Source: Apostichopus japonicus
Taxonomy: Eukaryota; Echinodermata; Holothuroidea; Aspidochirotida; Stichopodidae
DNA: 64,000 nt
NCBI RefSeq assembly: GCF_037975245.1
Contig: NC_092566.1
Coordinates: 16,775,001 to 16,839,000, forward strand
Direction: 5' to 3'
A program made the translations under genes and the position numbers. Below the pieces are notes generated by a model. It was not told the origin of the DNA, made no database searches, and was given only the letters and a program-made list of their open reading frames with translations. Numbering within the stretch: the first letter of the stretch is position 1; each line of letters starts with the position of its first letter. This document shows, one piece after another, positions 1 through 64,000 of this stretch.

Positions 1-190
1 ATGTGCACTGTTGACTATTTAGTATAATACTGTAGCTGAAAGGGTGCTTCGACAAGAAGTTGATCCAATTTAGTTCTATGATACAATAGAAAATAATAAG
101 GCATTTGCATTTTGAAATGGGTATCACATCGAGTAGTATACGTGAACTTATTATCGTGTTTGTATAGCATCCAGTACATGTGGTTATAAT

Positions 191-556
191 CAGTGGCGTA
201 GGAAGGAACTTTTGAGTGGGGGGGGGGGTTGAAGACTGATGGCCGGCCTGGGGGAGAGGTCTAAGGGGAGGGGGTGTCCCCCTCGCCTTTGGATTTTTTT
301 TTGCATTTCCAGGTGGCCTCAGATGCAATTTGGTGCAATATAGCACACTTCAACACCCACTCCATTTTGTAAACTTAATTTTGTATTTTCACCTGGCCTT
401 AGATGCAATTTGGTGCTCCAAATGAGATTTTTTTCTCATTTGGAAATAAAAAAGGGGTTTCTGACTTGCGAAGCGGGCGGAATGACTTCCGCCTCTCCAC
501 ATTTTTCACTGGGGGGGGGGCTGGCGCCCCCCAGCCCCCCGGTTCCTACGCCCTTG
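191..556. mobile_element. hAT-like MITE, family A, with 8-bp TSD
   Basis: Short non-autonomous DNA transposon. The left end reads CAGTGGCGTAGG and the right end CCTACGCCCTTG, an imperfect 12-bp terminal inverted repeat. The flanking bases GTTATAAT occur at 183-190 and again at 557-564, a perfect 8-bp target duplication of the kind made by hAT (or P) transposases. The interior holds long G and C runs able to fold back, and no transposase. A second copy lies at 11475-11835. Assignment to hAT is inferred from the 8-bp duplication and CAG-type termini. Confidence 0.8.
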
Positions 557-1080
557 GTTATAATTACATGCCAATCTTCAGTTTTAGCTTCAACTTGCAA
601 TGTTACCCTTCAAAATATCTTCTTGCAGTCTTTGTGGTTGACTGCCGAAAGACTCGGACGAGATGGAAAGATGGGGTTGCAAATATCACCACGAGTTTCA
701 ATATAAATTTATTTACATCAACTTATAAAGTAATCTAAAACAAAGCAAAATATTGTCACCAAGATACATGTGTAGAAGCATAACATATCATTGAATATGG
801 TCCACAGTAGCATTATCAGTAGCATACGTGTGTAAAAGATTGCAGAACTGAATTATGTCGCTCAGTTGACCAGTAACAAGTAAATCGGGAACTTTGTTAA
901 TTAAATAAAGGATCCGATACAATACTAATTTACTTTCAATGTTAGGGCAAATCTGAGAGAATGGTAGGACAATTTTTGTGTAGCCATACTCTTAATGAGC
1001 ACATTGTGATACATTCAAATGATCCAATCGTAGAGTTTGTTTTAGCCGAAGTTCAGTATATTCAATAACATAAAAAAAAC
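557..1080. other. Intergenic, 3' of the ODC-like gene
   Basis: No coding exon, structured RNA or clear repeat was recognised here. The short ORFs have no recognisable motif. The stretch lies just downstream of the minus-strand ODC-like stop codon and may hold its 3' UTR. Confidence 0.4.
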
Positions 1081-4000
1081 TTACTTGGAGGATTGTGTAA
1101 TGAATCGATGAACGGGATGTTGCTGGAAACCATTAAATGTAGTTGCTAAGGCGGAGGAGTACGAGCCTTGATCTGAGGGAGAAGTCGTATGGAATTTCCT
1201 GAGTTAGCTATTTGGTACGTTCAAACGTTGATGGAACATAATAGAATATGTATGAAATGTATTTCATTTACCAACCACGTGTCTCAAACATGTTTGTCAA
1301 GTCAATGGCAAACGAAATTAGCGACTATATATGTTCAACATTTGATAAAATAAGAGTACATAGTCGCTTTAAGTTGTGGTACATATTTATTATGTTGGAA
1401 TGTGAATTTGTTACAACTCAAAGTGTAGGACTATGATGTTACACACGGGACTTAATTAGACTCATTCAAAGTCCGACGGGCACAAATGCACAAATCCGGA
1501 AAGTGGATTTGAAGTTAGACTGGCTCTATAGTTATTGACCGTGTTGTATAAAGGGATCCATTACCTGTGAAAAATAACCAGTCACCAACGTTCATTTCCG
1601 GAAGTTTACAGTTCTGAACAACGACGTCATTTCCTGCACAAGACTGCCCCCAGATCCTGCACGTATGACTCGGAACGTTTGCATAGATTTGTGCAACGGG
1701 CTGATGATCGAAACAGAAGGAGAAGAAGAAGATAAGATAAACCATTTGATGGAGGCTGCACGACTTCTTATTTGTGTCCTTGGGCAAGGCTCTTTATCTC
1801 CATTGCCTCTCTTCATCCAGGTGTATAAACGGGGACACGTGAGATAAAACTGTCAGTTGGGGGTGCTGTTTAGCTGCTGCCATGTTCAGGGGGCCTGATT
1901 TTTTTCCTAGGACGAATAAGGGTGTCAGGTTTTTCGGGAATTTACAAATTCGTTTGAAATCAGAGTTAGGGTTTAGAAAGTGGGTTAGGGATCCAGTTTC
2001 TTTGAAAATGAAGGATTGTCGTTCATAATCTGGGGTCAAAAATAGGAAAAAAAGATTTAGAACATGTTTTTTGAAAAAGCGTCACATGTTTGGAATCCAG
2101 GGATTTGATTGGCCGATGCCCACGTTTGTCCTGGGGAAAAAAATACGTGTGCAGGGGCGTAGCGAGGAATTTGCCAAGGGAGGGTCGAATTTTGTAGGCA
2201 AACTATCTAAGCGTAGCGCCACCATGCGTTGGCACGAAGCGTACAAGAAAATTTGGCCGAAAATGCCTCCTTGATCGCTGGAAATGGCACTTCCCAGGCC
2301 TTGTAAGTTGCATCTAAGCATTTTTTATTTTGAAATTACTAGCGATATCATAAAAAGAAATATGCTCAAGGAGAGGTCGGGAGGCGATCGACCCCTTCGC
2401 CGCCCCCCCCCCCCCTTGGCTACGCGCCTGGCCATGTGGAGGGATTGTCTCTATGTTTGAGAGGTTATTGTTGACCGGGGTAATATTGTGATTGTTAGGC
2501 GCTTCTGACGATACTTGTGTCATAGGGGCGCGGTATAATTGTACATTATTATGATTATTATTTTTTTATATACTATAATATTTACAGATAAAACATACCT
2601 TTGAAACAATATTTAATCTCCCACATCGTTCTTCTACGTCACACAAATCTTCTTCCCTTGTTTTGTCAAAAGTAGTTAGCAACCAAATTGATGAATCTTT
2701 TGTTGTTACTTACCTTCACTACGGGCGTTACGTCTGGTACAAGGGCATATTTCAGGAATGAAGTGAATATCCCGTCGTTGATAAAATAGTCAAACCCCAT
2801 TCCACTTTCGTTTGACATCGGGTCCCCTTTGGACGGTTTGCGACGCTTGCCAATAATGTTAGCGACCAACACGGTAGATGGCATAGCGAATTGTAAACCT
2901 GGTTCAGCTATAACTTGGAACGTTCCGTCATTACCGAACTCGTTATCTATGCTCATACTAATGATATTGACTACCTAGATAAGATAAAAATAGAAACAAA
3001 TCATATTTCATTTACTACTGAAATCTTAAATTAAAAGAATATCGCATTTCCCGATAAAGGTTAGGTTTTAAAGGCAGTGGCGGCTCTGGAGAGGAGGGGG
3101 TGATAGGCGCACGGGGGATGTCCCCCAGCCATTATGATTGCTCTCGCCCTCCCACTTGACTGTGTGATAGCAAACTTAAGTTCCTTTGTACCAACATAAA
3201 TTTACTCATGTTGTGCAGTCACTTTCACATTTTTTCGCCTCAAACTTGCCGTCCACACCCCTCTCCACCCCTTTGGAAATTCTGTTTTTTATAAATAGAT
3301 CTCCATACCTCATTAAAGTCCAATGTTGAGTAATTGACAGTTGTTTTCGCTGGGAAACCTCCACCAATATCAAGTATTTCAAAATCAAATCCCAGAGCTC
3401 TTCCTTCCGAGAAAATGTTTTTAGCTGCTTCTATTGCACGTGCGTAGACTTCAGCTGAGTCCGCCGTTGCACCAAGAGATCCAACATGGAAACTAAGTGC
3501 ATAAAAAGAACATTTTATTGCCAAATTGCTTGATCGTTAATACCTTGCTTAATATCTGGTATTGTTTTGTTCCATATCAAGAACTGTTCCTTGAACAAAA
3601 TCAAATACTGCAGAGGATTTGCGGTATACGTAAATAATTCACAGAAGATTTCGGCACTTTGTGGTGAATCCCTCGATATAACATTTAAATCTCCCACCAT
3701 ATACACAGCCTGCAGTTTCAAAGTTTGTTCCCCAGCTTTGTAGCCTACGAAATGGTTCCTGCTAATTCCAGATTTCATTAACTATACAGATAACTTATTT
3801 TATAGAAAATTTAATATTTGAAGATGATTGCTTACCTGACACCTACAACCTTTAAGTCTAAATTCTTTGCTAATGTCAGAAGGTGAGAAGTCTCGTTGCG
3901 TGGACAACCAAATTTGTCTGCCATTGGACCTGTTATACTATCTGTTAAACCTTTGGTACATAAACGAAGTAGAAGCCTACAGATAAAAAGAAAAAGAAAA

Positions 4001-7000
4001 AAAGGAAACGCTCGCTATTTCTGTGATATCACCAAATGAACACCAAGTTTACGATATCCGAGTTTCACCTACACCCCCCCCCCCCACCACCACAACCCAA
4101 ACCGGCTAGACAAGCTGCAATAAGTAAATCATACAGTACCTTGTCAATTATTCTGCAACTATTACATGTGCTTAACATATTTTCTTCGTTCCCGTCCAAT
4201 GTTAGGGCACCATGAGGTATGCAATGCTTTGCTATTTTTTTTCTGCAATACGATAGTAATAGACTACTTAACACATTGCAGCTGAACTTTTTTTTCTGCA
4301 ATACGATAGTCAATGGACTACTTAACACATTCAAACAGCTGAACTTCGGCTGTCGTTTAATGGAGTTTTGGTATTTTTCGAGACAAAGGGGAAAACAGAG
4401 ATAGGAGATTCAAGGAGTAGAAAGGGACTATTATATCTATAGTTTCCGTTGGAAACGTTTACAGTTATTGTATTTTTTAATGTTATTTCCTGTTTATTAT
4501 GTTATATATAGACAGTGTCTTTACCGTACTACAAAAAAAAAAAAAATTATAATATGGTGACGGGTCTTTTATTTTCTTCACCAAAATGTTTTCTTTCCAT
4601 ACCTCATATTTGGTGCAATTTTCTTAATTTTGTAAAGTTCATTCTCGTCGTCAAAAACCGTCATCTCAACCCCAACTGCGGCGGCGTATTTTAGATGTGA
4701 TGTCTGCTTATGGGGTTGAGCGTACACTATCCTTGAAGGTTGAACGTTCAGGTTTAGTATTGTCTGAATTTCGTGCTGTAGGATGAAGACATGATCTTTG
4801 TTAAGAGAAGTCACACAACATAGAGAATAAGTATAAGTAAACCCAGCCGAGAAGCCAAGGGGGGGGGGCGACCGCCCCCCCCCTTGAGCATATTTTTTAA
4901 ATTGATTATTTATATCGTTAGAAATTTCAAAATAATAAAAGGTGAGATGCAACTTACAAGGCCTGGGAAGTGCCATTTCCAGCGATCTTGGAGGCAATTT
5001 CTGCCAAAATTTTATTATATGCTTCGCGCCAACTCATGGTGGCGCTACGCTTAGTTAGTTTCGCCCCTCCCTTGGCAAATAATCACTACGCTCCTGCGTA
5101 AACCAAACAACTTGATCCAACAGCTCCCCTTACACCGATATTTTAACGTATAGGCTACCCTGCGAGTTATGACGGTGTTACATTTGAGATATCACAATTA
5201 AGTCTCTTCGTTCTTTCGATCTGGTGAAGTCGATACCATGCACACATTAGCTGGGTGGTGAGCTCTCAATACTGTTTGCTGTGTAGAGGAAAACAGGGGT
5301 GTATGCAGCCAAGGCGAGGGTGTGGCGCTGTGATCATTGAAGTCGATTCCACCCCCTATGCCCCCCTCCCCACAGGCACGGAAATGGTGCATTCTGCGGC
5401 ATATTTAGGCTATAACTTAGGTCAATATATAATAAGGTCTACAAGCAAGGTACGTTATATGCTAGTAACAGAAACTACTTTGAAAGTTAACTTTGTGATT
5501 AAAAGGAGGGGTGGGGGGGGGTGGGTGGAGTAGGCTACGTGTACCCGGCCTCATCCTCACCACTGGATTTTTACCTGGAACACTGTAGGTAATACTATAG
5601 GCATACACATGATCTAGACAAAATGCGTAGAAGCTAAGAAGACAAAATACTGCTTCCGTTCTTATAGACACATGGCAGGCGCGGCGGAACGGGAAAATTA
5701 TTGGGGGGCTAATGTGTGGAGACTATCTAAGCGGAGCGCCATCATCGGTTGGCGCGGAGCGTACAAGAAAATTTGGGGGTTTTCAAACCCCCAGATGGCC
5801 GGAAACGGCACTTCCCGAGTGTTTTATGCTGCGAATACCTAGCCATAAAATATGGGTCTCAAGCCTGCAATTTCTCAGATTGCACGTAAAAGTCTGTAAA
5901 AAGATTTTAATTTGTATATTCGATGGTGTTTTAAGAGAGTAGCTATTACTCGTAGTGTACTCGTAAAGACGTTTTTGAGTGTAGTAAGGGCAGTGGCGGA
6001 GCTAGGGGTATTGGTCAGGGGGGCAAGAATGGTCTGTAGGTGCGCTTTCGACACTATCTAAGCGGAGCGCCACCACAGGTTGGCGCGGAGCGTACAGAAA
6101 ATTTTGGGGTAAAGATACTCCCTAGATTGCAGGAAATGACCCTTTCCGGGCCTTACTAATTTGCAGATAAACGGAGAATAAATAGGTGTCGTCGCCATTT
6201 TGTCGGAAATTTACACCAACAAAATATGACAAATGTCAATAGGTATATGAGAGAGCAATAAAATAGTAAATAATCGCGAATAAGTAAAAAGTAGTGAAAA
6301 GCTGAAAAGGGCGCCAGCAGTCCATTTGAGACCGTCAGGGGGGGGGGCATCCGCCCCCTGACTGTATATATGGACGCTCCGCCACTAAGTAAGGTGGTGT
6401 TGGAGAACTGGCTGAAATGAGGCAAGTCATTGGCCTAAGACGAAGTTGTGTTACGCTTATCGGTACTCACACTCACTGCTTCCACTTTTCACGGGGCGTG
6501 AAGACGCGGTCGGGGTGACAATGTGGTCTATAGCCAGGGGACGGGCCGAGGGTCCCCCAGCAATTACTAAAATTATTACACCTATATAGTATACGTGTGC
6601 ATCGGACAGATCGACAAGTATGCATTGAAAAATGTGCAGATGCACGTTTCGGAGCCTTGGTAAATATTGGGGGGGGGGCTTATCATGCATTTGCCCCCTC
6701 AACTTTTTCATTGGGGGGGGGGGGCTGAGCCCTCCAAGCCCCCCCGGTTCCGCCGCCACTGACACATGGAGTTTGAAAATGTTGAACACATTAATGAAAT
6801 TTCCAGACCAAAATGTAGTTTTGGATTCATCGTTTTCAGTAAAATTTCGCTTATTTTATAACAACCGAAATGTGCCATCTATTAATACCGGGATAACGAC
6901 GGGACCTGCCGTCGTTTAAAAATGGAAAACTTGGTCATATAGCCTAGGCCTATAGGCTATTCGTAAAGTTTCTGAATCTGCTAAAATCATTATGATCATT

Positions 7001-8528
7001 GTATTTTGATAGTATCATGTGCACGTCTATCCAAGGGCGGCGGAAGCACTTTTAATCTGAGGAGGGGGGGCACCGACATCAAAGGGCACTTTGCAGAAAT
7101 TCGATTGGACTGATGCAGCCTTATATTTAGTACCCTTTATAACTTGTATTATCTCATTTGCGTATATCACTCCATCAACGCCCCCCCCCCCCCCCAAGGA
7201 AAATATGCATACTAGCACTGCAATATCCAATGTGCAAATTGGGAAACAAGGAACAAGTTTTGTTTTGAGACAAAATGAGGTGAAATCATGCTAGTTGCTA
7301 ATGTAGGAATCTTCCGAATTAGAGTTTATTTCTTGTCAATATCTTAACAAATTTTTTCCATTCGAAATAGCTTTGAGTGGTGACCCACAGAACTTCATTA
7401 AAAGTCAGGGGCGTAGCCAGGATTTGCAAAGTTGTATGCACGACTATCTGAGCGGAGCGCCACCATCAGTTGGCGCGGAGCGTACAAGAAAATTTTGGTT
7501 TTACAAACCCCTCAGATGGCTGGAAACGGCCCTTCCCGAGTGTTCATTCTGGTTGTCTGGCCTCTTGCTAACTTGAGACACCTAAATTTTTATGTAGAAA
7601 AAGGGCACATTTTTAACCTGAGGAAAAGTAGGGGGGCACGTGCCCCCTGTGCCCCCCCGGTTCCGCCGCCCTTGCGTCTATCTGTTTATAGTAATTTTGC
7701 TGAGTCATGAGAACGCAATAAAGAACATTATCTAGCCTTCTTGCATAGGCCTACTATGCAAACACATAATGTTGTGACAAGATATTGTTGAACAGGCTGT
7801 TCAACTTACCAAGCTAGCACAATCGAAACCAAAGTTCATTTTGGCAAATATTTGAAGAAGTACAGGATCTGGGTTTGCCTTGACTGCATAGTACGGATAG
7901 ACTTTAGGTAACAGCCGTTTCCATTGATCCACCATTTTGACTTGATATCCCATGTCCATCACGTAAAAAGCATCGTCGGAATTCTGCGATTAAAGACAGG
8001 AAATAAAATTAACAGAGTAAGTTACGAAAGGTTTTGATTTTTTCTTCTTTGTTTACTTAATAAAGCTCAGAACCATGAACTGCATTAGGCTCATGTAATT
8101 CAACCAGCCTTATCAAAGTTTATTCCATACTGAGGTATTCCAAAGCCCACTGAGTGTGGATTTAATGGACTGAGTTAAAAAATATCATTCGGGATTCAAC
8201 GGCCCCAGGAACACTTTCCCTCTTTTATATAGGCCTAGTTCTTGATTTGCCTTTTGTTGCTTCCATAAAGGTTCATGTAGGCCTATACCTAAATCAGTTG
8301 GCAGAATTTGGAAAGTGAAACATTTTACTCAACGATGTTTGAACATTCAGCCCCCCCCCCCCCACCTTTAAAATCCTGTGAAATTTAGTATCTAGCCTAT
8401 ACCGGTTAGTTCCCTGGCATGACCATGATATAGTCGCTTACCTGGTACAGAGATCTTTCGGTTATCATTCTTCGTATGACATCAATAACCTCCTCTGTAT
8501 CTTGACAAACAGTAATAGAATTCTCCAT
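1081..8528 (-). CDS. Ornithine decarboxylase-family protein (ODC paralogue, possibly antizyme-inhibitor-like)
   Basis: Fold type III PLP decarboxylase family; ODC makes putrescine from ornithine in the cytosol. Eight exons (minus strand, in order): 8442-8528, 7810-7983, 4603-4775, 3836-3976, 3309-3492, 2714-2974, 1565-1700, 1081-1172, giving about 415 residues (human ODC is 461). All junctions are GT/AG and phases close. Visible landmarks: YAVK with the Schiff-base Lys64; GFDCAS; a conserved antizyme-binding-like segment after residue 107; SFHVGS (His194); DIGGGFP (235-237); AEPG (Glu277); INDG (Asp320); WGQSC (Cys361); GSY (Tyr390); FNGF. Oddities: the position matching human Arg277 is Leu280, the one matching Asp361 is Ala362, and no Arg aligns with Arg154. 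These residues bind PLP phosphate or substrate in ODC, so the protein may be inactive, altered in substrate, or antizyme-inhibitor-like. The C-terminal degradation tail of vertebrate ODC is absent. Confidence 0.88.
1776..1850 (+). repeat. SINE central-domain fragment
   Basis: The stretch matches the central domain of the fuller SINE at 37846-38050: the block TGTCCTTGGGCAAGG, then a TTTATCTCCATTGCCTCTCT-type block, then a GTGTATAAA block. Head and tail are missing. It lies in the intron between ODC-like exons 6 and 7. Confidence 0.65.
2152..2430 (+). mobile_element. hAT-like MITE, family B
   Basis: Inverted ends CAGGGGCGTAGC and GCTACGCGCCTG (11 of 12 pair). The interior holds the family stem-loop block (GCGCCA, about 8 nt, TTGGC), a GATCGCTGG block and a terminal C run. 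The possible 8-bp flanks (2144-2151 and 2431-2438) match at only 5 of 8, so this copy is old. It sits in ODC-like intron 6. Confidence 0.75.
4844..5096 (-). mobile_element. hAT-like MITE, family B, reverse orientation
   Basis: Reverse-complement copy of the 2152-2430 element, carrying the same stem-loop and GATCGCTGG blocks. The 8-bp flanks AGTAAACC (4836-4843) and CGTAAACC (5097-5104) match at 7 of 8. It lies in ODC-like intron 2, close to the acceptor of exon 3. Confidence 0.78.
5676..5890 (+). mobile_element. hAT-like MITE, family C, fragment
   Basis: The left end CAGGCGCGGCGGAAC is followed by the block ACTATCTAAGCGGAGCGCCA and the inverted TTGGCGCGGAGCGTAC arm shared with other family members. 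No matching right end was found, so the copy is truncated or its right part is eroded. In ODC-like intron 2. Confidence 0.6.
5991..6387 (+). mobile_element. hAT-like MITE, family D, with 8-bp TSD
   Basis: The ends CAGTGGCGGAGC and GCTCCGCCACTA form a terminal inverted repeat. The flanks AGTAAGGG (5983-5990) and AGTAAGGT (6388-6395) match at 7 of 8. The interior has the shared stem-loop block near 6055-6095 and a G-run/C-run hairpin near the right end. Closely similar to 9814-10198. Confidence 0.82.
6660..6763 (-). mobile_element. Right-end fragment of a hAT-like MITE
   Basis: G runs are followed by CCCCCCCGGTTCCGCCGCCACTG, a terminus of the same type as the 7032-7674 element. I could not locate a partner left end. 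Confidence 0.45.
7032..7674. mobile_element. Composite hAT-like element with perfect TSD and an inner MITE start
   Basis: The ends CAAGGGCGGCGGAA and TTCCGCCGCCCTTG are a perfect 14-bp inverted repeat. CGTCTATC occurs exactly at 7024-7031 and 7675-7682. Inside, a second left terminus CAGGGGCGTAGCCAGG begins at 7406, followed by the family stem-loop block at 7441-7485. This suggests one related element landed in another. In ODC-like intron 2. Confidence 0.8.
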
Positions 8529-9127
8529 TCTTCACGAGATTTACCTGATCTTCAAATTCCGATCTCCCGGTAATTCAAGACAGCTCACACTGTCGCACAT
8601 ATGCAACTTTATTTGTGTACCGATAACCATGCAGACATGTGTACACATAGCGTGCGTTATAACCAAATACAAAGCAGGTAGGCCTATATACAAGCGAGAA
8701 GAATATGCCATCAAATTAAAGGTCAGAATCTGATGCCAAAGTTCACTTCGTGTCTGTGCAGCGACATCAACTTCGCCGAATGATGTATAAGTGCAATTAT
8801 ATACAGTTCTCTGGAAATAACATATATTGATGGGTTAAACAAATTGATATTTTTTTTAGTGCGGTGAGCGCAGTAGGCCTATATTGGGTCATAAATGCCG
8901 GGGTTTTTAATTTATTGTAACGAAGTACATCATAGAGCATTATCAACTATGTATAATTGACTTTCTACTAACTTGTATTTAAATAAACTATAAGACGCAC
9001 CTCATCATCAGGTTTTCTATACTAAATGTTGAAACATTTAATTTTAGCCTTTAATTTTCTTGTTTCAGCAGTGTTTCATAATATAGGACGATTTGCTCCT
9101 CATTTTTTCTTTTTATATGACAAGTAT
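8529..9127. other. Region upstream of the ODC-like start codon
   Basis: Holds the presumed 5' UTR and promoter of the ODC-like gene, including the bases before its ATG at 8526-8528. No TATA box or other motif can be called with confidence, and no other coding exon was seen. Confidence 0.4.
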
Positions 9128-9813
9128 CAGGCGCGTATCCAGAATTTTCAAACCCGGGGGGCGCGAATTACTATCTAAGAGGAGCGCCACCATCGGTTGG
9201 CGCGCAGCGTACAAGAAAATTTCTTATTTTGATACCCCCCAGATCACCGGAAACGGCACTTCTCGGGCTTGAAATGACCAACCAGATGTACACTTTTTGC
9301 CTGAGAACCAAGTATTTCCTAATAGTTTTTTTTCATTCATAACCTTTTTGAAGATTGTCAACCCGGCACACATCATGTTCGACCTGATCGCATCTCCTGT
9401 GGGTCTTTGCTTTTGTAGGTGATTCTACGTCGCGGCCCACAATACCCGTCAGCCCCACTTTTCAAGGTTTTAAGCCCCATATTTGTTCAGAATTTGAAAA
9501 TTCACATTTCTCGTGAATAAACTCACTTGAAAACATACCCATAATGTTGTACAAAATTTCATCTATGGACAACCAATATAGAAAAACTTCCTTGAACCCC
9601 TAACAGACCGGTCAAAATTGCACGAGTAGAGGGAAGTGTGATGCAGAATGTTGGTCAGATATTTTCTAAAATTCAGACACAGTTAATTTATTGGTGTAGA
9701 AATATTAAAACCTCTTATAACGGCTATTATAAAACTTGGTTGAAGGATATGAAAAAATAGCAGATATTTCCTTCAAACGAACACTATACACATAGGCGTA
9801 GGAGGCGCGGCGG

Positions 9814-10198
9814 AAGTGGCGGAGCTAGGGGTATTGGTCAGGAGGGGCGAGAATGGTCTGTAGGGGCGCTTTCAACACTATCTAAGCGGAGCGCCACCAC
9901 TGGTTGGCGCGTAGCGTACAGAAAATTTTTGAGTAAAGATACTCCCTAGATCGCCGGAAATGACCCTTTCCGGGCCTGGCTAATTTGCAGATAAACGAAG
10001 AATAAATAGGTGTCATCTCCAAATTACACCAACAAAATGTGACAAATGTCAATAAGTAGATGAGAGCGCAATAAAAAAGTCAATAATCTAGAATAAGTAA
10101 AAAGTGGTAAAGAGCTGAAAAACGCGCCAGCAGTCCACTTGAGTCCGTCAGGGGGGAGGGGGGCATGCGCCCCTGACCGTATGGACGCTCCGCCACTG
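9814..10198 (+). mobile_element. hAT-like MITE, family D, perfect 8-bp TSD, nested
   Basis: The ends AAGTGGCGGAGC and GCTCCGCCACTG are flanked by an exact 8-bp duplication CGCGGCGG at 9806-9813 and 10199-10206. The interior matches 5991-6387 closely. The target GGAGGCGCGGCGGGGG is itself sequence typical of a MITE end, so this is an insertion into an older copy. Confidence 0.83.
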
Positions 10199-10523
10199 CG
10201 CGGCGGGGGTGCAGCCCCTAATTCGCCATTACTAATGTAAAAGAGAGTTTTGACATAATTGGATCTGCTTTTTATACATCTACATGAGACATGTCGTTGT
10301 TTACATTAGCATCCCGCGGTATACTGCGCAATTTGAACGGACCGTACGGTACATGATGGCATGCGATGTAATAACCGATGCTTGCTTATATGATATCGAC
10401 ATTAACACGTTTTTGGTTATTTTTTCAGGCAAGTCGGACAGTTTTGAGGCTTTTCATCCTGGAACGCCATTTTCATGCTCACTGATATGATGTGATATCT
10501 GCTGTTTGCGTTTCAAATTCGAA

Positions 10524-10860
10524 CAGGCGCGTAGCGAGGAATTTGCCAAGGGAGCCTGGGCGAAGCCTGTATGCAAATTATCTCAGCGTAGCGCCATCAT
10601 AGGTTGGCGCGAAGCGTACAAGAAAATTTTGGCCGAAAATGCCTCCCAGATCGCTGGAAATGGCACTACCCAGGACCATTTGTTAGCGCGAAGCGTACAA
10701 GCAAATTTTGGCCGAAAATGTCTCCCAGATCGCTGGAAATGACACTTCCCAGGCCTTGTAAGTTGCATCTAAGCACTTTCTATTTTGAAATTACTTAGCG
10801 ATATCATTTAAAACAATGCTGAATGGGGGGGGGGGGGGCGGGCGGTCGCCCCCATCCCAA
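10524..10860 (+). mobile_element. hAT-like MITE, family B, with an internal duplication
   Basis: The left end CAGGCGCGTAGCGAGG is intact. The block from the GCGAAGCGTACAAG motif through the GATCGCTGGAAATG motif is present twice in tandem (about 10609-10665 and 10687-10743), unlike the other copies. A run of about 13 G follows near 10825. The right terminus is not recognisable. Confidence 0.65.
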
Positions 10861-11099
10861 AAATCGTCATGTTCCCCGACGACACGGTCGAGTTTGAGAC
10901 CAGCCACAGTTGGTTTCATAGCACAATTCTACACACGCGTTATGATAGACCATATATAGTATATATATAGATCATTAGTGAGAGAGGAAAATGGAAACGT
11001 CAAAAAATGGAGTTGTCGGTGTAAGGGGTAGGGTGAGTCACACTTTTACGAAATCATTGATCCGTCACTGGCTACCCTTCAGCGCTGTAATGATGTCAC

Positions 11100-11275
11100 T
11101 GTTCCTCTTTCTCTTCCCGGTGTCTTCGCGTTTTTCTTTTACTCCCTCCTTTTCTCCTTTTTCTCTTTCTTCTTTTTCTTTTCTTTTCTCTTCCTTCCTC
11201 TCCTCCTCTTCTTTTTCCCCCTCTTTTTTCCTTTTTTCTTCTCTTTTTTTTCTCTCCTCTTTTTCTTACCCGGGG
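11100..11275. repeat. Polypyrimidine low-complexity tract
   Basis: Nearly pure C/T on the plus strand for about 170 bases. The ORFs read across it are Ser/Phe-rich or Lys/Arg-rich artefacts of this composition. Mirror-repeat polypyrimidine tracts can adopt triplex (H-DNA) structure, but no function is shown. Confidence 0.8.
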
Positions 11276-11474
11276 GGCGCGCGCCCCCAACGCCCCCCCC
11301 TGGATACGCACCTGAGTATAGTCGTTTAACCACTTTTGTAATGGAAAAATAATCTAAAAAGATTTTGTTGTTGAGAAATTAAGAAAACGATGTGACTAGT
11401 CTCCATGTTGCAGTTTGATTCCTCAAATAAAGGTCACATGTTCCACTGCCCTTCGCAATGTGTACGTGGCCCTC

Positions 11475-11835
11475 CAGTGGCGTAGGAAGGTACTTTTGAG
11501 TGGGGGGGGGGCTGAAGACTGATGGCCGGCCTGGGGCTGGGGTTTAAGGGGAGGGGGTGTCCCCCTCCCCTTTGGAATTTTTTTGCATTTCCAGGTGGCC
11601 TCAGATGCAATTTGGTGCAATATAGCACACTTCAACTCCCACTCCATTTTGTAAAGAATTTTGCATTTTCACCTGGCCTTAAATGCAATTTGGTGCTCCA
11701 AATGAGATTTTTTTCTCATTTGGAAATGAAAAAGGGGTTTTCTGACTTGCGGAGCGGGGGGCGGAATGATACTTCCGCCCCCATATTTTTCACTGGGGGG
11801 CTGGCGCCCCCAGCCCCCCGGTTCCTACGCCCTTG
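11475..11835. mobile_element. hAT-like MITE, family A, second copy
   Basis: Closely similar to 191-556 along its whole length, with the same CAGTGGCGTAGG and CCTACGCCCTTG ends. The flanks resemble each other only loosely (6 of 8 with a one-base shift), so no target duplication is claimed. Confidence 0.75.
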
Positions 11836-12590
11836 GTTGCTCTCTCCTATAAGCCATTAGCATTTCGCATGTAAGACCCATAAACTAATGGCCTATGGCT
11901 ACTTGTGGATGACTTCCTCTAAACGACCCGTTTATTACAAGAAACAACTGTTAATTAAACTGATGCTTTTCCTTGTAGCAGCTTTTTATTGGGGAGGGGG
12001 GGGGTGGGTGGGGGCTGGGGTCTAAATCAACAGCTCCAGTTTACGCAAAGATATATACTGAGTACCAAACATACTTTCAGATTGTTATCTTATTATCACA
12101 AAAGGCATTTGAAGTGAACCCGTATAACATCAAAGATAGGAGTATTGTAAAATACTCATTACCAATTACTTGCACCTATTTTATAGTACTGAGAGTGAAA
12201 AACAAAACTACTTCCCTTATTCACAAAGAGTATTGGTACAAACCTCCTGAATGAATCTAGTATGTCAAGATGAAGCATTTTAAAAGTCAACAAACACTCA
12301 ACTTGCAACAAAAGATGACTCTCTATAAACGATTTATTTATTTATTTCTCTATTGGCTTCCAAGTATATGCATTACAGAACATAGTATCGTAACTCTAGA
12401 CTTCACTCGCAATTCATTTAAGCAAACCACTAACCAGAATGCAAAAATGCATTGTGGTTTCCATGATGTAACATGAGTAGTTTTCTTCATGAATCTGCCA
12501 TAATGTAAAGTGATGGTGTACAACATACTTGATCTAAGTAATACAGTGAAAAGCAGTGTGATGTGACAAACAATAAATTCACAATGACAC
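11836..12590. other. Intergenic, no gene recognised
   Basis: A G-rich run lies near 11990-12020 and the rest is AT-rich. I see no exon with recognisable protein similarity on either strand. Confidence 0.4.
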
Positions 12591-13290
12591 AGGCTGTCCT
12601 GAAATGACCATGGGCCTCAACAACAGGCTTCTTGTACCAAATATGATAGGTACATCAACGTACTTAAAATGACATCTGTCCTTGTTGAAATATTGTGTAA
12701 AACATGGTTTGACCCCTGGTGAACTCAAACGACCATTGACAACATTAGGCTTCTTGTACTCAATGTGATAAAATTATATACCAAATATGAGATCTGTCCA
12801 AGCTTCCCTTGCAATATTATGTTTAGTAAGGTATGTTATTGTAGAGAGACAGGTAAGAGGGGAGTGAGGTAACTGTTTCAGCATATATTTACTTCAACTG
12901 ACCTTTGACCTCCACCAGAAGCAATAATAGGCTCCTTAAATTTCATAAGGTATCATCTACATACCAAATATGAGATCTGTCTAAGGTTCCCTTCTTGCAA
13001 TATCATGTTTACAAGGCTTTCACGATTTGAAATGTTTTCCCCAAATGACCTATAACCTCCACCTAAAACAATGAGATTCTTGTACTCAATGTTTTACTTC
13101 TACACACCAAATATGAGGTCTGCCCAAGCTTCCCTTCTTGAGATATAGTGTTTACAAGGTTTTCACAATTTGACCCCTGGTGACCCCATTCACAGAAATA
13201 AATAGGCTTCTTGTACTCAATGTGGTACTTCTACACACCAAATATGAAATTAATCCGACCTTCCCAACTCGTGATATCGTGTGTCACAAA
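12590..13290. repeat. Degenerate tandem repeat, about 130-bp unit
   Basis: About five diverged units. Each carries a GGCTTCTTGTACTCAATG-type block, then ACACACCAAATATGAGATCT, then AAGCTTCCCTT, a GATATCGTG-like block and a TGACCCCTGGTGA block. Core positions lie near 12628, 12750, 12930, 13078 and 13207. Source element unknown. Confidence 0.75.
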
Positions 13291-13493
13291 TGCACACACA
13301 CGCACACATAAGCCGTCATGAATGCAAAGATTACGATTATCATCGAAACCAAGAATCGCTTACACTTTATAGAAAGTACTGAAGATGTCAAATGTCTCTT
13401 AACTTTTAAATGCCATCAGTGAAAGCCTGAATGAAAGAATTCCTCGAGAAGAGAGCTTTTCGTTTGTTTGCATCTTTGGTTTGCATGTAATAT

Positions 13494-13800
13494 CAGTACT
13501 CTTCTTTATAATATTTGCTTTTTATATAGCGCTTTATACCAGCGATAAGTCTCGAAGTGCTTTACAGACGTTATATTACCCCTGGTCAATGATAAACTGT
13601 CCCTCCAGTCGGCTGCAGTTATATACTGCGCCCAATGACAAGTTACCTCACAGGTACCGATTTAACCCCTGGGTGGAGAGAGGCAATTGAGATAAAGCAT
13701 CTTGCCCATGGACACAACATAATGAACTAGGCAGGAATCGAACCAGCAATCCTTCGATCACAAGTCCGACGCCTTAGCCAATTGGCCACCACGCTTTATG
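13494..13800 (-). mobile_element. tRNA-derived SINE, near full length
   Basis: Read on the minus strand, the element starts with a tRNA-like head: an A-box-like TGGCTAAGGCG near 13780 and a B-box GGTTCGATTCC near 13735-13745. The same central domain as the 37846 copy follows (TGTCCATGGGCAAG, then TTGCCTCTCTCCACCC). It ends in an AAGCGCTATATAAA tail. RNA polymerase III transcription is the known mode for this class. It lies downstream of the PBLD-like stop codon. Confidence 0.82.
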
Positions 13801-14064
13801 ACGAAATAATAGCTAAAATGTTTACAACAGTAAATGCCCCTAAAATAAGAATCCTTGATACTTTTAAATTAAATTAAATGGAATGAAATGTCATTTGGCA
13901 AGAAGAGAACTATAATGGTTTCAGCAAAGTTACTTGAATCGACTTTTTGAATAAAAGGTCCTACAGTATGATGTGAATACATTTTGAAATCTTAAATATA
14001 CATGTTTGCAGGTTTGTGGGTAAATACTGGAAAGAATCGATTCAGTTGTTTCTTTTTTTCATCA

Positions 14065-17000
14065 TCAATTTAAGAGCACTTTTCCTTCTAGAACTATTTT
14101 TGCTGTTCCTGATAAATCAACTCGTCCGTCATCTCTCATCTTGATCTCCAGATTCCCACCTCGTGCTGAGCATTGTCGAGCTGTAATTATGAACGTAAAA
14201 CGCAAAAAAAAATAGAAATAAATAAATAAATATAAAGGGGGTTGTAGGATAAAAACCGACAATACAACATATTCTTGAATAAATTTGACAACACCTACTA
14301 AATAGTGGTATTAATTATGAAATGAAAACTTTTCAATTTTGCAATTAATATATGATCAAAAATTCAAAAGAAGTCTGTCAATTCAGTGTAACATGAAAGT
14401 AATTTAAGCAATGTTTACTGGTAATGGCGAGAAGTACCGTGCCATAACTGTATGATTCTAGTTTGCAGGACCACACAGTCAGAGTGACTATAAATAAATG
14501 CATAAGAAACTTAAACTAATCAGAATCAAAAAAGTCTTAAACGTTCTGTATGCTAGTAAGATATCATGCCTCATCTGTTTCCATGTACAACTCACAGCTT
14601 CCCAAGTTTCAAACTGCCGACTATTAAATGACATTTGATAAACATGATGTCACTTAAAAATAATAAATAAAAGGCAAAAGACAGTCTTTCACATTTTCAG
14701 TTATACAATTTTTCATAATTATTTTTTTTTGTTGTGTGCAAATTACCACAATTGTCGCTAAAATGTTAGCATTTAATAATAGTGGGCTGAAGCAGCAATT
14801 CCTGTGTATTGAGGAATTGCATGCCAGAGATACTTTGGAAACATTTTCTATCAATGTTCATGATAGTTTGTAACACTATCGTTAGGATATTCCAGACACT
14901 TTCACAAACATTACCACAATATGTATGACTACATGCATGATTACCGAGGTGATTAGTACAAGAGAATTTTTTGTACAGCTTAAGGAAAGCATCCAAATGT
15001 CACAATAATTGATATTTATTTGATATTAATATTCAATGTGCATGCCACAATTTGGTCCATAAATGGCTTTGTCAAAATAGATTTCGGTTTATTCACTGCC
15101 GAAGATGTTACTTCAAAGAATACATCGTTGATGGAATATCGGTTTATTTTTTCTATAAATAAAATCTGCTAGAGTGTTAAACAGTTACCATCCTTTACTC
15201 ACCATACATTTCCTTCTTTCCTAAAACGTTAGACCAGTAAGGTGACAATACTGTGTGTGCTGCACCTATATATCACACAGAAAAAAGAAAATGTTATAAT
15301 TTGGGGGTACGGCAGAAATCTAGCAACATGTCATTGTGCAGATGCATAAAAATGAATGCAACACTTTATCAGCAAACTTAGTGGAGCTACTCTATGTAAT
15401 TGCAGTAAAAAGCTCAGAAGAAATGAAACAAGAAAAAATTAATTTCAAGAAGAGAAAAAATTGTATTGTCATGGTTATTTGACAATATATAAATGTCGTT
15501 TTGAAGACATATTTTTTTTTAAGTTATTTTACGTAATATTACCTTTTCATACTATCTTGTTTGCTATAAACTCTTATTGTGCTTTTAAAACCTCCTATTG
15601 TTTTTTGTTTTTTTAAATAACCACGTATTGTATTTTAATAACCTCTTATTGTTTATAACTTTTTTGTGTTGGTATTTAAGGATTATTTTATTAGGTTATC
15701 ATTTGATTTCACTGTATTTATCTCCTTTTTATAGGTTTTTGTGAAGCGCTTTGATACTTTTTAGGCTTTTATTTGCCTAGGTGTGTAAATTAAAGAACCC
15801 CTATCATACAACTACCACAACAACAATCTCTTTTACTACCCGTTGCAATATTAGACCACGAAGACAGTTCCGGAATGTGAACTACTTTAATAAAAAAGCG
15901 AAGAATTGGAATCCCTTGTGATTTGTCAGCTGAGCAGATCACATGTTTAAGAAAGCACAAAGGCCCACAAAAGAACATTTACGACAATGTCACCGAAACT
16001 CTACAGGTATAAGGCAAATGATTTAAGTAGTCAACAAAGTCACGAACTAAAGTCCTGTATGACTTAACACTATTTGCAATTACACTCAGCTGGTTTAAGA
16101 TATGGCCCTAATTGTTTGCAAAATAGTATGGTCTTCCACTTGAATGTCATAAACTTAAAGGCATGATTATTCAAACTTCAACATGTGTATACTTAAAGGG
16201 TGTGAAGACTCACGCACAAAGAAATGTCACATGCCGGTAATCTGACCTAGTTTTGAATAATGAGGTGTAACAGAAGTGTTAGACACCACCATCGATCCCA
16301 GAAAGTACACACACAGCTTGCTACCGTCGGTAATTGGAACACTAGTGTACAGTCAGTACATACAGCTGCGATCAATACCCACAGCACAGTGCACAAACGA
16401 TACAGCGATGGACATCTCAGGTCCAGCTAAAGATAACAAGGTATCACGTTTCATTACTGTCTGCATTTTGTAGTGACACAAAAAAAAATTTACTTGCAAG
16501 CAACCGAAAGTTAACTTTTTCAGATGGCGGCACGCGGTTTGGGCGAGTCTTCAATGCCTTTAATGAGACTTGTATAATACCTGTGACTGGATCTTCATCG
16601 ATACCATTCCATGGAGCAAAGTATCTAGAGATGAAATCGTAAACTCGGCCATCTTCATCGACTGCTCCATTCTCTTGGCTTCCTCTCAGAGTGATGATCA
16701 CACCCATGACCTCACCTGTCTTGTAAGCAGCCATCATCGCTGCTGGATTAGGTGACATCTTCTCCAATTCCTCTCTGTCGAATTAGATTTGAAAAAACAA
16801 AAAACAAATGAAGTCTTGTTAATGAATGCTGCTCAGTTAAAATTCCAGCATATGTCTTAAAGGGAGTGAGACTCGCGCACAAAGAAACGTCTGATGCCGG
16901 TAATCTCACCTAGTTTCAATGAGGTGTAACAGAAGTGTTAGACACCACCATCGATACCAGAAAATACACACACAGCTTGCTACTGTCAGTAATTAGACAC

Positions 17001-18344
17001 TAGTGTACAGTCAATACATGCAGCAACAGTCAAAACCCACAACACAGTGTACATAGCAGAGATGGACATCTCAGTTCTACATAAAAGAAAACAAGGTATC
17101 ATGTTTCATTACTGTCTGCATTTTGTAGCGACAAGAAGAAAACTTCACTTGCAAGTAACGGAAAGTTAACTTTTTTTCAGAGGGCGGCACGCAGTTTGGG
17201 GCGAGTCTTCAATGCCTTTAAATATTACAATAGTGATTTTTGAAATTGACCTAAACTGTCATAAATCATAGCTTTCGAAATGAAAAGGGGAACAAAATGT
17301 GACTAGTATTCGGGCCCTGATACATATCTCTGAGACTTACAGATTGCAGAGGATGGACCCCAGAATCGACTCTTTCAAACCTGAAAATTGTTAAGTATCT
17401 CTGTTGTGACTTCCAGGCTGTTGTCACACCTTTTACGAAGTTTCAAAATTTGCACTCAGCAAATGAGTTAGGCATAATCATTCCTGAATCAGTGAAATTA
17501 ATTTCAGTCATTGACAACATGATTTAGTAAATAATTCCTTTGAGATCTGTTCTGAATTACCCAAAAGCTTCACTTCATACATGAAATTCTATATCCTATA
17601 TATTTATACCTTTAGAAATGAAAATTGTTCACAAACAGATGCAAAATATTTTCCACAAGTTTCTTCAGTAATCAGATCAAGTCACCAAAAGATGATCACT
17701 TTAACAGGATCTGATTGTAAAGTGCAAACCATGAGAAAATATGGAAATGGAAAATGTGACAAGTCCTCCATTTATGGTTTTCCAGTGGAAGAGCAATGAG
17801 AAAATCATTGTCTCTTATTAATCTTTAAAATCTAAAATCGTAACCATCAAACAATGCAATGATTTAGCCATATCAAATAAGGCCATGTATGAGTTCTTCT
17901 TAAAAATACATGTGCATGAGAAAGCTATGTTTATAATATGATCCAACCCTCCAAAATAAAGGGTACCTTGTACACGAATCTGGTACTCGGAGAAGAAGCT
18001 CCTTGTTTGCACCGGGTGTGTACTGTACATCAAAGGGTGAGGCAGAGTCCAGAGTAATCTGATCAGTAACAGAGAGAAAAAAGTACAGGGTTACATAAAT
18101 ATTCTTCAAAGAAGTATGAGGAGGTACCTGTGGACGGACGGGTGCAAGAGGACGACCAGTTTTCTTGTCGAAAGTGAATATAACGTTTCTGCCAGCTTGG
18201 AATGATAATCTCCTAGTGTTATCTGAAAAAAACACAATTTTTATTTTTTTAATTTATTTCCAGTATAAATATAAATATTTTTATAAACAGTACATCAAAG
18301 GTGAGTACGTAAAGAGAAAATATTATTTTAAAATGTAAGTGTAC

Positions 18345-18376
<32 letters not shown>

Positions 18377-21300
18377 TACAAAACGTACAAGTGCAGCTGT
18401 CTACAATAAATTATCCCAGATTACCATTTTGTAAATAAATAGCAGCACGAAAAATAAAGCTATTTCTATACACATTAATTCTGAATTTTGGTGTTATTGC
18501 TTTGTTTCAATACACAGCAATTCATTTTGAACACAGTATGAGAGATGCCAAATTAAGGTTTGCCATTAGCCTAAAAAAGGTTTGCAAATTCTGAACAATG
18601 AAAATCTCTCCACTTGGCAATGTTAGAAGAACCTCTAATATAGCCAACATACACAGGAACAGTAAATATAGATTTTGCACAAATTGGAGCTTACATGAAT
18701 GTAACTTGGAAACAAACACACACTGCACAATGTGTACGACAGGCAGATGGAATGTTTTCCACAAATGATCATATTTCCTTAACATGCAAATATTTACACA
18801 TAAAAAAAAAATTGCAACTCACCTCAATTAATTTATCCACACCTTTGGGAACCTGCAAAAATGATAAAATATACAAAAAAAATGATAACGAAAGGATAAA
18901 ATAAGAGACAATAATGGTTCATAAAGTAACACTTTCCTCAATTGTAAATCACTGGTCTGTGATTGATGATTCTTCAGTTAAAACAAAATTCTACATATTG
19001 TAACTCTAAATTTTGAAATGTTGTCAATTTATTTTAATATAAAGTAAATATGAAGAAGCTGGTCCTATGATGTGATGAGAAAGAAGTTTCAATTTTCAAG
19101 TGCTAGTTAAGATCCAATTCCAAAGATCTGAGATCCCCAAAATATTATGCTGGAAACAATATTGTTTTATGTTTTAGGTCAAGAAACAGCCTTCAAACTA
19201 AGGTCTAAACTGAAGCAATTTTGTTGCAATGTGGATCGTCTAAATAAAGCTGTGTGATAATAAATTGATAAATATTTTTTATTGACCACAATGCAAACAC
19301 GGTCAATGATACTGTTGAGAATGTCAAAACCTGAAACTAGACAGCATAACAACTTTAGGATTATTTTCCTTAATTTACTACTCTCAATGTTCATGACCCA
19401 CCTTATCGCTGGGAGGATTCTGAGGTAAGGATATCGTGATTCGGTCTGCCGACCTTTTCGCAACAAGGTCACCACTCTTTGTCTTGAAAGTGAGTGCATC
19501 TGATTGATTTCCTGTGAAATAAATATTAATATACAGTAGTACAAAAGGAGGCAAAAAGGTAATCACATTAAAGTATTTTATTACATACTGCACCTGAGCT
19601 AAATTCCCTGTCCGAGTGATGACAGGTTACCTTCAATAACATTATTACGATTATATAAACTTGATAAGAGTAAAGAATGATTTTGTTGTTGTTTATCATT
19701 TAATAATTACATAATGATATATCAGGCCTTCTTCTGTTGGTTTATATCGCCATTTCACAATAATTCAACATACTGTCTTCAAGTCTGAGGCTCAACAGGT
19801 GTCCTTTGTTACTTTCTTCCGTTATTTACAAAGAGGTAAATCTGGCTAGCTCTTAATATGCAATGCATAAGCTTCTGAGAACACAAATAATAACAAATAA
19901 ATATTAATAAATATGTAATTTATATAGCGCCCAATCACACAAAGTATCAAAGTGCTTCACAAAACAAAATAATAACCTTATAAAAATAATCCTAAAATAC
20001 CAACACAAAAAGAGTAGAAAACAATAAGAGGTTATTAAAATACAATAGGAGGTTATATAAAAACAAAACAATAGGAGGTTATAAAAGTACAATAAGAAGT
20101 TATAACAAACAAGATCATATTATTAAAGCAGTTTTCGTTCCACATAGAAGTCTAACATTAAGCAAAGTGTGTCGTATTAATATAGGTTATCACATATCAT
20201 AATTGTCTTTTATAAATTGGTTACAATATAGTAAACAACAGTTATATTTTCTGACAACTTACCTGAGCAGAAAAATAAAACAGCAGCTGAGGCGACTGTA
20301 GCATGCCCACAAAGTTTGACTTCATTCTTAGGGGTGAACCAACGCAACTCAAAATTGGAGGCTATTGAAGAAAATGATTGGCAAGTCTTATGGTGAAGAA
20401 AATAGTAGTACTGTACCCCATTACTGAAAATATTTATTGTTTAATAGTGAGTTTTGTAATAACGGAAGTTGACTTTACATGTCCTTGCATAGTAAAAGAA
20501 ATTTTTGAACACTCAATATCAGGCAGTACAGCTTACATACTGTACATGTACACATTTTAAACCAAAATTTTACATACCAAGATTTAGTACTTACATTTCT
20601 CAAAAGAATCACCAGGTTGCAATATTCTGACAAATGCAGTCTCAGACAAATTCATCTCCATTGCAAGTTTCTGCTTGGTGTCATCGCTGAGATCCTACAA
20701 GAAAGTACCAAAATAATATAAAACTGTTAGCAAACTGCTTATCCACTAGAGAGCCTGTGTAATAGAATGTATAAAAGTAAGTTGGCCTGACCCCTAGCAG
20801 GATCTTCTTCAAAGGCTAAATGACAAGTAACAGTAACAGAAGGGACAAAAACACGCACAGAATACAGACAGGTTAACGAGCATGGTGAACACAAAGAGAT
20901 AGATGTAAGGGGATTAGTAGACAAGGGATGGAGAGAAGAAAGAAAGAAACAAGCAGGGGAAGAGGAGAGGTAGGAGATAAACAATGGAGGGACAAAGGGA
21001 GGATTAAGGAAAGGGGGTAGGGAAAGACAGGGGCACAGTGCCTACATAATATGACCCATGATTACAAGTATAAAACTGCTGAAGCTTGCAAATGCTCTAG
21101 CCTGTGGCCTAAGTCATGCCTTATTGATATAAATATGTTATTTGCATTATATGTTTGTGCAATTCTGATATTGCATTTTAAAAGGTCTCTATCGACCTTG
21201 TTGATTATTGAGTTCAGGTCTGTGTATCTTGTAACTTGGGAAATCCAGAAGGAATCTCAACTTTTTTAACCAAGTTACAAGTTACAATACCAAGTTGAAA

Positions 21301-22211
21301 CCCAAGTTACATACATTGTTATCCCTGCAAAACAAACATTGCCCTATTAAATGTACAAAACTGTTTGGCATTCCCTATCAGATGATCTTTAATCTATAAG
21401 CTCACTTACACTTTTCTAAAAACACTAAGACCCTTCTAAACATCTATTGATATCTGTATTATATTTTCATGGACCTGTTTCAGGCAAAAGTTTGAACATA
21501 TGTTGGCTGTGGTTGGAATTAGAGGTTTTGTGTGGGTTGGTGGGTTTTAGCTGAGTGTTATGGGTGTGGAAAGGTGGGAAAGTCGTGGCAGGGGTCGGGA
21601 GGTTTGTGTGGGGTCAGGGCTTTCATTTGTTCTCTTCTTTTTTGCTTGTTTCTTGTTTAGAGATATTTATGAATATTTTCATTGTTACGTATAGTGAGCC
21701 ATATTTGTTTTTTTAGTGCACTTCCTTTTGCAACTTTATATTTTTGTTACTAAATAGCCTTCTGTATACATGTACTTTGTAATCACTTGAATGGTGTGAT
21801 GAAATAAATTAATGAAATGAAGTTACTGTAGGCCTACTACACAATATGAAGTATCAAATTCAAAACGAAATATGCATTGTACCTATCTTTAGCATTTTTT
21901 CTTAATGATACTTTTACCTACAATTACAAAAATATGATAGAAACGTTCACGATTTAAACTAAGACTACAATTACAAAAGCATACGAAGCCCACAGAGTTA
22001 ACTCTAGGCTAGATATATGTACGTGATATGAATCTGGCCTAGGCCTAGGTGTGAATTGTGGGACTGCCATTTGGGGCCGAAATTATTTTTAATCTAAAAA
22101 TAAATATTTTACCCCATTTTGTATAAGACACACTGCTGCTGGATTTCCTGTAAACGGCTTACTAGCAAATGCATCAACAGTGAATATTGGCAAGCTTTTC
22201 TCGCTTGCCAT
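14065..22211 (-). CDS. PBLD: PBLD-like protein (PhzF family isomerase-like)
   Basis: PhzF/PBLD fold protein; the vertebrate homologue is phenazine-biosynthesis-like domain protein, whose substrate is not settled. Exons (minus strand): 22113-22211, 20595-20694, 20263-20361, 19402-19511, 18823-18852 (30 nt), then 6A 18128-18222 or 6B 17967-18058, 16581-16774, 15203-15265, 14065-14180. The product is 301 (6A) or 300 (6B) residues; human PBLD is 288. Visible motifs: PIFTVDAF at the N terminus, GNPAAVC (21-27), MNLSETAF with the conserved PhzF glutamate (Glu51), LRWFTP, LCGHATVASAAVLF (83-96), RYFAPWNG, DEDPVTGAAH, and a C-terminal GGNLEI/VVLEG-like end. All junctions are GT/AG with consistent phases. 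Exons 6A and 6B have identical phases and occupy the same slot in the alignment to human PBLD. Two TTAA MITEs flank exon 7. Confidence 0.9.
15580..15780 (+). repeat. Retroposon tail with tandem CCTATTG motifs
   Basis: Several repeats of an AACCTCNTATTGT motif lead into GGTATTTAAGGATTATTTTA and then GTGAAGCGCTTTGATACTTT. The reverse complement of 19905-20110 is the same family. It is probably a LINE or SINE 3' portion; both copies lie in PBLD introns, in opposite orientation. Confidence 0.6.
16193..16563 (+). mobile_element. TTAA-flanked MITE, copy 1
   Basis: About 371 bp including a TTAA at each end. The left terminus AAAGGGTGTGAAGACTC and the inverted right terminus AAAGGCATTGAAGACTC form an imperfect inverted repeat. 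TTAA target duplication is typical of piggyBac and some Kolobok elements, and no transposase is present. It ends 15 nt from the GT of the PBLD exon 7 donor (16579-16580). Confidence 0.85.
16857..17221 (+). mobile_element. TTAA-flanked MITE, copy 2
   Basis: Same family and orientation as 16193-16563, diverged by scattered substitutions, with TTAA at 16857-16860 and 17218-17221. It lies about 80 bp upstream (in gene sense) of PBLD exon 7, which is therefore sandwiched between two direct copies. Confidence 0.84.
17967..18058 (-). CDS. PBLD: PBLD alternative exon 6B
   Basis: 92 nt, acceptor AG at 18059-18060, donor GT at 17965-17966. It starts in phase 0 and leaves two bases, exactly like exon 6A. 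It encodes a peptide starting ITLDSASPFD and ending VPDSCTR. It replaces, rather than follows, exon 6A: including both would shift the frame and reach a stop in exon 7 (inference from the reading frames). Confidence 0.75.
18128..18222 (-). CDS. PBLD: PBLD alternative exon 6A
   Basis: 95 nt, acceptor AG at 18223-18224 behind a T-rich tract, donor GT at 18126-18127. It encodes a peptide starting ITLGDYHSKL and ending LLHPSVHR. Only 69 nt separate it from exon 6B. Either exon continues in frame from KLIE in exon 5 into EELEKM in exon 7. Confidence 0.75.
18340..18380. repeat. Poly(A) followed by (TA)n microsatellite
   Basis: About 17 A followed by roughly ten TA dinucleotides, in the PBLD intron upstream of exon 6A. 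Confidence 0.85.
19905..20110 (-). repeat. Retroposon tail, inverted partner of 15580-15780
   Basis: The reverse complement carries the AACCTCCTATTGT repeats, TTGTGTTGGTATTTTAGGAT and GTGAAGCACTTTGATACTTT. It ends in a GGGCGCTATATAAATTAC tail like that of the SINE at 13494-13800. Confidence 0.62.
21640..21830 (+). repeat. Possible LINE 3' tail
   Basis: T-rich sequence ending in GATGAAATAAATTAATGAAATG, resembling the 3' ends of CR1/L2-type retroposons. No coding part was seen next to it, so this is a weak call. Confidence 0.3.
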
Positions 22212-23400
22212 CTCTGTGTTCTGATTGCTTCAAGTGATTGTGCAGATACTTCAACGTGCGCTATACTTCGTCTTGTTGGACCAGATTGGATCGAAGCTAG
22301 CGAACCATCAAAAAGTCTACAAAATAACGTTCCTGCAAGGAGGAAAAGGAGATGTAGTATAGCTTCAAAGTATAGTTGCAATTGATTTGTAAGATCATAA
22401 TATTTGATTAAATAATCAGAAAAACATCTTTTAAAACTTGATAGGGTCCTTGATGAAGACTTGAGTGTCCCTCCTGATCCTTCCCCCCCCCCCCCCCTAT
22501 TAAACTAAGCTTGGCTATTAGTGAAAATCGAGTTACCGAGTGATCGAGTCTCCCAAGTTAAACACCTGGGAGAAGGAGAATATGGCAAAAACCGCATGTT
22601 TGAACTGTTCGCATGCAGGCACAGTACTTTTTATTCCACGTTTACCTGCTGTATATATTTCCGGACCCTCTAAGTGACCCCAGGCCCTTGGTGATAAGGT
22701 ATGTCAATGCCAAATTTATTGCCATTGTGAAATTAAGGTTCAGTTGGTAATATGCTTCCGTATTGTAAACTAGCTTCAAGTCGGTATATTTATGTCACTC
22801 GACTGAAACAAAGATCTGACCGAAAAGCAGCGTTGATAAATTGCTTCAATCATTTTTTCTGCTAGTTCCATTTCTTTGCAAAATCGACCAGGCTATCTTA
22901 GCTTGATTATTGCGCAATCGAAGTAAACACTTCAAAACTTTCTAGGAGCTACGTAAGGCCCTCTTAGGACGTTGGATGGATGTCGCTGTTATGAACGTGC
23001 TGAATTATAATTGATTACCAAGAAATCATTGTCATTTGCCATATTCAAAGTGGTTCCCCTTGGCCGTTGGTGCGCCGTAGCACAGGCTTAGTAAATAGTG
23101 AGTGGGAGGTTCTAATCTAAGCCCTAGGCTAAGCTCTGTAACTAGTTGTAAGTTAACTAAGTCTAACTAATTGCATGTAGGCCTAGTGCTTACGCTTTTA
23201 ATAGCCCCATTGACTTACGCAGTAACACACTACAGTAGATCACAAAAGTAATGTGGTCTCTTAGTTTAGATAGAAGTTCTCACTTGCTAAACGCTATCCA
23301 TCACTAGAAAGCTGACAAGTTGGCCATTCATCTATTGACATATCCTGGTCGCATATAGTCTACTCTAAGGTTAAGGTCCAGTGTCCAAAATAGATATTCA
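22212..23400. other. Presumed promoter region between divergent genes
   Basis: Upstream of the PBLD ATG at 22209-22211 and towards the divergent hydrolase gene. Apart from a C run near 22484-22497 there is no repeat or exon I can name. A 5' non-coding exon of the hydrolase gene could lie here or further right. Confidence 0.35.
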
Positions 23401-23849
23401 TCATATTTTTTTTAGCCATCATTTATTGTCAAACTTTTGCCATAATAACAAACTTATATAAAAACATATCTATGACACTAAATAACTGTTTGATTACAAA
23501 TACTCAATATTCAAAGAGCATAGCACAATTACTAAAAGTGTCTCTTAGGGGATTGTATGATAGAGGTCCTCGATGTTTACCATGATCTAAATGTTTCTCA
23601 ACTTGTAACAGAAATTTAATTTATACAAAAATTCGTTAACGTTGGGAATGCTCAAATTTACTTACTTCTGGAATATATAGTATTTGATATGAAAAATTAA
23701 AAAATTCAACGGATGCTTCAATAATAGTTGATAGCCGAAAAAAATATCAGACTTGGAAAAAATATAAATTGTCTATTAATTAAAAAGATGAACGTTGCTC
23801 AACATCTAAAACAAAATCAGAAATAATTTTTACACTTGCAAAAAAATGT

Positions 23850-24152
23850 TCAAAAGTCTGCAGACTCCTCCTTTAGGCCACAGAAAGTACATCGTGAATT
23901 GTCAATTAAACCCATCAAACTCAGAAGATGATTTGTCCCAAGTATACGATGAAGACAACGAAATTGAACGTATTGTAATTTAATCTCCCTTAACGACTTG
24001 AAAGGAATTTGATAGATAACACGCCAATGTAGAGAGCTATAATCGAAATTTACATTCCACTTAACAATACACTTTGGAATAGTTACGTGTCCCTGAATTA
24101 GTTGCTTATAATGGAAACAACATGCTACTAAGATTGAGAAAAGCCCAACCAT
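23850..24152 (-). pseudogene. LINE reverse-transcriptase ORF fragment
   Basis: About 100 residues in the minus direction contain KLQYVQFRCLHRILGTNHLL followed by a C-x2-C segment (CTFC). This is the thumb/post-RT region seen in many non-LTR retrotransposon ORF2 proteins (established family pattern: LQ-FQYK-hHRIL-TN, then a zinc-knuckle-like CxxC). No complete ORF remains, so this is a 5'-truncated, inactive relic. Confidence 0.65.
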
Positions 24153-24375
24153 ACAACAATGCAGTAGCTTAGTAACAAACTAACAGTAGGCCTTACGGAC
24201 ATTTGGCTATTTGAGTCACAACTTACAGTACAGATCAATGTAGTGTCGTTAAACATTTGATGAACATTATTTATACTGTATGCCATTTAGGTTTAATAAC
24301 TTGTAATATAGGTGTACAGGGATAAGACTGGATAACATTAATATCAATCCCACACATCTACCAAGACAATTAAGT

Positions 24376-24393
24376 ACTATGCTGCTGCTGCTG
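24376..24393. repeat. (GCT)n microsatellite
   Basis: About five GCT/TGC units next to the second LINE remnant. Confidence 0.7.
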
Positions 24394-24410
24394 CTGTTTT
24401 GCCATAGTCC

Positions 24411-24707
24411 TCATAGAACCGTCGGCATTCTCTTGTTTGCCTTTGCTCTTGCCACGGCCATTCCTCCATCTGTCCACTTCTTGATGTTATCGATCCATCC
24501 TGTTTTCCTACGTCCTGGCCTGGCCTTCCCTTCTACTTCTCCTTCTACTGTCATCTGAATTAGGCTATCTGATCGGCGCTTCCAATGTCCATACATGGAC
24601 AGCTTCCTCTTCCTTAACTGGACAAGTACTATACATATGCAAAACTCTTTGATTTTGAAGAGAAAGGCCTGACCTTTTAACTCTTTTTCTTTTATACCAG
24701 AATCCAC
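24411..24707 (-). pseudogene. C-terminal LINE ORF2 remnant
   Basis: About 98 residues in the minus direction contain KLSMYGHWKRR, then a basic GKARPGRRKTGWIDNIKKW motif. This matches the common retrotransposon C-terminal pattern 'hxxxGHhxR ... GRPRKTWhDxIKEW'. There is no upstream RT domain in frame, so it is a dead fragment. It may belong to the same element as 23850-24152 or to a different family. Confidence 0.68.
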
Positions 24708-24836
24708 AATTTTTGTATCGCACTCTTGTATTAAATATGTACCATATGATTAATGCTGAGCATCAAGATCCTCAATTTTTATCCAAAATTTCTTACTTAT
24801 CATTTCAGATTTGATGAAGTGCGCGATGTAAGAAAA

Positions 24837-27800
24837 ATGACCGGTTTGAAGAGTACAGGTGTAGCAGTTGGTAAAGTTGTTTTAGTGGCAATTGGTGTGC
24901 TGTATGGTGTAGCAATTTTAATCAACTCCTTACATGGTTGGCCACAAAGTGACCCAGATCAGAGTAGATTTTGCAAGCAGTTAAGACCGTCAAGAGTTCT
25001 GAGTCTAAACTACACCCTGTGGGATCAGTGTTCCATGTTGAAATGGGTCCCCCTCTTTATCCGGGCAAAATGGCTTCATGATAATGCTGACCCTTCTTTA
25101 AAGGTGAGAATAAGATGAGTTTTACAGGCAAAATGTAATATTTATTAAAGAAGACAAAAGGAAGAGTGTTGTAATTTAATTTTAATGAATGCTGACCCTT
25201 AAAGGCATTGAAGACTTGCCCCAAACCCTGTGCGGCCATCTGTAAAAGTTAACTTTCTGTTGCTTGCAAGTAACGTTTTGTTCGTGTCGCTACAAAATGC
25301 AGACAGTAATGAAACGTGATACCTTAATTGTTATCTTTAGCTGGACCTGACATGTCCATCGTTGTATCGTTTGTAAACTGTGCTGTGGGTATGGACCGCA
25401 GCTGTATGTACTGACTGTACACTAGTGTCTAATTACCAACGGTAGCAAGCCGTGTGTGTATTTTCTGGGATCGAAGGTGGTGTTAAACACTTCTGTTACA
25501 CCTCTTCGGAACTAGGTCAAATTACCGGCATTAGACGTTTTTTTTGCGCGAGTCTTCACACCCTTTAACAGATTCAGATTTTAAATAGGACTTAACCAAA
25601 CAACATGAAATATATTTACTGTATATATATATATATTGCTACATTTTATACTGTACAAAGTTTAAACTTGAGAAATGTCACATAGTCACAAAACTCAAAT
25701 TAAAAGGTTGTAAAAGGCGCAGCTGAGTTGAATGGAACAAATTACATCTTTCAACAAATTTTAATGCAATGAAGAGTTGCTATGTTGGCTTTCATAAGAT
25801 GTGGAATTAGAATTAATTATTTATTTCTCTCATTCACATCTATTTACCCATGTATTACCCATGTAATATAATATTATTCTTCTGTTATTTTCCTGTAGAA
25901 TATTCCATTTGGAGAGAATGGCTTGACAATGGATATCTGGCTTCCTAAGAGCAAAGATCACCCACAGCAGATGCCTGTAGTGTTTTTCATCCATGGCGGT
26001 GGTTGGGGATCGGGTTCTAAGGAGATATATGCAAAGTTAGGTCAAGAACTAGCTAACAACCTAACATCCACTGTAGTAATTCCAGATTATCGTATATATC
26101 CCAAGGTAATTGGATTTTTTTTTTTTAAATTTTAACTGCAGTATCAGTAACTGTAAATGTCTGTTTTGGTTTGATATTGTCTGTGCATTCTGAGTACATG
26201 TAATTATTGCAGTACAGTTTTAATTTGTATTAAATTCACTTGATTTTTGTTAATGTTTTTTTTTTCAACTGTAGTATCAGTTACTGTAAATGTCTGTTAT
26301 GGTTTGATATTGTCTGTGCATTCTGAGCATATGTAATTATTGCACTACCGTTTTAATTTGAATTTAAATTCACTTCATGATTTTTGTTGTTGCTTTTTTT
26401 CAACTGTAGTATCAGTAACTGTAAATGTCTGTTTTGGTTTGATATTGTCTGTGCATTAATCTGAGTATATGTAATTATTGCACTACAATTTTAATTAGTA
26501 TTTAAATTCACTTGATTTTTGTTAATGCTTTTTTTCAACTGTAGTATCAGTAGTATATACTGTAAATGTCTGTTTTGGTTTGATGTTGTCTGTGATTTCT
26601 GAACTACTGCACTACAGTTTAAATATGTACCTATAAATACACTTGCTTTTTTTTCTTTTTTTTTCAGGGAACTATGCAAGATATGGTAACCGATATTTCT
26701 GATGCACTTCTTGAGTTTCGGAAGTTAAGCAATACCTCACACTTTTCTGGCGATACTAGTAAAGTAATTCTCATGGGACATTCTGCTGGGGCCCATCTTA
26801 GTGCCTTAGCAGCGATCCATCTTGCTGCTAAAGACTGTAATTCACCACAACAAGAACCTGTATTCTTGAAGAATAGTGACGGTAACGATCAAGATACAGA
26901 ACAAGACCAGATCAGATATCACAAATCAGGAGAGGAAAATATTGTCACTGATCCGAAAGGAAACGTTGACTCTGAAGAATGTGAGGGAGAAAAGTGCACG
27001 AGTAACACGGGGCATCATGCTCGAGAAACGGAAGAACACCTAGTCCCTAACTCCGAGCGAGAGGAAAATCCTGCCGAGACGATGGTTGACTTAGTTCTGT
27101 ATGTCAAGGGTGTCATTGGAATAAGTGGTGTGTACCACCTCATGGATTATTACCATCACGAGTCAACGAGAGGAATGGAAGACATCTCACTGATGTGGAG
27201 AGCGGCGGAGGGATTGCAGAACTTTGAGAAATATTCACCAGTTTCTATCGTTCCGAGTCTAAATGACAGTCAGATCAAAAGGTTTGTTCAATTTGATTTT
27301 GCATTTTAATAAATCTTATTTGGTAACATTTGCTTTTTAAGTTCAATATGTTAGGTACGTAGACATCCTGTGAAGGTGTTTTTTCTCAACCCATTAAAGG
27401 GTGTGAAGACTCGCGCAAAAAGAAACATCTAATGCCGGTAATCTGACTTAGTTTTGAATGAGGTGTAACAGAAGTGTTAGACACCACCATCGATCCCAGG
27501 AAATACACACACATCTTGCTACCGTCGGTAATTAAACACTAGTGTACAGTCAGTACATATAGCTGCGGTCAATACCCACAGCACAGTGTGCAAATGATAC
27601 AGCGATGGACATCTCAGGTCCAGCTAAAGATAACAAGGTATCATGTTTCATTTTGTAGCGACACGAACAAAACGTCACTAGTAAGCAACGGAAAGTTAAC
27701 TTTTTCAGATGGCCGCACGCGGTTTGGGCGAGTCTTCAATGCCTTTTAAGTTCATATCATAACATGCCAATAATATTTGAAGTATTTAAATGCACAGAAA

Positions 27801-28745
27801 AATGGTCACAAAAGTACTTATATCCAACTAATTTCAGCTTCAAATTAATTCGAAATTAATGGGCAGACAATTTTTTTGAGAAAATATTGCTCATGCTTGC
27901 ATTTGGAATTTTTTGGCCAATTTCTGGATATAGACACAACCTCTGCAATATCTTTAAGATTAATCATTGAAAATACAAGCCCGTAAAATGAAGCTATTTG
28001 AGAATCCAGACAATTATCATATTTTCTTTTTTGAGGTAGGGTCTAAAATCTTTTTCGTAAGGTCTAATTTTGATAGTACAGAAGACAAGAGTTGATTATC
28101 ATACAATGTTCAATGTTACAAGACCAGTAACTGATCTGAGTCAAGTGAGAAGTATTTATCAATTTGTCTGTCACTTGGCAAACTGTCATTGAACATATCT
28201 ATAAATCTTGTAATTCTGAAAAAGAGTTTGTGACGTACTTTAATAGTCAGCAAATTGATGGCAATAAAATTGAAGGAATTTGAATTACAATCGATATCTT
28301 TATCAAACATCACATATATCCAATGATAACATTGAAACTTGATATAATTCTACTGCTGTTTTGTGAGGTCATCACAGTGCAACAGATTGTATCCACTTAA
28401 AAATTAGCATTTTCTGCATGGTCCTTTGCAATTTCAACACTCCAAGCTGTTCAGGAATCAAGATTTCTGAATTGTCTGACATCTTTGCTTGGTTTTTACC
28501 CTAGAATCCCACCACACATGCTAATCCATGGTATGAAGGACACTATGGCACCCTTTTCATCTGCTTCCAAATTTGCGGAAACATTGTCAGGAGTAGGAGT
28601 ACCTGTCACCTTCAAACTGCTTCCCGAGGGTGGTCATTTAGACCTGGCCGTGGGTATGATGGAACCAGATCGAAAATGGTACAGTGAAATGATGAGTATG
28701 GTGATGGAAGGAGCAATGTCTTTCTTAAAGGATGGCAATACTTGA
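24837..28745 (+). CDS. Alpha/beta hydrolase, isoprenylcysteine methylesterase (ICME)-like
   Basis: Four coding exons: 24837-25103, 25899-26105, 26668-27281 and 28505-28745, 442 residues. The start is the first ATG after an AG acceptor at 24807-24808; an upstream 5' UTR exon is likely. Domain order: a hydrophobic segment at about residues 12-29 (likely membrane anchor), HGGGW oxyanion motif (121-125), GHSAGAH nucleophile elbow (Ser197), Asp375 in HGMKD, His407 in GGHLDL. This is a complete Ser-Asp-His set. The pattern resembles plant ICME and animal ICME-like or arylesterase proteins that cleave carboxyl esters; the actual substrate is unknown. Residues about 213-298 are an acidic, low-complexity insert not expected in the family. 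A poly(A) signal AATAAA lies at 28834-28839. Introns 1 and 3 each carry a TTAA MITE, and intron 2 a minisatellite. Confidence 0.87.
25199..25568 (-). mobile_element. TTAA-flanked MITE, copy 3
   Basis: Reverse-oriented member of the 16193-16563 family, with TTAA at 25199-25202 and 25565-25568. In intron 1 of the ICME-like gene. Confidence 0.85.
26120..26620 (+). repeat. Minisatellite, about 130-bp unit, four copies
   Basis: The block CAGTAACTGTAAATGTCTGT recurs near 26143, 26278 (diverged), 26411 and 26550. Each unit is led by a T run and CAACTGTAG or CAACTGCAG, which resembles a 3' splice site, and the units end in CACTTGATTTTTGTTAATG. It occupies intron 2 of the ICME-like gene, just before the true acceptor at 26666-26667. 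Confidence 0.88.
27394..27749 (+). mobile_element. TTAA-flanked MITE, copy 4
   Basis: Same family as 16193-16563, with TTAA at 27394-27397 and 27746-27749. In intron 3 of the ICME-like gene, about 110 bp after the exon 3 donor. Confidence 0.85.
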
Positions 28746-31267
28746 GTAATCTTAGTAATAGGAGAATATAAAGTATATATATTGTTATTGAACTTATATT
28801 TATTATTTGATTTTTTTTAGCCTTGAAGGTAAGAATAAACAATGACCAGAAAAAGACAGGAACAATTGTTTAAACAATTCATTAAGGTCTCGCAGTGTGT
28901 GTTTTCCAAATTTAAACTTTCGTCCTTTACAGCTTACTGCCCTAATAGCTCAGTAAAAATAACACCATTCTATGCAATTATCATATTAATATTCATTATT
29001 TTTATTGAGTTATCTGTCGTTAAACATTTTGAGCTGAATAAAATTTGCCAGATTTTTTAATGAGTCCGTAGATTCTACGAACTTCATTCAAAATTTGAAA
29101 GCCTCACCCAACATATCATGCGACATTCAAATCTCTGTTTTTTTTACGACCATTAGGCCTATCTTACTTTCTCTTTTGAGGCTAGCCTATGTTTAGGTAG
29201 GTCTCTTGGATAGTATCTTTCTTTTGGTCTTACCGACATAGCTTGCAAAATTGTGATATTTCCTTCCATTGCAATGAATAACAGGTGTTTTCAAACGATT
29301 CCTCGGTGGAATTGGGTATACAAAAAGTGGACGATACGAGTATATGTATAGGTTACATTTGTGTAATGAGCATGCTGATATGGGCAGTCGCAGTGATTTT
29401 GCAGTAAATCGTTTGAGCCATGAGGACGACAGAAAATAAATTTCCCTTCGATTGCGATGTCCAGCTTTTCTCCATTTAACCCACATGGTCAGAGTGCAGT
29501 TATATTGTTCTGTCGTGTTGGTTTTTAGGTTCTAACTTCAATTGGAATTATCACTTTTTAGCATTCAAATTGTAGATTTTGTAGTCAATCTGTTTTATCG
29601 CTTCACCAGTACTTTTAATAGTTTTTTTATCTCATATTCCTGTATATTTCTGTAGATGGTATGTATTTATTTACTGTTTTTTCTATTTAATGTTTTATGG
29701 CATTATATTTTCTAGATTGTCTGTAAAGCGCACAGATGCATTGTGCGTAGTGCGCTATATAAGATTTTATTTACATTACATTACATTTAGAATAAGTAAC
29801 ATTGAATCTGCTCAGGAAGTTTGTTTTCTGAAATTCTTCAGCAAACAGGTATTGAGACTTTAACCACTGTTATGTGACCATTACTTAATTCATAAAATGG
29901 CTCTCTATAACCTTAAAGGTGCTTTACCTTGTATATATAGATGGTGTACTGTAGATGTAGCAAATTCTCATCATACAAACTGACACTGAAGAAGCAATTT
30001 CAGACCCACGTTTCTCAGAACCATGTTTCTCAGAACCAGTGCAAAATGGTTATGTTGAAAGTATATAGGCAACAGCATCAAAGAGCATTAAAGAAATAAT
30101 TCCCTTGAAATGAATCAGTCTGCTTAAAATGAATACATATACACTATTGACAACAATATTTCTAAAAATTATATCTGTTTACCTTTACCTAGAATGTATG
30201 TCTACTTAGGGTTTATTTAGTAACAACAGCGTGTAACATCTACTAGTAGACCATATCAAGGTGTATTCTAATAAAATTTTAAATGCCAAAACAATTTCTC
30301 ATTTCATTTATTGTTGGTTCAGTGGCATACCCCAAGGGAGGGTGCATGCTCCCTTATATCCCCATTTCCATTCGGTCGTGGAGTAATGTCCAATCAAGAG
30401 ATTTTTTCTATTTCATGGTGGAAGAATTGGACAAATTTCATAAAGGTTCATTCCCTACTTTAATCAGTCTGGGGAGGGGGTAAGGGGAACTCCTATTTTC
30501 TACTGGTTGATAATGACGGTAGAAAACAAAAAATGTGATAAACACATCAGCTGAGAGGTACAATATTTTTTTATTTTTCAATATTCGTCCATTGATTAAG
30601 TTATTATTTAATTAATAAGTCCATGCAGGTACACTTTGATTAAAAGTATCACCAAAGATGTTTCAAATGGAATTGATTCTGCTGCAAGAATTGATGTAAA
30701 ATGTTGGCTTATTTGAACGTCAAAATTATAAAGTTAATAAAGGAGCACCATTTACCCAATACATAACTTTATTCAAATTTTTCATTTTTTGATAAGACTG
30801 CCAAACTTTGGTGAGAAATGCCTAGCATCCTAATACCTATTGCGTAAATTTCAAATCACAACAAATGATTCTTTCACAGTTTATGAGAATCATTAATCAA
30901 ATGTAGAAGCCTGATGGAGCTTGAAGATGACATATCCTGAGTCTAAATCATGCAAGCAGGAAGTACCAGATTGGTCTTTACCTATTCTTTCATTTTAGTT
31001 GACCTTACCATTCAATATTTTCAACTGATGATTCATGCAAATGAAGAAATGTTTTCAAAAATAGTCTGACATTCATCTTGTTTACAGTACTTGGATCATA
31101 CTGTATATCCAAAATCAGCTGTTTCACAATTCTGGAATACAAATTTGCAAAATATTTTAATCACAATTGATCAAGGATTACAAATATGTAGGAAAAACAT
31201 GAAAAGAAGTAATGGGAGGATGCAAATTTATATCCCTCTGGATATGAAGTCAAATACTGTATTTATT
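28746..31267. other. Intergenic between the convergent hydrolase and METAP1 genes
   Basis: The two genes converge here. Contents I can name: the hydrolase 3' UTR with AATAAA, a retroposon tail near 29724-29790 and a possible hAT-type end near 30319. The short ORFs show no recognisable family. Confidence 0.4.
29724..29790 (+). repeat. Retroposon tail ending in TTACA repeats
   Basis: GTAAAGCGCACAGATG, then GTGCGCTATATAAGATTT, then ATTTACATTACATTACAT. This is the same kind of 'GCGCTATATAA' terminus as the SINEs in this window. Confidence 0.55.
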
Positions 31268-31520
31268 TTTATTTTTTTTTACTTAGGGTGTAGGGCCAGG
31301 CATTTACAAGCTTTAGAACAGCTTTGTGGTTTGTTTTTGTTTTTTGCTCAGGGTGCACGTCCAGGCATTTACAATATTTGAACAGCTTTACAAGTAGGTT
31401 TTTTTGGCTCAAGGTGCACGTCCAGGCATTGCAAATTTTCGTAACAGCTTTGTGGGTTATTGTTTTTGTTGCTTAGGGTGCACGGCCGGGTGTTTACAAT
31501 TCTCATAACAGCTTTGTGTT
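31268..31520 (+). repeat. Tandem repeat, about 62-bp unit, four copies
   Basis: Each unit reads T run, GCTTAGGGTGCACG(T/G)CC, GGCATTTACAA, then AACAGCTTTGTGG. It lies 230-480 bp past the METAP1 stop codon, so it may be in that gene's 3' UTR on the opposite strand. Confidence 0.85.
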
Positions 31521-31746
31521 CAGTTCTCTTGTCCACTCCTATGAAGAGCACATCTTCTTTGATGTTCCTAACGATCGATCCATCGTTCGACTCAATAAGA
31601 ATGCCTTGTCATACATGCGTGAAGAAGACAGTTTCTTCGATACTGTTTACTAAATGTTGCCATGGTTGCGTCATCGAGACCTCCCATCGGAAAAATCTCT
31701 CACGATCTGGCACAAAGGGACGGAACGAGTCTTCCTCGTTGTAAGA

Positions 31747-34700
31747 TCATGCCTGCTGCCCTCCTTTTCCTTCTAGTTTCTGCAGCTGGTCTAAGAAGTG
31801 TGGTCTGCCATCTTTGTCTCTACGTGCGGTAAGAATTTCACAGCCGGTCTCGGTTACGACTATAGTGTGCTCAAACTGTGCGGAACGTTTCCCGTCTATG
31901 GTGACGGCCGTCCAATCGTCGGGCCAGAGATTATCTTGCCATTTACCTGTGTTTCGAGGGAAGGGATATCTTCTTTCAATTCTAACGATTGACTGGTATC
32001 ATAATAATCATAGATAAATTTTTTTTCTGTATCACAATAGCATACATGCAGCATGACGTTACAACCCCAATTGCAACCCTCAGATTGTTATACCTTGCGC
32101 GTGTGTGATTTTTTATGCTAAGAAGAAAACGTGAAGACAATTATCCTTCTGAAGAAGGTATGAATATTGATACAAGTTGTTGCAGCAGCGAGAGGATTTT
32201 TGGAAGCTGAGTATTGAAGTTCACTTCCTATGTGCTCGCTTGGTTCAACAAGGAGAATACACAATGATCCCCCCACCACAATGATTATTTGGTTGCAGTG
32301 GTCTTTTCAGGGAATTCAAACCAAGCATTCCGGAAGCATTTGTTAATTTCGATGTCACTAAATAAATAACTTCAACATAATTTTAGTACCAGCTACGTTT
32401 AAAACCTCTCGAGAAAAAGCTTTGACCTCCAACTGTAAATCGTTAATCCGACAAGGTTCTTGTATTTCACTTGGTAAACTTGATTATACCACCTGCTACT
32501 ACTGCAGTAACATCTATCAAAGTGCAAAGTTCATCTTACAAGGGTAGATAAACTTACACCAATTACCACTGAAACTAGATCAAAGTCCACTCACCCATGT
32601 TAATCATTGGTTCTATCGTAAACGCATGGCCGGCTTTCATAACTCCTATTGCTTTATTTTCTGAAAGAAGTAATAGAATAAAAGCCGTCATGGAACAAAG
32701 TACGAAACACTACCGTGGTAAACGCAAATGCTACATTTCTTTTAATCTCAAGTACCTGACTGAGACTTACTTTGACCAACCAAGGCAATCTCTTTTCACA
32801 TAAATGTCACTTTTTTGAAGTATTTCCTTCACCATGAATTTCAGAAAAGTAAAAAGCATGAACCGAAAAAACTTGATTGCAAATAAAATATTGACAGGGT
32901 TCTGGAATCACCACTACTGCAATCAATTATCTGAATTTAGTTTTGTCTTGAAATGACTAAATTGATATTAAAACAACTGTTGCCTGTTTTTGTTTTCTGT
33001 TGAACGGGCATGCAGGTTGTACAGGTTAAGAGTAAAACGGTTCTATAAAACCCTCACTTTATGTCGAATCTTTAAATTAAAATCTGTCTCTATAAGACTG
33101 CTGCTGAGCTTATGACACAACTGGTCCGACATCATTACAAATAATATGTAGAACCAGCAGGAGGACAGCCTGTCATTATAGAGCTACTTAACAGTAAGTA
33201 ACATATTATATAACACATATATAGCTACTTAAGATTAACATTATATAACATATTGTATATAGCTAATAAACATTATATAACATACTATATAACATATAAT
33301 ATATAACTACTTAACATTATATAACATATTACATATAGCTACTTAAAATTATATAACATATTATATATAGCTACGTTACATTACATATAACATTATATAT
33401 AGCTACTTAACATTATAAAACATATAATATATAGCTAATTAACATTATATAACATATTATATATACCTACTTAACGTCATATAACATATAGCTACTTAAC
33501 ATTATATATCACATTATATAGCTACTTAACATTATATCACATATTATATATAGATAGATAGATAACATTTATAAAGCCCAGCTTCTATTAGCCACAACAA
33601 CACAGACTTGCACAGATGGGTTAGAACACAAACAAAATATATATAGCTACTTAAATTATTTAACATATGATATAACATTATATATAGCTACATAACATTA
33701 TATAACATATTATATATAGCTACTTAACATCATATAACATTTTATATAAAATATTAAATATATCTACTTAACATAATATAACTACTGTCCAAACAAATAA
33801 AGTCTGATTCAAACTATTAAGTGCAAGGTTCATACTTTGTCAACATTTATCCTGCTAGTCACTCATCTCATCATCAAAACGTCCTACGACAAAGACGAAC
33901 CCTTCGATCCCATAAGAGACAACTTAGGCCATCATCAGAATAGGGATTTAAAGTAGAATGCATAGTCATATTTTCATGACTCTAAGGTAGAGTTTGAAAC
34001 TTACTTGAATAGTGCGGAATACTAGGAGTAGTGTGGAAGAGTCTGTGAATGCCATGGCCGCAGTATGTCCGGACCACGGAGAAACCATGTGCCTGGACGT
34101 GCTTCTGAATCGCATTACCCACCTCTCTGTACCGTACACCTGGTTTGACTGAAAAAAAGGGCAGTTAGAAGTGTGTTTAATACAATTTATAAATCAAACT
34201 TAACATGGAAGTCTTTGTAGCCACAGTAACTACTATGGCAGAAATATTTTGAGGGGGTGGGGGGAGGGGGGGAACATTGCAGTCCTCTTCTTCCGCAGAA
34301 ACTCTATACGGATGTAGCAATTACTTTGTTAGGGACCACGGTACTAACCAAAACAAGAAAGTGCAGTGACTGTCTCAAAATGGCTAGTTGCTTTCGCCAG
34401 ACACACTTCTTTTCTTTAATGTCAGTTTGCCCACACCTTCTATGCTCACCTCCCCTCCCCCACTTCATTCTTATTATCACCACCCATATCCCTGATCATG
34501 TATTGCACCCAACTTAATTCCTTGATTTCATTGGAATCTGCTTCTGATGGAATGAACATTGTTAAACTGCATTTCAAACTACGACACAGTGTGCTGTTTG
34601 TACCAATGCATGTTATCAACTAGTTTCTACCCCTGGTTTCAATATTTTTTATGCAAAACAACATTTTTTACCTCATGCAGCTTGATTGTAAATTGTTTTA

Positions 34701-37700
34701 CCATCTTTCAAAAAACATAAAGCTTTGAGTAATGATTGTCGGCTAAAAATTCTGACAAAGGTTGACTAAAATAATACTCATAGTCAAACGACTGAAAGCC
34801 CACATACTCTAAAACAGAGAGTTACTCAAACCACCTTAAGTACTGTACTATAGGCTCATCTTAGACAGAATTACTTTCTCTGTAAAAACCTGTCATGTTT
34901 TTATATTTCAAGCTTTGACCAGCCAGTGAACCATCTTCACAAAAAGTGCTTAATCATGGCAATGAAATGAATGAACATATCAAATGGGATTCCCAAACTA
35001 ACTTCTTACCCATGTTGATGGCTTCCTTCAAACATTCGTAAGTCGCCTGAACCAGCTCTTTACTCTTGTCGTCCACTTTACCCACAAAGAAGGTCTCATT
35101 AAGATCACCATGGTAACCATTGTAGTATACAGTTATGTCGACTGGTAAAATTGAAAAAAAAAACAGAAAAATGAAGCTTTAATTCGGCATTGAACGTATG
35201 AAAGTACACTAGATATATACTGACCAAAATAAGACTCGATGTTTGAAAAGAAAATCTACTCAACGACTTCACCAAACAAGAAGTAAGCTGTTCCTTTCCA
35301 CAAAGATGAAAATGGTACATAACTGAATAATTATCAAACTAGCACTGTTAGGGAGAGAGAGAGTGAGGTGGTTGCGACTAGAGTGGTTGGTGGTTGCGAC
35401 TAGAGTGGTTGGTGCTTTATTTGCCGAGGAACAAGAGTGAGAGAGCTGCCTATTACATCAGCTGCGAGATCTATCGTCATTGGTTCTACTATATGAACAT
35501 GATGGGCCTCGTGATGAAAATGTGTGACAAAATTCAGTTTAAGTCCCAATGATTTGTCCATAATTACCCATATGATAGGGTGATATGATAGTGCTGATAG
35601 TAGGCTGATAATACATGAAATTGACTGGGGCATCGTGATGAAAATGTGCTACAAAATTAAGTCCCACTGATTTGTCCATATTTACACATATGATAGGGTG
35701 ATATGATAGTAGGCTGATATATGAACATGTGAGGGGCATCGTGATGCGAATGTGCTACAAAATTAAGTCCCATTGATTTGTCCATAATTACCCATATGAT
35801 AGGGCGGTATGATAAAAGCTTTATAGAGAGTTTAGATTCACAGTGACTACGTATGATTGCGCAGTCAAAAATCATTGGAAGAAACATCTTTAGACAGACT
35901 ACTTACTGTAGAAACAAGCCTTCATAACTACATGCTTTAGTTTATAGTGATGAACTATTCAAATATTTAGTCCTGTGTGCAATTCTATATGAACACAGCT
36001 GCATTATAATCGCTGTGGGAACATTCCTGTTGTCGGCTTAATAGTACTTTCATTATATTACCTTTCTTGCTGAACAAATATATATATATATATATATACA
36101 TATACTATGATAGTGAGCGAGTCTACGCTAGGAAACTGTTGACATGCATCAGAAATATGCCTATATGACGACGTGCTGATAACATCACAATATTAGTATA
36201 AGCTATATGTTATACCGGTCAATCAATAGTACAATGTTACATGAGTATACATACATATGACTCGGTGTGGACAGTATGTCAATGATTGTGTGGGTCTCAA
36301 GGTTATTCCTACCGTTAACGATGTCTCCTTCTACTAGTTTCCTCTTGTCTGGTATACCGTGACATATGACTTCATTGACTGACCTGTGAACATTAATAGA
36401 TGATATACAAATTAACAAAAATAACAAATTAAATTATGGAAATTAACATAATTTACACAACAAAACAAAGGAAAAAGAAGAAGACGCTTTTAAGGGATGA
36501 TTGAACTTATAATGATTTTGACTTTCAAAAGTGTTGAAGAAACTTCAAAACCAGGCACTATAAATCCAGCATATATTTCTTTACAAATTTTCTATTTGTG
36601 CAGAAATGACCCTTTTTAATAAAACTGCAATGGCTTATTGATAAAAGTGGCTGGATTTAGTCTAGCACACAAATCCACTGGTTCAGCTATTTTCAGTTTA
36701 ATTTGTTCATCATGAATTAAATATTGTTTAGGAGAACTGTTGTTGGATCACTTGGATGTCAGCCATCGGTACATTATTCTTGTGTATATCAAGTTTGAAT
36801 TCTTGTTTATATCGAGTTTAACAGAAAACTTTTGTTGCACTTGTTAATAAATTTTGGACAATTTTATTAAACAAATAACAACAAGTCCAGACAGAGGAGG
36901 TGATCTCACTATCTTTTTAGCATTAAAGGAGCACTCCAGACATTAGCCTATATTTTAATGGTTAACTTTATAATTTTAAGGCATTCTGAAATACCAACAT
37001 CAACACTGTCTGGCTAAAGTCATTCTTTATTGTTTAAAGACAAAGGTTGTCACTGAATCTCAAGATCACAAAAACTGCCCACCCTGCCACTTTTGAATAC
37101 ACAGCTTTTCTAGAGCAACAGTCTTTGCTATTATGTGTACTGTCAGGTATGGCCAAGCAAATTCCAAGTAATGGTGCCAAGATCTGGTTGAAGCATAGAG
37201 AATTCATATATTGTGTTGGAATTAAATTTACACAACATCATAGGCAGCACATGCTATTTTTAAAATTCATAAATGCTTATGAATGTCTTGGGAAGTCTTA
37301 CCATCTGAACAATAGTTCGCCAGGCTTTTAGAATGATTTTTTTATGTTCGAACAGACTGCAACCTTGTTTGTCATTTTATGAAGGCGACATCCACTTACG
37401 TGCAACAGGATTTGGGAAACCCTCTGTAGTTGAGGGGCGAAGGATAGCATTTCCTCTCTATGCATGCCTGGTGGACGGCTTCATCTATCTCATCCGTGGT
37501 GATGCCTGGTTTGATCATTGATGCAGCAACATCTAAAACTTCCCTACCATACTGAAAGAGGTAAAAAAAAGGTCCTATAAATGAACTTCAAATCATATAC
37601 CGTAAGACAGCATAAAAACCCCAAAAATGACATATTCCATTGATAAAGTGCACTTAATTTGTCAGTGCACCTAGACACCGTAAAAAAAGGAATTAGGCAG

Positions 37701-40700
37701 GATTATCAGACATCAGGAATACTGACAAATCTAATTTGATACCTAGAAACAACAAGACTGCTATGGAGAATCAATGTCAGAATCAAGGCTGTTGCAATGA
37801 TTTCTTGTAAAAGAATCCAATCGGCTGTCAATTAACTGTGAGGGCGTTGTGGTGTGGTTAAGGCAGTGGACTTGTGATCCAAGGATTACAGGTTTGAGCC
37901 CTGGTCAGATCATTGCATAGTGTCCTTGGGCAAGGCGCTTTATCTCCATTGCCTCTCTTCACCCAGGTGTATAAATGAGGACTTGCGAGGTAACTTGTAA
38001 ATATAGCGCCTGTTTGTGGCTGCACCCCATGGGAAGTCCCCAAAAAAGTAATATGATGTACCTTTGAAGGATATCATCTTTTGTACGGTTGAGGATGATA
38101 CATTTGAGATTAAAGATGACAGAGAGGGGTAAATTTAAAAAATTCCTCTCTTTATACTCTAGAAAGTGTTAACATGAAGCAAACAGGATTCCATGGTTTG
38201 GATGTGATTTAGCCAAACACCCAGCTATTTTTTGAAATATTTGTATTAAGACAATAGGTGATGCTGTCATTAGTACACCGAGATGCAGTGCTAAAGGTAT
38301 CCTCCTTCATAACGAAACGAAAAGCAGCAGACCGAGCCATCATCATTTAGATTCTCCCAACTATTGATTCTTGCTGTCTGGGGGGATATGCAATTCAAAA
38401 GGGGCATCAGATTGTCAATCTGTGACCTGGTAGTGCCAAAAGGAGGTAGCAACTACGGTATATATCTTTGCTTCTCCTTTCATACTTTCAAGGCTAGTGA
38501 AAGATATGGTGACAAGGAGTACCCATGCAAGCACCAGTTCACATTAAAAACTTCTGACTAATGTTACTATATTTAGTATTTTCAAAACCCATCACCACTG
38601 CAGGATACAAACTTTGTAAAAAAACAAAGGATACCACAATTAAAATGTTAATAGTTATGTCATATTTAGACCCGTCCAATCGTGAATCGTGATGGGACAT
38701 TGAAATGGTGATACTGCAACCTCTCAAATGGAAATGCGATTTTTTTCTCCGCTGGTCTGTGAAGTTGCGGATCACAAGTAAATCTAACACAACAGATTAG
38801 ATTTTTAACTGAAATAAAAACTTACCTTACAAGCTGTCCTGAGACCCTCAAGTTCATCTTTACTGAGAATTTTGATTTGAGTGCTTCCTCTTATGTCCAT
38901 TTCACTTGCGGGATATCCTGTCAGAAGGGAAACAGGAAAGTCGATGGTTACAAAAATCTACTAACTCTTCAAACAATATACCCTACATAAGAGACTTGAA
39001 AGTTCAACGTAAATATCCACTTACGATCCCTCTGTGCAACGTTAAAGCAGACATGAAATGCATTGTAACAGGCCAGGCTCTTTTTTTATTCCTAAATTTT
39101 TTGCAAAAGCCTTTAATTGTCAACTGATACATCCAAGCTAACTTTTGTCTTTAACTCCATTAGGCAGGCTAGTCCTTTTAGCAGCTCTACAGTACCTACT
39201 ATATAAATTGTCATTTTTCAAACTGCTGACTGACTGTCAGTGCCATAGAGCCTTAACTGTGAAGTGACTTTACCATATATACTGTTCAAAACTCTCACAA
39301 GCCACACCTTGGCTAAGACCTTGTCACACTTTCTTTGTTGATTACTTACAGTACGGTATGGAAAGTCAAAAACCAGCTTTAAACGTATAAAGTATGATGC
39401 CAAATTACTCTACAAGACTAGTGTATACTTTCACCACATAAAAGGGAACCGATATCTCCCGAGGACAAAAGCATGTACACAGTATGAGGTGGAAACACCA
39501 AAAACATTTTGAAGCTCACCTTCTGGGTGATCGGCATAATCTGGTTTCTCAATACCTTCTGGAACAGTTCTTGTTGGACTCTGTGAAAGGCAGAATATTT
39601 AACATGCACAGTTAATATATCACATTGTGCTACTGTACAGGGCAGCATTGACCCATAATAGGTTGAAAGCATAAGTACAGTACGTCAAATCTGAATTTTC
39701 TGAGACTTTTCCTTTTTAAAATCTACGTATTCATGAGCTTTTTTCACCCAGAAAGGTTTATTCGAGTACCTAGACTGATATTCTCCTGCGATCAGTACAG
39801 TAAATGAATGAATGAAGGATAACACTCAAACACTGTCATGTCAGACAGTCAGAGGCTGCATTACTGTATGTTTGGACAGAACCATTACATGTAATAACAA
39901 TTCTCTTTGTACTTTTCAGCTATTTCCACAAAAGTAGCCATTGGAGTTTGATTATTTTTTAATCCACATTGGGTAAAAAATAAGTGACATAGGCCTATTG
40001 AACTTTTTTAGTGGAGATAATTGTTTGCAAATACTGCAGAGAGCCCAGGGTAAATATTGGATCACGTTTTGTGTATGCGTAGTTGAAACTCCAAAGTTCA
40101 AACAAGCCCATGTACCGTACAGTACATGCAGTAGTGAACTGTGTGGAACTTAGCTAGAGATGTGCAAACTGTAGTGGTACAGGGATTTTTGAAGAAGTGG
40201 TTAAATATTGGAATTGCACTGCAAGGTCAAGAAACTACAACAGAGTTGGCGAGTAGGGAAGTACAAGGGTGTATACAGGGGCTGGGGGTAAAAAATAGGT
40301 TGAAAGGGTAGGTCAGGCAAGAAGAGGGGTGGGCCACCCCTGTAAGGCACTGGGCCATCTGCGCTATATATTCTGTTGAACATTCACAAAGTATAGGCAG
40401 TGATATGATCGCATCTTTACAACTTAGCTAGTTAAGAAGGTCGTGCAATAAACGCAATTGGTGTTGGATTGGGATGCAATTTTTTTATGGGACCAAGCTC
40501 TTTGGGGACTTGCCTCCCTGGGATGCAACCTTTTTTTCTCCAGCAACATTACTAGACATACAAGCTTGTCTCTCATCAGACTGTCTCTATCATTAAACTG
40601 AAGAAGAAATGGACATTAAGGAGATCACCTTTAGGGATGAACCGGATATCCGGTCCAGCCGGACTATCCGATTATTCAATTCCGGTTCTGGTCGGATATT

Positions 40701-41912
40701 TTTCAAAACCTGGCCGAATCTTTTTCAAAATCTGGCCTGAGTTATTACTTAAAAAGGTGTTGGTATTAACTTAAATCAATATAAACTATTTCCAAAATTA
40801 ATAAAAACGTTTAAAGTAAGGAAAATTAGGTTTAACATGTTGAATTTAATTTTCTGAATGGTCTGACCCACTAAATGGGTCTTAATCTCACCTTCTTTAT
40901 AATATGCGTATACCTCACCTAACATTTACTCCTTGTTTCATACTTTTACTTCTTATTAATGATTTTTTGTGTAATGAAAAAATCCGGTTCCGGCCAGATT
41001 TTATCCGGCCGGATTTCATGTACTATCCGGCAAAATCCGGTTCCGGCCGGATCCAAAAATTTGGATCCGGTGCATCCCTTATCACCTTTAAATGAGGTCT
41101 TAACGGTCCCGAGAAGAAGTATCCTGGCCAGGTCTGTGCTGCTTCATTTTGTTCCTGTAGGATGTTTTTCATGCGTTCCTTCTTGTGAACCTGTTTGTGT
41201 TGCTTCCAACTGCCTTTGAAGCAATCCTTTTATGAAGTAAAATGAAAAATAAATTTCTGACACTGAAAGTAAAACATCTAATTTGCACTGTAACAAACAC
41301 TTGGCCTACCATAATGGCCTTAACCTACCTACAGTACTGTACGGCCGCTGTCATTGATAATATATATATAATAGTGTGGATTAAGGTAACTAGCCAAACA
41401 AGAAATAATAACAGAATATGTCTTAATTTGGCCATGGCTACTGTACTGTAGCCTTTGTAGGCCTTGCCTACACTGCTACAGTAACTTTAGTATATATTTT
41501 CAAAATGAAGCATGATTTTAGGCTCTATAGGCAACTAAGGTCTGGTGTGTTACCTTACTAATAATACTATTTATAAAAAATATTACTGTAGCTTACTAGC
41601 TACTAGTACCAGCCTCGTTTGGTAGACATAGGATATACTGTCGCAGCAGTTTAATCATTAACAACAGCAAATGTCGACTAAGGTTACACTTTACACTACA
41701 GTAGCCTTGGCCTACATGGATAGGCTTAGCAATAAGGAGCTATACTTAGGCTATGCAGTATGCATATCATCATCTTATGCTACCTCTTTACTTACCTGTT
41801 CACAGAAAAAGGAGCCCTCTATACCCAACTTTATGCAGGTGGGACATTGTAACTTTGCTTCTTTCGTACAGTTTACAGTTTCACATACACGCGCGATAGC
41901 TGAAGAAGACAT
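31747..41912 (-). CDS. METAP1: Methionine aminopeptidase 1 (METAP1)
   Basis: Removes initiator methionine co-translationally in the cytosol. Eleven exons (minus strand): 41796-41912, 41086-41226, 39520-39580, 38826-38917, 37400-37551, 36313-36383, 35010-35141, 34005-34148, 32595-32660, 31747-31946; with the first counted these are ten coding exons in all, giving 391 residues (human 386). The N terminus is the eukaryotic type-1 double zinc finger: Cys10, 15, 23, 26, 37, 41 and His49, 53. The catalytic domain has [11 protein letters not shown], then metal ligands Asp213 and Asp224 ([12 protein letters not shown]), His287 (GHGIH), Glu320 (FTIEPM) and Glu351 (QFEHT). Each sits 16 positions before the human number as I recall it, so spacing is conserved. 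All phases close. A hAT-like MITE inserted at the exon 2 donor (41084-41085), which lies within its target duplication. Introns hold several satellites and a SINE. Confidence 0.95.
33183..33780. repeat. AT-rich minisatellite, about 30-bp unit
   Basis: Many imperfect units of TATATAGCTACTTAACATTATATAACATAT. A non-repeat segment near 33565-33635 interrupts the array. In a METAP1 intron. Confidence 0.9.
35340..35420. repeat. Short tandem duplication (26 bp)
   Basis: GGTTGCGACTAGAGTGGTTG occurs twice in tandem after a (GA)n run. In a METAP1 intron. Confidence 0.75.
35500..35815. repeat. Tandem repeat, about 110-bp unit, three copies
   Basis: Units share CATCGTGATGAAAATGTG, AAATTAAGTCCCA, TGATTTGTCCATAATTACCC and ATATGATAGGGTGATATGAT. 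The similar hypothetical peptides read across them on the minus strand come from the repeat, not from a gene. Confidence 0.88.
36077..36105. repeat. (TA)n microsatellite
   Basis: Roughly ten TA dinucleotides in a METAP1 intron. Confidence 0.8.
37846..38050 (+). mobile_element. tRNA-derived SINE
   Basis: A-box-like TGTGGTTAAGGCAGTGG and B-box-like GGTTTGAGCCCTGG, about 35 nt apart, form the tRNA head. The conserved central domain follows (TGTCCTTGGGCAAGGCGC, CCATTGCCTCTCTTCACCC, GTGTATAAATG). The 3' tail differs from the 13494-13800 copy. It lies in METAP1 intron 4, antisense to the gene. Confidence 0.8.
40632..41080. mobile_element. hAT-like MITE with perfect 8-bp TSD at the METAP1 exon 2 donor
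   Basis: 449 bp. The ends TAGGGATGAACCGGAT and ATCCGGTGCATCCCTT are near-perfect inverted repeats, and CCGGCCGGAT-type subterminal motifs recur. ATCACCTT occurs exactly at 40624-40631 and 41081-41088. 'AGGGATGCACCGG'-type termini with 8-bp duplications are typical of hAT elements. The right TSD copy contains the METAP1 exon 2 donor GT (41084-41085). Confidence 0.9.
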
Positions 41913-43803
41913 TTTTATAAAAGGACTGTTTCACGGGTCACGCAGGAATTGCAAAACAAACGAATGTGACTTACAGGCTATCTAGTTATGGAACGCCGAA
42001 ATCATCCCATCAGATGTAATATGTGGATAATTATGTCTAAAGTGTAGATTGAGAAGTTTAAGTGGATTGATCAGGATATCATAGTAGTTAATTAATGAAA
42101 TAAGTTAATGTGGATATTTAAGGAAGTGCAAGGGGTTATTTAGGGAAAATGAAGTGAATATTAAAGGAATTTAATGTGGAAATTTGATAGTGCTCATTTA
42201 AATTTATGTGGATATTTATGGTAGTTAATGCTGAAGTGGATGTTAAGGGAATTACCTGGATACAATAGGTAAGGAAGTTGAAGTGGATGTTGACATTAAC
42301 TTATGTGGATATGGAATATCGTAGAATTATAACATGGATATGTAAGAATCTTCAAGTGCATATTTTTAAAAGTTATCAAACTTGTCCCTCCAGCTATGAC
42401 TTCTATAACAATCACATGTCTAACTATAGTTAGTAAATGCATTTTGGTGGCGGTAAAATACAGTGAAACATGAGTGACTATTATTTGGCATTCTAGCAGA
42501 TTTGGGCAATAGAACTGATGAATTTTTTAGTCCTCAAAATTATCACTGCCAAGGTACCTAGCCAAATTGCCATTTGAAATTGGGCAGCTAGGATTCAGTG
42601 GCAGATCAAGAATTTCTCAGAAAGGGGGACTTGGAGATAAGAGACCTGGCGTTAACATTACTATTAAAACAGTGTTACCATTATTTGACTTTCTATCCTA
42701 TTTTGGGGCAAACTGCTGCCATGAAAGACTCTCCATATGAATACAGTACTGTACAGTAGGTACTGGAGCATTTGCCGGTGGGGTCAGAGATGTTCCTTTC
42801 ATTAAGTCGGTTGAAAGAACAAGACTGATGCATATATTAATCATAATGTCACAGCTGACAGCTTTATTGCATTTGACAATTGGCTGATGGCATGTTTGGT
42901 AATAAATTCTCTGTAAAAACATAGCGATGTATAAAATGACCCTTTCCTCAACTTATCATCATCACTTTTGGAAAAATGTATATAAGATTTTCTTAATTTT
43001 ACAAAACCAAAGTATTACATAAACAAAATCAAACATAATTGCAAGTTGTCCAAAAGATGGGCCAGTTCCACATTTTTGCTTTCAAAAGACACAAAGCAGT
43101 TACCAGAGGTGACAAGTTGAAAAAGTTACAAATTCACCAAAAGTGGTTCATTATGGGCAAATGGCATGAATACTTAATGTTATTGGCAGAGATGAACGCA
43201 GAGACGTGATTTGTAGCCACAAAACGACTAGTTGACTGAACTTTGTAGCGTTAAAAGAAGTACAAAACGACTCCAGAAGAGATTAAATAGTCAAACACAC
43301 AACTGTAGTTTACTTCAAAATCAATAAAAGTGTTTATTTAATCAATGCTTCTTATCGGGAGGTTTTCAGTGTTGGAAACATGCAGATCGAAAAAACATGA
43401 CAAAATATCAATATGATATTTCGCAATTGTACAGTAGCAAGTAAACAAAATTTCTCCTTATAGGTTAGAGGACTTGCTTACACTTGTATATATATACGAG
43501 TTAAACAGTTAAACAAAGTAGGTACATAAAAGATAACAAGAAAAACAGTCCAGGCAAAAGTGGACTTTACCAACAAATGTTAGTGGTCACAAAATTTCAG
43601 ATGAAATGATATAGAGTACGTTAATGAATAAGTGGAATCTACTTCAGCTGGAAGGCAATTATTTCATGATGCCAAGCAGCCACTAATGAATGGCTTGTAA
43701 ATTATGATTCATATCGGATGGCTCTCCAATTTACAGTTTCAACTCATTACAGCAAGAACAACTAGTCCAAATGGCATTTCTAAAAGTTGTACTGGATGAT
43801 TCC
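41913..43803. other. Intergenic between METAP1 and GST1
   Basis: Holds the METAP1 promoter side, a degenerate repeat near 42010-42360 with GTGGATATTTAAGG-like units, a hAT-type left end CAGTGGCAGATCAAG at 42597 without a partner, and the GST1 3' flank. No exon recognised. Confidence 0.4.
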
Positions 43804-46800
43804 TCAGAACTTTGAAAATGGTCTTATTTTTATCCATTCTTTGATCTGTGAAACCTCTGCAATTCTTCTAGCATGGTCTCCTAGTCTTGGAAAACTGTCC
43901 TCTGCTTTGATGTTATGCAGTGTAGGTAAATAATCGTGGATATAATTCATAGCATGAATGTCTGCCAAGGAAATCTGATGAAAAAAATGAAAATGTGCAT
44001 TTTGTTTAATTTTACTGCAAGACACCCATTGTTAAAAATAAAATTCACTGAACAACATAGTCCATTTGTTTTCTTCTCACTCAATTATTCCATCAATATC
44101 TTATAAAATCCCTTATTTTTATCTTTAGCTAATAAATTACTTCACACCCCTCTGCCCCACCCCCCTTCCTTCCTTTTCTCCATACTTATCCCTTACCTCC
44201 ACCCCCTCCTCTCCTCTTCATCACACTTCCTATTTATTTTATCGTTACTTCTTTATATTAATAATTAATTACATTTTTTCCCCCATTATTAGCATGAAAG
44301 ACTAAGGCAACTCAAAAATTGTGCAAATTTATGCTAAATATTAACATTCTTTCCAATTATTCCACCTCTGGTCTGTCAACTAACAAACTATTGAGTTGTT
44401 TGACCAACCATGCCATGAGGTGGTATACAAGCCAGTCCCATCCTTTCCCAAATTCCACATCTTTTCCAACCTTTAAACAATTTTAAATGTACCTTGTCAC
44501 CCACAAGAAATCCTCTGCCTTCACTGTTTTCTTCCAGTAGTTGGTCCAGTCTTGCTAAAGCTTTTGGAATTAATTTCCCCTCATGGTGTTTTTGCAATTT
44601 ATTCTAAAATGGAAAAAGAAAAACGGTCTTAGTCGCACCAAAAGTGCCTCATACAATACACCATCGCCCATGGTACCTTCTCAACAAGTCAAAAAGTCAT
44701 CAAGGGTTCTGTTTTGCATTTTTTTGTCTGCTTGGACTTGGATTCTTGTAGCTCTTTCTTTATTTTTGGTAATTCATAAACCCGTAGTGAAATCTATCTA
44801 CCAATTAAAGAAACTTTGGCATTTGTTACTGATGAATGAAAATTTGAATCCCTACCTCTGATATGCAAAAGTTGCTGAAACTGCTTGTAAATGAGACTGT
44901 AATTGATAACAACCACAACATCTACAACAATACTGTACCAATCAAAAATACTGATTTGTTGAGAATATATTATCTCCAGGCAATAGTGAGGAATATCAAT
45001 ATTTATTTTCATGTATCTCTAAATTTTCCTATATACATGGATTCTTACCCTAACATCCAAATCTCTTATCATCCACCAGATATCCAGATCATGAAGACAA
45101 TCACCTATTGTTTCTACCACAGCATCAATCCTGCTAGCTTCCCAGTTATTACATCCATAGAAGCCTGGAATAAAAAAGAGAAGAAATTTCAGTCAATCTC
45201 ACGTGGATTAGTTAAATGGATTCATGGATATGCAAATTAGTCATGATATCAAAACAATAATACAGTAGGTGACATTTGCAGAATACACAGTAGATTATCC
45301 CTCAAAGAGAGTGAAATTATTGATAAGGGAGGATTAACCAGAGCTGTTGCCAAGGGAATATATATCGAACCAGAGGCATTCAGAGGCATATCCAGGATAT
45401 TTCAATTGGTGGGCAAGTGGGGAAGTGAGGGGGGGGAGGGACGGGGCTGGTGTTACATGATATCAAGTTACCGTCTCAGGCAAAGGAGCCTTATTTTGTA
45501 TATTAGATTTTGTTCATATTAGACATGTAATGCTGCTATGTATTATGCATAATCTATAAAACACTTTTGTAACACAGTATTTTTGTTTCATTTCTTTTAG
45601 ACAGAAAGTGATAGATTTTGCAAAAAGAATAAAAATATTAGATGAAGCTGATGGATGGAGGTGGGGGGGGGGGAGGTGCCTTTTGTGCCCCCAACTTGAA
45701 TTAGCAATGGGCATTAGAAAGCAGAAAAACCTGCCATCTGAGATATTCAGCTTCAAACCCATGATTGACTTTGACTATTAGTTGGCATAAGTTTCACAAT
45801 TTTAGCCATTTGTTTAAAAATGCAGGGGATTTGAAATGTATATACTTCTTAAAATCAATCACTTGCATTTTCCTTGAATTAATACAATTTGGCAAATAAT
45901 AAGATTCCATATATATTTTATTTGTAGCACACAGTGTTTGTATGTAATGAACAGTTTCCCAAATTACACTGATGTCTGACATTGTAGTATTCTTATGATG
46001 AATGTTTAAACAATTTTGTGTGAAGATTGTTTTTTCATACCTTCTGTTGTACTGTTGTACTGTGGTGTTCCTGTTGCATTCTTAAGTGTGTATCCCTCTT
46101 GTTTCCCAGCATATCTCTACAAATCCCAGTGTACATATCCCTGCACATCCCTCTGTATCCATGTTGCATGCTTCACATCCCTACAATTATCTGTGTACAT
46201 ATCCCTGTTGCATCCCTGGACATCTCTGTATATCCCTGTTGCATCTCTGTATATCCTTTCATTACACCCACCTAGTTCTCTTGCTATGTACCTGTTGATA
46301 GCCCCGCTCTGTGGGAGCTTCTTTCCATTGACCTCTAGAACAGGAAGGATACCTTGAGGTGCCACTGCAAGGAAGGAAGAGTAACAGCTTTTAATTAATC
46401 AGGAATAATCATAATAAATCATAAAGTCAATAGGGACAATGGGTCCATTTTAAGGAGAAACACTTGAGCCAACAACCATGTGAAATAGGCTTACAGACTT
46501 TTGGTTTCATAAGAAGGTGTATTATACCTAGTACTAGTAACTTCTACTACTAGGACACAGTTGGAAGTTGGTGGTATGCCTAGTCTTGAAGTTTGCCATC
46601 AAATGACTGAAGTTTCAAATGAGCTACTATTTGACTGCAAGTTCTGTAACTAGTTGACTGGCAAAGGCAACAAAGGTAGCCTAACTGAGGCTTTTACCAA
46701 TGTAGGCCTACACTCTTGATAATAAATAGGCCTAAGGCCAATATATTGTAGTTAGGCCATAGAAATTGAAGTAGGCCTAGTTCAATTTCTATGAGTTAGG

Positions 46801-46993
46801 CCTAGCCTAAGGTAGAATACCTACTGTGTTTAAATTCTGCCCAACGTTTCTGGTCAATTCTGAAATCTTCGAATTCAACTCCTGCAAGTTTAAACATCAT
46901 TCTGGAGGTTTCTGCACGACCTTTCAAATTAAAGTAGATTAATCTATAGATAGGGCCGGTGGAAGAGCTCGAAATGAGCCGCAAAGAATGCAT
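43804..46993 (-). CDS. Sigma-class / HPGDS-like glutathione S-transferase 1
   Basis: Conjugates glutathione to electrophiles; vertebrate homologues isomerise prostaglandin H2. Five exons: 46825-46993, 46272-46364, 45049-45164, 44493-44603, 43804-43974, 219 residues. The N-terminal thioredoxin-like domain starts with YRLIYFNLKGRAE, where the Tyr of IYF matches catalytic Tyr8 and the Arg of GRAE matches Arg14. It continues with W-A-E-F, VLEVNGKKLPQS (glutathione-binding Gln-Ser) and YIARE. The C-terminal helical domain runs from GFYGCNNWE to WIKIRPFSKF. Compared with GSTs 2-4 it has about 12 extra N-terminal residues (no alternative ATG before Met31) and is the most diverged of the cluster. Exon sizes after exon 1 are near identical to the other three genes, showing common descent. 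Confidence 0.9.
46117..46262. repeat. Minisatellite, about 17-30-bp CATATCCCTGT units
   Basis: Repeated ACATATCCCTG, TGTTGCATCCCTG and TCTGTATATCC blocks in GST1 intron 2, directly after the exon 2 donor. The repetitive ORFs read across it are artefacts. Confidence 0.8.
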
Positions 46994-48190
46994 TTTGCGA
47001 GATTTAATGTGTCGCTTATCTAATTTATACAGGAATCATGTAATGAAGGGTGCATGTAGCCTCAACAATTACTATAATGGTTTGCGCGTCAAGTTTATTG
47101 AGTTAGTCCAATTGGATATGTTCGCTCTAGATCAATAGTAAAATAGAAGATCAACCACAAAGTGACTAGGCCTATATAAAATATTTGAATATTTTGACAC
47201 CAGAATTGCAGTTTAGTTACTGAGCACCAAAGCCAACATGTCAGGCAAAAGGCCTACATCAGATTGTATTAGTATTTGCTAAATTATATGTTACATATAA
47301 TAGTGCCTTTCAATTTCCTGGCAAAATCAAAAGAATAGTTTAACGAAAAATTAATTTTGTCTCGTAAAATAGAAAATTAATGTAGGCTACAGGTTAGAAA
47401 AAAGATTAGAAAAAGAAAAGGTTAGAGAAAGGTTAGAAAAGCGTTTCATTGCATTTCAATAACCGTTTGCAAGGTATTTTCATGGTTAGTCGAATCACCA
47501 CGTAGAAAAACTTGTGATATGTATGATGGTCAGATACAATTTGTTTTTATTGTTCTTTATAATTAGAGTTGGTACGCCTGGTTCTAACTTACGCTACAGA
47601 GATTTTACGGCTTATATGCAATATGCTGCCATTACATATGTATGGTACCATGAAAACATGTACATCCCAGACTTAATATATTGAAAACTGGATTCGAAGT
47701 CTGAACGGGGGGGGGGGGGGGGGGGGAGGTTGGCTTAAGTTTTGGATCGGTTTTTTGACATCATACCAGACTTGTTTCCAGTTCACTTTTGATCAATAAG
47801 TCGAAACCTGAATATAGGCGTGACAATAGATTTAGTATCATTTTTATTGCTAACTAAACAAGCATTATACAACAAATTGTGATTTAAGTTGAATATAATT
47901 TGCACTGAGGGGAACTTTTTTTCTTTAAACAGTTATATAAACAATGATATTGGTACACAACATGCCTCAAACTAATAATAATTTTATTACCATGAAGGAG
48001 AGTTCCTGACATAGAAGATAACGGCATTTTTTTAAATCTTTCTAACAGACTTGATTTTGAAGAACGTGGCAAAATTGTGTACACAAGCAGTTCGCCTTTG
48101 AGTTTTCGGCACAGTCACTGAAGTTAATGAAGGTGGTTGTACACCTACTTGTTCTAAATGGTTTAACAGTAGGTTTGAAAATATGCAAAG
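46994..48190. other. Intergenic upstream of GST1
   Basis: Contains a 20-base G run at 47707-47726 and AT-rich sequence; no exon recognised. It is the presumed GST1 promoter side. Confidence 0.4.
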
Positions 48191-49114
48191 TTTATGTAAA
48201 ATTCTATTTTTCTTTGATTCAACAAGCAGTCAATATAACTCTAAAGTGGATACCAAATTACCCTTGTAATAATGAAACCCCAAATTTCAGTTCAATCTAT
48301 TCTTCTCAGAACTCGGCAACAAAGCAACAATAAAGAATACCAGACCAAATGACGGAATAACTTGAACCCAACCACAGTTTGCGTGTGACAAGTTCATTAT
48401 TAGAGAGTCAGCGTCAGCAAAACTGTGTTGTGGGCTCTCAATACTGTACAAAATCTGCATAATCACATTGCACGAGAAATCGCAGGTTGATGCCCTGTAA
48501 AGGAAAATCTGTTGGCACGTTTGTTTTCATCACGTAAGCTGTGAAAATACTCCAGAAAACGTATTTTTAGTTGGTTTAATCGTTTGGTGCGAGACTCCTC
48601 TCAAACAAAAACTATCTCGCCAAGGTCATTAAAAGGCTGTGTATAGTATAGGCCTACAGCTTCTGATGCCAAATTTTCATTTTAGCACTTGCGTCCAAGA
48701 AGGACCAGAAAATGCTTCACAAAGCTTTCTAACTGGTTTAGTCTTCTGGACCCATGCCGGGCCATAGTTGCCAATAAACTCATCAGGCGCTTTAACGGTG
48801 GACTTCACGCCACTTGCATGCAAACATGTAAATGCGTTGCGTGACTAAACTGGCGACACGTTTGGCACACTGAATATTGTTCTCATCTTACTAGGCTGAC
48901 TCCTGACACATCCCGGCCTTCGAGCCCCAATCTCAAACCGGTATTGGCCGCACTGCTAACGCAACATACTTTCGATTGATTCAGTGATTTTGATGATTTT
49001 AATGAGAAAACTAATTTAAGCGTAGTAATAAAAGCGACACAAACTAGGCCTTGCGAAGGAAAACACTGTGACTGCGTTATACAAGCTTGTAAATGATATT
49101 TCAATTCAAGCTTT

Positions 49115-52100
49115 CTAGTATGGTGTGTCCGGGCGTGTTTCAAGCCAGTCCTTAACTTGAGGGATTTTCTTCATCCTTTCCATATGAGCTGCTAGTTTCG
49201 GGAAATCCTTCGGGTCATAGTTGGATGGATAATGGGTACGAACCGTTACATCAATAAAGGCGAATACATAAAAATCCGCCATTGAAATCTGCGAGAAAAT
49301 AAACCAAATGGGGGAGACAAGAATATGTTTAGAAAATGTTGCACAAGAAATGAAAAAGTCCAAAATTTTATCGACATTAAAGATCCACCTTTATTCTTAC
49401 ATTTTAAGTCTTTTTTCTTTCTGAAGGGAGAAGGGTGAAGGGAGGTGGAGGGGTGGGGAGGGGGAGGGGTAAGAGAAGGGATGCAATCAAATATGGATGA
49501 AAGGTGCATCGGAAACGGTTCCCAGATCTGTCGAGGGTGTTTACAAAGGAGCTATCAGCAAATATAACGAAATTCATGTCACAACTTACTGTTTGACTTT
49601 TATTCCCAAACAGAATATGTTTTCATTTCTGTGCAAATATTATTCATGAGGTCAAGTTTAAGTCTGTACCTTTTCTCCTACAAAGAAGTTGTTTCCGTCG
49701 TTGTTTTCTTTCAGCAAAGTTTCCAGAATTCCATATATTTTTGGTATTTTCTCCTCAACGTATCTTTTCTTCAAGGTGGCCTGGAAAGAATTAAACAAAT
49801 TGTTACGGTAACACTGTTATGGATTCGTTTAATAATCCTATAATCAGATGAGATTGTCAGCGTTCAATATTCCTTGCATTAAACAGAGGCGTGCAGGAAC
49901 CCCGTTTGGGAATGGCAGGTGGGGGGTATCTCACTCTTTCTCGTATAGTTAAAAAAGAGCACAGAATATATCTTTTTGTGCTTGAAAATCGATGAAACGG
50001 AAGAAAATCATCTGAAATCATCAGCAGACAACTTCACCCCAGACTGGACGTCAGCCCCCTGGCGGCTCCTGCACCTTCGTAAATAACAGTGAACTCTCCC
50101 CCCCCCCCGCCCCCCCCCCAACCTCTCCATCTCAATCAGGAAGTCCGTCTTTCGCCTCTAGTATATATACATCCATAGTACGATCCTCTATAAGGAATGC
50201 TGCATTTTATTCCATTTTCAGAGCTTTGTTCGCTTAAATTATACAGAGGGAGGGGTATTTGTACACCACGCCCACACCCGTCATCATCCTTGAGAGTAAA
50301 ACAAGAAAAATCGAAAATACTGCGACTTCCCCGGCTATGGCCCCTGTACCTATGGCGGCTCTAACACCTTGGCCAATAACAGGTTAATGTTCGCTCTTCT
50401 TTTCTCCATTCCCCCACAATCCCCCCCCCCCCCACAACCCCATCGGAAATATCCCGTCCCACGCCTCTGGTATACATTTAACGAAAGATAGACTGTAATA
50501 ATTGCTGATTCCCGTTTTAACTGACCTTGACCTCGTCACTGTCGTGCGGTTGCCAAAGTCGATCGATATCATGTTCATAATCAACGATATTTTCGCAAAT
50601 GGAGTCGATACGAGTTGATTCCCAGTTGTTGCTGCCATAAAATCCTTCGAAATATAATAAGAAACATCGAAATAATGCGACAATAAAACGTTGAGAGTGT
50701 TGTGATAAAAAGTAAAGTTTGCTATGAAATGACAAACTATTTACGTATAACATCCCGCAAAACGTGAAAATATTGCAAATATTTCCGACATCAAACATCA
50801 AACTTTCGAGAATTATGTAATTTTGATATCAGGAGAGAAAGAAACGTCAACACGTCATTATTTACTGACAAAGAGCAAGGTTGACCCAACAACCGTCTCT
50901 CTGTCCTTTCCCAATAGATAACAATCTATGGGATACCCCCTTATTCCGGCCTCTCCCCACCCCAAACCCCACCCCCCCCCCCAGAAGTGATGTCCCTGAT
51001 GTATCCCTTGCATAGTCTATTCTAATTATACTTCTTCAAATGAGGTAAACAATACCTTACCGGTGGCACATAATTCTGTAAACAGTTTCCAAAACTGACC
51101 AAAAAGTTGTATGCGGAAATGCAGAATTGCTTGCCGACTAGGAATTGTTATGATAATTTGTCAGTAAAAGTATGAAGCGGTTACTGTGGCGATCTTACCT
51201 GCTTCTCGCGCAATGTATCGACAGATTGCGAGTGATTGTATAATCCTTTTACCATTCACTTCAAGAACCGGTACCATTCCATGCAGAATAGCTGAAAAGA
51301 AGCATATAAAAGTTTCATTCATACTGAAATATTTCGGCTCGGATGGTTCCTGGGACTTGCTTGGGATAACATTGACAAATGACTACGAAGGCCAGTGGAA
51401 ATTTGAGTGAATTACAACATTAATGTTACACTAATGATTTAGGAATGCCGCAATTATGAGTTTGGATAACGATCAGTCCCGGGGACGGATTTACCGTCGG
51501 ACCAGATGGGCTCGGGCCCATGCATGGCCTCCGATCTATCTATACACGGGGACCACCAACATTAGAAGGCCAATAAATGCAAAAGAAAAAACGGGATACG
51601 GGAGCAAATTGTGGCCTATTAAACAGAGTATCATTAAATAAAAGATTCTTCTCTTCCCTCATCATATTACTTTTCAATTTCTGGACGAGCGTCACCCACC
51701 CCCCCCCCCCCACACACACACAAAAGAGAAATTCGTCCTTGCATCTGGGTGCCACAAGGTTGTGTCAAATAAGCACTTTTGTTTTGGTTTTATTTGGGGA
51801 TGAAAAGGGGGGCGGGAGGTACCACCCTCTTTCTAGATCCGCGCTTCGTTACCGTAGTCGCATTTGTCTACCAGTATTGAATGTACGCATATAGCTTCCA
51901 GTCTGGCAACGAACCCAATACATTGCGCTACTGACCCCCCCCCCCCACCGCAACAACCCCACCCCTCCCACCTCTCATCTTAACTGTATGAGCTGTAGGC
52001 CTACTAAATAAAGTATATACTTACTCTTTTGGAATTCCGGCCACTGTTCTTCCGATATTCTAAAGTCTTCAAATTCAATGCCAGCAGTTTTAAACATCAG

Positions 52101-52157
52101 TCTTGGGCATTCGCCACGACTCATCATGTCGAAATATATTAGTTTGTAGGTTGCCAT
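49115..52157 (-). CDS. Sigma-class / HPGDS-like glutathione S-transferase 2
   Basis: Five exons: 52025-52157, 51199-51291, 50526-50644, 49670-49780, 49115-49288, 209 residues. The start MATYKLIYFD is at the position usual for the family. Catalytic-type Tyr8, Arg14, Trp (EEQWPEF), VPVLEVNG and IIQSLAI (Gln-Ser pair) are present. The C-terminal domain begins GFYGSNNWE and ends LETRPDTPY. Residues 10-13 (DMMS) replace the NLRG-type stretch of canonical sigma GSTs. It differs from GST3 at only six residues. All junctions are GT/AG with phases 1, 1, 0, 0, the same as the other cluster members. Confidence 0.92.
49884..50469. mobile_element. Candidate DNA-transposon remnant in GST2 intron 3
   Basis: The ends CAGAGGCGTG and CACGCCTCTG are inverse complements over 10 bp, and G and C runs lie inside. 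The corresponding copy at about 54694-55244 in GST3 shows it inserted before the segmental duplication. The flanks give no clear target duplication. Confidence 0.45.
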
Positions 52158-53005
52158 GCTCTTTAAGACTATAATATATGTAATTTTCAACTTTCCAAGT
52201 CAGTCTCAATGCGCTGTGGAATTAATAGCGTCGAGTGCGGGCTCCTTGAGTGCAGTGCATGCATTCAGACGGTGAGCTAGCTTATGTGTAACGGTAAACA
52301 GTATAAAGTACCAACAGATAAGATTGTTTTCCCTTTTTCTTATCTTTTTTTCAGGCGACACATAGATTGTGCTTATTCATCGTGACGTCTCTATACTATC
52401 TGCAGCGAGCTGAGATGAATTGCACGTTCAAGTTTCTGCAAACCACTTACTCACGTGAGGGAACATATAGGACACTTCACGGTCCACATAAATCTTCCGT
52501 AGACTACTGATTGAGTTCGTGCACGTGATGTAAATCATCTAACCGAGCGTTCCCTGGTAGCCGACTGTGATAAATGAACTCGTATATACATGAACTTACA
52601 TTGGGTTTTCACCAAGCGACATTCATTTTGAACCTGAACATTAGAAAACTGTTAAAATTACACCGTGTAGGGACGCCTCCAATAATACTTCTAGGAGGCT
52701 TCAATTCCCCAGAAAAAAATCATGTGGATCAGCTCCCACCCCCCCCTTCCTCAGTGACACACATTACAACCAATTCCCAGTAAATGTAAAGTACACACAT
52801 ACGTAACATCTCTATTTACATTACAACCTAAACACAGTCGAAAACGTCTTCAACACTGTTTTAAAACTAAAGATACAGCAGCACCATTTTGCAGCTATAG
52901 GTACCCTCTAGTTTAGCACATTCCCCCATACCCTTCTCCTTAGGACCTACATCTTATTCCCGCCCCCCCCCCCCCCAAAAAAAGGGGCAAAAAAAAAGGC
53001 AAAGT

Positions 53006-56000
53006 TGATGTAAAATTATATTTTTCTTTGATTCAACAAACAGTCAATATTACTCTAAAGTGGATACCAAATTATCCTTGTAATAATGAAACCCAAAATT
53101 CCAGTTGTATATACTCTTCTCAGAACTCGGCAACAATTAAAGCAACAATAAATAAAACCTGAACATATAACGGAATAACTTGAACCCAACCACAGTTTGC
53201 GTGGTGACAAGTTCATTATCAGAGCGTCAGTGACGCAAAACTGTGTTGTGGGCTCTCAATTATAGAAAGTCTGTATAATCATATTGCACGAGAAATTGCA
53301 GGTGCATGCCATGTAAAGGAAAATCTGTTGGCACGTTTGTTTTCATCACGTAGGTTGTGAAACAAATACTCCAAAAAACGTATTTTAGTTGATTTTAATC
53401 GTTCGGTGCGAGACTCCTCGCAAACAAGCAAAATATCGCCAAGGTCATAAAAAAGGCTTTGTATGGTGTACAGCTGCTGATGCAAATTTTTATTTTAGCA
53501 ATTGCGTCCAAGAAGGACCAGAAAATGCTTCACAAAGCTTTCCAATGGTTTGGTCTAATGGACCCCTGTCGACCCATATAGTTGCAAATGAACTCATCAG
53601 GCGCTTTAACGGTGGACTTCACGCCACATGAATGCAAACATGTAATGGGCGTTGCGTGACTAAACTGGCGACACGTTTGGCATACTGAATATTCAGTGTT
53701 CTCCTGTTACTAAGGCTGACTCCTGCCGCATCCCGGCCTTCGAGCCCCAATTTCAAACCGGTATTGGCCGCCCTGCTAACGCAACTTGCTTTCGAATGAT
53801 TTAATGAGTTTGATGATTTTAATGTGAAAACTAATTTAAGCGTAGTAATAAAAGCGACACAAACTAGGCCTTGCGAAGGAAAACACTGTGACTGCTTTAT
53901 ACATGCTACTTAATGTCATTTCAATTCAACTTTCTAGTATGGTGTGTCCGGGCGTGTTTCCAGCCAGTCCTTAACTTGAGGAATTTTCTTCATCCTTTCC
54001 ATATGAGCTGCTAGTTTCGGGAAATCCTTCGGGTCATAATTGGATGGATAATGGGTACGAACCGTTCCATCAATAAAGGCGAATACATAGAAATCCGCCA
54101 TTGAAATCTGCGGGAACATAAACAAAATGGGGGAGACAAGAATGGTTATAAAATGTTGTTAAAAGAAATGAAAAAGTCCAAAATTTTATCGACATTAAAG
54201 ATCCACCTTTATTCTTACATTTTAAGTCTTTTTTTTCTGGAATAGAGAAGGGAGGTGTTGGGAAGGGCGGGGGTGAGATAAGGGTGGATGCAATTAAACA
54301 TGGAAGAAAGGTGCATCGGAAACGGTTCCTAGATCTGTCAAGGGTGTTGTCAAAGACACTTTAAGCCAATATAACAAAATTCATGTCATAACTTATGGTT
54401 TGACTTTCATTCCCACACATAATATGTTTTCATTTCTGTGCAAATATTATTCATGAGGTAAATTTTAAGTCTGTACCTTTTCTCCTACAAAGAAGTTGTT
54501 TCCGTCGTTGTTTTCTTTCAGCAAAGTTTCCAGAATTCCATATATTTTTGGTATTTTCTCCTCAACGTATCTTTTCTTCAAGGTCGCCTGGAAAGAATTA
54601 AACATATTTTTGTTACTGTAACACTGTTATGGATTCGTTTAATAATCCTATAATCAGATGAGATTGTCAGCGTTTAATATTCCTTGCATTAAACAGAGGT
54701 GTGCAGGAACCGTTGGGAATGGCAGGTTGGGGGGGGGGGGGGTATCCCACTCTTTCTCGTATACTAAAAAGAGCACAGAATATATCTTTTTGTGCTTGGA
54801 ATTCGATAAAACGGAAGAAAATTATCTTAAATCATCAGCAGACAACTTCGCCCAGACTGGACGTCTGCCCCATTGCGGCACCTTCTTAAACAGTGTACCC
54901 CCACCCCTATCCATCTCAATCAGGAATCCCGTCTTTCGCCTCTGGTATAATACATCCATATTACGATCCTCTAAGGAATGCTGCATTTTATTCCATTTTC
55001 AGAGCTTTATACGCTTAAATTATACAGAGGGAGGGGTATTCGTATACTACGCCCCCACCAGGCCCTCATCCTCCTTGAGAGTAAAACAAGATAAAACCGA
55101 AAAGACTGCGACTTCCCTGGCTTAGGCCCCTATGCCCATGTCGGCTCTAACACCTTGGCCATGCAATAACATGTTACATGCTCACTCTACTAGTCCCCCC
55201 CCCCACCCTTCAACCACATCGGAAATATCCCGTCCTACACGTCTGGTATACATTTAACGTATGATAGACTGTAAGAATGGTTAATTCCCGTTTAAATTAC
55301 CTTGATCTCGTCGCTGTCGTGCGGTTGCCAAAGTCGATCGACATCATGTTCATAATCAACGATATTTTCGCAAATGGAGTCGATACGAGTTGATTCCCAG
55401 TTGTTACTGCCATAAAATCCTTCGAAATATAATAAGAACAACGAAAGTGCGACAATAAAACGTTGAGAGTTTTGTGATAAAACGTGGAAATTGAAAGTTT
55501 AAAAAGTTTGCGATGAAATGACAAAACATTCAGATATAACATCCCAATTTCCGCAAAACGTGAAAATGTTGCAAGTATATGTCCGACATGAAACATCAAA
55601 CTCTCGAGAATTATGTAATTTTAATATCTGGAGAGAAAGAAACGTCAACACGTCATTATTTACTGACAAAGAGCAAGGTTGACCCAACAATCGTCCCTCT
55701 GGTAGCCTTTCCCAATAGATAATACTGTATGGGGTACCCCCCTTATCTCCCAACCCCCCCCCACCCCAGAAGTGATGTCCCTGATGCATCCCTTGCATAT
55801 AGTCTATTCTAATTATATTTCTCCCAATGCGGCAAACAATACCTTACGGGTATTGTTGTATCCAGAAATGTAGACTTACTGCAAAGATTGTAATGATAAT
55901 TTTGTCAGTTAAAGTATGAAGCGGTTACTGTGGCGATCTTACCTGCTTCTCGCGCAATGTATCGACAGATTGCGAGTGATTGTATAATCCTTTTACCATT

Positions 56001-57640
56001 CACTTCAAGAACCGGTACCATGCCATGCAGAATAGCTGAAAAGAAGCATATAGAAGGTTCATTCATACTGAAATACTTCGACTCTGATGGTCCCTGGGAC
56101 TTGTTGACAGATGAATACAAAGTCCAGTAGAATTTGAGTGAATAACAATATTAATGTTACACTAATGATTTTAGGAATGCCGCAATCATGATTTTGGATA
56201 ACGTTCAGGCCCGGGCACGGACATACCGTCGGAACATATGGGCTCGGGCCCATGCATGGCCTCCGATCAATCTATACACGGGGACCAACAACATTAGAAG
56301 GCAAATAAATGCAAAAGAAAAACGGGATACGGGAGCAAATTGTGACCTATTAAACAGAGTATCATTAAATAAAAGATTCTTCTCTTCCCTCATCATATTA
56401 CTTTTCAATTTCTGGACGAGCGTCACCCACCCCCCCCCCCCCCACACACACAAAAGAGAAATTCGTCCTTGCATCTGGGTGCCACAAGGTTGTGTCAATA
56501 ACCACTTTTGTTTTGTTTGGGGGTGAAAAGGGGGGGGTACCACCCCTCTTTCTGGATCTGCGCTTGGTCACCGTAGTAGCATTTATCTACCAGTATTGAA
56601 TGTACACATATAGCTTCCAGTCTGGCAACGAACCCAATACATTGCGCTACTGACCCCCCCCCCCCCCCTTACCGCACAAAACCCACCCTCCCTGTATGAA
56701 CTATAGTAAAAAAAAAGTACATACTTACTCTTTTGGAATTCTGGCCACTGTTCTTCCGATATTCTAAAGTCTTCAAATTCAATTCCAGCAGTTTTAAACA
56801 TCAGTCTTGGGCATTCGCCACGACTCAACGCGTCTAAATATATTAGTTTGTAGGTTGCCATGCTCTCTCTTCACGACAAATATATGTAATTTGCAAACTT
56901 TCCGAGTCAGTCTCAATGCGCTGTGGAATTAATAGCGTTGAGTGCTGGCTACTTGAGTGTGCAGTGCATGCATTCAGACAGTGAGCTAGCTTATGTGCAA
57001 CGGTAAACAGTATAAAGTACCAACAGATAAGATTGTTTTTTTCTTATCTCTTTCAGGCGACACATAGATTGTGCTTATTCATTGTGACGTCTCTATACTA
57101 TCTGCAGCGAGCTGAGGTGACTTGTACGTTCAAGTTTCTACAAATTACTTATTCACCCGGCGGGAACAGCCTATAAGACATAAATATTCCGTAGACTACT
57201 GATTGGATTCGTGCACGTGATATAAATCATCTAACCCCGCGCTTTCTGGTGGATTCCTATTGCCGACTGTGATAAAGGAACGCTTGTGTGAACGTACATA
57301 TTTGGTTTTCACCAAGCGACATCCATTTTGAGCCTGAACATTAGAAACTGTTGTAAGGTACACTGTAGGGGCGCAAGAATACTTCTAGGAGGCTTCAATT
57401 CCCCAGAATTAAATCGCGGGCATCATCCCCACCCCCCTTCCCCAATGACACACATTACAACCAATTCCCAGTAAATGTAAAGTACGCACATACGTAGCAT
57501 CTCTATTTACATTACAGTCGAAAACTTCTTCAACACTGTTTTAAAAAATAAATATACAGCATCACCATTTTGCAGCTAGGCACCCTCTATTTAAGCACAT
57601 CTTCTATACCCTTCTCCTCAGAACATACACCTTATCACTC
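53006..57640. repeat. Tandem segmental duplication, unit 2 (about 4.6 kb)
   Basis: Direct repeat of 48190-52970 in the same orientation, separated by only about 35 bp. It carries GST3. Confidence 0.85.
53934..56861 (-). CDS. Sigma-class / HPGDS-like glutathione S-transferase 3
   Basis: Five exons: 56729-56861, 55943-56035, 55301-55419, 54477-54587, 53934-54107, 209 residues. Exon lengths are identical to GST2. The start is MATYKLIYLDALSRGE: Tyr8 and Arg14 are kept, but positions 9, 11 and 12 differ from GST2 (Phe, Met, Met become Leu, Ala, Leu). Other differences from GST2 are Ile to Val and Val to Ile in exon 3 and Val to Gly in exon 5 (FIDGTV). No frameshift or stop is present, so the copy looks functional. 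Confidence 0.92.
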
Positions 57641-58643
57641 CTACATGGGGGGGGGGGTGGGCTTGGCCCTGATAAGATTCTACTTTTCACGCGTTAATGA
57701 AGCAATGGGGCAATTTAAAAGTAGTGGTCCTTTCTTTGCCACAAGTAAACGGAAATGCAGATTATAAAGAGCAGAGATACATTCTGTGCAAGTAATTCCA
57801 GAAAGGGTCTTTGTTGAAAGCAAATTCTCAGGTAAACAGTTAATCATCATCACTCATATTCTTTGTGTATCAAGCTAAATATTAATTTCAAATGTTTGCA
57901 TATATTACAATGACTTTGACAAACTAAATGCTATGCTATTAGAAATACTTTTATATCTGATTAAGAATTTTAAGTTCACTGATCAATAATCATGATATGC
58001 ACACACAAAAACAACACGGTTGTTTGTATGAATGTAATGTGACAAACCTAATATTGATTCAACCTGTGGTTGTTGAGATATCATGTTTGCAAGCTGTTTT
58101 GACAGTTTTCCAGAAAATCCCACTCATCATGAATATTAATGAGGTAAAAATTGCACTTGCAAAGAAATGTATATGTAGTTACATGATCATGCGAAGTATA
58201 AAGTAAATCGGACCTAGGGTTGAAAAGATATTGACATTTTCAGAATTTTACGTTTTAAAGCCCCGCCCACTCATTAATATGCATGCAAAAATGCCATACA
58301 TTAACTTTGCAATACAATGAACGTCGGACATTGGAATTTCCAGGGGTTCACTTCTTTGTCGGACTATTATCAGGAACAAATAGAAAGTAAGAACGTCCAG
58401 TAGCAAATAAAGTTAATAAAGAAACAAACGAATCACATTCCGAATACAAAGTTTTTATTGTTAATATTTCCGAACGTAACACAAATTATACTTTAAGTTA
58501 CGATTTCAGATAAGATTAACGAGGAAAGACAGAGCATATGGTGACCCGTAAAATGATAAACAGAATATGTCAACAACGGTTCAATACTTTTCTATAAAAA
58601 AAGTCTCAAATGTGGTGAGTCTCATGATATAAAATGAGTTATA
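57641..58643. other. Intergenic between GST3 and GST4
   Basis: AT-rich. A repeat-like stretch at about 58010-58290 ends in GCCCCGCCCACTCATTAATA, which looks like dispersed repeat sequence; I have only one copy here. No exon seen. Confidence 0.4.
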
Positions 58644-58923
58644 CAGGCGTGTAGCCAAGGGCGGGGGGGGGGGGGGAAGCCGCCCCCTTGAGCATAAAAT
58701 TTTTTATTTTAATGTTTTTATGATATCGCTATAGTATTTTCAAAAATAGAAAATGCTAAGATGCAACTTGCAAGGCCTGGGAAGTGCCATTTCCAGCGAT
58801 CTGGGAGGCATTTTCAGCCAAAATTTTATTGTACGCTTCGCGCCAACTCACGGTGGCGCTACGCTTAGATAGTTTGCGATACAGTTTCGCCCCTCCCTTG
58901 GCAAATTCCTGGCTACGCGCCTG
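58644..58923 (-). mobile_element. hAT-like MITE, family B, with 8-bp TSD
   Basis: Reverse copy of the family. CAGGCGTGTAGCC starts at 58644 and GGCTACGCGCCTG ends at 58923. The flanks GAGTTATA (58636-58643) and GAGTTAAA (58924-58931) match at 7 of 8. Downstream of GST4. Confidence 0.82.
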
Positions 58924-59216
58924 GAGTTAAACAATCTCAATTCGCATCAATGTCGTTCGTTCTTCATTTAAGAAAGAACTTAAGAAACAAAACCGCATGC
59001 TATAACCTTGAACTTTTCAGAAGTCACAAAATATTGAAAAAAAAAAAATCTTACTTTAAATTTCGGGTTTCGTGTATCTCAAAACTTTAAGGTGAAAGGA
59101 AAATACCCCCTCCCTTCAACCCCCCCCCACCCCAATATCTTCGGTGTACAGAAAACTCAAGGAGATGAGAAATAATACAACACATTAATTCACTATATGA
59201 TACTGTATGTACCTCT

Positions 59217-62200
59217 CTAGAAAGCGGTATTCGGTCGTTTTTCAAGCCAGGCCTTAATTTGTGGGATATCTTTCATTCTTTTCACATGAGATGCTAGTTT
59301 CGGGAAGTCCTTTGGATCATAGTCCGAAGGGAAATGTGTTCGAAGTGTCACATCGATAAACACAAAAACATGGAAATCTGCCAGTGAAATCTGTTAACAG
59401 AAGAAGAGAAAATAGAATTTCGATTTTATTGGAAAGCGCTTTACAAATAGCACATATTATTATTATTATTTTTATTATTATTATTATTATTTTAATTATT
59501 ATTATTTCTATTATTATTATTATTATTTTTATTATAAGTTGATTGTAAGCATTGAAAGCAAACATGACCATTATAAGAATTATTCAATCGTCCTGAAGGA
59601 AAGTACGTTTCTTTACAGAAACTAAATAATCACACTTGGAGAAACGCTGATTAGGACGGTCGATTAAATGGGCGAGGTATAAAACTTGAAGTATATGCAG
59701 TCACTTTGGTTCTACACGGCACACGCAGGTAATTACAGGCAAATGCATTGATATTGGGACCAAAATAACCATGTGATATAATTTTTACGTAACGAGCTCG
59801 AATGAGAAATTTGTGAGCAGCATTGTATGGGTGCTTGTAAGTATATACCTTATCTCCAACAAAGAACGCGTTTCCGTCCTTGTTTTCCTTCAACATGGTT
59901 TCGAGGATACCGTACACTTTCGGTATCTTCTTTTCGATGTACCTCTTCTTCACAGTAGCCTGCCAAGAAAAACGAGACGACCTTAAAGTAAGTGAAGACT
60001 CGCGCACAAAGAAACCTCTGATGCCGGTAATCCGACATGATTCCGGTAATCCGACCTAGTTTCGAATGAGGTGTAACAGAATTGTTAGACACCACCATCG
60101 ATCGCAGAAAATACACACACAGCTTGCTACCGTCGGTAATTAGACACTAGTGTACAGTCAATACATACAGCTACGGTCAATACCCCACAACATAGTGTAC
60201 ATAGCAGCGATAGACAACTCAGGTCTAGATAAAAGATAACAAGGTTTCACGTTTCATTACTGGCTGCATTTTGTAGCGACAAGAAGAAAACTTCACTTGC
60301 AAGCAACGGAAAGTTAAAAAAAAAAATTCAGAGGGTGGCACGCGGTTTGGGGCGAGTCTTTAATGCCTTTAATTTAAAGATCTGCTATATTGGCTCCAAT
60401 TATAGCACGCTATAGCTGGGAAAGTTTTCATTTTTTAATTATGCAATCGACCTGCCACGATCGTAAATCGACCTCAGAAATTTACAATTTGCCTGCATAG
60501 CTTCTTCACACCATTAGGCTATTTTGTGTAAACATTGTGTGGATTATGTTCATGTCTACAGTGTAGTTAATCATGTAGCATTCACACAAAGTCCCTTGTA
60601 GAAGAAAAATATGTGGCAGTCGTTGCAGACTCATTGGTAAAAAGAGGTCATTTTACGACCAAGGCAGCCGGGTCGATTACGTAATCTTAATAAACTTTGC
60701 CATGATAGTGTGCTATATAGTTGGGGTCTATACAGCAGACCTGGCGTATATAGGAAGCTATGGAAACGACAGGATACACCGCAAAGACATGGTAATTATT
60801 TATGTACTTCAATCGTTTTGTAATATGTTATGTTCAAGCCGTCACCCCTCCCACCACACCGGAAATATACGCAGTTGCACTCCTGACCATTAGATATGTA
60901 TGGTTTGCTATCAATCCAAAGATCTAAAAGTAATCTATCTTCACCTCAGCCATGTAAAACTGGAACAGGGGTTATGTACTGTGGTTAGAATAAACTGATA
61001 CATATATGATTCTAAAAGTATAAATAATGAAATAATTAAGGTGAACTTACCTTGGTCTCGTCGGTTTCGTCAGGCCGCCAGAGCCTATCAACATCATGTT
61101 CGTAGTCAACAATCGTTTCGCAAATAGAGTCGATACGAGCCGACTCCCAATTGCTACTGCCATAAAATCCTGCCCGAAAGAAACATGGTAAAAAATGAGA
61201 TGAAACTTCTAGAATAACCTGAATAATGGCGAAATTTTACTGAAAACCCCAATCTCTAAGGTTGATACGTGTTTTTTGTGATTTGAAGTCTCATTGAACA
61301 AAATGGTCCTGAATGTCCACAGTGCATAATTTCAACCGATGCAAAGCTCGGTTGCTGTTACATCATTTTGTGATTACAATCAGCCCGAACGAGAGAGAGA
61401 GAGAGAGGGGGGGGGGGTGGAGAGGGGGGGTCAGGGGAGATCCTGAGTGCATCATTTATACTATCGTCACGAATTTCAACCGATGCGAAGCTCCTGTTGT
61501 TGTTATATCATTTTGTGATTATATAATCAGCTTGAATGAGAGACACGGGGGGGGGGGGGGTATCAGGGGGTGTGAATCAGCATTTGGGTCTCCTTTACAG
61601 AAAATGAACTTAGAAATAAATAAAAAGGCCAAATAAATAGGCCAAATAAGTGAAACAGTTGAAGCAAATGTGGCGTGATGATGTCATACTTAGACTTGAT
61701 CAAGTCTCCAGCCTTGTGTGTTAAGGAACATTATATTTGTGATATCTCCTAAATGGAATCATATTTTTTCTTTCTGGGATAGTTGTTTGGGATAGTTCTA
61801 CGTGACAGTTATCTCTATCACATATAGACATCTCATGACGGTTGGATATTTGTCACCTTTAACGTCACCTGAACAAAATATAACGTTTGGTGGTGAGCAG
61901 AAGTTAAAGGCAGTCAGTATAGGCCCCAATTATAGCATGCTCTAATTGCTAGAAGTTTTCAAAAAATACATTCCTGGAGGTCTTTACTCTCCAAATTGTT
62001 CTCAGACATTGTTAAGGAACACACAATATGGCTGAATGTCCCAGTGAGGAATATTTCCTGGAAGGTTGTAATTAAAACAGTTTAAGAATTTTGACCCAAA
62101 GGAGACCATATTTAAATATCTAGCATATTTGGTGACAATACAGTATACCTTTTAAGGCTTCACCGCCTTACCAGCTTCCCTTGCGATGTATCGGCAGATG

Positions 62201-63664
62201 GCTAGTGTTTGGATTAATCTTTTACCGTTCACCTCAAGAATTGGTACCATGCCGTGCAGGATAGCTTGGGGAAGAAATATGGTAGAAACGAACACAGAAT
62301 TAAGTTTACTACTCAATATGACAAATACTTATGGCCATTATTAACCAGCTTCTTCAGTAAGAGAGACAAAAGTATATTTTCATACAATGTGTTGCCCGCG
62401 GCATATTCCATTCACATTTCCTTTTTAACTTTTAAATGTCCCTAATTTTAAGTTCACTTCATAGTTTGTCAGTTAAAATATGATTTTTATTTGTAGTTAC
62501 CGAGATGGCGTTTTATTCCCCCTCCCCTCCAAACCCCACCCCTCGTAACCTAGTTTGACTGGATAAACATTCAACTGTCCCCTCGCGAGTATGTTTAAGG
62601 TCAGGTTATACTATCAAATGCGGATATTCCTACATGATATTGTAGCCCAAACATCCCACCACCTCCACCCAACCCCCCCCCCCCTCCCGATTCAAAAGGC
62701 GAAAGTACAGTGTATTATATATAACTACAAAAGCATATGTTTATTAATTCATAAATAGGCATTCCTATGCGTCCTACATTCAAAAACCCGAAACGAAAGA
62801 CAACTTGCAACGTCGGTAAGATTCACTGACGAAGAAGTAGGTATAATGACCTTGCATGACTAAACAGGGGCCTGGTGAACCCGACGATGCACGGTCCATA
62901 AAGCGGGCAAGCAAGGGTACTACACGTCCCCGAACCATCTCCTATCCCCACTCCAGCCCCCTTCCCCGCCCCACGTTTAATTGATCAAAATCTCCCTTTC
63001 ATAAGTAACAAAACGCCCGTCTTGTTCATGACAGTATAGCCCTCGAAGCGAACATGACCCTCGATCTACACTCACCAGGATTCATTCCTTTTCCACCCTC
63101 TCACCTTGTATGACGTATATTATCATATGTTATTTATCATTCCCCAACAACCTTCTTACTTAACCTTCACAGATTCATGTGTTTATGTTTTGCAAGGTCG
63201 AAGTTGACATTTTCATGGTGCTAATCTTGGTAAGTCCCAGCCACTATAGGCTATGTCAATGCTTTCAAAGCTTTCGTTGGTTTCATATACTTAGGCCTAA
63301 CCTGTACATTTACAAGTTTATCGAGGTTGCGTCGAGTAGGCTATAAATACTTTACACTACTATCAACGTGACATGTAATATGTCATATATTCGAATACTT
63401 AATTTGAAAGCATATATATATATATATCGTTTTAATAATATACTATTACCCCAGGTACGTACGCACGTGTGACTGCAATGCATAACACACTTTATCGGGA
63501 TTTTAGCAATGCTAAATCTATCCACACTTACTCTTCTTGAATTCTGGCCAATTCTCATCCGGTATTCGGTAATCTTCAAATTCTATTCCAGCTACCTTAA
63601 ACATGAGTCTTGGACCCTCGCCGCGGCCCATGGCATTAAAGTATATTAATTTGTAGCTTGCCAT
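59217..63664 (-). CDS. Sigma-class / HPGDS-like glutathione S-transferase 4
   Basis: Five exons: 63532-63664, 62172-62264, 61051-61169, 59849-59959, 59217-59390, 209 residues, with exon lengths identical to GST2 and GST3. The start MASYKLIYFNAMGRGEGP keeps Tyr8 and Arg14. The glutathione-site pair is Gln-Thr (LIQTLAI) instead of the usual Gln-Ser. The C-terminal domain runs from GFYGSSNWESARID to WLEKRPNTAF. It is more distant from GST2 and GST3 than they are from each other, so it predates the segmental duplication. An in-frame upstream ATG at 63716-63718 would add 18 residues; the MASYKL start is preferred by family alignment. Intron 3 holds a TTAA MITE. Confidence 0.9.
59455..59532. repeat. 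(TTA)n microsatellite
   Basis: About 25 TTA/ATT units with a few substitutions, in GST4 intron 4. A retroposon-like GGAAAGCGCTTTACAAATAG stretch precedes it at 59430-59449. Confidence 0.9.
59983..60372 (+). mobile_element. TTAA-flanked MITE, copy 5
   Basis: Same family as 16193-16563, with TTAA at 59983-59986 and 60369-60372. A short internal duplication near 60017-60060 (CCGGTAATCCGAC twice) makes it the longest copy. It begins 21 nt from the AG acceptor of GST4 exon 4 (59960-59961). Confidence 0.85.
61389..61440. repeat. (GA)n and G-run low complexity
   Basis: A GAGAGAGAGAGAGAGA run followed by long G tracts in GST4 intron 2. A diverged copy of the surrounding segment (AATTTCAACCGATGC ... 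CATTTTGTGATTA) recurs at about 61469-61570. Confidence 0.75.
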
Positions 63665-63765
63665 ATTCGAAGCTTGTAATAACCGTGTTGCTGAATAGCT
63701 AGCAACGGACCAATACACTGTGCAGGATATACACTGTATATGTACAACGAATTGACGTACACCAA

Positions 63766-63791
63766 TAGAAATTGAACTACTTCAATTTCTA
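63766..63791. repeat. Perfect inverted repeat upstream of GST4
   Basis: TAGAAATTGAA and TTCAATTTCTA arms (11 bp each) with a 4-base spacer, about 100 bp before the GST4 start codon. The same core arms occur near GST1 exon 1. Confidence 0.75.
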
Positions 63792-64000
63792 CGAGTACAC
63801 CTCATATACATAGACAGGTATGGAAATCCCTTTGATGATTGTGCAACGTAACGTGCAATTCTAAATCACCGCGTGTTTACAAAGGTCAAGTTATGAAATA
63901 CATTCACATTGCTAGATTGTAGTATTGAGGCTGTAGGTGTGATATTATATATGATTAAACTAGTGGTTATAGGGTGTCCGCATATAATGCGGGAGGCCCG

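What the first reader, a model, noticed from the sequence alone, without database searches (positions are those of the whole stretch)
17967..18222. Putative mutually exclusive exon pair in the PBLD-like gene
Exons 6A (95 nt) and 6B (92 nt) lie side by side with 69 nt between them. Both have their own AG and GT sites, both start in phase 0 and leave two bases, both begin Ile-Thr-Leu, and either fills the same gap when aligned to human PBLD. Joining both would shift the frame and hit a stop in exon 7. This points to alternative, mutually exclusive splicing that swaps a segment of about 30 residues in the middle of a PhzF-fold enzyme. I know of no such arrangement for PBLD, but I have not searched.
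Basis: partly seen in the sequence, partly recalled or inferred. Interest (0 to 1): 0.8.

Follow-up and report, generated by a model that had tools for sequence, protein, structure and literature searches.

The report
Alternative exon pair in PBLD-like gene
A metabolic-enzyme gene, probably of a sea cucumber, carries two adjacent interchangeable exons that would each supply the same small hairpin of the protein, so the gene probably makes two versions of an enzyme of unknown function, an ordinary kind of splicing in an unexpected gene.

Summary
On the minus strand lies a nine-exon PhzF-family (PBLD-like) gene. Exons 6A (18128-18222, 95 nt) and 6B (17967-18058, 92 nt) are 69 nt apart, both AG/GT-bounded, both phase 0 to 2. 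Either gives a full-length protein (301 or 300 aa); both together, or neither, shift the frame into stops in exon 7. Open decoy exons are common here, so homology must carry the claim. 6B matches exon 6 of a paralog (0 of 674 decoys score as well). 6A does not, but beats every control in TIGR00654 and Pfam (one decoy ties it in NF007625). The exons share no detectable direct similarity; both resemble the human segment, which I recalled. A modelled bacterial homologue places exon 6 at a beta-hairpin between two helices; the catalytic motifs lie in other exons. In the 69-nt intron an ordinary branch point falls within about 50 nt of the 6A donor, the geometry reported to keep OGDH exons 4a/4b apart. 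Best reading: mutually exclusive tandem exons, a new member of a known kind. No RNA or relative could be examined, so use of 6A is unproven; the paralog lacks 6A and codon usage does not favour its frame.

The parts
22113..22211 (-). exon 1, coding part from the start codon
   Evidence: own-genome search finds it exon by exon
20595..20694 (-). exon 2 (carries the LSETAF motif)
20263..20361 (-). exon 3 (carries the GHAT motif)
   Evidence: Pfam PF02567 hit over cut-off
19402..19511 (-). exon 4
18823..18852 (-). exon 5 (30 nt; the paralog has a 30-nt exon in the same place)
18287..18305 (-). 19-nt intronic near-copy of part of 6B (18022-18041), 64 nt upstream of 6A; meaning unknown
18128..18222 (-). 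exon 6A, 95 nt, putative alternative exon
   Evidence: phases and sites; PhzF profile gain against controls
18059..18127 (-). 69-nt intervening intron; candidate branch adenines 32 and 37 nt from the 6A donor, then a T6 and CT-rich tract
17967..18058 (-). exon 6B, 92 nt, the exon shared with the paralog
16581..16774 (-). exon 7 (carries the EDPVTG motif)
   Evidence: Pfam hit
15203..15265 (-). exon 8
14065..14180 (-). exon 9 with stop codon

Best explanation
The gene is a PhzF-family (PBLD-like) gene with a tandem pair of homologous, interchangeable exons. Each encodes the same beta-hairpin in the middle of the protein. Splicing takes one or the other. Joint inclusion is hindered because the intron between them is only 69 nt, so an ordinary branch point for 6B sits within about 50 nt of the 6A donor. 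Joint inclusion at the annotated sites, or skipping of both, also shifts the frame and should be destroyed by nonsense-mediated decay. The two proteins share all three catalytic motifs and differ only in the hairpin, so the switch most likely tunes packing, assembly or access rather than chemistry. Shown: anatomy, phases, frame consequences, homology of 6B to the paralog exon, profile gain for 6A, hairpin position by homology. Inferred: use of both exons, exclusion mechanism, decay, functional effect.
For: Frames: E5-6A-7 and E5-6B-7 are open to the natural stop; both or neither gives stops in exon 7. 6A homology, full isoforms: A scores above B in three curated models, Pfam PF02567 200.9 vs 194.5, TIGR00654 154.6 vs 143.5 and NF007625 106.9 vs 100.5. 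Fragment controls in TIGR00654: 6A 54.4 bits; deletion 44.9; 4 scrambles 41.6-44.4; 10 decoy exons from the window 41.0-49.8. Pfam fragment: 6A 75.5, 6 decoys 61.3-73.5. 6B homology: score 85 to paralog exon 6, reached by 0 of 674 decoys and 0 of 1000 shuffles. Against the human PBLD segment, which I recalled: 6A 31 (0 of 674 decoys, 6 of 1000 shuffles), 6B 35 (0 of 674, 1 of 1000). ITL start: shared with 6B by 0 of 778 decoys. Neutral-decay simulation (substitutions plus an assumed 0.12 indels per substitution): an unselected exon stays intact in 3% of 4000 runs at 0.2 and in 0 of 4000 at 0.5 substitutions per site. Intron geometry: candidate branch adenines 32 and 37 nt from the donor; the other introns of the gene model are 233 nt or longer. 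Structure: model of bacterial homologue L002, mean pLDDT 93.7, PhzF fold (best PDB match 1s7j, E 8.3e-30); the exon-6 equivalent, residues 137-158, covers strands 142-146 and 151-155 between helices 131-134 and 159-163.
Against: No RNA. No second species. 6A and 6B show no direct similarity (score 15, reached by 555 of 1000 shuffles and 295 of 674 decoys; 6A vs paralog exon 6 by 422 of 1000 and 217 of 674; DNA by 464 of 500). My own profile of 79 bacterial and archaeal homologues separates neither exon from decoys (full score: 86 of 674 reach isoform A, 148 of 674 isoform B; segment profile 145 and 162 of 674). One of 10 random decoys came within 4.6 bits of 6A in TIGR00654, within 2.0 in Pfam, and tied it (25.0) in NF007625. 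6A has another open frame, continuous with 6B, with better codon usage (0.164 vs 0.010 bits per codon). The shared donor context is not rare (37 of 778 decoys are as close to the 6B donor). Paralog introns 5 and 6 have no 6A-like exon. The 50-nt steric limit is a mammalian figure; flies splice shorter introns (recalled).
Confidence: 0.68

Rival explanations
1. 6A is a chance pseudo-exon: an intronic segment with AG, an open frame and GT that happens to fit the profile; only 6B is spliced.
For: Decoys with matching phases are common, 19 in sense introns of this gene and 5 in introns 5-6; the paralog has no 6A; no direct 6A/6B similarity; own bacterial profile uninformative; codon usage of 6A is reached by 246 of 778 decoys; one decoy of 10 scored 49.8 in TIGR00654 and tied 6A in NF007625.
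Against: 6A outscored all 15 controls in TIGR00654 (1 deletion, 4 scrambles, 10 decoys) and all 6 decoys tried in Pfam; it matches the recalled human segment better than any of 674 decoys, shares ITL with 6B (0 of 778 decoys do), and lies next to 6B.
Confidence: 0.18
2. 6A was a real alternative exon and is now silent or nearly so (a recent relic).
For: No RNA is available, and an exon silenced recently would still look intact: 41% of simulated copies are intact at 0.05 substitutions per site.
Against: Both splice sites, phase and frame are intact; a long-dead copy would rarely be.
Confidence: 0.09
3. 6A is used in its other frame: spliced from exon 3 (phase 1), read as NTRRLSFQAG..., then joined in frame to 6B, replacing exons 4 and 5.
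For: That frame is open across 6A, the gap and 6B (117-aa open frame 17900-18253) and has the better codon score.
Against: It adds nothing to the PhzF profile: TIGR00654 134.6 with it and 134.6 without, Pfam 172.6 and 171.4; the 117-aa frame matches no Pfam or NCBIfam family, its peptide matches only itself in the genome and nothing convincing in the PDB. It would replace exons 4 and 5, whose equivalents in the L002 model hold several strands and a helix.
Confidence: 0.03
4. Assembly artefact: 6A misplaced from another locus.
For: None found.
Against: The own-genome search returns 6A once, within a locus whose exon order matches the paralog.
Confidence: 0.02

Closest known systems
OGDH exons 4a/4b, mutually exclusive exons of a metabolic enzyme (PMC7969005, abstract and passages seen)
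   Same: Adjacent alternative exons in an enzyme with a short intervening intron; branch points 25-41 nt from the upstream donor reported there, motif candidates at 32 and 37 nt here; a U-rich tract follows.
   Different: There the branch points were mapped and followed across vertebrates; here it is prediction in one genome, and branch points are only motif matches.
Human mutually exclusive exon clusters (PMC5740500, passages and section 7 seen)
   Same: Lengths not divisible by three (60% of clusters there), donor to branch point under 50 nt (9%), exon ends framed by secondary structure inside a folded domain.
   Different: Most of those exons were found by similarity to each other; 6A and 6B are not recognisably similar. 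A minority of 73 exons without similarity is reported there too.
PBLD (PhzF family)
   Same: Same Pfam family over the whole length; the three motifs in shared exons.
   Different: A mutually exclusive exon pair for PBLD did not appear in searches (listings only). Fish pbld1 is named among genes differentially spliced in a heatwave; the passages seen do not give its event type (PMC8933327).

Membership tests
Mutually exclusive tandem exons | Adjacent internal exons of similar length, same phases, GT-AG sites | tested here: met
Mutually exclusive tandem exons | Either exon alone keeps the reading frame, both or neither does not | tested here: met
   internal donors in 6A could on paper give in-frame joint forms
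Mutually exclusive tandem exons | Recognisable sequence similarity between the two exons | tested here: not met
   555 of 1000 shuffles score as well; kinship only through family profiles and the recalled human segment. So the firm claim is that it works like such a pair; membership by similarity is not shown
Mutually exclusive tandem exons | Both exons encode the same part of the fold | tested here: met
   6A by TIGR00654 and Pfam gain (one decoy ties it in NF007625), 6B by paralog exon 6; hairpin by homology. Moderate strength for 6A
Mutually exclusive tandem exons | Exclusive use in transcripts | not testable with these tools
   no RNA data available
Mutually exclusive tandem exons | Conservation of the pair in relatives | not testable with these tools
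   no other animal genome held; in the one paralog examined 6A is absent from introns 5 and 6
Mutually exclusive by steric interference | Donor to branch point under about 50 nt | tested here: inconclusive
   motif candidates at 32 and 37 nt; branch points not mapped, limit is mammalian
PhzF family (PF02567) | Full-length match over curated cut-off | tested here: met
   both isoforms, 200.9 and 194.5 bits against 27
PhzF family (PF02567) | Catalytic Glu, His and Asp motifs (role recalled from Pseudomonas PhzF) | tested here: met
   LSETAF, GHAT and EDPVTG lie in exons 2, 3 and 7; their Glu, His and Asp are invariant in 36 bacterial and archaeal homologues

The most novel reading that the evidence does not exclude
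An old exon pair, split before or around the divergence of the two PBLD-like genes of this genome and too diverged to recognise directly, lets one orphan PhzF-fold enzyme switch a whole beta-hairpin. The switch would be controlled by an OGDH-like short-intron device and perhaps by a 19-nt element shared between the intron before 6A and exon 6B, giving two enzymes with different assembly or substrate in different tissues or temperatures.
Probability: 0.2. Interest if true: 0.6.

Novelty: new member of a known kind. Interest (0 to 1): 0.4.

Why it matters
PBLD is an animal protein with medical interest (tumour suppression, inflammation and antiviral response, by titles and abstracts listed) and no assigned reaction that I know of. 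A natural switch that changes one hairpin and leaves the catalytic motifs alone would help show which part of the fold sets substrate or partners, and gives a ready pair of proteins to compare. The splicing arrangement itself is a known kind.

Tried and rejected
The alternative frame of 6A, continuous with 6B: no family match and no profile gain. A PDB hit to ribosomal protein L34 at E 1.1 was dismissed as chance: the three other hits, at E 0.58-0.75, are a cadherin and two OmpA-family chains, and the own genome gave only 6A itself.

A third exon X (17341-17380) with usable splice sites breaks the frame into exon 7 after either exon 6. Its likeness to the exon 7 start of the paralog is weak (94 of 2000 shuffles) and to its own exon 7 absent (1697 of 2000).

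A profile built from 79 bacterial and archaeal homologues (80 loci, L069 dropped for length) was meant as the main test of 6A and proved uninformative. In one search (711 decoys) the top decoys were pieces of the gene's own exons; decoys overlapping coding exons were removed before the counts, leaving 674. Searches count 778 decoys because they do not apply the stop filter to the split last codon.

Docking and selector RNA structures: of 18 inverted repeats in 16700-18900 many are A/T runs; with one species no conservation test was possible, so not pursued.

I did not model the two isoforms: structure prediction takes proteins that DNA gives letter for letter, which a spliced protein is not, so a bacterial homologue was modelled instead.

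Full report
What was checked. The region was read on the minus strand and a gene model built: nine coding exons, 22211 to 14065, with 6A and 6B as alternatives. Either choice gives an open protein (301 aa with 6A, 300 aa with 6B). Joining both, or neither, shifts the frame and runs into stops in exon 7.

What the gene is. Both isoforms match Pfam PF02567 over its whole length (200.9 bits with 6A, 194.5 with 6B, cut-off 27) and TIGR00654 (154.6 and 143.5). The own-genome search shows one other such gene, on the same contig (G000:C6, about 8.893-8.902 Mb). That paralog has the same layout, with exons of 30, 92, 194 and 63 nt in the same places; its protein is 53% identical to isoform B. The assembly (671,581,487 bases, 35 contigs) is close to the Apostichopus japonicus assembly of PMC10344927 (671,643,915 bases, 34 scaffolds; passages). 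The organism is inferred from this likeness alone.

Is it more than chance? Segments with an AG, an open frame in the right phase and a GT are frequent: 674 of 80-110 nt in the window outside the gene's exons, 19 of them in sense introns of this gene. So the anatomy alone is not evidence. Homology was tested exon by exon. 6B equals the paralog's exon 6 in length and aligns to it without gaps (score 85; 0 of 674 decoys, 0 of 1000 shuffles). 6A shows no similarity to 6B or to the paralog exon. But 6A fits the curated PhzF models better than 6B does. In a common fragment, TIGR00654 gives 54.4 bits with 6A, 43.6 with 6B, 44.9 with the segment deleted, 41.6-44.4 for 4 scrambles and 41.0-49.8 for 10 decoy exons from the window. 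Pfam gives 75.5, 69.1 and, for 6 of those decoys, 61.3-73.5, so one decoy lies above 6B. In NF007625, 6A (25.0) is tied by one decoy (25.0). By TIGR00654, 6B is not distinguishable from controls; its case rests on the paralog. Against a segment of human PBLD that I recalled, both exons beat all 674 decoys. The Ile-Thr-Leu start of 6B is shared by 0 of 778 decoys; its first nine bases are matched as well as by 6A in 8 of 778, and its donor context in 37 of 778.

Results against. A profile made from 79 bacterial and archaeal homologues separated neither exon from decoys (86 and 148 of 674 reach isoforms A and B; a segment-only profile, 145 and 162). Codon usage, trained on only 568 codons, gives 6A 0.010 bits per codon in its frame and 0.164 in another open frame that runs on into 6B; 246 of 778 decoys reach 6A and 164 reach 6B. 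The paralog's introns 5 and 6 contain four chance open segments, none resembling 6A by eye. GC of 6A (0.453) is exon-like: 68 of 1364 intron windows reach it, but so do 243 of 778 decoys.

How it would work. The 69-nt intron has motif candidates for the branch adenine 32 and 37 nt from the 6A donor, followed by a T6 and CT-rich tract. A branch point at least 18 nt from the acceptor (a usual spacing, recalled) must lie within 51 nt of the donor. A limit near 50 nt is proposed for simultaneous recognition, and OGDH exons 4a/4b are reported to be kept apart by branch points 25-41 nt from the donor (PMC7969005, abstract and passages). Of 629 human clusters 9% have under 50 nt and 60% have lengths not divisible by three (PMC5740500, passages and section 7). 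Both features occur here. Whether echinoderms obey the same limit is unknown. The other introns of the gene model are 233 nt or longer. Both donors are weak by a consensus score whose frequencies I recalled (6A 1.37, 6B -0.10; exons 3 and 5 score 8.52 and 7.49; exons 1 and 7 are also weak, 0.44 and 0.47) and share AG|GTACC. Competition between weak sites is thus plausible but not shown. What would choose between them is unknown. A 19-nt near-copy of part of 6B lies 64 nt upstream of 6A (score 28, 0 of 500 shuffles, the only striking one of seven comparisons). The intronic form has no other exact match in the genome, though 88 places match within two mismatches against 20 for the reversed control. 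It could be a shared binding site, a scrap of duplication, or chance.

What it would do to the protein. The model of bacterial homologue L002 (36-sequence alignment, mean pLDDT 93.7) has the PhzF fold (1s7j, 4dun, YddE, PhzF). By alignment and numbering, exon 6 corresponds to residues 137-158: two strands (142-146, 151-155) between a short helix (131-134) and the next (159-163). So each exon would supply one beta-hairpin. In 6A the strands would be near AETLYSL and KLVVLL, in 6B near DVQYT and ELLLRV (inference). The LSETAF, GHAT and EDPVTG motifs lie in exons 2, 3 and 7, shared by both isoforms; that these are catalytic is recalled. The distance of the hairpin from the active site or dimer face was not measured.

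Age. 6B is about as far from the paralog exon (16 of 31 identical, counted on the alignment) as the whole proteins are from each other (53%), which suits common descent. 6A is then either older than the paralog split and lost from the paralog, or younger and fast-evolving. A simulated unselected exon rarely survives intact at 0.2 substitutions per site (3% of 4000) and not at 0.5 (0 of 4000), so if 6A is a diverged duplicate it was under selection for most of its life.

In print. Searches (listings) showed no report of a mutually exclusive pair in PBLD; most subscription papers are not held. One fish study names pbld1 among genes differentially spliced during a heatwave; the passages seen do not give its event type (PMC8933327).

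Verdict. A probable mutually exclusive exon pair, new for this gene as far as searched, of a known kind.

Noticed in passing
18287-18305 and 18022-18041 (-): A 19-20 nt near-perfect direct repeat links the intron just upstream of 6A and the coding sequence of 6B; the intronic form has no other exact match in the genome. Possible regulatory element, fragment of a duplication, or chance.
   Followed up: partly
17341-17380 (-): A 40-nt segment in intron 6 with an AG acceptor and a gtaagt donor, out of frame with exon 7: a possible pseudo- or poison exon.
   Followed up: partly
16900-17220 and 16210-16560 (-), also L001 about 9480-9600: By eye, the same repeat-like element (GGCATTGAAGACTCGCCC...) sits in introns 6 and 7 and, inverted, just after the paralog gene.
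   Followed up: no
L001 about 6560-7740: By eye, intron 7 of the paralog holds a tandem-like array of degenerate units such as CTGTGTAGCTGAGTAATTACTATGCACT.
   Followed up: no
26623-27309 and 28401-28745 (+): Open frames that look by eye like exons of an alpha/beta-hydrolase gene (GHSAGAHLSALAA, HGMKDTMAPF); not searched.
   Followed up: no
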